Made by a program: the position numbers and the translations under genes. A stretch of DNA of 64,000 nucleotides from Gonium pectorale (lineage: Eukaryota > Chlorophyta > Chlorophyceae > Chlamydomonadales > Volvocaceae). Every line of letters starts with the position of its first letter. The stretch's first letter is position 1. The notes below the pieces were generated by a model, which was not told the origin of the DNA, searched no databases, and worked only from the letters and a program-made list of their open reading frames with translations. The DNA is taken from assembly GCA_001584585.1 (NCBI GenBank), contig LSYV01000022.1, positions 153,364 to 217,363 on the forward strand. Direction: 5' to 3'. Below, piece after piece: positions 1 through 64,000 of this stretch.

Positions 1-1093
1 CACAGCATCGTCACGCACAACCCGACCCGGACAGATGTGCTTCATTGTACTGCATTGTGTATGCAGTGTACTACCCTGAACTAGTATAGTGGGTTCAACT
101 CGCACGGACATCCCCCCGTTCGGCTTCGGGGGTAAGTGGTGTGAGGTTTGGATGTAGTGGTTGTTGCATCGAGTTTACACATCGCAAAGCCACTTACTTT
201 TCTAGCGGATGCTGCTGGCCTTGGAGGGAGTAGTTGATGCTGGACCATCAATCTGATCCTGCGATGCTGGCTTGCCTGGGAGGGAGTTGGCCCTCGGACT
301 ATCAACTTTCAAACTACCCATGGTCGCACACGCTTTGACGGGTACCTGTAACCATTTAACCCTTTAACCACCGAGTAGTGAGGCGTAGTTGCACAGCACC
401 CTCGACGTTCGAGGGAGCGGCGCGTTTGATGGCTCCGAATGTCGATGAGGGTGGATGGCACTGCGCAGGCTCGTGCTTGTGACCCTACATCTATCCGCAA
501 CACGTCCGAAAGGGGCCAGTACGCAACCCTGAATCCATATGTGTGCATACCGGTACTAAACTCCACATACGCCCCGTCAGCTTTCTGTACGAGATGTGAA
601 CTGCTACCCGCCGAAGCCCTTGCGGTCCGGCCACGCTGGATTGTTGCGCTGAAAAGCCGTACACAGCGCAAGTTGCTTGGTGCGGGCCGCAAGGGCTCTT
701 CGTTCCCATGAGCCCGAGATGCGCCTCACCCAGCCTGACCCAGCCTGGCTGGATGAGCAGCAGCTGCCTGGCCAGAACCACCATGGCAGACGCTACAAGC
801 GAGAGAGGAGAGTTGAGAAAAGCTGCGTGGTTTGGGTTGGGTTGAGCTCAGGGGAGCTCTCCCCTGGTTGAGCTAACTTACTTCCGCTGTGCGCCGTTGT
901 GCGCCTCGCTGGTTCATCAGGTTTCTCTCCCCCTCCATCACTCCAACCCCGCCCCCCCCCGCACATACATACAGCCGCACCGTCCCTCACCGTCCTGTCA
1001 GACAAGTTCATCGCGCGAGCCGCAGGCCACAGCACCACTCTCAGCAACTGAAGGGCCGAGAAGTAATTGCCGCCGCGCATCAGACAATAATTA
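1..1093. other. No gene seen, left edge
   Basis: All frames are short and overlap on both strands, with no splice-linked coding signal or recognisable motif. I see only a short C-rich run near 948-960. It may be flanking sequence of a gene outside the window. Confidence 0.5.
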
Positions 1094-1412
1094 TGGCCCG
1101 TTTCAATTCGAATCCCTGATTTGTGCGCGTTCAGTCGGGTACACTTGAGTGTTATTGGGTGAACCTCAATGAAATGCATTCCGTAGACCGCGGACAAAGA
1201 TTCTCGCCCGCGCATCCCCAGGACCCGCGGCAAAGCTTATCATATGCAGATTTCTCTCGGCAATCATGACACTCTTCGCGGCCAAAGCGAGGAGCTGCCT
1301 CCTCCACAGGTGCAGAACCATTAGACTCGAGAATTGAGTGAAAATTCTCCCGACCAAGAGTACTGAGTACTCTCCCAACCAAGAAGCAAGGGTTTCGAAT
1401 TGAAACGGGCCA
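1094..1412. mobile_element. MITE with 19-bp perfect inverted repeats, TA target site
   Basis: The 19 bases at 1094-1112 (TGGCCCGTTTCAATTCGAA) recur as an exact reverse complement at 1394-1412. Both ends are flanked by TA (1092-1093 and 1413-1414), which fits Tc1/mariner-type insertion. The 319-bp body has no coding frame, so this is a non-autonomous element. It lies just upstream of the pseudokinase gene and may contribute to its promoter region. The GTTTCAATTCGAATCCC stretch at the left end resembles a tRNA T-arm, but it belongs to the inverted repeat. Confidence 0.8.
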
Positions 1413-1665
1413 TACAAGCGCTTTATGTGCCGATACGACATAATGTCGTCTGGAGGAGCATTCCAGACACGTACTGCTGCCCGACGTGCCACGTGCGTTC
1501 GAGCCGAACGTCCTGGAGACAACCGCGGGTCGTGCGTTCCAGCTGCATGCCGTGGTCGAAGAAAAGCATTGGACTTGTTTTGGGCTGACCATGCTCTTGT
1601 TTCGGGCGTGTTTCAAACCCACGTCCGATGAGCCCCTGTTCACAAGACATGAGACAGCTATACAT

Positions 1666-4600
1666 ATGGAAGGTACCGAAACAGGGCCCACCCATCTGGA
1701 CAGTGTAGGGTCTTGCCCAAATGAAGGGGCTTGCGGTGCGAGGCCAGCTGCGGACGAGGTGCTCGAGCGCAGAAGCTCATGGAGCAAGCTCATGGGTGCA
1801 GCTTGCGAGGTCAACGAGGACGTCACGCAGACAAGCGAAACCATGCTCTTCCTTGAGAGTCTTGTACTGGAGATGCGCGCTCGAGAGGCTGCTGTGTCGA
1901 CGCTCGGAACGCTACCAGCGCAACTCCCAAACCTGTTTTTGGAGCCTGCTGTAGCAATGGACGAAGAGAAAGGTGCGCATTCAGATGTTTGGCCTTGCCG
2001 CAAGTACACCGGCCCTTGCAGGTCTACGAGCTGGCTGAGGCTTACCGCTCTGTCCGCAGGCGCCCAGCAGGAGGCTGTACACAAGCTTAGTTCCGCATGT
2101 GCATTGTGTGACCGGAACGACAGCGCCCTCGGCGACTCGTGCTGCTACGTGCGCTCACAGTGTCTGCGGCGCCCTTCGGAAATCGCGTCTGAGCCCTTTC
2201 TGGTTGGCGCTTGTGGTGGCTCAAGCCTTAGCCACGCGTGCTGCGTGCACGCTATCAGCGCTGGTGTGGCGGGGGCCGCGGCCGCAGCGGTGTGCGCGCT
2301 GCAGGGCTCAACGCTCGTACCGTCACCGTTCACGGCGGAGGCGGCCAAGTCGCTGTCCAACGCCAGATCGAGCCAGGCCGACATGTTGGGTCCAGGCATC
2401 CTCGCCGCGCCTATGGCCCCCACCCGCTCCATCGCGGCACCGGCCGTGGGCACCGTCTCGCCGGTGTTCACTGCTCCGTCTTCGGCAGCTTGCAACACCG
2501 CCGTCTGCGACCTGCAAAGACCTGGCAGCAGTAGCGGACAGAGCAGCAGCGCTACATCTGGCTTTGGCTCCAGCAGCAGTGCCAATGCCACTGCGGCTTT
2601 GCCGCCGCACGGCCATACCGAGGATACCAGCAGACACAATCCCGATGCCGGTGCGCATACCCCGTTGGAGCTTGTGATGCGCAGTGCGCCCTCCACCGGC
2701 GGCGCCGCTGGGCTCGCTGCGCGGCGTGACCTGCTTTCCGTGGAGCCCTCTCTGCTATCCTTGCTGGCCGACATCACAGACCTGTCCACCCTCGGCCCTC
2801 GTGTCGGAGGCTCGTCTGGCCTGTGGATAGGTGGGCTGGGGCCGTGCGGCCGTGCCAGCGCGTTGCGGCCTGTTTCTTTCCCCAGTCGGCCTCTTGTCAG
2901 CCGCGGTTACCGTACTCCGGAGGTAGCACCTGCGTGTTGCCATCTTGCTCGGTGGATCAAAATCAAGCAAAGAGGGGCGCAAAGGCAGGATTTGTGGGGT
3001 GTTGGCGTCAGGGAATAGTTTTAGACCTTGCCACCCCTTGCACACGGAGCGCAGCTGCGGCGGTGGCCACCCCGAAGTTTAACTGGCACGGCAACCGCGT
3101 TTGTGTCACCTCAGTTGCGCCAGCTCCGAGTCCTTGCCCTGTCCTGCCCTGCCGTGTAACACGCTCCCACGCGCCCTCGACCCTGGTGGCGCTCACTGCG
3201 GCCGCCCGGTTCCCTGCCCCGCACCTCTGCACTCCTGCGAAGTCCCCGCAATGCCCACCCATGCTCGACCCGTCTTGACACCCGCCGGGCCGTGTGTCGA
3301 TTTGGCGGCGCCAGGCACGTGGCGCGGCCGGCACGTCGCCATCAAGCTCTCGTCCGTCAGCGCCTGGTCCCCGGGCACCGCGGCCCTGGCGGCGGCGGCT
3401 GCGCGCGGAGGCCGGGTTGCCCATCCCAACCTGCTGCCCGTCCACGCAGTCCGCATCGCAAAAGTGGACGTGAGGGCGATAGAGCAGCTGGGTCTGGCGC
3501 CGCCTCGCTGCCGCGGTAGGTCGGCGCCGCGTCGACCCGCGGGTCGCCTTCACAGCTTCCTGGTGGAGCACGGCCAGGGCCTGACGCAGCCGCCGGCAGG
3601 TGGGCTGCCTAGCTCGCTGGCTCGCGCTGGGAGGACAGCGGGGAAGGGGATGCCGGGATCCACGAGGAGCGCCGATGGTGCCTGGTGTTCGCACGGGAGG
3701 GCATGAGCATCAGCGCTGCGTTTACGGCTGCCACTTGCATGGGGTGTCCCCCCGGCAATTCATTACTCGCAAACCAGCAGTACTGCTGCTGCAGGATGCT
3801 CTCTGTTGTTGGGCTGCGGTGGTCCGCGGCATTGACGCAGTTCCCTTCAACGTGCTGTGCTGCGGGCTCGCCCCGTTCCCGCATCGCTCCATACCTGGAC
3901 CCGACTTGATGAATCCGCATGCTCCGTGCCCATTTCGCGTGCAGGTGGTGCGGCCGGCCCCGGCTCCGTGGCTCCCTCGCACGTCGTCATGCCCGAAGAC
4001 CTGCGCCGCCTCGAGTCGCCCGCCTTCAAGGCCCTGTCGGCCTTACGGCTGTCAATCGGCGCGGGCGTGATGGCGGTCCTCATGGACTACTGCGAGCTGG
4101 TGCGTGCGGGACGTGTTTGGTTGGCGGCGGGCTGACGCAGGGGCGGATGTGACGGAAGGAGGGCAAACGGCACCGCAACCCCGGAGTTCGGTGATGGTTG
4201 AGTGGCGGCGGCGGGCTGGTGCTGTGCTGCTGGGGCGGGCACAAGTGAAGCAGGTACCGAAGGAAGGTGCGTGCCGATCCCTCACCGTCGCTCACCCCTC
4301 TTCATCACCCCCCCCCCTCGCTTATCCCTACTTGCGCCCGTCGCGCACAGGGCGACCTGCAGACCCTGGCGTGCGGCCGTGACTCGCCCTTCCTGGCCAG
4401 CCCCTCCTGGCCGCTCCACGTCGCGCAGCGCGCCCTGCTGCGCACCGCCCGCGAGGTCGCCTCGGCGCTCGCCGCCCTGCACGCCGCCGGCACCGTACAC
4501 GGCGCGCTGCGGCCCTCGAACGTGCTGCTGGCCGCCTCGGCAGCTGACCGCCGCGGCTTCGAGGCGCGCGTCGCCGACGCCGGCGCGCCCAGCCTGGAGG

Positions 4601-5486
4601 TGGCCGCGAACAACCCGCTGGCCGCAGGCCCCGGCATGGTCATGCTCTCACCCGAGGCCCTGCTCGACGCGGGGTCCATGCGTACGACAGCGGCTGACGT
4701 GTACGCGTACGGCATGCTGCTGTACGTCATGGCAGCGGGCGAAATGCCCTTTGCAGGGCAGCACCTCGGTGAGTGGCTTGCAGGCTTGTGCGTGCGTTGA
4801 TCCGACGTGCACATCGATAAACCGTGGGCTCCGACAATTATTTAGGGGTTTGTTTTCGCCCCATTCCCGCCCATGGCTCCCGCGTTTGATTAACGAGAGC
4901 CGCCTCCCCGCTTGCCGCCTGGCCCCCAGTGGCGGTCCTGATGGCGCTGGCGTCGGACGAGGGCCTGCAGCCCGAGTGGCCCACGGGTCAGCACGACCAC
5001 CTGGAGCCGCTGTTCCGCGCATGCATCGCTCCCAGCCCCGAGGAGCGACCGAGCGCAAGACAGGTACGGCATCTGACTGCGGTTGTCGAGCTTTCTTTGC
5101 CGGGTCCTCCTATGGTGCAGCGGATTGGGCCTGCACTGAGGCTGGGAAAGCCACAGGGTCGGAGCGCACCTGCACCCCGGGCTTGGGTGCACTTACGGCC
5201 CGCCGCAGCAGAAAAAGAGGGTTGGCAGCCGCCGGCGCTGTGTGTCCACTTCTGCCTCTCGGCAACTGTGAGCCAACGCAACCACATCGCGCTGTATCGC
5301 GTTCCGGAGGTCACGTGATGTTGTACGGCGTGTTCATGTGCTGTGCGCCGCTGCATACAGGTCCTGGAGGAGATTCTGCAGCTGGAGCTGGAGATCAAGG
5401 AATCCAAGCGGGCACGGAAGTGTCACCACGTGAACCGCGCTAAGACGGCTGTGGTCTCGACGCACCGCAACCCAGCGGGGCCTTGA
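1666..5486 (+). CDS. Protein kinase-like protein, probable pseudokinase
   Basis: Phase-consistent exons: about 1666-2830, 3315-3515, 3945-4099, 4351-4768, 4930-5063, 5361-5486. Exon 1 encodes a Ser/Ala-rich N-terminal region of about 390 residues. The first splice joins SSGLWIG to TWRGRHVAIK, giving a poor glycine loop followed by an intact VAIK lysine. Exon 4 carries HAAGTVHGALRPSNVLL where an active kinase has HRDLKPxN, so the catalytic Asp is missing, and VADAG where DFG is expected. LSPEALL (APE position) and ADVYAYGMLLYVMAAGEMPF (helix F) follow. Exon 5 ends with PEERPSARQ, the usual end of the C-lobe, and exon 6 adds a charged tail (EILQLELEIKESKRARK). The layout resembles algal TKL-type kinases but with a degenerate active site, so a scaffold or regulatory role is more likely than catalysis. 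The start is uncertain: ATG 1591 is also in frame and upstream exons are possible. Confidence 0.75.
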
Positions 5487-5732
5487 CGGCAGCGGAGTGG
5501 ACAGTGCCCTCTGCTATGGCCCATCTCGTGACCATGTGAGAGGTTGGCTCATTAGGAACTAAAGGTGTAGAGAGGGTTGAGGAAGGAGGCTTTAGAACGA
5601 GTGCGGTGCGTGTGAGATGCACTTCAGGAACTGAACCTAATACGGTTAGGCAAGCTCACAAGAATACGCGGCGAGTCGCCGTGTCCAATGTCCACCGGAA
5701 AGCGCGCGCTGAAAGCGATCACAATGGCAAAA

Positions 5733-5754
5733 AGAGAGAGAGAGAGAGAGAGAG
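5733..5754. repeat. (AG)11 microsatellite
   Basis: An uninterrupted dinucleotide run of 11 AG units in the intergenic stretch after the pseudokinase gene. Confidence 0.95.
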
Positions 5755-8121
5755 CGCCAGTGGCGAGCGCCCCGGGTTGCAACGGGGCTCAGATGGATGG
5801 CGTGGATTGCCTGCTATGTTGATGTGGCGGGGTTGGCGCCTGGTTGCCTTGTGAGCGGGCCGAACTTCTTCGCTGTGAGAATCTGTCCGAAGGCTCGCGC
5901 TAATGGTATGAGGTGTGTGTGAGGTGCGCAAGTAAATGGTACATGCGTAAAGTGATCTGGTGGCAAGCTGCAAGAGTCCGTCGTATGGTGTGGGGTGGCG
6001 TGGGGGTTTCTGGTTCGGCTGCCGTCCATGCAACGGCGTTGGGTGATGTGGCTGCGCAGGAGGAAGGGTAGGTGTCCGTAGCGTAGGCATTCGTTTGGTT
6101 GGTTGCCTAAAAGGAGGAGTAAGGTGCTTAGACGCCATGGACATGGTGCCGTGCGTAAAGGCACTCAAATGCGAACTGCGCCGCACTGTGCCGGTCTGGG
6201 AAGGGTTTTAGCGGCATAGCGTGAAGGCTATGGAGCCATAGCAAGAAGGCTGTTGTGCCAGAGCCCACGTCGGCCGCTGCAAACGGCCCCGTATCTGGTC
6301 GGCTCGGTTGCGGCTTTCCTCGTGAGCGTCCCTTAGCTTTCGCGGAGGTGAAGCAGTGCTCTCCTGCCGCATTACACTGCTTCGCTGTTGCGGTTTGCCG
6401 CCGGCCCGACCGACTCCTGTCGCCGTGGCAATGGTGTGCGAAGATTCAAGACATATCCAGTGCTGATGTTTGATTTACCTCTACCCAAGCAACGTATGAA
6501 AATTCCAATGCGCGTACATGGCATTGAAGAACGTGATGATGGAACGGTTTCTGTGCCGGGCTTGTTTGATGTCCTTTCCCCATGCCGGCGTTTCCGTTAC
6601 ATTGAGCGGAGAGCCGTCTTATTTCAACGCGCCCCCTTTTTGCGAGCCGCACGGCTCACTGCCTCACTGCATGCATTGTCGAGGTTGGGTGGTGTTATGC
6701 GGGTATCTGTTTTGATTGCTGGTCACCGTGCAAGAGGCGCGATCACCTGCACTGCCGGCCCCCCTCACGGCACTGCCGGTCTGATTAGGCGGCTCGCGGG
6801 CGCCCATGACAGTGGTGCCTTCGATCGCTCCTGTGTCGCTGCATTCTGCTATGCCGGACCCATCGGGCCCTCGATTGAGGCCCAACGGGCATGCTGGCTA
6901 TCGGGTCCGCGGGGCCTGTGTTTGGTTTCTAATGCCCTCCCCGCCGTGTTCCTCTTTCGTTCCCGTCGTACGTGTGGCTTGTGCCAATACACAACCGTTG
7001 TCTCATCGGTCGCCCCACGAAGGAATCCGTGCTAATAAAGTCGGTATTTTGGGCGGTGGTGGAGCGCTTGGCCTTCACGTCTAGACTTGGCAACGGTCAC
7101 TGCGGTTGCTGTACTGTCGTACTGCCGCCCGGTCTTGCGATGGGTAGCCAGAGAGCCCAGTACTGAGCGTTAGTTTGGGTGGTGAATGCCTCCACCGGGT
7201 GCTTCCCGCTGCCCACCGAAAGAGGGCGCTAATGCTGTTGGAATTGGGGGGGGGGGCGTGCACTGCTCTCGAGCACTAACCCCACTGTCCGACGGCGCCC
7301 CCTTGCGCTTCGGAGCTGCTGAGGCTTGGGCCGGCGTGCGCGCTGCGCTTTGGGGCATTGTTGCTTAGTCGCATTTTTGGCAACGTGCGTTTTGGGGATC
7401 CTGGCCGTGCCCTTACCGTGCTGGGCTTCAAATCATCTGCCACTGGCCAGATCACGGCATCCACGCCCCTGCGCTGGAGTATTGCATGTAGTATCTATCT
7501 AGCCTATCTATCTATATCGGATGCGTAGCCTGCGGGCCACACGCAACGCGCCCGAGTTGGGCAGGCTGGCAGGGGCTCAACCCCCTTGGCGCTGGCGTGG
7601 CCGACATCTACCGCAAATAAGTGTGAATTATCGACCCCATCTACCCTCAAAATAAACGTTTTATTGCGTGTACGTGCATTGTGCATAGATAACTCTATGG
7701 TATCGTCCTATTGAGGCGGCACCCGTGTACCCATTACGTATCGCTTTCATGCATGTGTGCAGTTACAGGGTCCATGACGGAGGAATGCTGCTGTAAGCCC
7801 GACTGACGGACCCTGTGCTCCCTCCGCTCCTTCCTGCGTTGGCATATGCTGCGACGCCCCGCACCAAAGATACGTAGCGGTACAACCTATGTACATCTGC
7901 CATCGTGTAAAGCAAGCAGCTTTCCTTTCGCCGACGGAGGAAGGTTTCCCATGCTCCATCGTGTACGGCAGCGGTTTGCTTAGCCAGGGTTTACGGTGTG
8001 GGCGAGGGACGTACGTACGTGCCGCAGTGGACTGGGGCGCCAGGTATGTAGACACACGCAGCTCCGGAGACGCTGCGATCCCGCCTGTGTGTGATGTACG
8101 AACGCGGCGTACGAATGCAGC

Positions 8122-8126
8122 TTACA
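8122..8126 (-). promoter_or_regulatory. Candidate polyadenylation signal TGTAA (minus strand)
   Basis: TTACA on the plus strand reads TGTAA on the minus strand. It lies about 540 bases downstream of the stop codon of the dodecapeptide-repeat gene. TGTAA is the characteristic polyadenylation signal of volvocine algae. The assignment is by position only. Confidence 0.4.
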
Positions 8127-8663
8127 TATGGAAATAGACAGGCAACTAGCACGCGTTGGCGCGCGGAGACAGGGGGCCATGCTGGGGCAGACGTCGGGGG
8201 CGGGGGGGGGCGCCCCCGGGTTACGCCAGCGTTAGCGTCTCACCAGCCCGAACCTCGAAGCCACAACGACAGCCGACCGCAGCACCAACCAGACCACCTT
8301 GTGTCGCGTGCACCTAGGGCACAAAGATATGGCTTACTGGTGCCCTACTCAAACTGTCCGGCGGAGGGGTGCGGTGTCCTAGGTGGGGCCGCCGGCGCAG
8401 GTTCGAGCGCACATGCAATTCGAGGTTCTTCGTCTTTAGGGCTATCTGTGCCTCTCGGTGTATGCACCCTTTCTCGCCCATCATCCTGTAGCCTTGCCCA
8501 ATGCAACATTTAGTGCCCTCCTCTTTCTTTGCAGCGTTTTTTCCGCATTAGAGCCGAAGCCTTTGGCAGCGCACATAGCGCACCTTATTTCATCTCAGCC
8601 TCGGCAACAATCGCGCCTCCACCTGTAGCCGCCATCCCCTGCCGCAGCTCCACGACCCACGGG

Positions 8664-11600
8664 TCAGGGGGCATGACGCTCGTGCCGCGATGGCGTCGGC
8701 GACGGCGACCCGGGCCCCTCCCCGGTCCCGGTCACACCCGCCGCTGCCCCCAACAGCGCCATCGGAGCCGCCACAGCCACACCCGCCGCCGCCAGCGGCG
8801 CCGCCACCATTGCGCCCACCACGCCCGCCGCCGCCATGGCCGCCGCTGGCACCGCCGTCGCCGCCACCTTGCCGCCCAGCCGCACCGCCAGCGTCGCGTT
8901 CACCGCCGGTCCCAGGCCCGCCGCCACGCCCGCCGTCAGTCCGGGGCCCATACATGAGATCAGCTGCGCCACCGCCGCCGGGCCCAGAGCCCCCACCAGA
9001 TCCGCCGTGAATGCCGTACCCAGAGCCACCGTCACATCCGCCGTCAGTCGGCCGCCCAGCGCCGACGCCACCTCGGCGACCGTCTCCATGCCCATCGCCG
9101 CCAGCAGCGCCGCCGTCAGCTGCACGCCCATGGCCCGCACCAGCGCCGCCGTGGCCTCCGGCCCCAGGTGCCCTACGACGTCGGCGGCGACGGCGGCGCC
9201 GAAGCGGTCGACCAGGCCGGCGGTGGCGGCGGCGCCCATGGCATGAGTCAGAGCGGCGGTGCGGTCCGCGCCCAGCGCCATGACGATGCCGCCCTGGGTC
9301 GAGCAGCAGGTGGGCGGTCATATCTTACGACGACTCATAGGCCTGTCCGGTGGCCGGTGGCCAGGGGTGCTGCTCGCTTGCGGCGATACCACAAGCGCAA
9401 CGATACCGGTAGCTTCCACTAGCACCGGTAAGGCGCGCGGGCGCACCTGAACTCCGGCCGGCCCAGCCTGGCCTTTGCGAGGGCCGTGCATGCTTCTGTT
9501 TGGCACTCGGCTTAACACGACCTCACGACCCACGCAGCAAGCCTCCGGCTATGGGCGCTTTCCCTGCAGCTCTGTACGGCGCCGCGCCGTGCCTTAGCTC
9601 CCAGCCGCACATCCTGACAAGCCGTCACCCCTCCGCCGCACCCACCGTCAGCTGTGGGCCGAAGAGGCGTACCAGCGCCGATGTGCCGCCCAGCCCCATG
9701 CACTCCGGGGGACCCTTGGCGCTGTCCGCGCCGCCAGCGCTCTTCGAGAGGCCCACCGAGCCCTGCTGCTGGCCGGCCTGGTCGCCGGCAGCACCGGCAC
9801 AATCTCCGACCACCAGCCGCGCCGTGCCCTCCGTCCCCATGGACTCCACAATGCCTGTGTGGGTGACGTGAAGCAGGTTGGGAGAGGGCACGCGGCAGGG
9901 GTTGGCAATTGGGGCCCAGGGAATGGGGGTGACAACGGTTGGAGGAGGGCTCGGAACAGATGGACAGGAGCCCGGGAGGCAAGAGGAGAGCCCGCGCCGT
10001 CGACGCCCATGATGTGTGGTCGGGTCACCCAACCGCCCCGCTCGGCAACCCACGCACCCCGACAATGTCCCCCATGCCCCGGTGCCCCCACGCACTCGCG
10101 GTCAGCTGCGGCCCGAAGGCCGCCACCAGCGCCGCCACCAGCGCAGTGCCCATGCCCTCCACCAGGGCCGCCGTCAGGGCCCGCCCCATGCAGGTCACCA
10201 GCTGCCCCACCATGGGGCCACCAATCAGCGCCACCAGCCGGCCCGCGAGGCCGGGCCCCATGGCCGCCACCAGCGGGCAGACCAGGCCGGGGCCCATCTG
10301 GCCCACCAGCTCAGCGGTCGCCTGCGCGGCCAGGCACAGAAGGTGAGGGGGCGGGGAGGGGCGGCGCGAAGCAAAGCAAGGTGAGCCGTGTGGTGGCGTT
10401 CCCATGCTTGATGACTGCATTCGTAAGCGCGCGCTGGGTTAAAACTCGCCCCTCCCCTCTGCTCCCCTCCCCTCTCCTTCCCTGAGGATGTGCCAATGTG
10501 GCGATGGCCCAACGCCCACAACCTCGCGTATAATTGACGTGCAAGCGCAGTCTGACACGCAGGCTCGCCACCTTGCGGAGCCGCACAACCCCCGACCGGT
10601 GTTGGAGTGCCCCCTACCTGCTGTGCGCGCGCGCGCCAGCGCCAGCGACACCCCACCCACCCATCCACCGCACCCCCGTCAGGGCTCTCGCGCGGCCCAC
10701 CTGCGGCCCCATGCTCCGCACCACCCCGGCGGCCAGCTCCGGCCCCAGCGCCGCCACCAGCTGCGCCGTGCACGTCGGCCCCAGCGCCGCCACCGCCGCT
10801 GCCGCCGGCCGCGACGGCAGCGGCAGCATGCGCAGCACCAGGTCGCCAGTCAGCTGCGGCCCGAATGCCGCCACCAGCTCCGCCACCATGGTGACCCCCA
10901 TCCTGGGCACCAGCTCCGCCATCACCTCCGGGCCTGCGTGTGAGGCGAAACGAACAGGGCGACGAGGGAGCCCGGGGGTATGCGTTGAGATGGATCCCCT
11001 TTTGCGCCCGTTCGTGCAGAGGGGGGAGTGGGGCCTGGGGCCGTCGGCGGAAGTTGTTGGTGAGGTGAGTTGGGCCGTTGCACGGGATGTGTGATACCGG
11101 TATCGGCATCTCTGGAGGGAGCCATGGAAGGTCGATGCTGGCGGGCGCTGGAGCACCCAATGACCCCCCACTGGTGAACCCCATCCGACCATCTTTCGTG
11201 CCTGTGCCTGGTACTCCTCATCCGGCCTAGGCCACCGGCCACCGCACCCAGAGCTAATGCCAGACCGTCCCACCCCCTCGGCGGCCCGTGTGACCCCCTA
11301 CGCCCCAGACCTCCGAAGCCCCCTCCGACGCCGTTGCCAGCCCCGACGTCCCCACCCATGTCCTCCACGATAGCCGCCGTCAGCTCGGGGCCCATCTCCG
11401 AGACCAGCTCCGCAGTGGTCTCGGAGCCCATGCGACCGACCAGCGCCGCCGTGGCCGCGGGGCCCAGCTGCGCCGCCGTGCCGCCCGCGGCGCCGGGGCC
11501 CATGGCCTCCACGATGTCTGCTGTGCGTCGGGCGCCCAACTGGCCCACCGTCTGTGCAGACGTAGCGGGATGGGTGCAGGGCGCCAAGTTACTTCATAAA

Positions 11601-12173
11601 AGAGAAACAAGGGCCATGTCAGGTCGTGGCGGGGCCCAGTACGGCGATAACTGTGTTGTTAATGAAACTGCGCTGGACATGCAGTTGGCAGGTGGCGGGT
11701 GGACCGGCGACGGAGCAGGGCGGCACGCGTGTGCTCGTTTGGCGTGCCTTGCTTGCTGCTGACCGGAGAGGCAGCGACGGAACGAGTGGCCCGGAGTGCG
11801 CCAGTCGGCCAGCGCGGCACCAACGACCGCTTCCGGATCCCTGCCTGCACGCACCATCGTACAGCACTGCACCGAGCTACCATACCGTTTTAGGTCAGGT
11901 CTCTAAGGTAAACCATTCCCCAGTTGCCGTCAGTTATTCCCCAGTTGACCCAGCCTCCACTTGTCTCGCCCCGCCCCGCACCTGCGCTGTGACGCGGACC
12001 CCCATGAAGTTGCCCACCACAGCCGCCAGGCCCCGCGGCCCCAGCGCCGCCGCCACCCTGGCCGTGAGTCCGGTGCCCATGGCACGCGCCGCAACTCGCG
12101 CCCTCGTGCCCGCGCCCGCGCCGTTCGCCGCGGTGGCAGCCGCCCCGCCCGCCGCCGAGCCTGCCGCCGCCAT
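8664..12173 (-). CDS. Dodecapeptide-repeat protein, family not recognised
   Basis: Six minus-strand exons: 12173-11982, 11551-11356, 10933-10701, 10321-10096, 9854-9646, 9293-8664, with GT/AG introns and matching phases, giving 561 codons plus stop. The protein is almost entirely about 36 tandem 12-residue units, consensus G-P-x-L-T-A-x-L-V-x-x-M/L; examples are GPELTAAIVEDM, GSETTAELVSEM and GPEATAALVRAM. All five splices rebuild a 12-residue unit (GVRVTAQ+TVGQL, GPQ+ATAELVGQM, GPQLT+GGIVMAL, and two with split codons). Hydrophobic positions 4, 8, 9 and 12 fall on one helix face and Gly-Pro begins each unit, suggesting strings of short amphipathic helices. A few units are 13 or 15 residues, and one is followed by a ~35-residue Gly/Gln/Ser-rich insert. 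The C-terminus is a hydrophobic Ala/Gly/Val segment followed by a short polar tail. The N-terminus is Ala-rich; the start is uncertain because the frame stays open into the gap at 12300. No function can be assigned. Confidence 0.8.
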
Positions 12174-12299
12174 ACCGGCGTCGTCGGCGGCTCCCGCCGC
12201 CGCTGCCGCGGAGACGGCGGCCCAGGCGGCGGCAGCAGCCAGGGGCGGCTGTTGGCCTCCGGGGGGCTCCTGTGCCTCCGCGCCCGCGGCGGCAATGGA

Positions 12300-12319
12300 N
12301 NNNNNNNNNNNNNNNNNNN
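12300..12319. other. Assembly gap (20 N)
   Basis: A run of exactly 20 N, probably a placeholder of unknown true length. It falls between the open 5' end of the minus-strand repeat gene and the first ATG of the plus-strand gene, so the starts of both and any shared promoter are hidden. Confidence 0.99.
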
Positions 12320-12335
12320 AGTGCGCTCCAGTGCG

Positions 12336-15300
12336 ATGAGCGCGCCCGGGCTGGATGAGATAGCGGCTGCGCTGATGGAGGAGCTGCGGGGCGGGCCGCG
12401 GGGGGCCCGGGCGGGGCCGCTGGCGGAGGCAGACCGCGCCGGCCGCCAGACGCAGCAGGTCGACACGGCGGGCGGCAGCGACGGGTCCAGGGGCGTGGAT
12501 GCGCGGCGAGCGCCGGCGGAGGCGGAAGGCGCCGGCATCGTGGCGGAGGCGGTGGAGGAGCGGGCGGGCGCCTTGCCCTGGGGTATCTGGCTGACTGTCT
12601 CGGGTGAGGGCGGGCTGCGGGCTGCAGGCGGTCGCCGCGAGGGTTGTTGTTGGGGGCGTGAAGGGGGCTGTCGCTTGCGCGAAGGGGGTTGCTGGCCACC
12701 GGAGTCTTGCTGCGATCGCTACGGAAGCGTGCCTTGACGGAGCCTTGCGGGATGCAGCTCGGAATCTGCCAAGCTACCGCCGGTTCTGCAGTCCTGGATT
12801 GCAGATCCAGTCGGCCAACATTCAATCCGCGCTGGGCAATCCAATCGTTTAAATCTTTGGCCGTTATTAAGCCCTTTATCCGCCCTTCATGGACAACAAC
12901 CTCCCGTGCCCTGCGCCCTTTTTCCCTGCCTAGCGGATTCTCCGGCGGAGTTCGGCCACACCTCATGCAGCCGTTCCTTCGCAGCTGCGCCGGGGCCGCT
13001 CCCCCACCGCAACGAGCCGAAGTCACCCGGCGGCTCCGCCGCCGGCCCATCCACCGCCACCGCCACGGCCGTCGTCGGCCGCCCAGCTGACCGGGACAGC
13101 ACGGGTGCGCCGCCGCTGGCCACGCGGGCACTCACTGCGGGCTGGCAGGAGCTGCACGGATTGGTCATTCCCAGCTTCGCCGCCGTCGTTCCGACGCCCG
13201 CGGTGCTGCCGACCGCGAGCGCGGCGGCGCCAAGCGGCGGCAGCCGGGCAGCGGAGACGCGGGGCGCGGAGGCAGGGGCCGGGCTGCAAGGCCACCCACA
13301 GGTGGCCGGAGGCGCAGTTGGCCGCCGGATTGCAGTCGGCCGCCGGACTCCAGACGCGCGCGAGCTGGCTGAGTCTCCGGGCTATGCAGCGGCGATTCCC
13401 GTAGCGGCGGCGGTGACAGAGCCAAGGCAGACAAGCGTTCCGCCGCCGGCTGTCGGTGGCGGCGGCGGCGGCCCTGCCTACCTCGGTAGCGACACGGTGG
13501 AGTTGCATCTGGAGGTCCACGTACCGGGCGGTAGCGGTGGCGGTGACTGGCAATGCGGATGCGTCGGCGAGGGGCAGGGTACGGCGGCTACGCCAGCAGG
13601 CAACCGCTCCCACCATGGAAGCGACGGCAGCGGGGCGGCCGACGGAGCGGCACCTGCGGCGACGGCGGTCACCGCGGCGTCGAAGCTGCGCATCGTGGCG
13701 GCAGCGGGAGAAGAGCTCCTTGCCGACTATTCAGTCGACTACGTAGGCCAGCCGCACCTGACGTAAGCGAGGGGGCTGCCGGTCTGTTGGGATGCCGGTC
13801 TGTTGGGGTTGTGGACTGTTGGGGTGGTGGGCTGTTGGGGTGGTGGGCTGTTGGGGTGGTGGGCTGTTGGGGTGGGCTGGGGTGGTGGGCTGGTGGGGTG
13901 GTGGGCTGGTGGTTTCTGCCCTGCCGTGCCCTTCCGGCGCTGTTGCGGGCCGACCTTGCGTCTTTGCGTTTCCGCCCTTATCTGACCTACCCGACGCCGT
14001 CAGCGCCGCCCAGCTTTTCGTCTTTGCGTCTCCGCATCCGACTTGACACGCCATGCCAACGTCCAACGTCCCAACGCCCAACGTCCACAGCGTACACATC
14101 GATAGAGGCGCCCTCCTCGGGCTTCCACCGGGACCGCTGGACATGTGGCTGTTGGCGGAAGGCGGAGGCGGCGGGCCCGCCAACGCGGCGCCACCCACCC
14201 AAGGCGGCGTCAGCAGCAGCAGGGAGCTGGCAGCGCCGGCACTGCTGGCCGGCAGCTCCACTCTGCTGCTGCTGCCGCAGCCGGCAGCCCGGGAGCTAGA
14301 GGAGCACATTCGGCACGTGATGGAAGGGGCCGACTGCGGCGCCAGCGAGCCCAGCGATGGCGACGTCGGTCCGCCCGGCCAATGCGCCGCTGACCCGGCT
14401 GCAAGAGTTGAACCCGTTGATGCCATCGACCCGGGCAATGGAGCAGCTGCCCGAACGCTGGGTCCCGCCGCGGGCACCGAGCGGCGCTTCGCAGCCGCCG
14501 GCAAGGCCAGCGCCGGCGGCACAACCGCCCGCAGCGGGGCCACTGGCCTGTCGCGCAGTGAGCTCTGGGCGCAGCATGTCCAGCCCCTGCTGGCAGACTT
14601 TGGCTTCGTGCTGGCTTGTAGCCGGGAGGTAGGCGACTGGCTCCTTGCGTGCGCCAACCAGCACGCCGCCGGTATGTCACCGGCAGCGGCAGCGGGTGAG
14701 ATGGGGCCCGGCGACAGAGGCTATGAGGGCATCGAGCTTTGGGTCGAGGTGGCGGCTGGTCTGCTGGCTCACTTTGAAGCCGTGGGCCTGGCGGCCTGCG
14801 CCGATTTGCTCCGTGGTGCGGCATCGGTCGTGGCGCAAGCCGCGGCTGGGGCGGCGGAGGGCAGCGCCGGCGCTGCAGGCTCCGGCGCAGCGCACACGCC
14901 CGCCGTTGTAGTGCCGCCACAAGCGGTTTTCCAAGGCGGGGCTGTCCGAGGTGGCCAGGGCGGGGCTGAGGCCAACTCAGCGGTGCAGACGCACGAGTCC
15001 TGCGTCGGCACCACGGGGCTTGAGCAGGCCACGGGGCGCCCGTCGGCCGCTGCTGCGGCGGAGCCACCGCCCCGCATCCCAGGCGACCAGCGAGCAAGCC
15101 ACGTCATGCTGTGCTCCGAGGCCGAGCCTGGATGGGGCCAGGCAGGCGGCGTTGGCGGCGGCGCGGCAGGGGAAGAGGCAGCGGCGCCATCGGCGCCGAC
15201 GACAGCGGCGGTCCGTGCCGGCAACGTCAGCGACGGCGACGTGGGCGCTGACAAGCCTGCGGCGGGTGCCGAAGTCTCCGGAGGTCACGCCTGCGGGCCG

Positions 15301-18300
15301 ATGAGCCCCTTCAGCACGCTTGGAATGTTCGATGCGGGCGTAGGAGGCGCCGACGCCGGCGGTGGCAGCGGCAGCGGCACTGACGGCGCGGCTCCCCTCC
15401 GTGGATACCGCCACCGCACCTGCACTCTGCTGCTGCGGCTGCCGCGCCGCTCGCCGCCACCGCCGGCTGTGAGAGGATCAAAGGACCCGGCGGCGAACCC
15501 GGACACACCACCGGAGGACGATGACAAGGGGTCGGCATCTTTCGCTGGCCAAGGAACGGCAGGAGCGGCTGCCACGGGGCCGTCAACGAGCGCTGCTTGG
15601 GGGACCTCCGCAGGGTCCGGGCGCGAGGAAGGCCTGGGCTTTGGCGGCACAGCAGCACCCATCGGACCCCCGCTGCCGCCAGCGTCACCCCCGGCGCCCC
15701 GGCAAATGGAATGGGAAGCCGAGTCGGAACCGTCGCCCGAAGACTCCGCCACTTCCGACGCCGGCGACGACGGTGCCGACGGCTTTAGCGTCAGCCCGCC
15801 GGGGCTGCGGACATCCACGAGCGCCGCTGGACTGGCAGCGGTCCCAACGCTGCGGTGCCACAGCAGTGTTGGCGGGGCCTGGGGCAGCCGCTCCCGGGCG
15901 CTCTCCCACGGCCTGTCCTCGCGTCCAGCGTGGGGCTTCGAGCTCGGGGAGGACTGCGGCGCCCTGCCCAGCGGCCTCCACGCCAGCACCATCAACACGT
16001 GCACAACCGTCACCAGCGCGGCGACCGCCCAGCGGGTCAGCGACAGCGGCGGCCGCCCCAGCGCCGACGGCGGCAATGGCCGCCCCAGTGCCGACGGCAG
16101 CGGCGGCCGCGCAAACGCCGACGGTGCCGAAGCCGGGCCCTCCACCACGGTGCGGCCTGCAGCCGGTGTGGCTGCTGCCCCAGGCCCGGACGCAGCCGGC
16201 CTGGCGTCGTGGGCCGCCTCATGCAGCACATTGCGCGTGAGCCTTCTCCTGCGGGAGCAAGGGCAGACGGGTGTCGCACAGCAGGCGGCGCGTGGTCCCG
16301 GCCAGGGCGTCCGCCAGGGGTTTCCGGCCCAAGGCCTCTCCTGCGGCCCGCGCGACGCAAGCCGCAGCCCCAAGGCCGGCGGCGGAGGCGGCGGAGGCTC
16401 CGCCGCCGCCGCCAGCCGCGTAGGCGATGCGGTCCTTGACCCGGGTGCAACTGAGCGGGCTGAGGTAGGACCAGGCGGCGCCGACGTGGGCCCCTGGGAG
16501 GCGCCGCAGGTCTGGCCGCAGCTGCTGAGGGCGCTGAGCGGCTTCGAGGAGGTCGAGTGCGACATCCTCGTGGCGCACGTGCGGCCGGTGCGGCCCCTGT
16601 TGGGCGCCCGTGTCGGCGTCGGTGGGCGCGCCCTGGCGCGGGATCGGGAGGAGACGGGCGCTGGGGAGGTGGCGCAGGCGGCTGGGGCCGAGTGGCCGGC
16701 TAGGAGGCTGACAACAGGCCCTATGGGAGGACTCCTGGTAGGGTCGGGAGCGGGGGCGCAATGGCTCCGGGCCATGTCCAGGCCTGAGGGGCATTTTCGA
16801 CGGAACGAGGCTGGGGCGGGGGCGGCGGGGGGTGGACCAATACGCACCCGGTTGTGCTGTGGCTTGGCTTCCTTCACCCCTTGGGCGGGCTGCTTGCTAC
16901 ACCGCCGCGAAGTCAAGCCTGCCCGCCCTGCATTGCGCGGCGGGGCATCACAGCCCGGTAGCGCTGCCTGCACCGTCGTGCCTTGAGCGGCACTGCACAT
17001 GCCTTGTAGTCACCTTGAGCGTTTTGGGTGCGTCACCTTGCGTGGCAGTTTCCCTCGGCACGGTGCCTTGTTGGCGGGCCCTCCCCATGTCCCCAACCTC
17101 AGTCAGCTGCAGACGTGGACGCATCACGCGATATCGTCCTCCCCATCTGCGCGCGCGCAGGAGCTCCACTGCTGCCTGCTAATGCGCGACCTGGAGCGAA
17201 GCCGGGAGCAGGTGCGTTCGTCGGAACTGGCGCGTTCGCGCGCTAGTGCTTGTGCGAATGTCGGTGTTGGGGACTTGGGGTAACGAGCCTCGCACCTCAG
17301 GTCCGAAAAGAGATCCCCCGTACCGTATCCTAGTCTCCCTCCCTGCCTCGCTCTCTCTGTCCTTGTTTTCTCTTGGCGCAAGGCCAGTGAGGGATCGCAC
17401 CCCTGGCCTGCTCCCGCTCTGACTGACTCGCACGGACACAGGACACGGCGGGCAGCATTTGCGCCGGTAGCACACATCATACTACCGTAGTGCGCGTACT
17501 TCGACAGCCTGCGCTGCTCCAAGGGCCCCACTGGCCCCAATGGCCCCAATGTGGCCCCAATGCGCGGATGTCACGCCCCGCGTTGGTCCGCGCGGTGCCC
17601 CTCCCGCAGCCCCACGCAGCCTCACCAAGCACGCGCCGACGCACCCCACGACACATGTGCATGCACACGGCACGCCGCAGGGGCTTCAGCTCGACCGCGC
17701 ACTACGCCTTGGAAGAGCATGTTGGGAAGTTGCAAATCCTGGTTGCAGGAGTGCACGTCCAAGGCGATCATCCCAAGCAGTGCGCCAGCTGCCATCATAG
17801 CACACCCCACACAGCGCTGCGCCCCCGGCTTGGGCCACACAATGCATTGAGGCCCAGATCGCTTCGACAGGAGCAATAGTACCGTATTGGCCGTGCGATG
17901 GAACCGTGTTGACCCTTGCAGGCGCGGAATGGCCGCACGGGAGGCGCAGTGGGGCGGCTGGAGGGCGTGGGGGATGCGGGCAGCCCCGGCAGCATGAACG
18001 AGTCGCTGCCGTCTCACACCCACCGCGAGGGCTTCATCCTCAGCATAAGCAGCAGCGCCGTCGGCCGTACCAGCAGCAGCGAGAGCACTGCCGTCGGCGC
18101 CGCTAGCGCCTCTGGCGGCGCCACCAACGGCGGCAGCGACACCGAGGCGGCGCGCCCTCCTCCCTGGGCCGGCACTGACGGCACTCTGCTGGACCTGCTG
18201 GGGCAGTACTGGGAGGTGGAGTGTGGTCTGCTGCTGAAGGAGTGTACGCAGGCTGCGGCCGGTAGGCACGGCACCGGCACCGGGATTGCCGCCGGCACCA

Positions 18301-18707
18301 TGCCCGAAGCGGCTGGTGGCGGCCGCGACGTGCAGGGTCGATGCACTCAAGCTGCTACTGCTCCTGCGGCGGCGGCGGCGACGGCGGACGAGGTGCAAGA
18401 GGGCTTCTCTTCCGTGCCGCGAGGCGGCGAGCGAAATACGGTGACGCTGGGCCCTGCGGGCGGCAGCGGCGCGGCGGCAGGCGTGGCGCCGACTGACCCG
18501 TGGGTCGCGGCTCCGTCGGCGCCTGCGCTCTTCGGGCAGGCCACGGCGATGCCGTCTGGCGGGATGATGGCGGCAACCCCTGCAGCGCCTGCAGCTATGC
18601 AGCGCCTGTATTATGCTCATGACGAGATTCCGAGCCGTATGCTTGCAGGCGCGCTTTCAGTGGGCTACAGGGAGGCCACGGGCACGCTGCTGGTCTTTGA
18701 ACAATGA
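12336..18707 (+). CDS. Large Ala/Gly-rich protein with LLLLP-type module
   Basis: Model: 12336-12603, 12985-13762, 14091 to about 16578, 17161-17211, 17922-18707. The first ATG opens MSAPGLDEIAAALMEEL. Exons 1 and 2 join in phase, and exons 2 and 3 join in phase at a strong AC|GTAAGC donor. Exon 2 contains beta-like strands (VELHLEVHVPGG; KLRIVAAAGEELLADY). Exon 3 continues with VHIDRGALLGLPPGPLDMWL, then STLLLLPQPAARELEEHIRH, WAQHVQPLLADFGFVLAC and a helical pair near GIELWVEVAAGLLAHF. A long Gly/Ala/Ser-rich linker follows. Exon 4 (ELHCCLLMRDLERSREQ) is 17 codons. The last exon ends RLYYAHDEIPSRMLAG...LLVFEQ. The same LLL..P..A..EL module occurs in the next gene, so the two are probably relatives. 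From memory, such proteins are common in volvocine genomes without assigned function. There is no signal peptide or membrane segment. The end of exon 3 is the least certain boundary. Confidence 0.6.
13801..13912. repeat. Intronic 17-bp minisatellite
   Basis: About six imperfect copies of GCTGTTGGGGTGGTGGG, the later ones degenerate, inside the 13763-14090 intron of the large plus-strand gene. The strand asymmetry (G/T-rich on the coding strand) is marked. Confidence 0.85.
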
Positions 18708-20659
18708 CCCTTCAACTGAGACTAGGGTCTCAACCTTGGCGGCGTGTGTGCATGCGCGGCGCAGCCGACGCGAGTGAGCCCGTAGATGGGCGCATGGATG
18801 GGTGAAAAAAGAGAAACCGTGGTACAGATGCACGGTACCGTGGCTCATAGGAGCGGTAGGGAGATGGGTCGCCGGGTTTGGCGAGAGTCAGGGCCAGCGA
18901 CTGTGCATGGGTCGGCTTGGCCGCGGCGGGCTCAGCGGGCGTCTGTAAGAGAGGTGGCGTAACGCCGGACAGCTGCTTGCATGGGGCAAACACACGGAAC
19001 ACAGAAGCGCGTTGCGTGTACGGTGCTGTTGGGTGATGCATGTCTAGGGGTGGACGTTGTTTGCACCCAGGTCGGTTGTCAGGTAGTGACTGGTTGCTGC
19101 GCTGTACTGTGTTGGAGACATTTGAAGCCCCAAATTTGAATACAAGCCCTGATCTTTGGAGACATTCCGAAGGAACCCTAAACCTGGAACCATTCACAAG
19201 TGGCAGCGTTTCACGAGTGGCAGTGTTTGCCATGTTGTTGCCGCTGTCTGCACGTACGCAGGCGGCGAGCATCGGCGGCCATGCATGCAAAAGGTAGAGA
19301 ATCGAATGGGCTCCGCCTCGCTTGGGCTCCTGGGCCTCCAAATACCGGACATCACTCTTGCGATCGCTACGGTGCGCAGTTCGGCACGGAACCCAGGCTG
19401 CGGTACACCTGGCCCAGAGTTTTCATTTGTTTGCAGTACACCCGGCTCTTCGTGCTGAGGGTTTGTGTGAGGTCGCGTACGGGGCTGACTCGGACCCAGC
19501 TGCTGGGCCCTGCAGCGCTCGGACATGCCGAGAACTGCCCAGGGTGATGTGAAGGTGCCGTCTGTCATGTGGGGAGAGGTTCGTTTGTTGCCTAGGGTCT
19601 GACTTGCAGGTCGGAAATCCATTTTTTTCCATGCCCCGCGTCTCTGCGCCGCTCTTTTGAGCGCCCTAGGTTGACCATGGTAGTACGGGCCAAGCAAGAA
19701 CATGTCAGGTCGGTCAACGTTTGCTACCCTGCGCTGTCGTCGTAAGCAGCCTTCCAGGTCCTGGACATGCCGTACGGCTGCATACTGTCATGTGTGTGTT
19801 GTGTGTGTGCGGGGGGGGGACAGGTGCAGTAGTCGGCCTTCATGTCCGAGGTCGACAAGAGGTGCGTGCAGCTCCGTGCACCATGAGTCCTGCTGGGTAC
19901 CGGTAGCTACGTTGGCTGGTTCGTAACCTTTATGGCGTGGTCGATGTATCATGTTGTATGACACATCACTGGCAGGAGTCGGTCGAGGAAAACATCCCGG
20001 GCCTTTCGTAATACTGCATTTCAAAAGCTTTTAGGAATTCAATGCGATGAAGACCGAAACCTGCGCGGCAGCCTCTTCAAGTTTCGGCACACCTAAACTT
20101 AACACGCTGTTGAACCGAGTGTACCGAGGTACTGCAGGTACATACAATGCTTGCAAGGATGAGGATGTTGGCATCCTAAGCGAATGATCGGTTGGAGCGG
20201 CCCGTAGGGTGGCGGCCCGTTGCTTCGCGGTCGGCACCTTAGCCGCTATGGATCCGCCCGCGGCCTCAGGGCATGCTTGAATTGCGCATTTTGTATTAGC
20301 TGGCTTCCTTACATTCCGCAATGTGTGCACAGGACATCGTGGTGGCAAACTACGGTAAGTCCCGTCTTGCATCTTATGAAAGGATTAGAAGCCCCACCCA
20401 GTATGAATAGGGTAGAATAGTATGCAGCGAAGCGAGCACGTATGCCCAACCCAACTACGGTCGTCCCCCTTGACTTTTCCTTCCCGCCCCCTGGCCTTCC
20501 CTTCCACCGCACCCCTCCCCCCGCGTTCATGCGACGTTTCTGAAGCTGAATGCGATGGTCGTGCTGGCTTCGGGGGCTCAAGCAGACAACGTGCCTCCCA
20601 ACATGAGCTGAGGTGCGCTGACTACTGATGACCGGCTCGCATGCCTCGAGGCGGGCACC
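18708..20659. other. Intergenic region between two related large genes
   Basis: No coding frame can be supported. Frames are short on both strands and no splice-linked motif is visible. A GT-rich tract followed by a G run lies near 19793-19819. A TGTAA motif sits at 18944-18948. The 3' part just before 20660 should hold the promoter of the next gene, but no clear core element is visible. Confidence 0.5.
18944..18948 (+). promoter_or_regulatory. Candidate polyadenylation signal TGTAA
   Basis: TGTAA lies about 240 bases after the stop at 18705-18707, a normal distance for a volvocine 3' UTR. It supports ending the upstream gene here rather than reading through to the related gene at 20660. Confidence 0.45.
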
Positions 20660-23600
20660 ATGGCTGGATCCACAGAGCATCAGACACCCGAGAGGCCACC
20701 GCAGGGGCCAACAGACAGCATGCTGAAACCGCTTACCCACCCAGGGCACTGGTCGCCGAGGTCGCCGCAGGACCCGCAGCCTGAAGCGCCGACCGGCCGC
20801 CATGCACCGAAGGTGCATCTGTTTGCCCTCCTGGCAAGCAGCAGCGGCAGCAGCGGCAGGCACCCAGGAAACGCCAGCAAAGATGCTGTGGGCCATGGAC
20901 TCGGGTATGTGCAGCCACTGCACCTCGGCTCAGCAAGCGACTCCCACGGAGAAGGAGGCGGCGACAGGCCGGTTGGGCACAGCTGCCTATCTGTCTGCAG
21001 CGGCCTGGAGCAGGCCGAGGCCCTGCTGAAGGGCCCAATACCGCCCGTGCCCCTGGAGCTGGCGCAGCTAGCGCCAAAGCACCAGCCCCAGCTGCCAGCG
21101 GTGGAGCTCCTTGGGCCCGCGGTGTTGGTGTGGCCTCCAATGGAGCCCGGCGACGCCACGGCGCCTGCCGTCGGTGATGCCGAGGGATGTGCCGCTTGCC
21201 GACCCACGCCCGTTACGATGGCCCCGCCGGGCACGAGAGGGCTGCCGCTGCGGCTCGTCCTGCGCTGCCCCGACATCCTTGCGCACAAGCGACGCCGCGT
21301 CGCGCCACTGCAGGGCACAGCGGCTCGGCCGGACGCCGCGGCCGGCGTGCTGTCGCCGCCGGCCTCCAGCGGTGGCCTGATCGACAGCTGTGGCGAAGTG
21401 CAGCCCGCGGCCGAGGCTCCCATGCCGTCGCAGCTGCAGGCGTGGGGCTTCCGCGAGCTCGTGCCGCTGACGCAGCTAGACGACAGCGCAGAAGGGGTCA
21501 CGAAGGCTACGCTCTGGCTGGATCCAGAGCCTCCCTCCCTTCTGCCCCAGCTGACGACGCACCTTGTTGACAGCGATCTCAGCGGTCCCAGCGCAGCAGG
21601 CGGGCCGGTCACCGCAGCCGCTGCCGCAACGCCGCCGGTCGGTCCACTGCTCGTCTGCTGCACGTCGCCTGGCAGCGCGGCCCGTCCCTGGGGCCCGCCC
21701 GGCCCGTCCTTTTGCTGTCGGGGCCCACACCGGGCGTGCCGGTGCGTGAGGTGGCGGCGGAGCTCACGAAACTGCAGCGCAGTGCGGCCAGCGCCGCTGC
21801 GGAGCTGCTGGCGGCGTCTCAGCCGGAGCAGCGGCAGGCGGCCATCTGCCCCACGGCGTTCATCGCCGGCCTGGGCACATGGCTGGAGGCCCTCCACCTG
21901 GCGGCCGGCTGCCTCGACCCCGCGGAGCTGCATACCGCATGCCGGTCCGCGAAGTCGGCTGCCCGTGGAGCAGAGCACACCCGCAGTGCTGCCGCCATCA
22001 CCGCCAGCACAGCGGCCGCTGCCGCCGGCAGCTCCTCCGCCACCGGCGTCAAGCAGCCGGAAGCCCAGGTGGCGGAGGAGCTGCTGGCGTCGGGCTACGA
22101 CCTGCTGGCGTACTCCGTGTCCGCTGGCGCCACCGCAACCGCCCAGCTAATCATGGGCTCGCTGGTGTCGCACAGGCTGAGGATCAGTCGCTTGCTGAAC
22201 GGCCCGGGCGTCGCCGCCGCCGAGCGGATCGGCATTGACCCGTGGGTCGTCGCTGCCCCTGTCGTCCCGACGGACGCTACCGGCCCGGGGCACGGCAACG
22301 GGGCTAGTGGCGCCTTGTCACCCGCTGAGTTACTCGAGCGGTGCCGGTGTGCTAACGGCTCGGGCCACACGCTGCTCCACCTTGCGGTGCAGTCGCGGTC
22401 GATCGACACGCTGCGGCTGGTGGCCGTCAACTGGCCGCGGGATCTGGGAGTTTCGATCTCGCTGCTCAACCGCCCGGATCACAGCGGCCGCAGCCCGGCA
22501 GACTACCTGCCGCTGGTTTCGCGCGGCGGGGCTATGGCCACGGCCGCCGGCGGGACCGGCTTCGAGGCGGAGGCCGAGGCCCTCCTGCAGTCCCTGGGCC
22601 TCCCTGCGGCAGGCGAAGGTGCAGCCACGACATGCCAGCCAAGGATCAAGCCGCGCTGGCGGCGGTACGGCCTGACAGCGGCGTCGGCCGACGAGGCGGA
22701 TGGCGGCGAGCTGGAATTGCCCTGGACAGCCTGCGCCCAGCGGGGGCCAGCAGGAGCGGCGCTCAACGGCGGCGGTTGCGGCAGCGCGTTCGCGGCAGGG
22801 CCAGGCGCGCCCAGGCGTGGGGCAGCGCCCTCAATGCCCTCGATACCCTCGGCGCCCTCACCTAGGGCCTCGTGCCACGATTCCCTTGCCAATGAGCGTG
22901 TGCTGAAGCGCGCTGCAGTACCGGCGAGCAACCGCCGCAGCGCCGGCGATGCGATCCCTGGGTCGGCGACGCGGGAAGCTACAGCCCGCCCATCAGCATC
23001 CGTCGCGCCGTCGGCACGCCATGCAGCGGGCATGAAGGCGGCGCTGCTTCAGCCAAAGCCCGCCACGGCCGCTGCTCCAGCAGCGACGGCGGCTCTGCTG
23101 GCTTTGCTGCGGCCGCCGTCGGCTGAGGAGGTAGAGCGGCGGCTGCGGCTGACTGTCCGCCGCCCGCTGTGGGCGGTGCTGCTGCTGCTGCTGGGCGCCT
23201 TACAGGTGGGCTGCTGGCCGCATACCAACATACTCACATGCGCCCGGCCACCGTAGCGAATTGTAGCATGCTGGAGTCGCCGCACCGGCAGCCACAGTGC
23301 GCAAGCTCGTTGTTACCGATTGCGTTTCCGTCGTCAGGTGCGTGGCGAGTCTACATTCGTGCGCTTCTCCCACCGGTCCCACCGGTCCCAAGCCGAACGG
23401 GTGGCGTACCCACCCACCGGCTCACATCAATGCGCAAGCTCTCTCCTCCCTATGCGCCTTAATCACTTCTTCAGGCGCTGGCGGCTCTCCTGTTGCCCCA
23501 CCTGCCGCCTGCCGAGGCCTCCCGGAGGGCGCCGCCGGGCGCGCTGCCACTGTGGCTGCCTGCGGCCTGCCTGCTCTCCACCGGCGTGCTGGGTGCATTC

Positions 23601-25672
23601 ACGGTGCTGCTGGTGCCGCTGCGCATGCTGGCGGCCCGGCCCTGCGTGCCCGCCACCATCACCAGCGTGGGCCGCTGCACGGCCTTGGTCGCGGCGCTTG
23701 TTGGCAGGCCGGGCGCCGGCGGGTTCTTCGGCCCGGACTCGTCCATGCGCCTGCTGCTGATGAGCCTGGCGCCGTCCGCGCTTGAGGCGGTGGGTGGTGG
23801 GCACCGTGGCAGTGGAGTGGCAGTGGAACGGCCGAGTGGGCCGGCGACGGAGTGGGCCGGTGGGGGAACGCACCTCGTTTTGTTTGCCGTTGTGCAGCTT
23901 GTCAGGCCCGTTTCCTTTCGAAGGTCATGAAGGGTCTTCGTTTCCCTTCCGAGGTCACGATAGGCCTCCGGCGCTGGGATGGAAGGTTGCAACTGCAGCT
24001 GGCTGGCTGGCCCCGCCTCTCTGCACCAAGCTGCAAATTCCCATCCACGTCACCTGGCCCCACCTATGTCCGCAGCTGCCCACCGCATGTCGTACGGCCA
24101 TACTGCTCATCGAGCAAGCCGCGGTCCTGTCCTTCCTGCTGCTCTCCGCGGGTCCCGGCACCGCCATCGCCTGGCTCCCCAGCGCCGCGGCCAACGTCGC
24201 CAGCGGGGCGGCGCTGGCGGCGCTCTTGGACCTCCGGGACCGGCTTCAGTACGCAGCCATGTGTCTGGCGGCGGGCTCCCCGGTCCGCGGGCACCCCGCG
24301 CGTGTCGGGCGGCGTGCCGGGCGCCCCCCTCGCTTCGGTTAGGACACATACAACAACAACCGGCCGCGCTGCGGCGGCCGCGGGTCCTGCGAATCCGGCT
24401 GCGGCTATGGCCTCAGCCCTAAGGCACGTCGCGCCAGTGTGGCGGCGCCTGCAGGTGCTACTCCTGGGCTTTGGCTCCCCGGCTCTGGAGGCCGGCTACC
24501 AGGCCTTCAAGGCGACCAGGAGCTGGCAGCTGGACGTCGTGGGTCTGTGGCTGCACGTGCTGTGGCGCCTCGTAGGCCTCGTAGGCCTCGTAGGCCTCGG
24601 CCGCACGCTCTTCCCGCGGCAGCCGGGTCCTGCGGCGCGGCTCGCAGCGGCGCTGGCGGCGGGTCCGGCGCTGATGCCGCCTGTGCAGCTGCTGCCGCTG
24701 GTCCTGAGCGCAGCTGCGCACGTGCAGTGCTGTGGCTGGCGCTCCGCACCGACATGCTCGCGAGGTACCGGTGGGGTGAGCGGGGTTTCGAAGCACGGGC
24801 GGCCCACCGTACGGGACGCTAGCTGTGGTACCTACATAAGCTCCCGCAGGTGCCTTGAAGCACGGAGAGCACAAGGTTTTGCATGCCACACCCGTGAATG
24901 GCCGGCGCCCCGCAGGCGCCGGAACGCGCTGCTGCAGCTGCGCGGCTGGCTGGAGGCCGCGGTGTGCTTGGTGTGGTTCTGCTAGGGGCACTGGGGGCGC
25001 CTCGCTGTTGCCCGTGCCGGATGGTGCCCTGCAGGAGCGAACGGGGGGGGGGGCGGGCAGTGGCCCGCGCACTGCGTGTGGGAGCCGAGCGTGACGCAGG
25101 TGACTGCTTTCCCCTTTGCGGTGTCAATTGTGTGGTGTACATGGCACAACAGTTGAGGGGTGTCTTGCTGATGTGCACAGCAAGGGCGCGGCCGCTGCCC
25201 TGGAAGGGCTAAAAGCTTTGCGACAAAACGAGACCCTCAAGTTCCGGCTCGACCCTTTCCACGCCCTTCTCAAAGCTGCAGCTTGCTTCCTCCTGGTGCG
25301 GCAGTGTTCCGCACAGCCGCAACGAGCGGCTTCGCGCCTCTGCGTGTGCGGCTCACGGCGCGTGTGGAGGTCCCCTCCGCAGCCCCGTCCCCAGGACTCG
25401 GGCCCAGCATTCGCCGTTTCTGCACAGATCCCAAGCCGCGTTGATTCTAACCCAGGTCGCCTCGCCGGCCCAGGTCTCTGGCCGCCCAGGCTCGACTTAT
25501 TGACTGCCTGACCGCCTCGTCTGACCTCGCCTCGCCTGCTTCTCGCCCTCAGGTGTCACCCTACGCACAGCTCATGATGGAGCTGCCGTGGCAGCTGTGC
25601 CGGCTGGTGGCGGGCTGGCGCACCTACGAGGGCAGGCGTCAGCGGTGGCCTACCCCGTCGCCTGCTCGCTGA
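20660..25672 (+). CDS. Large multipass membrane protein with ankyrin-like region
   Basis: ATG 20660 has a good context (CACCATGG). An Ala/Pro-rich N-terminal region is followed in another frame (from about 21630) by RPVLLLSGPTPGVPVREVAA, the same module as LLLLPQPAARELEE upstream, then helices (AGLGTWLEALHLAAGCLDP). GHTLLHLAVQSRSIDTLRLV and DHSGRSPADYLPL resemble ankyrin repeats. Hydrophobic segments begin at PLWAVLLLLLGALQ. Clear exons end at 23205 or run 23475-23789 (LWLPAACLLSTGVLGAFTVL), 24076 to about 24300 (TAILLIEQAAVLSFLLL) and 25553-25672 (QLMMELPWQLCRLVAGWRTY, stop). Near 24480-24600 lies GSPALEAGYQAFKATRSWQL followed by a membrane segment containing LVGLVGLVGLG. About eight or nine membrane segments are likely. 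Frames change near 21,600-21,700, 24,300, 24,730 and 24,900-24,970; some changes are introns, others may be indels, so the gene may be intact or partly decayed. Confidence 0.6.
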
Positions 25673-26467
25673 CCGGCCTGGCCCGGCCTGGCCATATCAG
25701 CCGCAACTGACGCCTACACCCGCTGGCGGCTCGTCCAACACCGTACCGGTACACGGGTCCGTGGTCGCGGTGAGGCGTGCACTTGCACACGGCACGGCAG
25801 TAGCGGAGTTCCTTTCCCCCGCAGCGCGGCTCGGCGACGTGGGAGCTCGGCAGCCGCATCCGCGGCGCTAGTCGTCGCGTGCTTTGCTTGCCAACGAACA
25901 AAGGCTCCTAGCTTCGTCGCCCGTGATAGCCACTGGACATTGTGCCACCTGAAGAGTGATGGTGGCGTGCACTGGTCGTCGTACGCCCGGTTGGCGCTCG
26001 GACAGGGGGGTAATCGGGCCCCCTGGCAAACCCAATCCTGATAAGCGCACCGTTCCCGACGCGAGCCCTGGGCGCTAAAGGCCGATGACACGTTCCGAGT
26101 CCTAGCTTGTAGCTTCTGGCCTACGGTTGAGGCCGCGTTACGCCGTAACACCTATGGTGACCACCGACTAAGACCCGCGGGCGCCTTACGTAGCACTTGC
26201 GAGATATGCATATGCTGATCGCGTCTTGGCGTCAGGGCTTTTAAGGAGAGTCGCACGATGACGGTTGATGGGAGGGATCACGACAGGTAGGATGATTCTG
26301 TGTCTGGGCGCATCGTGATGCGCTCCGTCACAGCCTTGGGGTCGACCATTGCCGTCGAGTGGGAGGTACCATGCAACATGGCTTGGGCGGGTCTGCGGCG
26401 GTTGACGCGGTAATGCGTTTGCATGCGCCTGTGTGGGTCGCAATGCCCTAGTATAGAGCAGCACTGT

Positions 26468-26520
26468 GCGGCGGCGGCGGCGGCGGCGACAGACACGGCG
26501 ACGGGGGCGGCGGCGGCAGG
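26468..26520. repeat. GGC-rich trinucleotide tract
   Basis: Interrupted (GGC)n with GACA/GACG interruptions. It makes spurious Ala/Thr-rich and Arg-rich frames on the two strands. Confidence 0.8.
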
Positions 26521-27189
26521 AACGGGGACAACGCGGGTGGCGGCAGTCAAACCAGGCGAGCGCGGACCAGGCAGAGGGCCGGGCATTGTGGCTCCAGAAC
26601 AGCGCCCGTTGTGGGTAGAACAATGAGTGCGCATGACTGCATGTTGCGCTTATTGCGCAGAGGTTACCGTTCAAGTGCCTGCGAAGTTTCGGACACAAGT
26701 AGGGCGGTAGGATCCGGAAGCTACACAGCTGCGAAGGGCGGGGGCGGATGAACGCCACAAATGTTTGGGGTGCCCCTGGAATGAGCGTCTCTCTAGAAGG
26801 CCACTCAGCATGGCCCGAACCGCGGCAAACCCACACCTGCAAGGGCATCTCGTCAACGCTGGTGATAGCACTTGTCCTGGAGGCTGGACTTTTTCCAAAT
26901 GCAATCTCTGGACGGACCTGTGATCTTTATTAAACTGCAATTAATGCATATTCGCGGACGGTATTCTTCGTGCAAGCAGGAGCCTGCCGGTGGTGCGCGG
27001 GCTGGTGGAGTGATGGCCGTGGGAGCCGTGGATGGCTTGTTTTTGGCTGCGTGCAACCCACTTTGGGCCTCTGCAGCCTTGGCTCCAGAGGCAGCGGGTG
27101 TCTGCATACGGAGCGCATGCCTACCCGGCACCCGCTGGTGGCTGCGGTGAAGTGTCGGGCGCGGCTAAGCAGCGTGGGGGCTGATGTGA

Positions 27190-27314
27190 AAAAAGAGAGA
27201 AACCTGCACAGATTGAGGGAGCCCGCCTCTACGGCCATACACGCCCGAAGGCGCAACGTTTTCAATAGGGCGGGCGGGTACAGAGCAAGACATGTGACGT
27301 TCGTCCCGCCCCCC
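27190..27314 (+). repeat. Dispersed repeat family A, copy 1
   Basis: About 125 bases closely matching 37587-37709. They share AGAGAAACCTGCACAGA, GCCCGCCTCTACGGCCATAC, then ACGCCCGAAGGCGC and CAAGACATGTGACGTTCGTC. Related, more diverged copies occur at 56515-56600 (plus) and about 42600-42655 and 55306-55340 (minus). There is no coding signal; this is probably part of a transposon. Confidence 0.75.
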
Positions 27315-27540
27315 GATGTGCTTCGCTAGGGTCAACTCCGGAGGGAAAGATTTTGGGAAATCCCCCGGTGGGCCTCAACGGATGACGCCTCAACGAGATG
27401 GAGGATGGCAGGCGTGGAAGGACCGGGCGCAGTCTAGATACAGCTGTCAAGCCTGGCGTCCGTCGTACGCAAGGCCCCGGTGTCCGCCGCGTCGACAACG
27501 TGCGGCTTACCTTACGACTTACTGCCCCCCCAAAATGAAG

Positions 27541-28080
27541 GTGTAGAGACAGAGGCAGCCCGCCTCTATGCCTGCCCCTTTCTGGTGCGTGTCGACAGCC
27601 ACTTCTGCCCATGTCGTCACCAAATTGCTGCAACTGTGTTGTGCACTCTGCGATCCTGAACACCTGAAGGTCCTTTTTTCTCTGGAAAGGTTACAGGCGG
27701 AGAGGCGTCCTGCTCAGATCCCCCTCCTGCACAATACGGTAGGCGCGGCACCCACCCCCGGCCATATGCAGGAAGCGGGTTGGCTGCCGTAGGTCCGTCC
27801 GGGTGTGGGTGGGCGCAGGTACGGGCACACATGGGGCTAACTGGGCTAACGATGCCGCAGGGCTCGACGACAGTAGCGGTGCTGACAACGCTGCTTTCCT
27901 GCTTATGGCAGCCGCACGCTGTTTTCGAGATCGTTGAGTGCCTGAGCGAGCGCCGAGCGGGCTCGCTGCCATAGGGCCTGGCCTGCACCCGCTTCCCCGC
28001 GCTTGACGTATCGTGCGGTGGGCACGGGTTCGTCTTGTTGCGGTCGTGCCGCTTTCCTGCCCGCCCTTCTGGCAACAGAC
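27541..28080 (+). repeat. Dispersed repeat family B, copy 1
   Basis: Matches 38941-39480 in blocks: GCCTGCCCCTTTC, GGAAAGGTTACAGGCGGAGA, AAGCGGGTTG, GTCCGGGTGTGGGTGGGC, then CCGCGCTTGACG and GGTGGGCACGGG. Block order is the same in both copies with small indels. No coding frame. It ends about 150 bases before the segmental duplication begins. Confidence 0.65.
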
Positions 28081-28224
28081 AGACAGACTTCGTGACAGGA
28101 CCCCCGAGGTTGGGGGACCCGGCCTGCCATTGGGAAATCACTGCGAGAGTACGGGCAGCAAAGCAGCACCAGCAGACAAACCAAGCAAATAAACAATGGC
28201 CGAGGGCGCGACGTCTAGTGACAT

Positions 28225-29358
28225 GTGTCCACTGATTGCTTATGGCGCCATGGGACTACCGCCCAATAGCAAAACAAGAGTCACAAGACTGCCCAAAAAA
28301 CGCGCGGCGGCGCTTGGTAGCCCAAATCTGTACGACGCTCACAGCAGCGCCGTAATCCGTACATCATAGAGCACGCCTGTCATCACAGAATCAAAGAAAA
28401 CTAATTAACATCCATGTTTGTCCAATACTGCGGGACCAACGCACATGAAAAACGGACATGAGCACATTATCGCCGGCGATTTTGCACATCAAACATCCGA
28501 CCGGGTCACTCTGCAGGTTCTGTAGGTCCTGCACGTGCTCACCCTGCAAACGACATATCCCGCACTCCCACGTTGACTGCACTTGAGTGGATTCCCACGT
28601 TGATTGCACTTCTCACCCAGCTTAAACACCCGACATGACGTAAGGGCATCTGCAACTGCGCGACCAGTCAATTCAAGACGAGCCAAGCTCCGAAGCGGCT
28701 GTTACGCCCCAGCTTTCCGACACCTCACGAAGACCCTGCCACCCTGCCACGCCGAACCAACATTCCGCTCCCCCTCCCATCCCCCGTGGGCCATCCTCGC
28801 ACGATTTGTGGATGCGTTGCTTCGAGCCAACCCCGCATTGGTTCCTTTGTCTGCAGCTCTCCCTTTTACCCACAACCTGCGCTCGCCCATATCCATGGCC
28901 TTTGGACTCCGGCACGCCTGCGTGCCCAGTGAGAAAAGACGGGCTGCCGCTGCAAACAAAGAATGTCTAACGCCATAAGGGCGAAATTCGTCAGAGTCAA
29001 TCAGACTGAACACATATACATCATGACCATAGACTGCCTAATTGCAATAGAGCACGGTTTGTTTTTGCTTGCGTGCGTCAAACGCTATCCATGTTTGGAC
29101 GAGCGTCTATCCGGATAAATGCACCACCGAGGCCGCATGGGCAGCAGGGAATCCTGTCCAGCCCCACCGGCAAGGCACTCGAAAAGACCCGCGCCAAGGA
29201 GGGCGCGCTCGGCTCACGATATTTGCAATCAGGCCCCCTTGACAGCCTCCTGGGTTGACTTGCGCCCAGCCGGGACGCTATGACTGGCCGTATGCTCCAA
29301 CGCCTGAGGAGGAAGTGGACCGTGCCGCGCGCGGGGCCTTACGGCGGGCGCCGACGAC
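28225..29358. other. Non-coding 3' flank of receptor kinase copy 1
   Basis: Conserved with 43553-44768 but without a consistent frame between copies. The plus-strand frame at 28604-28978 is not preserved in the other copy. Probably 3' UTR and flank carried along in the duplication. I see no clear TGTAA signal. Confidence 0.5.
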
Positions 29359-32300
29359 TCAGCGGCAGCAAACACGCGTAGCAGGTACACCGTGAAACTG
29401 ACGGGCGGCAAAGTGCTGCGTGCTTCCGTTTCTTACGCCCAGCTTGGAGGCCGTCCCCCCCCCCCTTCGCTGGCGGTGCGTGAGGTGCGCGACTGTGTTT
29501 GTTGCTGTGCCCCCCACCCCGTCCGCCCGCGTACCGACTCACCTCCTGAACCAGAGCCAGAGCCTTCCACAGCTCCGCAGCCGCGGGCCGGCGCGTGGGT
29601 TCGGACTCCCAGCAAGCCGTCAGCAGCGCCCGCAACTTGCGAGGGCAGCGCGCCTCCGGCAGATGGTCCAGCTGCAGGCGCGAATTGAGAATGGTGACAG
29701 CGACGGCGACCTGCGATGAAACGCGGCGCATGCAACGGTGCAGTCGGGCAGAACGGCGGAACAAGGTCGCCGCTAGCGGCTTGGCGTGGCCTGACCTAAC
29801 GCAGCCCAGCGCTGCAAAGGAGTGAATCACCCGCCCGGTCGCGCACCCGGGCGTGTAATGAAAGGGAGATATCTTGTGGGGACTCTGGCATTGTGATGCT
29901 TAGATTGTGCGTGCATGGATGTGGGTGTTGCGTGCCCGCCACACTCACCTCCATGTTGCTTTTGCCGTGCCACGGGCGGCAGCCCGTCAGCATCTCCCAC
30001 ACCAAAACGCCAAACGCAAAGACGTCCTGAACAAGGGCAACACAAACAGACAGTCCGGTCCGGTCCAAAACCAGACGAGATGCAATTGCGTTTGGCCCCA
30101 CAGCAGCAGGTGGGACATCGCGGTTAGCATTGAAGTACGGAAGGCGGCCGGGGAATGCTTACGTCAGACACAGATTGCATGCTGAAAGAAATCAAAGCCA
30201 ATCCAGGGGCGGTAACCGACGGCAGTAGCCGCCGTCTTCACGACGAGCCCCCATGCGAGCGTTAGTACGTAGGCGGTCACCGTCACTCCATGCCGGCCAT
30301 GTTACGCCGGTGTTGCATGGCCATCTGCCTTTGCAATCCCGAGAGCAGGCAGCGGCCCGAGTGACGGCGACGGCAGCTTCCGGCGGGGAAGGCATCACCT
30401 ACCACGCGGTCCTCAACCGTAAAATTGTTGACTGCGGACGGAGGGTGGGGGATGAGCGGGGGGCGGGAAGACGCACCGTGAGGGGAGCGGTAAGTGAGCG
30501 GGCACCTATCAGGTCCGCACTGGACTGGACCCACACAGGGTACCGTACAGTACGGCAGACACGAGGGCCTCGAGTAGCCTCCGATATAGCTAGTTGACGA
30601 CAAGGGCACGCCTACCGACAGACCGCGGGCGGTCCTAAGGAGCCGGCACTGCATATAGAGCGGCTTTGAAAACGTTAGCAACGCAGCAACCTATGCAACC
30701 GGCGCCGTCAACCGTAACTACTAACCGTCGAACAACTCTGGGGCCATGTACGGTACCGTGCCGACCTTCGCAGGGGGGAAGAAACCGTCAGCGAGCACTA
30801 CTACTGTTCGGGAAACGCATACCATAGCACCAGGGGCTGCATCCATAGCAGTAGCCAGGCTGCGCCCTACCGTACCAAACCAGTCAGGCAAAACAGGCGT
30901 GAGCGAGTGTGGCGGAGGCACCGACATGGATGGGCCCAGTGGCACAGCGAGCCCGCGGCATTACCGCATGGTCACGTTACTGAAACGGCGAAGTCTGACC
31001 TCAGGTTTGTCCGTTACGAGCACTGTGTTGTTCAGACGAGATATGCCAAAGTCCTGAGGCAGAAAGTTGACGCCCAAAGGGGCGCTGGGTGACGCTTAGC
31101 CGGAACATACCTCACAGCAGGAATGTGTGGTTGTCAACGAGCAAACACGCGGTGGTGAGGGCGCTCGTATGGAGCAGGTGCTGGGTAAAGGCGCGACGCA
31201 CACTGCTTTCGTGTCTTGGAGCAGACAGTAAGACACGCCAAGGAATCTTGGATTGGCCCCACTCCCGGATTCTAAAACTAAGTCGAGACGCCCCATCAAG
31301 CACAATGTCGGCTGCCTTTCTCACCGCGAGCTTGACCAACGGGTAGGGGCTGTGGCAGCTGGAGAGGAGGATGTTGGCGGGTTTGAGGTCTGCCGGCACA
31401 TTGGGCAATGATTCGGTGGGCGGCCCAAAAAGGTGAAAGGTCTACAACATAAACGTCGACATCCCAAAACCCGCTGAACGGCACAGGATAACCACCACCC
31501 TCCTGTTACTGGTACAACGAGCATTGCTGGGCCGCGACGCCCATCCTGAATGCAGATCGACACCGCGGGCCCCGCCCACCTTACCCCTGTGCACTATGGT
31601 TGGGTGAAGGTACATGAGCGCCCGAGCCACCTGCAGCGCGATGTGGATCACCTGGAGGGGGAGAAGAGGGACGAACCGGGGCGGGGCGAGGCGGGGCGAG
31701 GCGCGGCCGGCGGGGCGAGGCGAGCAGGGACCGGGGGGATGGTAGAAGCAGTCAGGTGACGGTGAAGACGAGTCGCGTGCTGACCAGGGCAGCGGCATCA
31801 CTAGCGTCCCGGATCCGATGTGTCAGAAGGCTGTAGGCATCCGAGAGAATGGCCGGCCAGTGCCATGTGCCAGTCATGGTGTAATGGACTACGGTACGCT
31901 GCCGCGGCGGTCGGCCCCGGCCAGCCTGATGCGCAGGCGCATTCCACACGGCGCTGACGCCTACTGGGAGCATGATATGCCAGGCCTGAAGCTCAGTGAT
32001 GATGAGACGTGGCACCTGGATACATGCTCGGATGGGGCCGCAATGACGGCCCCCCCCGCAGGCCAAAGAGTGCGACGGTGCCCGCTGTTCGCGCATGCAA
32101 CGGTGCGCACGTGCCAGCTTGCTGGGGGGCCACGACCGGGGTAAGGCATGCCAGCTTGCTGGGGGGCCACGACGGCGGCGGCGGGGGCGGGTGAGGCGGT
32201 CAGGCGCGCCTACCGTTGGGAGCGGCAGCAGGCGGCCCGCAGGTGATTCGCCATACAGGAAGCGATCCAGGGACGTCTCCATCAGCTCCATCACAAGGCA

Positions 32301-35300
32301 TATGCTAGGAGGCCTGTGTCGGCAGGAGAGGGGTGTAAACGCGGCAAGAGGGGGGGCAAGGCCCTGTGTTAGGAGCTGAGATCGGGTGCACGCCTGCAGA
32401 GACAGGCGGTCAAACAATCCACAACAACGGAGCTGTATCGCACCAACGCCAATCTTATATTCAGACATGTTGCCATGTTTCAAATCCCACGCGCCCTGCC
32501 CCGCCCTGCCCTGCGAATGTCACACCATTCCCAGGACTCACCTGAGGCTGGCCGCCAACAGCCGGACGATGTTGGGGTGGCGGCACCGCGCCAGCACCTG
32601 CACCTCTTGCTCCAACATGCCCAGCGCCGTGTTCGTTGGGTACTTCAGCCCCTCGCCAGGCATCCAGCCTCCTCCTCCTCCTCCTCCTCCTCCTCCTCCT
32701 CCTCCTCCTCCTCCTCCTCCAACTCCTTCGTCCCTAGCCGCCACCGCCGACGACGACTGAGCGGGCTCGTTGTTGAGCAGCGGAGGACTTCCAGTGCTAT
32801 CGAGCAATCCCGTGTCCAGCAGTTTGACGGCCACGCGCTCTCCGCGGTAGTGCCCCATTAGGACGCGCGTGCATGCGCCCTTGCCCAGGAGCGTCTTGTG
32901 TAGGACCACAGCGTCGGGGCTCCCGCCGCCGTCCCCATCGCTGTCGCCTTTGCCGCCGCCGCTACCGTTCACATCATCGACCCCGCCGCCGGCGCTGCTG
33001 CCTCCAGTCCTGATTTCTCCCGCCGCAGCGTCATCCTCGCCGCCACCGGGCGCGGCTATCGCAGCAGGGGCTGCCTTGATGCCGTCCGTACCGAGCTTGA
33101 CATCCATGTTTATGTCTGGCGCGACTGGTGTCAAGGGCGTGACGGGCACGAGCTGAAGCTCCGTCAGCGTGAGATGGAGCTGTCCCGAGGTCGAGGTCAC
33201 CGTATCCATCATGGCCCCGCTCATCAAGCCTGCACGGTGGGGAGGGGCTCTGATGTATCGCTGCTTTGGGGGCATAGAACACCGCCTAGACCACTCTTAC
33301 AATGCACCCTGTCGCACACACCACGTCAACCACGAAATCGCCCACACACTGCAGCCTTCATGTGCGCGCGTTGAAGGGCATACGGGGCTCGGCAGAGCCA
33401 GGCGCCCTGGCATTGTAGGAGGAGCGCATCTAGTTGGGATTGCGGACGGGGTGCACAGACCCAGCTAACTCGTAAGTGCTGCACTCACCGTTTAGCGAGA
33501 CTTCTGGGGCTCCGCTGACGTGCTGTGGATACCCCTTGGACAGAGAATGCAGTTTTGGAATGTGCTCGGCGGCATGCTCGAGCCCGGCCTCGCCCTGCGA
33601 CTCCTTGCGGGAGGTGCTTTGGTACACGGCCCCTAGGCGGCAGCGCTTTCGCACAACCACGAAGACCAGCGTTGCCGCAAAGAGCAGAGCCGATCCTGTA
33701 GGGCCGGTCGGCAAATTAACAAATGGCACGAATAAAATGCACGAATGCAATGCCCCCAAGAGGCAAAGAAAGCCGGCCAGGGAGGCGCACAGTCATTCAT
33801 CGGCCGCGAAGGTGGCAGTGCTCACTCTGGTGCAGCGGCATGTCCTGCGGATGGGCCGCATGCGACACCTCCACACGCATGGAGCCCCTCCAAGCAGCAG
33901 CTCCATCCCTGCTATCCGTTGCTTACCCCCCAGCAACCCCGCAAGCAGCGGCACCAAGTGCCGGTTGGTTGCCTGCGAGTCTCCAGCGCGCTCTCCGTTT
34001 GGAGGCGCGGCCGTCGGCGGTTGGTTGCCAGGAAAGGTAACGCCTCGGGAGGTTGGGTCGGCGATCAATTTATAGTAGCACCCGACTGCGAGTGGGGGAC
34101 ACGAGACCGACATGTGGAGACGACACACAAGGAGCACGGCACGCGTTGTTCACTGTCATGAAGAGCGCACGGGCAAGCCGCCGCAGGCTTGCCGCGCGCG
34201 GGCAAGCTTCTCATGCCACAGAAGTGCCTCCCGGGCCGCCTTTGTATGCCGTACGTCGCGGTAACGGCCACGCACGATGCGTACGGCACACCGTGTGCGA
34301 CTATGGCACGGCTGCCGTGCAGAGCATGCCGTACGGTAGCTGACGAGCGAAGACCTGTGCAGAGAAGCGTCAGCCGCGGTAACAATGGCCGTGGACCGCC
34401 CCCGACCTAGTATCCACCTTCCCAGAACGTCTGACCACAGCACTGCGACCCCGAGGCCCAGGCCCACCGGTCTGCAGCGGTTTGTGGCTGCTGTACGGCT
34501 GGTCCATGCCGTGCCGGTACTACAGCCTGCCGCATACGACTCACCGGGTCCGTACGCCGCCACACACGCCTCGTCCATCACTTGTTGGCACAGATAGTAG
34601 GTGTCTCTCAGCCACGCGACGTAGCCATCCAGTGTCGGGTTGCCATACGAGTTGGCACGGGAGCCGTAGAAGGCGGCATCGCCGTACCAGCCTATTCCAG
34701 GCCAGCACCGCTGCATGGGCGGCGCAGAGCTGTTATCAATGCAGCCGCCATCCCAGCCGCCTGGCATCTCCTCCTGGTACTGTTTGCCGGGAATCTCCGC
34801 CGGCCGGGGAATGGTAGCGACAGAATTGTTGACGGAGGGCGGTGGCAGGCAGATACCTGCGGCGCTGTGGGCAAAGCGCGGAGCTATCAAACCGGGTGTC
34901 GCGATGGGGGCGCGGGAATGCTTCAAGTGCCGCACACACCATGTTGCCCTTGTGCATGCATGAACGGGCTGTATTGCATCCCAGAACGGTGCCGCTGGCC
35001 TGTGCTGTCAGACTCGCGCTGTTAACGCCATGCCCTTGCGCCCGCATGGACGCATCTCTGCAATGCTCGTTGGGCACAAGCGGGGCAACGCGGGGGGCGC
35101 ATCTCTTTCGAGCAGACGGCAACTCACGGTGCACAATGGCGCCCTCGGACACCTGGAGGATCCCCATCGGCGTGGCGTCCGTGTTATCGCCTGTTACCAG
35201 TTCCAACCCAGGAACCTGAATGGCGCGTGGACGCAAGCGGTGGGCAGTCAGGCATCCAGGCCGGCGAAAGGCGATCGTCACGACTCAAACCCAAAAGCAT

Positions 35301-36597
35301 CGGCTTGCAGGCAAGGATGCAAAACTCAGGGGTGCATGGTAACGCAAACCGTGCACGAGACAGTACGATGACAGCTGGCCATAGAGTGCAGGGGCACCAG
35401 TCGCCCGCCGGGGCCTGACGCGCATTGACCCCCAGTGCTGAACTGATTCGACACATACGACCCCCCAGCGTGCTGCGACTGCCACACCCGAAGCACAAGG
35501 GGCAAGACGGTACGGCACACAGCTGCACACCCATCAAGGCGGGTGCAGGCGAGCGCCCGGCCCGTTGCGGGTGGTCCGCCGTGTCGAAAACCAGCACCGG
35601 GGTCATCGCCCATGGCAGAGCGACGCCTGCGGCTTGTGCGTCGAGACACGGTGGTACGGGTGCAAAGATTGCGCTCCCCAAGATCGCGAACATGCAAACC
35701 CTGTTTCCAGTTCGCGAGGGCCCACCTGAAATTGCGGGCGAGCACGGTAGCGCACAAGGACGAGCCTGGAGAATTGAAGCGACGAGCCGGGGAGCAGAAG
35801 TACCTGCAAAGCCATACGCAGACGCATGGGGAGAGAACCAGGAAACGAGGTCATTAAGGACGTGTGCCGACGCCGTGCGTACAACGATGAAGACAAACCG
35901 AGTCTGTGCGTCTGCGTGCGCAACCGGCTTTTGACGTGGTATGGCCGGCCAGCGGACGCTCCGGAGGGCTGCCGCACCTCGAAGCAAAGCCTGTCAGCCG
36001 ATCAGCTGTCGTGCCTGGGCCGGGACAGGTCCGATCTGACGATATGAGTTCGGGCTTGTGACCTCTACTCCGGGCCAGGCCACCGCCCGGCACCACATGC
36101 CGCATCAGCCTTAGCTGTTGCAGCCCTGGCAACATGGGCTGGATACTTCCGCACGGGGGCTTCCGTTCCCCAGCCATCCCCCCGCCACAGGCCTTCCAGG
36201 GGACGCCCGGCTATCGCCTTACCCGTGCTGATAGGTAGTTCATGTCCAGGACCGGCCACTGCGCACGCTCCGTGTACGCGCCCAGGATCGTGAAGTTCCT
36301 GGTCAACGGCACCGGATCCCGGTACGCCGCCCAGTCTGCTGCCGTCAGAACAAGGTCTGATGGGATTACAGCCAGCTGCGTTGCTGGGTTGACGAACGCC
36401 GCGACCAGCTGCGCACCGGTGAGGCATTCCACTACCGCCATGCGAGGGTTTGGCGGCACGGCCCCCGGCGGCCCCCACGCGGGCCCCTGGTCACTGCCAT
36501 ACGGCGCGCCAGGCGTCGCAACCAGCGCCTCAGCAGCCAGGATCAGCAGCAGAGGAATAAGCAGGAGAGGGGCGTCTGGGAGCTGTGCCGGGACCAT
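29359..36597 (-). CDS. Receptor-like protein kinase, copy 1 (TKL-like)
   Basis: Sixteen minus-strand exons with consistent phases: 36597-36223, 35803-35726, 35215-35128, 34856-34545, 34085-33927, 33695-33489, 33229-32542, 32313-32214, 31651-31585, 31389-31325, 31053-31000, 30765-30726, 30431-30403, 30026-29949, 29710-29543, 29397-29359; about 848 residues. The N-terminus is a signal peptide (PLLLIPLLLILAAEA). The ectodomain of roughly 300 residues has NFT and NSS glycosylation sequons and a Cys-containing exon (GGCIDNSSAPPMQRCW). A membrane helix is assembled across two exons (LVPLLAGLLGG+SALLFAATLVFVVV) and followed by RKR. The kinase domain has GKGACTRV, VAVK, helix C EQEVQVL, HR+DLKPAN split by an intron, DFG, VGTVPYMAPE, DVFAFGVLVWEML and a C-lobe Arg (TRRPAAAEL). 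All catalytic residues are present, so it should be an active Ser/Thr kinase at the plasma membrane with unknown ligand. A polyglycine insert lies between VAVK and helix C. The last short exon is tentative. Confidence 0.88.
32668..32720. repeat. (CCT)n tract coding polyglycine in kinase copy 1
   Basis: About 17 consecutive CCT units (GGA/GGG on the coding minus strand) encode a glycine run in the kinase N-lobe between the VAVK lysine and helix C. The paralogue has only a short run at about 48256-48280, so the tract expanded or contracted after duplication. Confidence 0.9.
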
Positions 36598-37586
36598 CCC
36601 GTCCAGTCGCGCACCAGCAAGAACCTCACGACACTATTAGCTAGACCCAGCCGAGGCGCCTCGCATCAGGCTTGTGCTCGGCGCCAGTTGGCCAGCTATC
36701 ACACAAACAATGCAGCCAACTGACTCCACACATACTGCGTTCTAAGGCCCATACATGTATCTTGGAGTGCTGAAGAAGGCTTGAGTAAGGGATGGTACAG
36801 TATAGTGGCGTTGGTCGAGGCCGCCTTGCCAGCTGCGCAGTCTAGTTGGGAGTAGCGCGCTTTCGATGTGTGTGATTTAGGGAGGGTAGCCTGCTCTTGC
36901 GTGGTTCGGCAGCCTTCGCAGGTTCGGGGGGCCAGCTGCATGCCTCCATGCCACGTCGGCGAGGCGCTCCGCCCGAACACGCATAAATTTCAGAGCAACC
37001 GTTCAATGATATCTTCTGATGCGAACCATAGCGTGAAATGTGAGTGCAGGATCCGGCATTTCCACAGGGATGTTCTGCCGGCTCTACCTTCAAGCCATCA
37101 TGCTACAGCTTGGTCAAAGGAGGCATAATCAGGCAGAAACTACGATGCGAGGAGCGCAAACCCCGTCCCGTACCAACCGTTCAGGACGGGGCCGTCGAAC
37201 CACCAACCGACGCTCCTCTCTTAACCGGACTTGAGCCAGACATATCTACATACTATGATAATGTGTGCAACAAAATTTGCAACCAGCACCGGACAATGTG
37301 GCAATAATGTGGCAATGTGACAAAACCGGGCTTGGATGGAGCTCACTGGAGCTCACTGCTGATCTTCTACCCATCGCTTCCGCAAACGTATGTGTCGCGC
37401 CCTGTGCGCAAAGCTTTGCGGCCAGCGGATCACTACCTGGCGCCTAGCCGTTAGCATGGGGGCAAGGCTTTTGGTGCCGGGCCCGGTGGGTGCAGCCCGC
37501 GTGGGTGCAGGCGTAGCGCAGGAGTTCTGACAGCAAAACCGCATGGCATTTGCACTAAGCTGTGGGTGCGGCGCTGGTAAAGCAAA
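36598..37586. other. Upstream region of kinase copy 1, no gene
   Basis: The first ~110 bases resemble the region upstream of kinase copy 2 and should include its promoter. Beyond that no coding frame can be supported. Confidence 0.45.
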
Positions 37587-37709
37587 CAAAAGAGAAACCT
37601 GCACAGAAAGAGGGAGCCCGCCTCTACGGCCATACACGCCCGAAGGCGCGACGTTTCCAAGAGGGCGGGCGGTTACAGAGCAAGACATGTGACGTTCGTC
37701 CCGCCCCCC
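37587..37709 (+). repeat. Dispersed repeat family A, copy 2
   Basis: Near-identical to 27190-27314 over about 120 bases. Here it lies just outside the truncated kinase fragment rather than next to the family B block. Confidence 0.75.
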
Positions 37710-37999
37710 AAAGCGACCTCCCAAACAATGGCGCGTCTCCATATCCGGAGGTATGTTTGGGAGGATAATCCATCCATGCTCCTTACCCCACCCGTGGACC
37801 GGTACACCTGGCCCTACCTGGCCCGGCACAAGGACGCACGTCAAAAGGCGTTGGCGTGGGAGAATGCGGACGAAGCTTTCTGACCTGATACGGCGCTGAA
37901 GGCTGACGACGCCGGGCTGGCCGTACCTTGATACTCGACTCTGGAGAAGGGAGCTTTGGGGAGTTGTCTTAGCGGTATGAGACGGGAAAGGGGGCCACC

Positions 38000-38935
38000 T
38001 ACGCCAGGTTGGCTGTAGAGTGGTGCGGAGTAAGGCAGACACTTGTCTCTGTACGTCAGCTGTTGTCACCGGGCGACAGTACAACATTCACCGTACGATG
38101 CACGCTGCAACGCGCTAGTCACAAGCTGACGAGCGAAACCCTGAGCAAAGCAGCGTCAACTGCGGTAAATATTGCATTGGACCGCCTCCGATCTAGTACA
38201 CACACCTGGATGCCCAGGCCCACCGGTTTTGCGCAGCGTTTTGTGGCTGCTGTACGGGTGGCCCGTGCCGTGCCGGTACTGCAGCCTGCCGTGTGCGACT
38301 CACCGGGTCCGTACTCCGCAACACACGCCTTGTCCAAGACTTGTGCGCATGGATAGTAGTTGTACACGATGCAGCCTTCCAGTGTCGGGTTGCCGTGTGA
38401 ATCTGCGGAGGAACCGTAGGGGGCGCGCGAATTCGTCTACCAGCTTATGCCTGGTCAGTATTGCCAGTACCGCCGCATTGGCGGCGCAGAGCTGTTGTCA
38501 ATGCAAACACCAACCCAGCCGCCTGGCAGCTCCTCCTGGTACTGTTTGCCGGGAATCTGCTAATCTCCGCCGGCCGAAGCATGCTGGTGACAGAGCTGCT
38601 GACGGAGGGCGGTGGCAGGCAGATACCTGCGGCGCGGTGGGCGAAGAGCAGAGCTGTCAAAGCGGGTGTCGCGTTGGGGTCGCGGAGACGCGTCAACTGC
38701 TATTACAACTTGCCCTTGTGCCCGCATGAACGAGCTGTATTGTATCCCAGAACGGTGCCGGTGGCCTGTGCTGTCAGACTCGCGCTGTCAAGCCTGGTGC
38801 CTGGGTGGGCGGGCCAGTCTGGCCAGTGCCCGTGCCGTTGGGAACACGCACGGTGTCGACATCAGGAAAGCACCTCGCTTTCCTCTTCCAACCAAACTGT
38901 GACTCACGGTGCAGAAGGGCACCCTGGGGCATTCG
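38000..38935 (-). pseudogene. Broken third copy of receptor kinase ectodomain exons
   Basis: The minus strand is similar to ectodomain exons 3-4 and their intron in both full kinase genes: the exon-4-like block is about 38626-38306, with conserved ends (GTATCTGCCTGCCACCGCC at its start, GGACCCG|GTGAGTC at its donor). The 3' end of exon 3 is recognisable to about 38935, where similarity stops and repeat family B begins. Inside exon 4 a short duplication (AGATTAGCAGATT) and in-frame stops destroy the reading frame. No signal peptide, membrane or kinase exons are present. It is bounded by repeats A and B, so it was probably moved or truncated with them. Confidence 0.8.
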
Positions 38936-38940
38936 GGAGA

Positions 38941-39480
38941 AAGAGAGAGCCCGCCTATGCGCCTGCCCCTTTCGCGTGCGTGTCGGCGGCCACTCCCACG
39001 TCCCACCCGTGTCGTCACCAAAACAACCAACTAGCTGCAAGCTTTTCTGTGGAAAGGTTACAGGCGGAGAGGCGAGAAAGGGCGCAGACATCGGGAGGAA
39101 CAGATAACTAACTCTTGCAACTGACTCCGGCAATCTGCAATAAAAAAAGGTCCTGCTCAGACACCTCTGCCTCCTCTGCTACACAGTACGGTAGGCGCTG
39201 CACCACCACCACGGGCACCACCCACCTGGGAGCGACGGAGGAAGCGGGATGGCACAGAGGAAGCGGGTTGACTTGCGGAAGTGGGTCCGGGTGTGGGTGG
39301 GCACAGGCAGTCTCCCCTGGGCACAGGTATCAGCAAGGCTGAAATCGAGTAGTGCCCAGGCGAGCGAGCAGACTGCCACCGGACCTGGCCTGCGCCCGCT
39401 TACCCGCGCTTGACGCGTCGCGCGTTGGGCTGGCGGTGGGCACGGGCTTGTATTGCTGCGGTCGCGCCGGCTCCCCCGCG
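38941..39480 (+). repeat. Dispersed repeat family B, copy 2
   Basis: Aligns in blocks with 27541-28080. It truncates the kinase-like pseudogene on its left and abuts the decayed DIRS element on its right. A short inverted match to its GTGGAAAGGTTACAGGCGGA block occurs at 43322-43376. Confidence 0.65.
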
Positions 39481-39654
39481 CCCTACGGGATATTTTTGGC
39501 GCGGACTCAGGCATAGACTAAAATGCGGTTTGAGGAGGGAAAGCGCAGGGTGTAGTGTGTATTTCTGTACTTGGGTAATCGCGGGAGGCACGGCGTGTCG
39601 TAGGCCCCCCTGGAGTGTAGTGCCAGGCGGTAGCCGTGTGGCAGGGCGCCGCGC

Positions 39655-41053
39655 ATGCCCACTTGCTTGCTCTTTCCGGGGCCTAAGCCCTTGTTTGTTT
39701 GTGATCCCGGCCAGTGTTTGCGCACCGCAGCCACCACCATCTTCCAGGCCGAATGCGACCGGCGTGGATTGCCCGTGACACTGTTCACTTACGTCGACGA
39801 TTTTATGATCATGGGCAAGACGCACGCGGACGTGGTGGGAGCTTTCGCGGTTATGGACGAGCTGGGCGCGGAGCTGGGGCTGGAGTGGAAAGCCAGCAAG
39901 GACCGTGGGCGGGACGTGCCGTTGCAACAGCTAGAATTCCTGGGTATGCTGTTCGACACTGTGGCGCTGGAAATGCGCATCCCGCACAGCAAGCGGCAGC
40001 GGTACGGTGGAAGCATTGATCAGCTGCTGGCAGCGCGGCTGCCGGCCCGGTGGACCGCACCGACTTCGAGTCGGTTGCCGGCCGCCTCACCTTCATCGCG
40101 CGAGCCTGTCGGTGGACTTGCAGTTTTGGCAGCGGATTCTCGACAGCTCTTCCTCCCTCTGGGACGGCGTGAAACGCTGCGCACGCGCCGACATCGACTT
40201 GGTTCGGGGGGAGTTCACCAGCGCGGGCGGCGCGGTGATCTACACAGACGCCAGCGGCTTGGGATTTGGCGCGGCGTGGGATGCAGCTGAGGTGCAGGGC
40301 GGGTGGTCAGACCCCGCAGAGCAGCGCCTGCACATCGCTTGGCTGGAGCTGACCGCGGTGCTGCGCGCCCTCCAGTCCTGGGCACCACGCCTAGCGGACA
40401 GGCGGGTGCTGGTGCGCTGTGACAATACGCAGGCGGTCGCGGGAATCAACCACGGCTCCACTCGCATGAGGGACGGCCGCAGCATCAGCCGGCAGCTGGC
40501 TGAATTAGCCATCCATCACGGCTTCGAGGTCAGGGCGGAGCACATTGCCGGCACTGAAAACGTGCGGGCCGACCGACTCAGCCGCCAGCTCGCTACGGCG
40601 CGGTCGCAGAATTTGCGGCTGAAAACCAGCATCTTTCGCCGGCTGGTCGGCCGAAGGTACCTCCCATCAATAGACTGCTGCTGCGACGTGCTCGGCCTCA
40701 ATATGCAACCCGGATGTACAGCCTTCTTCAGTGCGGCCAACTCGGTGCTGGACAAGGAAAGCGCCCTGGCTGGTCGGGTGCTGTGGGCCTTCCCGCCACA
40801 AGAACTAGCAGGCGAAGTGTTGTCGACCATCGCGGCCGCAGCAGCCCACGATGCGGGAACCCGGGCCACGGTGGTAGTGCCGGATTGGCCCGAGCGGCCC
40901 TGGCACCGCCGCTACGTGCGGGCGGGCCGAGGCCGCAAGTCACCTTTCCGGCTGGCGGAGCGTCTTCCGGCAGGGGACCGGCACTGTCTCTGGCCCTGGG
41001 GAGCGGAGGCGCGGGCGGCGCCTTACGATTTCTTAGTGTTGCGGCTTGGCTGA
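39655..41053 (+). pseudogene. DIRS reverse transcriptase / RNase H, frameshifted
   Basis: Reverse transcriptase residues TLFTYVDDFMIMGKTH and QLEFLGMLFDTVALEM occur in one frame to about 40035. A second frame holds VAGRLTFIARAC (about 40075-40115), and a third continues LQFWQRILDSSSSLWDGVKR and the RNase H domain: GGAVIYTDASGLGFGAAWD, ELTAVLRALQSWAP, VRCDNTQAV and EHIAGTENVRADRLSRQ, which include the expected acidic residues. At least two frameshifts therefore interrupt a once continuous polyprotein. The N-terminal fingers part of the reverse transcriptase is absent. The C-terminal extension to 41053 is unassigned. Confidence 0.85.
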
Positions 41054-42350
41054 CACTATCGCTCTCCTCACTGCCTCCGCCTCAGATCCCCAGGGCGAGG
41101 AACGCAGCGGCGTGTGCGGCGGTGCCTGCAGCCGAAGCGATCTGCGCTGCGAGTCGTGCCCGGGGTGCGCACACCGCCGCTGCCTCGGGGTAGCGGCCGG
41201 GGCCTACCCGGGAGGCTGGTTCCGCTGCGGCCGCTGCGTGCTGGTCGCAGCGGGGCTGGCTGACTGGCACTGCGGCCGCGACCTCCTCGCTCTGGCGGGC
41301 GACTGGGTCAGGCTGGCGAGCAGTGCGGTGGCAGGGGGCTCGGCCGACACGTATGCCAGCAATCGACGGCGGTTCGTGCGCTTCTGTGAGGAGCAGTGCG
41401 GCGTTTCGGAGGAAACGGCCTTGCCGCGGGCCAAGGGGCAGGACCTCAATCCGCAGCTGGTCTGCCTGTTCATCGCGCACGCGGTGCCGCGGTACGCTAA
41501 GTCGTCAGTCACCGGCACCCTGAGCGCGCTGTCGGATTGGCAGCGGTCACGCGGCGGCACAGCGGAAGCCTCCATCTCACGGCCTCCGCTGGTGCGCCGC
41601 ACGCTGCTGCAGGCGCTGAGAGGCAAGACGCTAGCGGGCCTTCCGACGGCCCCACGCGCAGTACGCCCAGCGGCAAGGGCGCCTTGGCGCGTGGGGCCGT
41701 CGGAAGGCGCCCTTGCCGCTGGGCGTACTGCGGCTGCTGGTCGGTTGGCTGTGGGTGCGCAGCAAACATGAGGCAGCGGAGGCCGGGCGGTGCGTCCGGT
41801 TTCAGGATCAGTGCTGGTTGGTATCCGGTTTCTTCGGGATGTTGCGCCGGAGCGAGCTGGCGTCTCTGTGTCTGGGCGACGTAGGGGTGCTGGCCGGCGG
41901 GGGCGTGCAGCTACGGATCCGGCGAAGGCGGACCAGCTGGGCGCCGGCGCACTGGTGACGCTGGCGGGGCAGACACGGAGCGGGATCCCTATCGCCAAGA
42001 TAGTGGCGAGGCATCGAGCGGCCCGGCTCGCAGCGGGCGCCCGGGAGGCCGACCCGTGGTTCGTAGATGGCTACCCTAACGCCGCCCGAGGGCCGGCGTG
42101 GCGGAAGGACCGCTTCTCGGCGCGGCTGAGGCAGCTGCTGGCGGAGACCGTAGCAGCGGGACTCTTGCCCGAGATGGAGCTCTTGGACTATGCGGTGCAT
42201 AGTCTTAGAAGAGGGGGTGCGACGGCCGCGGCTAATGCCGGCGTTAGTGTAGACGAGATTAAGAGCCACGGGAGGTGGCGGTCCAACGCGGTACTAGGGT
42301 ACATTAGCCGGGCGGAGGCAGTGCGGCTGAGGGCTACGCAGCGGATGTGA
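41046..42350 (+). pseudogene. DIRS tyrosine recombinase with Cys/His finger, frameshifted
   Basis: The N-terminal part has a Cys/His cluster spaced like a PHD-type zinc finger (CGGACSRSDLRCESCPGCAH, ending WFRCGRC). It is followed by a core-binding-type segment (DTYASNRRRFVRFCEEQCGV) and GFFGMLRRSELASLCLGDV. The catalytic part has HSLRRGGATAAA, then HGRWRS and GYISRAEAV, giving the His, Arg, His/Trp and candidate Tyr pattern of tyrosine recombinases. Two breaks separate these parts: a 43-nt net inverted insertion at 41660-41706 and a one-base frame change near 41930. The final stop is intact. Not functional as it stands. Confidence 0.85.
41639..41729. repeat. Inverted self-copy inside the recombinase frame
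   Basis: 21 bases at 41639-41659 return as an exact reverse complement at 41687-41707, and 24 bases at 41660-41683 return reverse-complemented at 41706-41729. The order is X, Y-reverse, X-reverse, Y: a reverse complement of the segment X-CAA-Y sits between X and Y. Relative to an uninterrupted X-CAA-Y segment the net gain is 43 bases, matching the one-base frame difference between the flanking open frames. Confidence 0.9.
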
Positions 42351-42599
42351 ACTTTGGGCAAAGTGACTGGGTGTGGGGGGTGTTGTACTGCGGGAGGCGC
42401 CCGCTGAGGCGGGGCCACGCAGCTTTTCGGCAGTAGGCCCTCGTCGGCCAGAGACAAAGACGGTTGCATAGCCGGTCGAGGGTGGCGACTGCCAAGCCCC
42501 ATACTCTAGTTACATCCTTCGCTAGGTGCGCTGTAATATGGTGCACCATCGCGCCTTTGCCGGTAGGCGGTAGCACGTAGCGACTGAGCTCAAAAGCCA

Positions 42600-42655
42600 A
42601 CGTTGCGCCGCGCTTGTGACCATAGAGGCAAGCTCCCTCGTTTCTCTGCAGGGAT
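42600..42655 (-). repeat. Diverged repeat family A fragment (minus)
   Basis: The reverse complement reads AGAGAAACGAGGGAGCTTGC followed by CTCTATGGTCACAAGCGCGGCGCAACG. This aligns with the AGAGAAACC...GGGAGCCCGCCTCTACGGCCAT...GGCGCAACG core of family A. Confidence 0.5.
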
Positions 42656-42712
42656 CTCAATTTCCTTTCCCCAACACGATCGGGAGCGGACATGCAGTCG
42701 CTGCTGCGCTCA

Positions 42713-42880
42713 GTCGCAGGGTGCCCGCTGGGTTTGGTGGTTGGGCTTGGGGTTCGGGGGTGTGGCGGGGTGGTCGCCTGCAGGCCTCGCGCTCCGTCGC
42801 AGGGTGCCCGCTGGGTTTGGTGGTTGGGTTTGGGTTTCGGAGGGTGTGGTGGGTTTTCGGTGGTGGGCGTTGCAGAGAGT
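42713..42880. repeat. Two-copy tandem repeat, 85-bp period
   Basis: TCGCAGGGTGCCCGCTGGGT followed by TTGGTGGTTGGG occurs at 42713 and again at 42798. The copies cause a repetitive Gly/Trp-rich frame that I do not regard as coding. Confidence 0.8.
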
Positions 42881-43050
42881 TGCGTTTCTGGGTGGTTTGA
42901 GGTACGGTGCCCTTGTTGGAGCAGGTACCGTTTTCTGCTCTGTTCCGGCGGGTCGCAGGGGGGGTAGGGGTTCGGGTTGCGGGCTTTTGCTAGGGGAGGG
43001 GGGGTTTGCTGCCTGTGCTCCACGGGTCCTTTCGGTCTGTTTCTCTCTTG

Positions 43051-43160
43051 TCCTGTTGTTCAGCTTCTCCTTTCCTTTGTTTTCGACTTTTTGCCTTCCT
43101 GTCCTGTTGTTCAGCTTCTCCTTTCCTTTGTTTTCGACTTAGTGCCTTCCTGTTCTGTGG
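43051..43160. repeat. Two-copy tandem repeat, 51-bp period, pyrimidine-rich
   Basis: TCCTGTTGTTCAGCTTCTCC plus the following TTTCCTTTGTTTTCGACTT is repeated after 51 bases. It lies close to the second assembly gap, so repeats may have broken the assembly here. Confidence 0.85.
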
Positions 43161-43217
43161 TCTTTAGGTGCAGGGTTCCTTCTCTTCTTGTGTGCGCCGT
43201 CGGTGTTTGGTCTTGGC

Positions 43218-43237
43218 NNNNNNNNNNNNNNNNNNNN
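43218..43237. other. Assembly gap (20 N)
   Basis: A second run of exactly 20 N between the DIRS element and the second copy of the segmental duplication. The true distance is unknown. Confidence 0.99.
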
Positions 43238-43321
43238 TAGTGAACAAATCAAAGTGTCCGGCGGGGGGCGCGGTGTCCTAGGGAGGAGCGGTGTCCGGCG
43301 GGAGGGCTGCTCGTCCCTCCC

Positions 43322-43376
43322 GTTGTCTGCGCCCTTTCTCGCCTTTCCGCCTGTAACCTTTCCACAGAAAACAAAT
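43322..43376 (-). repeat. Inverted fragment of repeat family B
   Basis: The reverse complement of this stretch contains TTTTCTGTGGAAAGGTTACAG then GCGGAAAGGCGAGAAAGGGCGCAGACA, matching 39046-39090 on the plus strand. The two copies face each other across the DIRS element. Confidence 0.7.
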
Positions 43377-43553
43377 GCAAGGCCTGGCCTACAGCACTGG
43401 GAAAACCAGACTGCCGTTTACGCGTCGCTGTGCTGATATATGGTACCGGAAGGAGTGCGGTGGCAAATTGCCCGGCTCCAGGCGCCAAAGGTGAGCGGCT
43501 TTGAAACGCCCTGCCCTACGCCCTACCTTACCGCCAGCAGGCTTACAAACGAT

Positions 43554-44768
43554 AGGTGTCCACTGCTTGCTTATGGTGCCATGGGACTACCGCCCATCCA
43601 ATAGCAAGACAAGAGTCACAAGACTGCTCAAAAAGCGCGCTGCGGCGCTAGGTAGCCCAAAGCTGTACGACGCTCGCAGCGGCGTCGTAACCCGTACATC
43701 ATAGAGAACGCCTGTCATCACAGAATCAAAGGAAATCATTAATAAAGTCTCCAGGTGTCCACCACCGCGAGACCAACGTGCATAACAACGGGACATGAGC
43801 ACATGATCGCCGGAGATCATTCACATCAAACACCCGACCGGGTCACTCTGCGGGTTCTGCACGCGTTTGTGCTCATATCACGGCTTCCGGACAGACTGTA
43901 TCCCACATTCCAACGTTGGTAAGACTTGGACGCAAGCCCTTACCCCTCTTAGTGTACCGACATGCCATGAAGGGCACCTGCAATCGCGCGACCATCGCAC
44001 GCCCAGCACAGCCTCCAGTGCGGCCGCAGCACGCCAGCCTTCTGACCCCACAGCTGCTGAAGACGCCAGCCTGCCACGCCGAACCAACATTCCGGCCCCA
44101 ACCAGTAGCTCCGCCCATTCCCCCCCCCCCCATACGCTTCATCCCCACGACTACGGGCTTGGACCGTGGCAAACAACACCACCGCACGACTTCTTGGATG
44201 CACTGACTTCGAGCCGAAGCCGCATTCGTGTCTTTCTCTGCTACGTTTCTCGTCTTCCCCATGACCCGTGCTCGTCCATATGCATGGCCTATGGACCCCC
44301 GCACACCTGCGTGCCCAGCAAGCCTGGCTACACGCCCCGGTGCCGGCGACAGGCACGCAGATCGCCTCATGTTAAGTATGGCGCAAGCGGCCAGGATGTG
44401 GATGGTGCGAATCCTCGCTGAGACGTGCACTCCGGCGCACGCCAGTGCACCCCTCTCCAGCTGTTGGCCAAGCAGCACGCGCATGGCAGGCAAAGACGGG
44501 CGGCCGCTGCAAATAAGAACTCCCAGCGTCATAAGGACGAAACTTGCCCGAGTCAACCCGGACGAACACATATACACCATTATCATATACTGCCTCATTG
44601 AGAAACGGATGAGGTAGACGTCTCCACCTTTCATGCGTCGAACGTCATCCATTTGTAGTCGAGCTTTTGTTCGGATGCATGCACCACCGAGGCCGCATGG
44701 GCAGCAGGGAATCCTGTCCAGCCCAACCGGCAAGGTATTCGAGAAGACCCGTGCCAAGGGGGGCGCGC
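43554..44768. other. Non-coding 3' flank of receptor kinase copy 2
   Basis: Collinear with 28225-29358. No frame is shared by both copies, so it is probably 3' UTR and flank. It holds a C run near 44125-44134. Confidence 0.5.
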
Positions 44769-47700
44769 TCAGCTCACGATAACTGCAATCACGCCCCCTT
44801 GACAGCCTCCTGGGTTGACTTGCGCCCAGCCGGGACGCCATGACTGGCGGTATGCTCCAACGCCTGAGGAGGAGGTGGACCGTGCCGCGCGCGGGGCCTT
44901 ACGGCGGGCGCCGACGACTGAGCGGCAGCAAACACGCGTAGCAGGTACACCGTGAAACTGACGGGCGGCAAAGTGCCGCGTGCTTCCGTTTCTCACGCCT
45001 AGCTAGAAGGCGTCACCCCCTTTACTAGTGGTGCGTGAGGTGCGCGGCTGTGTTCGTTGCTGTGCCCCCCCCCAGTCCGCCCGCGTACCGGCTTACCTCT
45101 TGAACCAGAGCCAGAGCCTTCACCAGCTCTGCAGCCGCGGGCCGGCGCGCGGGTTGGGACTCCCAGCAAGCCGTCAGCAGCGCCCGCAACTTGCGAGGGC
45201 AGCGCGCCTCCGGCAGATGGCTCAGCTGCAGGCGCGAATTGTGGATGGTGACAGCGACGGCGACCTGCGATGAAACGCGGCGCATGCAACGGTGCAGTCG
45301 GACGGATGGACGAACGAATTCGGGCGGACGCAGTTGGGCGGACGGACGGACGACAGAAGTCGCCGCTCGCGAGTTGGCCTGGCCCAATCTTACGCAGCCC
45401 AGCGCTCAAAAAGAGATATTAAATCACACCCCCGGCCACACACTTGGGCGTGTAAGGTATTGGCAAGGTATCTGAAGGGAACTCCTGATTTTACGCGCGG
45501 ATGTGACCGTAATGCGCCCGCCACACTCACCTCCATGTTGCTTTTGCCGTGCCACGGGCGGCAGCCCGTCAGCATCTCCCACAGCACAACGCCAAACGCA
45601 AACACGTCCTGAACAAGATCACACAGCAATACGATAGGGTCTGGCCAGACAGAAGGCGGGATGCAATAGCGTTTAGCCCCACATCAGCAGGTGGGAAGTC
45701 GCGGTGAGCGTGGTGTGCTGACGTCAGACACAGGTTGCATGCTGAAATGGGAATGCTAACGACATGCTAACGGAATGCTAGCGGTAGACGTCGGCATCGG
45801 TTGCATTTGAAAGGAAGCCAAGACATGGGCGGCAACCGACGGCATTGACCGCCGTCTTCGCGATGAGTCTGTGAACGCTGATTCGTCCCCGGTCTCCGGC
45901 CTTTGGTGCCGGGTTGTAGCGCCGGTTTTCACAGTCATCTGCCCAGGCGGCGGTGCGCAGGGGCGCTGCACGGGGCCTCGGTTGAGGTCTTCCACTCTGA
46001 CACCGGTCTGACAAGCGCGCAAAGCGACAGCGAGCAAGCGTTAACAGGCTCGTGCGATGGCGACGGCAGCTCCAGGATGGGAAAGCATTGCTCACCACGC
46101 GGTCTTCAACCGTGTAGTTGTTCACTGCGGATGGAGGTTGGGGTGGGGCGCGGGCCGGGAGCACGCACGGGAGGGGAGCGGCAGTGAGTCGGCACCTGCA
46201 GCGCGCGCACTGGACTGGACCCACATGTGCTACGACCGGGCAACTGGCCCACGGGTCAGTAGCCCTCGATACAGCTAGTTGTTTACAAGGGCATGCCTAC
46301 CTACCTATTGCGTGCGTATGTAAAAGAGCAGACACTGCATACTTGGCAGCTTCGCAGTACAGATGCGGCAAGCCTATGCAACCGGCGCTAACTACTAACC
46401 GTCGAACAACTCTGGGGCCATGTACGGCACCGTGCCGACCTTCGCAGGGGGGAAAGCAACCGTGAGCGAGCACTACTACTGTTCGGGAAACGCATACCAT
46501 AGCACCAGGGGCTGCATCCATAGCAGTAGCCAGGCTGCGCCCTACCGTACCAAACCAGAAGGGCAAATCAGGCGTGAGCGAGTGTGGCGGGAGGCACCGA
46601 CATGGATGGGCCCAGTGGCACAGCGAGCCCGCGGCATTACCGCATGGTCACGTTACTGAAATGGTGCGGTCTGACCTCAGGGTTGTCCGTTACGAGCACT
46701 GTGTTGTTCAGACGAGATATGCCAAAGTCCTGAGGCAGAACGTTGACGTCCAAAGGGGCGCTGGGTGACGCGAAGCCGGAACACACCTCACAGTGGTAAT
46801 GTGTGGTTCTCAACGAGCAAACACGCAGTTGCGCGGGCGCACGCGCAGAACAGATGCTGCGAAGAGGCGTGGCGCACACTCCTCTCGTGACTTGGAGCAG
46901 ACAGAAGCAGACGTGACACGCGCCAAGGCACCTTCGATAGTCCCCACTCCCCGATTCGTAAATGAAGTCGCGACGCCTCACCAAACCTATCGTGAGCTGC
47001 CTTTCTCACCGCCAGTTTGACCAACGGGTAGGGGCTGTGGCAGCTGGAGAGGAGGATGTTGGCGGGTTTGAGGTCTGCCGGCACATTGGGCAACGATTTA
47101 GTGGACGGCCCCAAAAGGTCCAAGGTCGACATCATAAGCGTCGACATCCCAAAACGCTCTGAACGGCACAGGATAACCACCACCCTACTGTTACTGGTAC
47201 AACGAGCCTTGCTGGGCCGCGACGCCCATCCTGAATGCAGATCGACACCGCGGACCCTGCCCACCTCACCCCTGTGCACTATGGTTGGGTGAAGGTGCAT
47301 GAGCGCCCGAGCCACCTGCAGCGCGATGTGGAGCACCTGGAGGGGGAGAAGAGGGACGAACCGAGGCGGGGCGAGGCGGGGCCGGCGGGGCGAGGCAAGT
47401 AGGGACCAGGTGGATGGTAGAAGCAGTCAGGTGACGGTGAAGACGAGTCGCGTGCTGGACAGGAAAGGGATATCACTAGCGCCCCGGAACTGACGTGTAA
47501 GAAGTCTGTAGGCACACAGGTGAAGCGAAAACCGCCTACCGCACAGGCGCATTCCGCACGGCGCTGACGCACACAGGCGGCAAGAGGTGCCAGGCCTCAA
47601 GCCTGAACATGATTGTGAGGCACGGCATCTGATGACCGGATCGCGCGCGTTTAGGGCCCATACGCGGATGGGGCCGCAACGACGGCCCACCCGCAGGCCC

Positions 47701-50700
47701 AAAGTGCGACGGTGCCCGCTGTTAGCGTCTGCAACGGCGCGCACGTGCCAGCTTGCTGGGGGGCCACGACCGGGGTAAGGCGTGCCAGCAGCATGGGGGC
47801 CACGACGGCGGCGGCGGCGGGTGAGGCGGTGAGGCGCGCCTACCGTTGGGAGCGGCAGCAGGCGGCCCGCAGGTGATTCGCCGTACAGGAAGCGGTCCAG
47901 GGACGTCTCCATTAGCTCCATCACAAGGCATATGCGAGGAGGCCTGGGTCGGCAGGAGAGGGGTGGTGCCCACACCGTGACCACAAGCGGCCATGCAATC
48001 CACTACAGCTGAGCTTTCTTGCATCTGTGCCCATCGCGTGTTCCGACGTTTGGTTTCGGCCCTGGCCAGGAGCCCACGCGCCCTGCCCCGCCCTGCCCTG
48101 TCATGCGAATGCCACACCATTCCCAGGACCCACCTGAGACTTGCCGCCAACAGCCGGACGATGTTGGGGTGGCGGCACCGCGCCAGCACCTGCACCTCTT
48201 GCTCCAACATGCCCAGCGCCGTGTTCGTCGGGTACTTCAGCCCCTCGCCAGGCACCCCCCCTCCTCCTCCTCCTTCTCCAAATCCTTCGTCCCCAGCCGC
48301 CACCGCCGACGACGACTGAGCGGACTCGTCGGTGAACAGCAGAGCGGTTCCAACGCAGCCCTCTAGCAATCCCGTGTCCAGCAGTTTGACGGCCACGCGC
48401 TCTCCGCGGTAGTGCCCCATTAGGACGCGCGTGCATGCGCCCTTGCCCAGGAGCGTCTTGTGTAGGACCACAGCGTCGGGGCTCCCGCCGCCGTCCCCAT
48501 CGCTGTCGCCTTTGCCGCCGCCGCTCCCGTTCACATCATCGATCCCGTCGCCGGAACTGCCGCTTCCTGTCCTGATTTCTCCCACCCCAGCGTCATCCTC
48601 GCCGCCACCGGGCGCGGCTATCGCAGCAGGGGCTGCCTTGATGCCGTCCGTACCGAGCTTGACATCCATGTTTATGTCTGGCGCGACTGGTGTCAAGGGC
48701 GTGACGGGCACGAGCTGAAGCTCCGTCAGCGTGAGATGGAGCTGAGCCGAGGTCGAGGTCATTGTATCCGTTATGGCCCCGCTCATCAAGCCTGCACGGT
48801 GGGGAGGGGCTCTGATATATCGCTGCTTTGGGGGCATAGAACACCGCCTAGAGTACTGTCACAACGCACCCTGTCGCACACACCACGTCAAAGTCGAACT
48901 CGTCCACACACTGCAGCCTTCATGTGCGCGCGTTGAAGGGCATACGGGGCTCGGCCGGCCTGGCATTGTACCCAACCCAGAGGAGGAGCGCATCTAGTTG
49001 GGATTGCGGACGGGGTGCACAGACCCAGCAAAATCGTTAGTGCTGCACTCACCGTGTGGCGGGACTTCTGAGGTTCCGCTGACGTGCTGTAGATATCCCT
49101 TGTGCACAAAATGCACTTCTGGGGTGTGTCCGGCGGCATGCTCGAGCCCGGCCTCGCCCTGCGACTCCTTGCGGGAGGTGCCCTGGTACACGGCCCCTCG
49201 GCGACAGCGCTTTCGCACAACCACGAAGGTCAGCGTTGCCGCAAGGAGCAGGGCCGAACCTGTAGGGCGGGTCGGCAAAGCAACAAGGCACGAATGAAAT
49301 GCCCTCAAAAGGCAGAGGGAGCCCGCCAGGGAGGCGCACAGTCATTCATCGGTCGCGAAGGTGGCAGTGCTCACTCTGGTGCAGCGGCATGTCCTGCGGA
49401 TGGGCCGCATGCGACACCTCCACACGCATGCAGCCCCTCCAAGCAGTAGCTCCCTCCCTGCTAACCGTTGCTTACCCCCCAGCACCCCCGCAAGCAGCGG
49501 CACCAAGTGTCTGTTGATTGCCTGCGAGTCTCCAGCGCGTTCCCCGTTTAAAGGGGCGGTTGGCGGCGGTTGGTTGCCAGGAACGGTAACGCCTCGGGAG
49601 GTTGGGTCGGCGATCAATTTGTAGTAGCACCCGACTGCGAGTAGGGGACACGAGACCGACATGTGGAGACGACACACCAGGGGCACGGCACGCGTCGTTC
49701 CCTGTCATGGAGAGCGGGTGTCTGCTGCCGCGCGGAGGCAAGCTTCTCCTACCACAAACGTGCATTCCAAGCCGCCTGTGCGCGCCACACATGTCGCGGT
49801 AACGGCCACGCACGATGCGTACGGCACACCGTGTGCGGTTATGGCACTGCTACAGAGCGGAGCATGCCGTACCGTAGCTGTTGTCACCGGGCCACAGTAC
49901 ACCGTACACCGTACGGCGCACACTGCAACGCGCTAGTTGCAAGCTGACGAGCGAAACCCTGTGCAAAGCAGCGTCAGCCGCGGTAGCACTTGCCGTGGAC
50001 CGCCCCCGACCTAGTATCCACCTTCCCAGAACGTCTGACCACAGCACTGCGACCCCGAGGCCCAGGCCCACAGGTCTGCAGCGGTTTGTGGCTGCTGTAC
50101 GGCTGGTCCATGCCGTGCCGGTACTACAGCCTGCCGTATACGACTCACCGGGTCCGTACTCCGCCACACACTTCTCGTCCATCACTTGTGAACACATGTA
50201 GTAGGTGTCTGTTAGCCACACCGCGTTGCCATCCAGTACTGGGTTGCCGTAGGAATCTGCGAAGGCGCTGTAGCAGGCGAGATCGCCGTACCTGCCTACC
50301 CCTGGCCAGCACCGCTGCATGGGCGGCGCGGAGGCGTCGGCAATGCAGCCGCCGACCCAGCCGCCCGGAAACTCCTCCTGGGACTGCTTGCCTGGGATCT
50401 CCACCGGCCGGGGCAAGGTAGTGACAGAGCTGTTGATGGAGGGCGGTGGCATGCAGATACCTACGGGGGAACGGGGCGGTGTGCTCAGAGCAGAGCTTGC
50501 AAAGCGGGCATCGAGACGGTGTCATGGGGGTAATAAAGATGGGAAACGGTCTCATGGGGGTAATAAAGATGGGAAACGGTCTCATGAGGATGCCTGAACC
50601 GCCGCTGGAACCTGCCCGCGGGCTGTTGTGCGTGCATCCCAGAGCCGTGCGACTGGCCAAAGACGTCTGTCAGATGCATGCTGTCAAGCACGGTGGCTGG

Positions 50701-52464
50701 GGTTCTGGCCCATCCCCGCGTGCGTGCACCTACGGCCGCACGCACACGGGGGGCAAGGCGGGGACAACACCTATCTCTCCTCTTGCGAGCAAACGGCGAC
50801 TCACGGAGCACAATGGCGCCCTGGGACATTCGGATGATCCCCATCGGCGTGGCGTTCGTGTTGGCGCCCGCCACGATGTCCAACCCAGGAACCTGAATGG
50901 CGCGCGGACGCAAGCGGGGGGCAGTCAGGCATCCAGGCCGGCGAAAGGCGATCGTCACGACTCAAACCCAAAAGCATCGGCTTGCAGGCAAGGTTGCAAA
51001 ACTCAGGGGTGCATGGTAACGCAAACCGTGCACGAGACAGTAGGATGACAGCTGGCCATAGAGTGCAGGGGCACCAGTCGCCCGCCGGGGCCTGACGCGC
51101 ATTGACCCCCAGTATTGAAAAGGAAAACGCATACGACGAGCGTAAGCGCGAAATTGATGGCGTCGGTGTAGGACCCCCAGTGTGTTGCGACTGCCACACC
51201 CGAAGCAGAAGGGGCAAGACGGTACGGCACACAGCTACACACCCATCAACGCGGGTGCAGGCGAGCGCCCGGCCCATTCCGGGTGGTTCGCCGTGGCAAA
51301 AACCAGCACCGGGAGCAGGTCCGTGGTAGGGCGTCGCCTGCTGCTTGTGCAAGAGGCACGGTGGTACGGGCGCAAGGAAGAGGGCCATACGCGGCCAGAG
51401 CAGTTCCCCACGATCGCGAGCACGCAATGCCCATCCGCGGGGGCCCACCTGGAAATGCGGGCCAGCTCGGAAACGCATAAGGACAAGCCTGGAGAAGTGA
51501 AGTGACGCGCCGGGGAGCAGCCGTACCTGCGGAGCCGTGCGCAGGCGCATGGGGAGGGCCAGGAAACGAGGTCATAAAGGACGCGCGCCAACAGTATGCC
51601 TGGCCCGAGTGATGAAGGCCAAGATCGAGCTTGTGCGCCTGCGCGCACTATCGGCGGGTGGGGCCGGACAGCCGACGCTCTGGAGGGCTGCCGCAGCCCA
51701 AAGCAAGGCCTGGCAGCCGACCAGCGATCGGGCCGGGTCCGAGATGGTGTCCGCTCTGACCGTTGACGGAGATCGGGCATGTCACCCCTAGTCCGGGCCA
51801 GGCCACCGCCCGGTACGCTGCACCAAATGCAGCTTCAGCCATAGTTGTTGCAGACCTGGCACCATCGGTTCGATATTTCTGCATGGGGGCTTCCGTTACG
51901 GGTGCGGCCCCGGCCACAGCTCTGGTGGCTCGCTCGGCACGCCCGCCTGTCGATTGTCGCCCCACAACGCCACAACAAACGCCTCCACCCTTGAAACCAA
52001 GCAGACGCTGGCAAAGCGCGTAGCCCACCCAAGCGGAGACCAAAACACTGCGCGCTGCGCCCTGCGCGCTTCCAGAGGGAGGCCGAATACCGCCTTACCC
52101 GGGATGATAAGAAGCTCATGTCAAGGACCGGCCAAAGTGCAGGGTCATCGTGCGCTCCCAGGATCGTTAAGTTCTTCGTCACGGGCACCGGGTCCCGGTA
52201 CGCCGCCCAGTCTGCTGCCGTCACAACAAGGTCCGATGGGATGATAGCGAACTGCGTCGCTGGGTTGACGAACGCCGCGACCAGCTGCGCACCGGTGAGA
52301 CACTCCACTACCGCCGTGCGAGGGTTTGGCGGCACGGCCCCCGGCGGCCCCGCGGCCCCCTCGCCACTGCCAGGCGGCGCGACAGGCGCCACAGCCAGCG
52401 CCTCAGTAGCCAGGGCCAGCAGCAGAGGGATAAGCAGGAGAGGGGCGAGCTGTGCCGGGACCAT
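44769..52464 (-). CDS. Receptor-like protein kinase, copy 2 (TKL-like)
   Basis: Exons: 52464-52099, 51526-51449, 50892-50805, 50460-50149, 49634-49476, 49259-49053, 48791-48134, 47943-47844, 47336-47270, 47074-47010, 46729-46676, 46439-46400, 46124-46096, 45608-45531, 45264-45097, 44957-44769; about 885 residues. All phases match. The protein parallels copy 1: signal peptide (PLLLIPLLLALATEA), ectodomain with NLT and NSS sequons, membrane helix (LVPLLAGVLGG+SALLLAATLTFVVV), then GKGACTRV, VAVK, HR+DLKPAN, DFG, APE and DVFAFGVVLWEML. The N-lobe insert is shorter than in copy 1. The last exon reads past the site where copy 1 has a stop (CGC TGA there, CGC TCA here), adding about 50 basic, Gly-rich residues. 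Exon 4 uses a TAG acceptor where copy 1 has CAG. Exons are mostly conserved while introns diverge, consistent with a working paralogue whose ligand is unknown. Confidence 0.88.
50518..50590. repeat. Intronic tandem repeat, 30-bp period
   Basis: Two full units and part of a third (GGTCTCATGGGGGTAATAAA plus GATGGGAAAC) in the intron between ectodomain exons 3 and 4 of kinase copy 2. It is absent from copy 1, so it arose after the duplication. Confidence 0.9.
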
Positions 52465-52600
52465 CCCGTCCTGCTGCGCTTGCCAGCAGGCTCTGCGCGG
52501 CAGAAATTTAACAATAGCCGTATAATAGACCTAGCCGAGGCGCTCTGTATCAGGATTGCCTAGCACCAGCTGGCCAGCTAACCCGACACACGAAAATAGC

Positions 52601-53692
52601 AGCACCTCGCTCTACGCATCTTGAAACTCCAATGCATTGAGTACTGAGGAGTTTCTTTTTGCTTTGAGTGAGAGGTGATACGGTAAAGTTCATGCAGTAC
52701 GAAGTGTCAAACGCTTTGTGCGCATACTCATAAATGCAATATTTCGCAGAGCAAGAGCAGTGCAAGGGATGGCGGTCAACAGCTGGATTGGGAAGACGGC
52801 TCCAAGAAATAGTCAAAGCAGCGCTGCAAATGCAATGCTCATATGGCAGAGCAACAGAGAAGAGGAGAGACGGTAATGGGAATACCGTACCTGATGCGGC
52901 GCGACTGCGGAAGCGAGGCACACTCATTGGGGCATGGTGACATCAACCGATAGGGCTGACATGAATATCAGCCGCCGCCGTAAGACCGGTTCACTGTTGG
53001 GTGGTGGTCGGAGCTCGGAGGCCCTGAGCAAAGCTTAAAACACCAGCATCACGCATCATTCAGCATAGGGCACTATCTACTGGCATAAGGGTTACGTAAA
53101 TAGTGAGCAGAATTTGTAAGGAATGCAAGTACCGTATACGGTAGCAGAACGACCGTGGTGCCGGCCGAAGCATTCACATACGCAAAGGCTGTGCAAAGTA
53201 GCATTGTAGGGCTTGATGACGAGGTCCTTGTAGTCACTAGTCAGAGCTGTGTCTTATCCAGCGGACACCGAACCGTCATGCATGGGAAACGTCCGTGTGG
53301 GAGGCATCGCGCCTGTCCTCAGGGGCTGCGCCTGTGTCCTCAGTGCTGCAGTTGCCTCCGCAGACTCCACCTCGCAAGTGCGCAGCGGCTTGCACTGATT
53401 GCCAAGGCTGCCATTCACTGTCTACTTACTTGCGTCAGCCTTCCAGGCCGATGATGCAGCAGTCAAGCAGACACGACAGCTTTGTCTTGATAGACACTGG
53501 CAAGGGATGGCCCCCGTACTGCAGTCGCTGGCGGCTCCCATAAGCGACAAGCACTTGGATGGAGTACCTGCCACGACGGGTGTCAGACATTCATGGCAGA
53601 TGCTGAGTAGGCAGTAAGGCTTGATGCACCTTGTTCTTTGAGTCACACATAGTGCCCAACGACAGGGATTCAATCCTGCAGACTTACAGGTT
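52601..53692. other. No gene seen upstream of kinase copy 2
   Basis: This is the less GC-rich sequence between the duplication edge and the LINE. No convincing frame, repeat or RNA gene is visible. The kinase copy 2 promoter is probably near 52500-52600. Confidence 0.5.
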
Positions 53693-55297
53693 ACAGGTTA
53701 CACGTCCGGCAAAGCCGGGGGGTCATGGACGAATTGCGAGTAGTGGGGTGGGGAAGCGGGTTACGGGCCTCGTCTCTACCCCGCTTCAGCGCCTGACGCC
53801 GAACTATGGCGTGCCTAGTGTCCCAGACAGCCTGTAGGTAGGCTCCCACCGCAGCTGGCGGGGCCTCCATAATAGTAATCATGTTACGATGCCTAAAGCC
53901 CAAAGCAGTCTCGAATTGGTCGCGGAGTTGCTCTTAGCATGGTCATTCGCAGAACACATGTAGTTCATCCTCTACGGCCGCGGCGTCACCACAGGCCTTG
54001 CACGTTCGCTCAGCCCGGGCTCGCCCATTGGGCCGGTTCAATGTCGTCTCCCAACACCCTAGCCTGAACCGCATCAGCAAGCTGGGCGCCATCACAGTCG
54101 CCGTGTGCAAAGGGTCTCCCATCCAGCTGGCATACCGGCACATCTTAACTCCCGTCTCGCCGCTAGGGAAGTCGCGCGGTGCTCCAGTAACATGGGGCAG
54201 CCGCCACCGAGCATCAAGCCTGTCAGCAAAGCTATTGCCAATGGGTATGAGCAGTGACGCGAAGTGCGTTACCCGCGCGCTACCCACAAGGCCCTCAGGG
54301 GCCCGAATACTCGCGTCAGCAAGGAAGCGCAGTGCCCCTGCTGACCAGCAATCAGTCACGCCATCGACAAGCGCTAGCCTCAGGTCTGCCACGAAGGCCC
54401 GGTGGCACAGAGTATCGGGCCGCTCTACCATTCCGTTCCAGAAACGCAAGACGAACTTAGCCTAGTGGTATTGGAGCGGCCTCTGCACCAACTCGCGGTA
54501 GAGCAGTGCTTGGGCAGGGGCGCGTGCTCCCACCACCGTTTGCATATAGACCCTCTGCTCCTCAACCATGGGGTTCGTCATCGCACTCTCAAAAGACACA
54601 TTGATGAAGTCAGTCACATGAGCCCCATAAGAGAAAACCGGCGCAACTAGTGACCAAACCAAATCCATACGCAATTTAGGCACGTGAATCTTATTCTCCC
54701 GACACAAGGCAATGAGGGAATGCATGGTTCGCTTCCCAGACTTGAGGAGCTCTCCCGTGCACCCAGTGAAGCGCCGCCCTGGCCCGTATGTCAACCCCAG
54801 GTACTTAGCGGTCTCGCCTTCGTTCAGGGTCCTGAGCCGCTGGCAACACAGAATGTGCGGGACACTGCGTCCACAAAGAGCAGGTTGTACTCGTCAAGGG
54901 CTGCGCTCTGTCCCTCAAACAACCGCCACTGGTCCGGGAGGCGCAGCTTGCAATCAGCTTCATGAGCGTCAATGTAATGGGCTAGGACCTCAATGAACAG
55001 GCCAAACAACACAACAGACAACGGGAATCCTTGCTTTACACCCTGTCCCACGGAAAACTCCTGACCAAGCTTGCCATTCACCTTGACCCGCATGCGCATC
55101 TCCGCATAGCTAGGCATAGCTGTCCCGCAACGCGTCAAGGGTCTGCCCATGGATGCCGTACAGCTCAAGCACCGTCCATAGCGTCTCATTGTCTACGGAA
55201 TCAAAGGCCTTAGCAAAGTCGATTTGCATAACAATGAGAGGGCTCTCACCTGCTAAGAGTGCTTGGCGGCCGGTGACAGGTCGACAGGTTACACGTC
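53693..55297 (-). mobile_element. 5'-truncated LINE with 14-bp target-site duplication
   Basis: The 14 bases ACAGGTTACACGTC at 53693-53706 recur exactly at 55284-55297 and bound a minus-strand non-LTR retrotransposon remnant of about 1.58 kb. Coding remains: reverse transcriptase MQIDFAKAFDSVDNETLW, then VGQGVKQGFPLSVVLFGLF; the active-site position reads LLFVDAVS instead of YADD; KYLGLTYGPGRRFTG and FSYGAHVTDFINVSFE follow; the C-terminal Cys/His knuckle is CKACGDAAAVEDELHVFCE. The frame shifts near 55115 and 54850 and there is an in-frame TAG at about 54462. The element is dead and lacks its 5' half. Its 3' end, next to the duplication, can form a small hairpin (CCGGC-TTT-GCCGG). Confidence 0.85.
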
Positions 55298-55305
55298 TCA
55301 TCCGT

Positions 55306-55340
55306 ATAGGCTGCCTTCCCCGTTTCTGGTTCTCTTTTTT
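55306..55340 (-). repeat. Inverted partner of the repeat at 56515
   Basis: AGGCTGCCTTCCCCGTTTCT and the following GGTTCTCTTTTTT match the reverse complement of 56515-56547 with one mismatch. It begins 9 bases after the LINE target duplication. Confidence 0.75.
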
Positions 55341-58300
55341 TTCTCATGGCAAGGACTAGCTGCTGACCAGTGTGACAATATGTAACCTACCAGCTATGCC
55401 AGCCTCAATTTCGCAAGTGCCTTCCGCAGGCGGCAGAAGAGCCCAGGGCGAGGGGGCGGGGCGTAATGGGGGGGTGGCGACGCGGAGAACTCGGGGGAAG
55501 GGCGTCCGTCGTATCCCAAGGGCGCGGGGCCAAGGGATACTTACGGGGACAGCGCCTATCCGTGGCCAAGGGCCCAAGGAGAGGGGGCGGGGTGTGGGAG
55601 CAGGAGTTTGCATCCTTTGCATCCCAAGGACCCAGGGCGAGGCGTTGGGGCGTGGGGGTCTGGGGGAGCCGGAAACTTTGTGGGAAGTGCGTCCATTGCC
55701 TGTGGCATCAAGGCATCCGAGGCGCCTGATACACCCCGTCAGGTAGGCTCGATGAAAAGACTGGTGTACGTCAGCTGGAGAGATTCGACTTGCTGTGGAT
55801 GTCGGAATGCATCCAGACTGAGCGCCTACCGTGTCATACCATCAAGCCGCCCTGTGTTGATTTCCTTTCGATGAGGCGGACACAGCTAGCGGCCCCAGTG
55901 GGCCGCCGGAAGACCAGCAATTTGCCCCGCAACTCTCTTCACCGCTTGTACCGTTGATATGGCACGGGCGATGATGATAGCCGGCACTCCCTGCAGCCGC
56001 CTCTGTTGACAAACCCTGCGCGTCCAGCTTCTCGCAAGCCCGCCAGAGTCGGCCATGGGTGATCATGACGGTTATCCTATCGGGAAATACTAGGTTCCTT
56101 GATGTAGTACCGCCGCGCCTTGGTACGTGCGGGTTCCGGAGCTTGTACGGCATGAGGTATGCCTGCTGGTCGTGCGAGGTGCTCTCGCGTGCGCCGGAAC
56201 CGTTAGGCTCCCTCCTCTCGTGATTACCATGTAACGTTACACTGGTCGTGGCGCCCTAGATAGCCGCGCAGTCAGCTTGGTTCACTCGCTCCTAGTGTGC
56301 TCTGGCAGCATGGTCGTCGTTCTCTTGCAGTTCAGCCGCCTTTGCATGCGTCGCCCGCAGCGCTGCTGCTGCGAACCTACCCTTTTGCGCCCGGACCTGC
56401 GGCACCTCGCAGTGTCGTTGCACGTACTATCGTACGACAATCCTTGCTGAGTACTAGCGCAGTTTGGCTATCTTCCGCCGGGGCGAATCGTTTGGCCGGA
56501 CGTAAATGCTTGAACAAAAAAGAGAACCAGAAACGGGGAAGGTAGCCTCTACGGACATACACACCCGAGGGTGTGATGTTTGCAGCAGGGCGCTGAGTAC
56601 AGGGCATGGCGGGCGAGGTATACGAGCAGACGGTCCCTCCCGGTGAACCTCCACAGGTTTTCCGTCCGGGGACGCCCTTCGGATGGGCGTTTTCGCACTC
56701 CCTAGGCGGAGGAGCTGTTTTTTTGTACAAGCAGCCCTTCGTTCGGCCCCCATTTTCTGTTAGAGCCCCGAAAGGAGGTGTTTCTCGAAAACAAACATAT
56801 AAGATAGCCAGCTGCGTTACCCATGTGGCCCTTGAAACATGTTCTTAGTGCTTGATGTGCGCACGACAGAGTGTGTAACTGTGTCCTCACATGCGTGACA
56901 GCGTGCCCAAAGAGTTCTGCGAAGGAAAGCGGCTAAAACCGTCTTAGCCGGATTGTAACTGTGGGTGGGTGTGTGATGTTAGGTGGTTAAGGTACGTGCA
57001 TTCGTGTGGCGATGTTGGTTTCCAGCACCGTTCGGTTGCGCGATCGTGGCTTGTCCCAACCAGGGATGACTGATGCGGGCTATATATGCGGGTAGGTGAA
57101 GCTTGGCACAGTGGATTTAATATTATTGAATGCCCCTCCGAGCCGCGTACGCCGCGACGGCCTACATGCGTGTTGGCGGCATGCCAGCTGCCTGGCACGG
57201 CGGTGCTACCTTTACAAAGCACAATCACTGCGCGTCCGCACTAGGCATTTGCGCGCTGCTGCACGCAAGTTCAAAGGATTTTTTTTGCACCACCAATGAC
57301 ATGTTGCAGGAAAAAAATTGTGCTGCACTACACTGGACAGCCATAGGTGTGGCCCCATGGCCGCATCCAAACATGCGGGTAACGACCCTACGAACGAACA
57401 GCAACGGCAACTTCGAACGACATGCCAGCCCTAGTGGCTAGCAACTAGCGGCTAGCTATTCATGTCATCAGCGCCCTGGGGAGGCCGTAGCACAGCACCA
57501 GGGAACAGGAAGGGCACCCTTCCGCTTGTGCGTGCGGTTGCCACGCCGTACAAATACGGCTATCATTGAATGATGCCTGCCTCGGTGTACACAGCACGTG
57601 GTGGTGGCGACCAGGAAAAGGCCACTCAAGGGCGTTGCCGCATGCATGAGCACCGAGCCTCATGGCACAGCAATAAGGCGGTGCGGGCCCCTTGACTATG
57701 GTACATGGTACATCAAACCGAAACACCACCTGGTCTGAGCGGCCGGGCGGGCGTGGGATCCACCCCACTGCCTCCGCGTTCTTCTGTTGCTCGCCGACAT
57801 TACGTGCGGAGGACAGGGCCTTGTTAGGTGTGGCAGGACGCCTGTCCCATCCTCACATAGGGTCAAAACTTATCATGAACATCAACCAGCAGTGACACAC
57901 AAGTATGATCTCTTGCACCATGCAACGTTGCGCCGATGCGAAGCAAGGGACGACAACGATGTGCAAACGGGGTTGATTCCCTGAGCTCGACGCGGTGCGC
58001 ATTCGAGTTCGGATGCAGGGTCGACCGACAAGTAAAGAGGCTCCGCACACTTTGAGCCTTCAGCGCCGTGTGCGAGCGGGTCTTCTCACGTTAACAACGC
58101 CGGCGCTAACGACACGAAACAGGTGCAGTGGTGAGTATAATGAAACGGAAATGGTAAACCCACATCCCATGTGAGCCTGACAATTCTGATGGCACGTCCT
58201 CGTGCAGCCACCCGGCCCAGGAGCAGATCAAGAAGGGCGGCGTGGTTGGCTGGGCCCCCGGACCTTGATGATCAAACTCATGAGACGCCGCAAGCAGGGA

Positions 58301-58776
58301 GATTACTGCACAGCAAAATCGTATGGCGTGTGTGCTGAAGCAGGCTAGCCTCAGTACGCACGGCACCATAACAGCACGTACCATCGTTCCCGTCATTTCA
58401 CACGGTAGCCAGGCGCGTGCCGGGCATGCAGCGGCAACCAACAGCTCCGTCGCGGTGCCCCGCTTCGGATTGAGAGTATGACCCGCACCCTATCATACGT
58501 AAGCAAAGTTCGTGAACGTCGACGCAACGCCAAACAATGCGGGTAAAGCCAGTAAAGCGCAACCGTCCCGGCTATGCAAAGAACCTGAATCACATTCCTG
58601 CGCAAGGATGTGCTAAACGCAGGGTTAGAAATGCGGACCCACGGGACTGCGAAAAGAGTCGGTGCAGGCGCACACCAGATAGGTACCAGTGTGCCTAGCA
58701 TCGATTCATCACACAGGGCGCAGACATACTTGTCCTGGGGCAACGCGCCGTCACGCCGCGGCCTCACATGACCGCC
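55341..58776. other. Repeat-rich region without supported genes
   Basis: 55430-55680 is G-rich with recurring CCCAAGG and GGGGGCGGGG motifs, a degenerate minisatellite. 56515-56600 is a diverged family A repeat. The rest (56.9-58.7 kb) shows only short unlinked frames on both strands. Part of 58.1-58.7 kb may be 3' flank of the minus-strand gene that ends at 58777. Confidence 0.45.
56515..56600 (+). repeat. Diverged repeat family A copy
   Basis: AAAAAAGAGAACCAGAAACG, then GTAGCCTCTACGGACATACACACCCGAGGG, resembles the family A core at 27190 and 37587. Its first 33 bases form an inverted pair with 55306-55340, about 1.2 kb away. Confidence 0.65.
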
Positions 58777-61192
58777 TCAACATGAGCACCGGTAGGGCCA
58801 TCCGCACCCACTGCTGCCGGGTGCCGGGTCAGGCACGACCTGCAGCCTGCTGCCGCCGGTCCTCAGGGCCCCACATTCGTCGCAGCCGCTGCGCCCCTCG
58901 GCGACGCTACCTGCCGTGATGCATATCCTGCAACCCTCCGTTGCGGCCGGATGGCGCCCTCGGGACCCCGCAACGTGGCTGCTGCGGCGGCACCGTTTGC
59001 CGCGCATCGCGGCACGCAGCGCCCGTAAAATGTTCCTCCACCCATTGGTGAGCCGCCCCACGGGTGTGTTCGCTACTCGATCCCGTGGCAACCCACGAGT
59101 GAGAATGGCGTCAGCGAGGCCAGGCTCCACGGACCGAAGGGAGGGGTTGCCCGCCTTGTGCTGCGAAGCGACGGCCCGGAAGCCCTTCGCCTCCAACGCT
59201 GACTGCACCGGCGTCGACGGCGTCGCAAAGGTGCCGGTGGATTCGGCATGCAGGGCATGGCTGGGCTGCTTCATGGCCGCCGTCAGGGGCGACGAGGTGT
59301 CAGTTGCCGCCGAGTAACTCATGCCTGCAGTGCTCATGGTGTAAAGCGTGGCCGCCGCGGCGCTGTTGATAGCTGACGCCGTACTTGAAGCGGCAGCCAG
59401 TGACGCAGCGGCAGCCGGCGCCTCGGGCGCCGAGTGGCCAGGCGGCCCGCGCACCGGTTGCTCGGCTGCCGCAGAGGCTTCCGCCAGCGGCGCTGCATGG
59501 CCTGCGCCGCTGCTCGCGCACACGAGCAGGAGCGCACGTGCGCAGGTGCCACCGGCCGGAGGTGAGGGGAGGCCGCGGCTCCCGGTCAGCGCCGTACGCC
59601 CGGCGGCGGTGCCGTGGTGAGCGCCCGGGCTTCGCCAAAGCGTGCTGAGACCGCTGGCGGCGAAGCGCACGAGGCCGCTACCGCCGCGGATGCTGGCGTC
59701 TGCGTCAGGGCCTGCCAGCCCGCTGCGGTCCTGCACCGACGCGTCGGCGCTGCAGCCGCCACCGGGCGGCCTGGCGGGGGCTGCAAAGGGGCTCCGGCCC
59801 GAGTGCCGGGTGGCGGCCGGGTGCCCCTGCTCAGATGCCGCCTCTACCCCCGACTCCGCCGCCGCCGTGGCTGTGGCCGCCGCTCCTGCCGCTGACGTGC
59901 TTGCGAGCAGCTCAGCCACAACGGCAGGTCTGACATGGTTGTTGTCGGTCCCCGCGGCCGCTACGCCTGCCGCTGAGCCATCGGCCGTGGCTTTGGCTGT
60001 GTGACTGGCGCTTGAGGGGCGCGACAGCCTGGCACGCAGCTGGCCGCTTGTATAAATACCGTCGGAAAGCGCTTTGGTGGTGAGGTGGTGAATGGCTTGG
60101 CTCACCTGCGGCACGTGGGACAGCAGCAGCCGGTTGAGGCCCGGCTGAGACCGGTCCACCTTGTGCCCCGTCGCCACCAGAGCGGTCCGTAAACCGGCGG
60201 CGCCGGCGGGCGCAGGCGCGGGCGCAGGCGGCCGTGTGACGCACGTGTACTCGGCGCTCGGGCGGTGGCCTGCGGACACGCATTCCAGGGCTCAACTGCG
60301 TTACGGCAGTTACGGCAGTTACGGCGGTTACAGCAGTTACGAAAACACCGGTGTGCAGATGGCGTGGTGCACAGGGGCACCGGCACCAGGCAACTGCAGC
60401 TGCCACACCTTGGGGCCAGGCTTTGTTCACGAAGGTGCGCCAGGAGTTGGACACCGCGCGGCCACTCCGCTCCACCAGCCCGCCGGCTCCGCGTGCGCCG
60501 GTGTGTGAAAGCGCCGCCCTGCTGCCGGGGCCGCTGGCGACGGCCGCACCGCACGCCGAAGGCGGCCTTGACGTGACGCGCCCCCGTAGCTCCTCCAGTG
60601 CCGCCGCCCAGTCGCCCCAAAGGGCGACGCCGCCCAGGCCCGCGTCCATAGAAGCGCGGTGCACCTGCCCGCTGTCACGGTGCCATCGTCCAGCCGGCGA
60701 CGTTGGGTCCTGCTCCGAGTATTGGTGCTGGTGGTGGAGGGTGCTGCTGACGGTGCTCTGGCCCGAGCGCAGCCGAGCCTGCTGCAAGCCAGCATCGCAA
60801 GAGGTTAGGCCAGAAGGGCCAGGTGTGAGCCCGGGCGCCGACGCCCCAGTGGACGTGCCCGTGGCGGTAGAATTGGCGGCCAGGGACGGGGACCCACGGT
60901 CGACCAGCGCCTGCCGCAGCCGCAGGACGTCCTCGAGGGACCTGCGCCCGGTGGTTTCGGAGCGGGGCAGCGCGGCGGCGGCCGCCGGAGGCCGGGCCTG
61001 TGGCGCAGCCAGCAAGCTCCGCAGCGCGTGGGCTGCGGGGGAGGTTAACAAGGGGTCGGGGTCGGGGGGTTTTGAAGGGAAAGGAGCATTAACACCGACG
61101 AGCTGGGCGCCAGCAGCGTAAGTCCAGTCGGGGTCGGGGGGAGGCGTCGGCGCTAAATGTGTCGACAAGCAAGAACATTTGGTTACTATCAA
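58777..61192 (-). CDS. Ala/Ser-rich protein of unknown function
   Basis: Two minus-strand exons (about 61192-60409 and 60269-58777) join in phase: CCCCAAG|GTGTGG donor, TCCGCAG|GC acceptor, linking NSWRTFVNKAWPQ to GHRPSAEYTCV. The joined frame is about 758 codons. Visible segments are SLEDVLRLRQALVDRG, ALWGDWAAALEELRGRV and LNRLLLSHVPQVSQAIHHLT. A long Ala/Ser/Gly-rich stretch follows, then a basic region (LRALRAAMRGKRCRRS) and a Cys cluster (CRIC, then CDEC 12 residues on) that could bind zinc. No signal peptide or membrane segment is evident. The N-terminal boundary is unresolved; a candidate acceptor is at about 61110 (GCGCCCAG|CTCGTC), and the frames upstream to 63.3 kb probably belong to the same gene. 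Function cannot be inferred. Confidence 0.6.
60300..60341. repeat. Intronic 9-bp tandem repeat
   Basis: About five units of TTACGGCAG with small variations, inside the 60270-60408 intron of the minus-strand gene. Confidence 0.85.
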
Positions 61193-61602
61193 CGACCACT
61201 GCGTTCCTCCGATAGTAAACTACGTCTGGCGCTACGGGTCTAAGGAAGCGAATGGAAGTCAGCCGAGGGCCCGACACACGCAGAGCAGGCAGGGAGAAGG
61301 CCCGACCCAACACCTCGCACAAGCGCGTCAGGCGCAACAAGCGTCCTGGCGCGCAGCACCCACACAACCCACAGCCAACAGCAACCACGCGGGCAAGCAA
61401 CAGGGCGGATGGGTGGGGCCACCAGATGGTGGCACTAAAGTGCAACGAGCTCTGTACTGGTAGGCAGAATGCCCGACACCGGCTCGTTGCGCGCCAAATA
61501 CCAGTGACGCTGTCGTACAACTGCTAAGACCCTCCACGCCAAACCACCAATTTGTTTAACAGAATGAAACCTGGGACGACCAGTACGAAGCATGCTGGCA
61601 CG

Positions 61603-63322
61603 TTATTTGGACATGAAAGACGTGCGGTTAGGACACATGGCTGACGTGTTACAACAGCGAGGTCGCTTACGTGTGGGCAGCGTCTCGGTCGTCGCTCCAG
61701 AGGCGATCTCTGTTTGGACCGCATTGCATCGTACCAGAGGCAGCGACGCCGCGGGACATGCCGTACCACCCGTAGCCATCACCCCGCCGGTAGCTGACGC
61801 CGAGCCCACCACCCAGCCCAGCGGCTCCGTCCGAGAGAGGCTGTGCACCCCGTCTGCATGACACGTAGGTCCTTGCCCTGCCGTGCTGCCTCGCCGCTTG
61901 CACGTCAGCATTGCCAGATCCCGCATGCCATACATCTCCGTACACATCCAACCCGCGCTGGACATAACCAGGCTGCCGTAGCGGTTTACAGCCCTGCTGC
62001 ACAGCGGTGAGGCGGGCTGCCCCACCCTCTGGTGGCCATCGCCGTCGCTTACGGTGGAGTCAGCGCTGCCGCCGCTGCTGCGGTCACTAAACCGTGTGCC
62101 GCCAGCATGGGGAGCGACTGCGTCGACGTCCTCCGATTGCGGCGCTGAGGGAGACGGCTGCGCTGCCGCAGCTTCGGGAGGCGCCCGGAGCACCGTCTTC
62201 AAGGCTGCAGTGGGGCAGAACCAAACGGGATCCGCGGCAGCGGCGGCCAGAGCGGATGCGGCCAGGCTGCCGCGGCGGCCTGAGTCACCCGGGGCATCAG
62301 GGACTAAGTGGTGGAGTAGCGCGCTTGAGTAGGCCGACAGCTGAGCATCCCCGTCGCTTGGATCTGGGTCCCTCGGTATGGTGCTACGGTAGGCACCTAC
62401 ACCAAATATGGAGCAATATGTGGGTGACTTGAGCACCAGTATAATGCAATCCTAATTCGTCAGGCATTGCGGCAGCCATCCGAACGCCTGAGAATGGAGG
62501 CTCATGGGGGATGACGCGGCTACCCCAACGTGTGGCGCACCCGGCCTTGCCAGCCCCAGCCCCGCCAGTTCCGCCCCATGCAGCACCCCGTCCCGCAGCC
62601 CAACCCCATAGCGGACCTGCGTCAGGCCCCGCCTCACCGAACGTTTCCACATGTGAGGAGCCCGCCAGAGCTAGAGGTTGAGGGATCAGAGCCGATGACC
62701 CGACCGACGAGTGCTCGTGGCAGTCGCCAGTCGAGTCAGCGGCTGCACCCCCAGCGCCGCGGCCAGACGGCCCGGCACCAGGAGCGCCGGCGTCGGTTAC
62801 CCTGGCGGAAGCCAGTGCGTGGCGAGGAGCCGCCACGGAGCGCATGCCTGCTCTTTCCGTGGCCAGCAGAGCGACTTCTGTCCGCTGCTGCACAGGCGAA
62901 GCAAGGCGCCTGCTGGAGCCGCTGCCGTCGGAGGTCTTCGCTGGAAGGAGCTGGATGCAAGGCCCTTCGACATGGTTGACGCCCGATTCCTCCGTGAGCA
63001 CTCGCCCACCGCATGCGTGTTGTACGGCAATCAGGGGGCTGACACGGAAACCCACCGAAGGCCCGGAGAGCCTGATCTGAGCCGCTGCTGCCAAAGCCGC
63101 CTCCGCTTCCGTGGCGCCACAATGCAGGGGGGCACGCGCCCCGGACGCCGAGTCCGGGCCCCCAGAGATTTGCCCAGAGTGGGATGTCATGAAGAATGCA
63201 GCATTGATATCTTTGCAGGGGGTCGGCGGATGATGTTGGGGTTCGATGTGTAAGGACGGCAGAGCGCCTGTGGAGCGAATGGAAACGTGCTTAATATGCG
63301 TGTATAAAGAGGCGACTTGCAT
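61603..63322 (-). CDS. Probable upstream exons of the unknown Ala/Ser-rich gene
   Basis: Two long minus-strand frames lie in the same direction as, and upstream of, the gene ending at 58777. The first (63322 to about 62430) contains GFRVSPLIAVQHACGGRVLT and EESGVNHVEGPCIQLLPAK. The second (about 62400 to 61850) contains AYSSALLHHLVPDAP, DPVWFCPTAALKTVL and VNRYGSLVMSSAGWMCTEMY followed by GMRDLAMLTCKRRG. The acidic/Ser composition and lack of internal stops suggest coding exons. A candidate start is the ATG in TTCTTCATGACATCC near 63190. I could not fix the junctions near 62400 and 61850, so continuity with the downstream exons is inferred. No family is recognised. Confidence 0.45.
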
Positions 63323-64000
63323 AGGGGGTTCCGACCGGGCGGCTCTAAACGACGTTCTAACTCGCCTCAGCTAAACCCGCGACTATCGTCGATACTGACT
63401 ACGATAAAGCGTGCCTGTCTGCGCTATGTATCATCCAGTGCTGTATCCGTGGCCTAAGGGCAGGTGTCGGAGAAGGTAAAAACTCACCATGCTTGTCGAT
63501 GACCCTGACTCTTCAAACATTCAGTTGTGTCTGCAATGCAAAAACCCGGCAATGGGCGGCCGTTAACCAACAAGCCCGCGTGCGAAACTTGGCAATGCTA
63601 TCTCAGCTGCGCCAGTTATTGTTATATTGCTCACATAGTTTTAAATGATGAAACAAGAAATGATCAAGGACTTTAACCTACGCCGCGATCACCACGGCAG
63701 TTGGCCGCCGCACTTGTATTCAAGCCCGCCCTTCCTGCTGGAGTGCTGCGGGGGTCCCTGCTCTGTAGAGCGCATGTAGTTAACAGACGGTAGGTGGAGG
63801 AAAGGAAAGGTTGCCTCGGCTCGGCAGCGGCTCGGCTACCGTATACGGAACCTGTCTTCCCCTGTCATGGAAGGCCACTAGATAGGCAGGCTTCCTACGA
63901 GCCCCAGGCCGGCCAGGAAGGCAGGGGCCGGTCCAGTAACTCCGGGGCACTGAGCCGCGCGTGAGGACCGAGTGTGGACCCTTTCGATTGGGTCCCGTCT
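63323..64000. other. No gene seen, right edge
   Basis: No coding frame of note. It probably contains the promoter and 5' flank of the minus-strand gene. Confidence 0.5.

Follow-up and report, generated by a model that had tools for sequence, protein, structure and literature searches.

A minus-strand algal gene appears to encode some 34 twelve-residue units that may form an alpha-solenoid of MgtE_N/FliG-type steps

Rebuilding the gene from 12173 to 8664 on the minus strand of the 64,000-nucleotide stretch of DNA under analysis (the window) gave a model of six exons and five GT-AG introns in the window sequence, encoding 561 amino acids (Table 1). The original prediction had described six exons, five introns and 561 residues on this strand, and the rebuilt model reproduced it exactly in coordinates, number of exons and length. 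Where translation starts is uncertain, because a gap of 20 Ns (12300-12319) is situated a short way upstream of the modelled start. On the far side of this gap lies an ATG-started frame on the minus strand (12538-12320) that is rich in Ser, Ala, Arg and Pro and is not in frame with exon 1 as assembled; it could be a longer N-terminus or a targeting peptide of the array protein. The sequence TGTAA, which is the usual Chlamydomonas poly(A) signal, occurs on the minus strand at window position 8126, approximately 540 nt past the stop codon. Restoration of the 12-residue register across the introns was rejected as proof of them, being weak on its own: each intron has 28-42 GT/AG pairs at a distance of up to 60 nt, and 1-3 of these restore it.

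Table 1. Positions in the window of the modelled gene parts and array features
Feature	Position	Strand	Basis
Exon 1 (modelled, with uncertain start codon); units begin at aa 33	11982..12173	-	rebuilt model
Intron 1, GT-AG, phase 0, 430 nt	11552..11981	-	rebuilt model
Exon 2	11356..11551	-	rebuilt model
Intron 2, GT-AG, phase 1, 422 nt	10934..11355	-	rebuilt model
Exon 3	10701..10933	-	rebuilt model
Intron 3, GT-AG, phase 0, 379 nt	10322..10700	-	rebuilt model
Exon 4	10096..10321	-	rebuilt model
Intron 4, GT-AG, phase 1, 241 nt	9855..10095	-	rebuilt model
Exon 5	9646..9854	-	rebuilt model
Intron 5, GT-AG, phase 0, 352 nt, after unit position 5	9294..9645	-	rebuilt model
Exon 6 with stop codon; folded by AlphaFold2	8664..9293	-	rebuilt model
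Extent of the 34 strong units together with the introns between them (aa 33-491)	8877..12077	-	unit scan and model
Break of 15 residues within the array (aa 166-180)	10782..10826	-	unit scan and model
35-residue low-complexity insert interrupting the array in exon 5 (aa 301-335)	9697..9801	-	unit scan and model
Ala/Val-rich hydrophobic tail (~aa 494-540)	8730..8870	-	hydropathy and model

A unit scan of the 561-aa protein revealed 34 strong 12-residue units and two weak units beyond them. The junctions between strong units were gapless in 30 of 33 cases, the other three measuring 1, 15 and 35 residues. The array had been described as about 36 repeats of perfect period; the count holds when the two weak units are included, but 'perfect' is slightly too strong for the period. 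The last 12 residues of the 15-residue break are perhaps a degenerate unit, and inspection by eye of the 35-residue insert found no intron that would restore exactly 12 residues. All 34 strong units begin with a Gly codon and 16 of them end with ATG. Identity at a lag of 12 over residues 30-495 was 0.324 (z = 15.0 against 500 shuffles), with z values of 13.0 and 12.7 at lags 24 and 36, and shuffled versions of the protein (n=300), scored with a profile derived from the protein itself, gave at most 5 units and a score of at most 39, compared to 34 units and a score of 578 for the real protein. Mean hydropathy was high at unit positions 4, 8, 9 and 12, low at 3 and 7 and slightly negative at 10 and 11, and small residues predominated at positions 1 and 6.

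When all 687 stop-to-stop stretches of at least 60 aa in the window were scored against the unit profile, the six top scores (171 to 27) belonged to the stretches holding the exons, all of which lie on the minus strand, and the next best stretches scored 15.5 and 12.9. In the stretches of exons 1 and 5 two units each are counted, as many as in these two runners-up. Differences between units, expressed as observed over expected from composition, were 0.75 at the first codon position, 0.59 at the second and 0.94 at the third; the second position is thus the most constrained and the third is near expectation, which indicates stronger constraint on the protein than on the DNA. Together with the rebuilt model and the unit scan, these values bear out the claim of a constrained 12-residue unit coded on the minus strand. 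We therefore regard it as very improbable that the locus is not a gene, its frames having arisen by chance in GC-rich repetitive DNA, although the window has a GC content of 0.639, long open frames occur on both strands and a genuine simple-repeat look-alike (a VAEF satellite) exists elsewhere in the genome. Besides the codon-position pattern, conservation specific to individual units among the homologues, one of which comes from a transcriptome set, argues against chance frames. Neighbouring units shared 4.52 of 12 residues and units 2 to 14 apart shared 4.05-4.77; as neighbours are no more alike than distant units, recent tandem duplication was rejected.

Using the 561-aa protein as a query retrieved one relative, P0001 (E 6.1e-10; 7,997 candidates scored), and P0001 as a query retrieved 16 proteins including itself (P0001-P0016), whose source labels are lgn, jgi and eukprot. 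A third, profile-based search returned 14 proteins, all of them already known and none a new member; each search scored approximately 8,000 candidates, to which the coverage of volvocines is limited. The EukProt protein P0013 is by its name the complete ORF of a transcript, with 328 aa in the name versus 278 in the record. The 16 proteins align without internal gaps over approximately ten units, with residues fixed unit by unit. They have the 12-residue unit in common with the window protein and match exon 6 gaplessly over about ten units, at 27-33% identity over an alignment in which their C-terminal part was compared, but they end in a Ser/Gly-rich tail, whereas the window protein ends in a hydrophobic one. 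By position-specific score, offset 372 was the best register of the homologues on the window protein (44.4, next 31.6), whereas by BLOSUM62 it tied with offset 169 (196.7 vs 197.9). Four of the 16 homologues reach further upstream, and in all four AGGIV is read at the place of intron 5. These residues are acceptor-like and, judging from the protein sequences, intron 5 is probably shared with P0001-P0016; it sits one unit off the preferred register between the window protein and the homologues. Unit position 10 in homologue units 3, 6 and 7 holds a polar residue (His, Arg, Thr) that is kept in at least 90%, whereas the window protein in the preferred register has other residues there. These conserved residues may mark a putative binding ridge in P0001-P0016.

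A Pfam profile search overturned the view that the unit belongs to no described repeat family, as the protein exceeded the curated cut-off of MgtE_N and, in its whole-protein score, that of FliG_N. MgtE_N (PF03448) matched the 561-aa model in two stretches (E 4.3e-15, 56.5 bits vs a cut-off of 25.9), and FliG_N matched over the whole protein (E 2.7e-8, 34.8 bits vs a cut-off of 25), with no single stretch over the cut-off. The Pfam models for ARM, HEAT, TPR, PPR and OPR gave no match to the model at E <= 1, and matches to YdaT_toxin (0.04) and DUF6740 (0.81) were taken as chance. The dependence of these matches on residue order was examined with seven sequences scanned against Pfam. MgtE_N was matched by the bare array (7.6e-16) and by two column-shuffled arrays (6.2e-14 and 1.6e-15), whereas two position-permuted arrays, the reverse and one full shuffle matched neither MgtE_N nor FliG; a match of the reversed array to Urb2 (6.3e-5) was taken as chance. 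Since the match is kept in column shuffles and lost on permuting, it reads the residue order within the 12-mer. Among the homologues, 15 of the 16 matched MgtE_N at E <= 0.1 (best 1.2e-5), although P0001 alone, at 23.7 bits, fell under the cut-off of 25.9. Sequence searches of the PDB were less clear: FliG was the best match of the whole protein, weakly (E 0.13), and a gapless FliG alignment spanned four 12-residue steps (E about 0.3). A profile of six array pieces gave a spore protein best (E 0.0026), which was taken as chance, ahead of HeliScrew4 (0.048) and FliG (0.064).

The AlphaFold2 model of exon 6 consists of 11-residue helices broken at each Gly, in agreement with the very short helices proposed originally. 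In structural comparison of this model, MgtE and FliG led with modest scores. The intracellular N domain of MgtE (PDB 2YVY, 2OUX, 8GPS) occupied the top rows; in the 2yvy chain the aligned part, 22-129, amounts to approximately nine 12-residue steps, compared to approximately 34 in the algal array. The MgtE channel also has CBS and MgtE transmembrane families, whereas both were absent, as was FliG_C, from the five Pfam families found on the 561-aa model at E <= 1. FliG (PF14842, PF14841; PDB 3AJC, 4FHR, 8UMD) likewise appeared in the structural rows and has 12-residue steps that align gaplessly with the array. FliG proper is nevertheless distinct from the algal protein, in which FliG_M scored under its cut-off (18.9 vs 25 bits) and the NCBIfam fliG equivalog far below its own (18.7 vs 226.7 bits). 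The algal protein is neither an MgtE channel nor FliG; its array of approximately 34 units is probably a long form of an already known short-helix architecture.

Other systems offer partial likenesses. The heads of FlgY, FlbB and MotE in the bacterial E-ring are ARM-like superhelices filed under MgtE_N; those of FlgY are said to form right-handed superhelices that resemble the MgtE N domain and the FliG ARM-like motifs, and ARM repeats to stack within and between molecules, in the portions available of PMC11870540 and PMC13023049. These heads are bacterial and are described as four-membered. HeliScrew4 (PDB 9ZEM) matched the array weakly by sequence (E 0.59, 0.048 and 0.24) and its repeat is approximately 8 residues in the alignment, against 12 in the alga; no paper on it was found in our literature search. 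The TPR, PPR and OPR alpha-solenoids of algae are helical tandem repeats like the array, but with units of 34, 35 and 38-40 residues, according to the accessible part of PMC8635915, rather than 12. Mesothelin-type solenoids were considered as a further candidate likeness. A literature search, outside which most subscription papers fall, found neither the array protein nor any MgtE_N array of an alga described; the portion available of PMC13126933 mentions neither 'MgtE' nor 'FliG', and those of PMC11870540, PMC13023049 and PMC8104411 report no algal MgtE_N array.

On balance, we favour the reading that the gene encodes a eukaryotic alpha-solenoid of approximately 34 MgtE_N/FliG-type single-helix steps, which serves as a putative protein-binding scaffold. 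Each 12-residue unit would form a single helix of 11 residues with a Gly hinge to close it, and the helices would stack, as the predicted model suggests, into a superhelix of the ARM-like kind seen in FliG and the MgtE N domain. Unit positions 4, 8, 9 and 12 are predicted to form the core and positions 3, 7, 10 and 11 to face outward, which would give a single-helix screw whose core is continuous and whose outer face varies. By analogy with the ARM-like motifs of FlgY and FliG, from which we infer the binding role, such an elongated scaffold would bind proteins through its outer face; alternatively, it might work by end-to-end stacking of the sort that ARM-like motifs show in the motor rings of bacteria. 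The hydrophobic tail would perhaps hold the solenoid at a membrane. To our knowledge, there is no longer run of MgtE_N/FliG type than this almost continuous one of approximately 34 steps. If the reading is correct, this short-helix step, whose like is familiar elsewhere from limited segments of magnesium-channel and flagellar-motor proteins of bacteria, can recur approximately 34 times with a nearly constant period of 12 residues. The array would then be a natural solenoid of one helix per unit, helping to define the repeat class and informing repeat-protein design, and an unstudied algal gene would gain a testable structure and role.

The origin of the steps is less certain. A more speculative proposal, which we put forward tentatively, is that a step which came from bacteria was extended into a stackable green-algal scaffold of approximately 34 steps with a lineage-specific binding ridge, carrying the ARM-like principle of the flagellar rotor into a eukaryotic structure. 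Convergence is an alternative to which we give a comparably low probability. In this view, amplification of an amphipathic 12-mer in the GC-rich genome of an alga produced a generic stack of short helices, which was retained and does not descend from MgtE_N or FliG. In its favour, the MgtE_N match holds without the units standing in their real order, column-shuffled arrays scoring as well as the real one; furthermore, the family profile matched neither FliG nor MgtE in the PDB, and two scans of prokaryote contigs (485 and 37 pattern matches) confirmed no relative. The strong match of the unit signature to MgtE_N, and the lead of MgtE and FliG by fold as well, weigh against convergence. A convergent array may still work like MgtE_N/FliG. 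The original suggestion of a lipid or membrane coat fared less well, and a rod whose helices lie on or cover a membrane or lipid body, with the tail as an anchor, appears improbable. The sole point in favour of such a coat is the hydrophobic C-terminal tail, in which mean hydropathy over 19 residues reaches up to 2.13 (segments starting at aa 494-522), whereas the hydrophobic unit positions suit a buried core and the homologues have a Ser/Gly-rich tail instead.

Within the genome, three protein searches gave this locus alone at E < 0.15 among the best candidates scored, and the array locus was the sole match in a search with MgtE_N. Six weak loci were checked by unit scan as a possible second locus and rejected: four had 0 or 1 unit, and L016/L024 (C32:808196-808579) had 7 units, yet is a 4-residue VAEF satellite. 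In the surrounding region (L033, G000:C32:803500-813400), of which 2,707 of 9,901 bases are N, this satellite imitates the 12-mer in the unit scan. Viral contigs gave 5 pattern matches, none of which was confirmed, the best match in a viral structure library had an E of 1.6, and an Rfam scan of the window found nothing over cut-off. The pherophorin-type domain PF12499 is typical of volvocines, and its 54 matches in the genome, compared to 0 of 14 control genomes, fit a volvocine alga. Elsewhere in the window, 31500-36604 and 47185-52471 align as seven collinear blocks that are 78-93% identical and, on this comparison, constitute a segmental duplication approximately 15.7 kb apart, whose left end may extend further as the comparison started at 31500. 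An open frame at 39935-41050 on the plus strand matched reverse-transcriptase RNase H (E 1.1e-4, 22.7 bits, cut-off 24.8) and is probably a retroelement.
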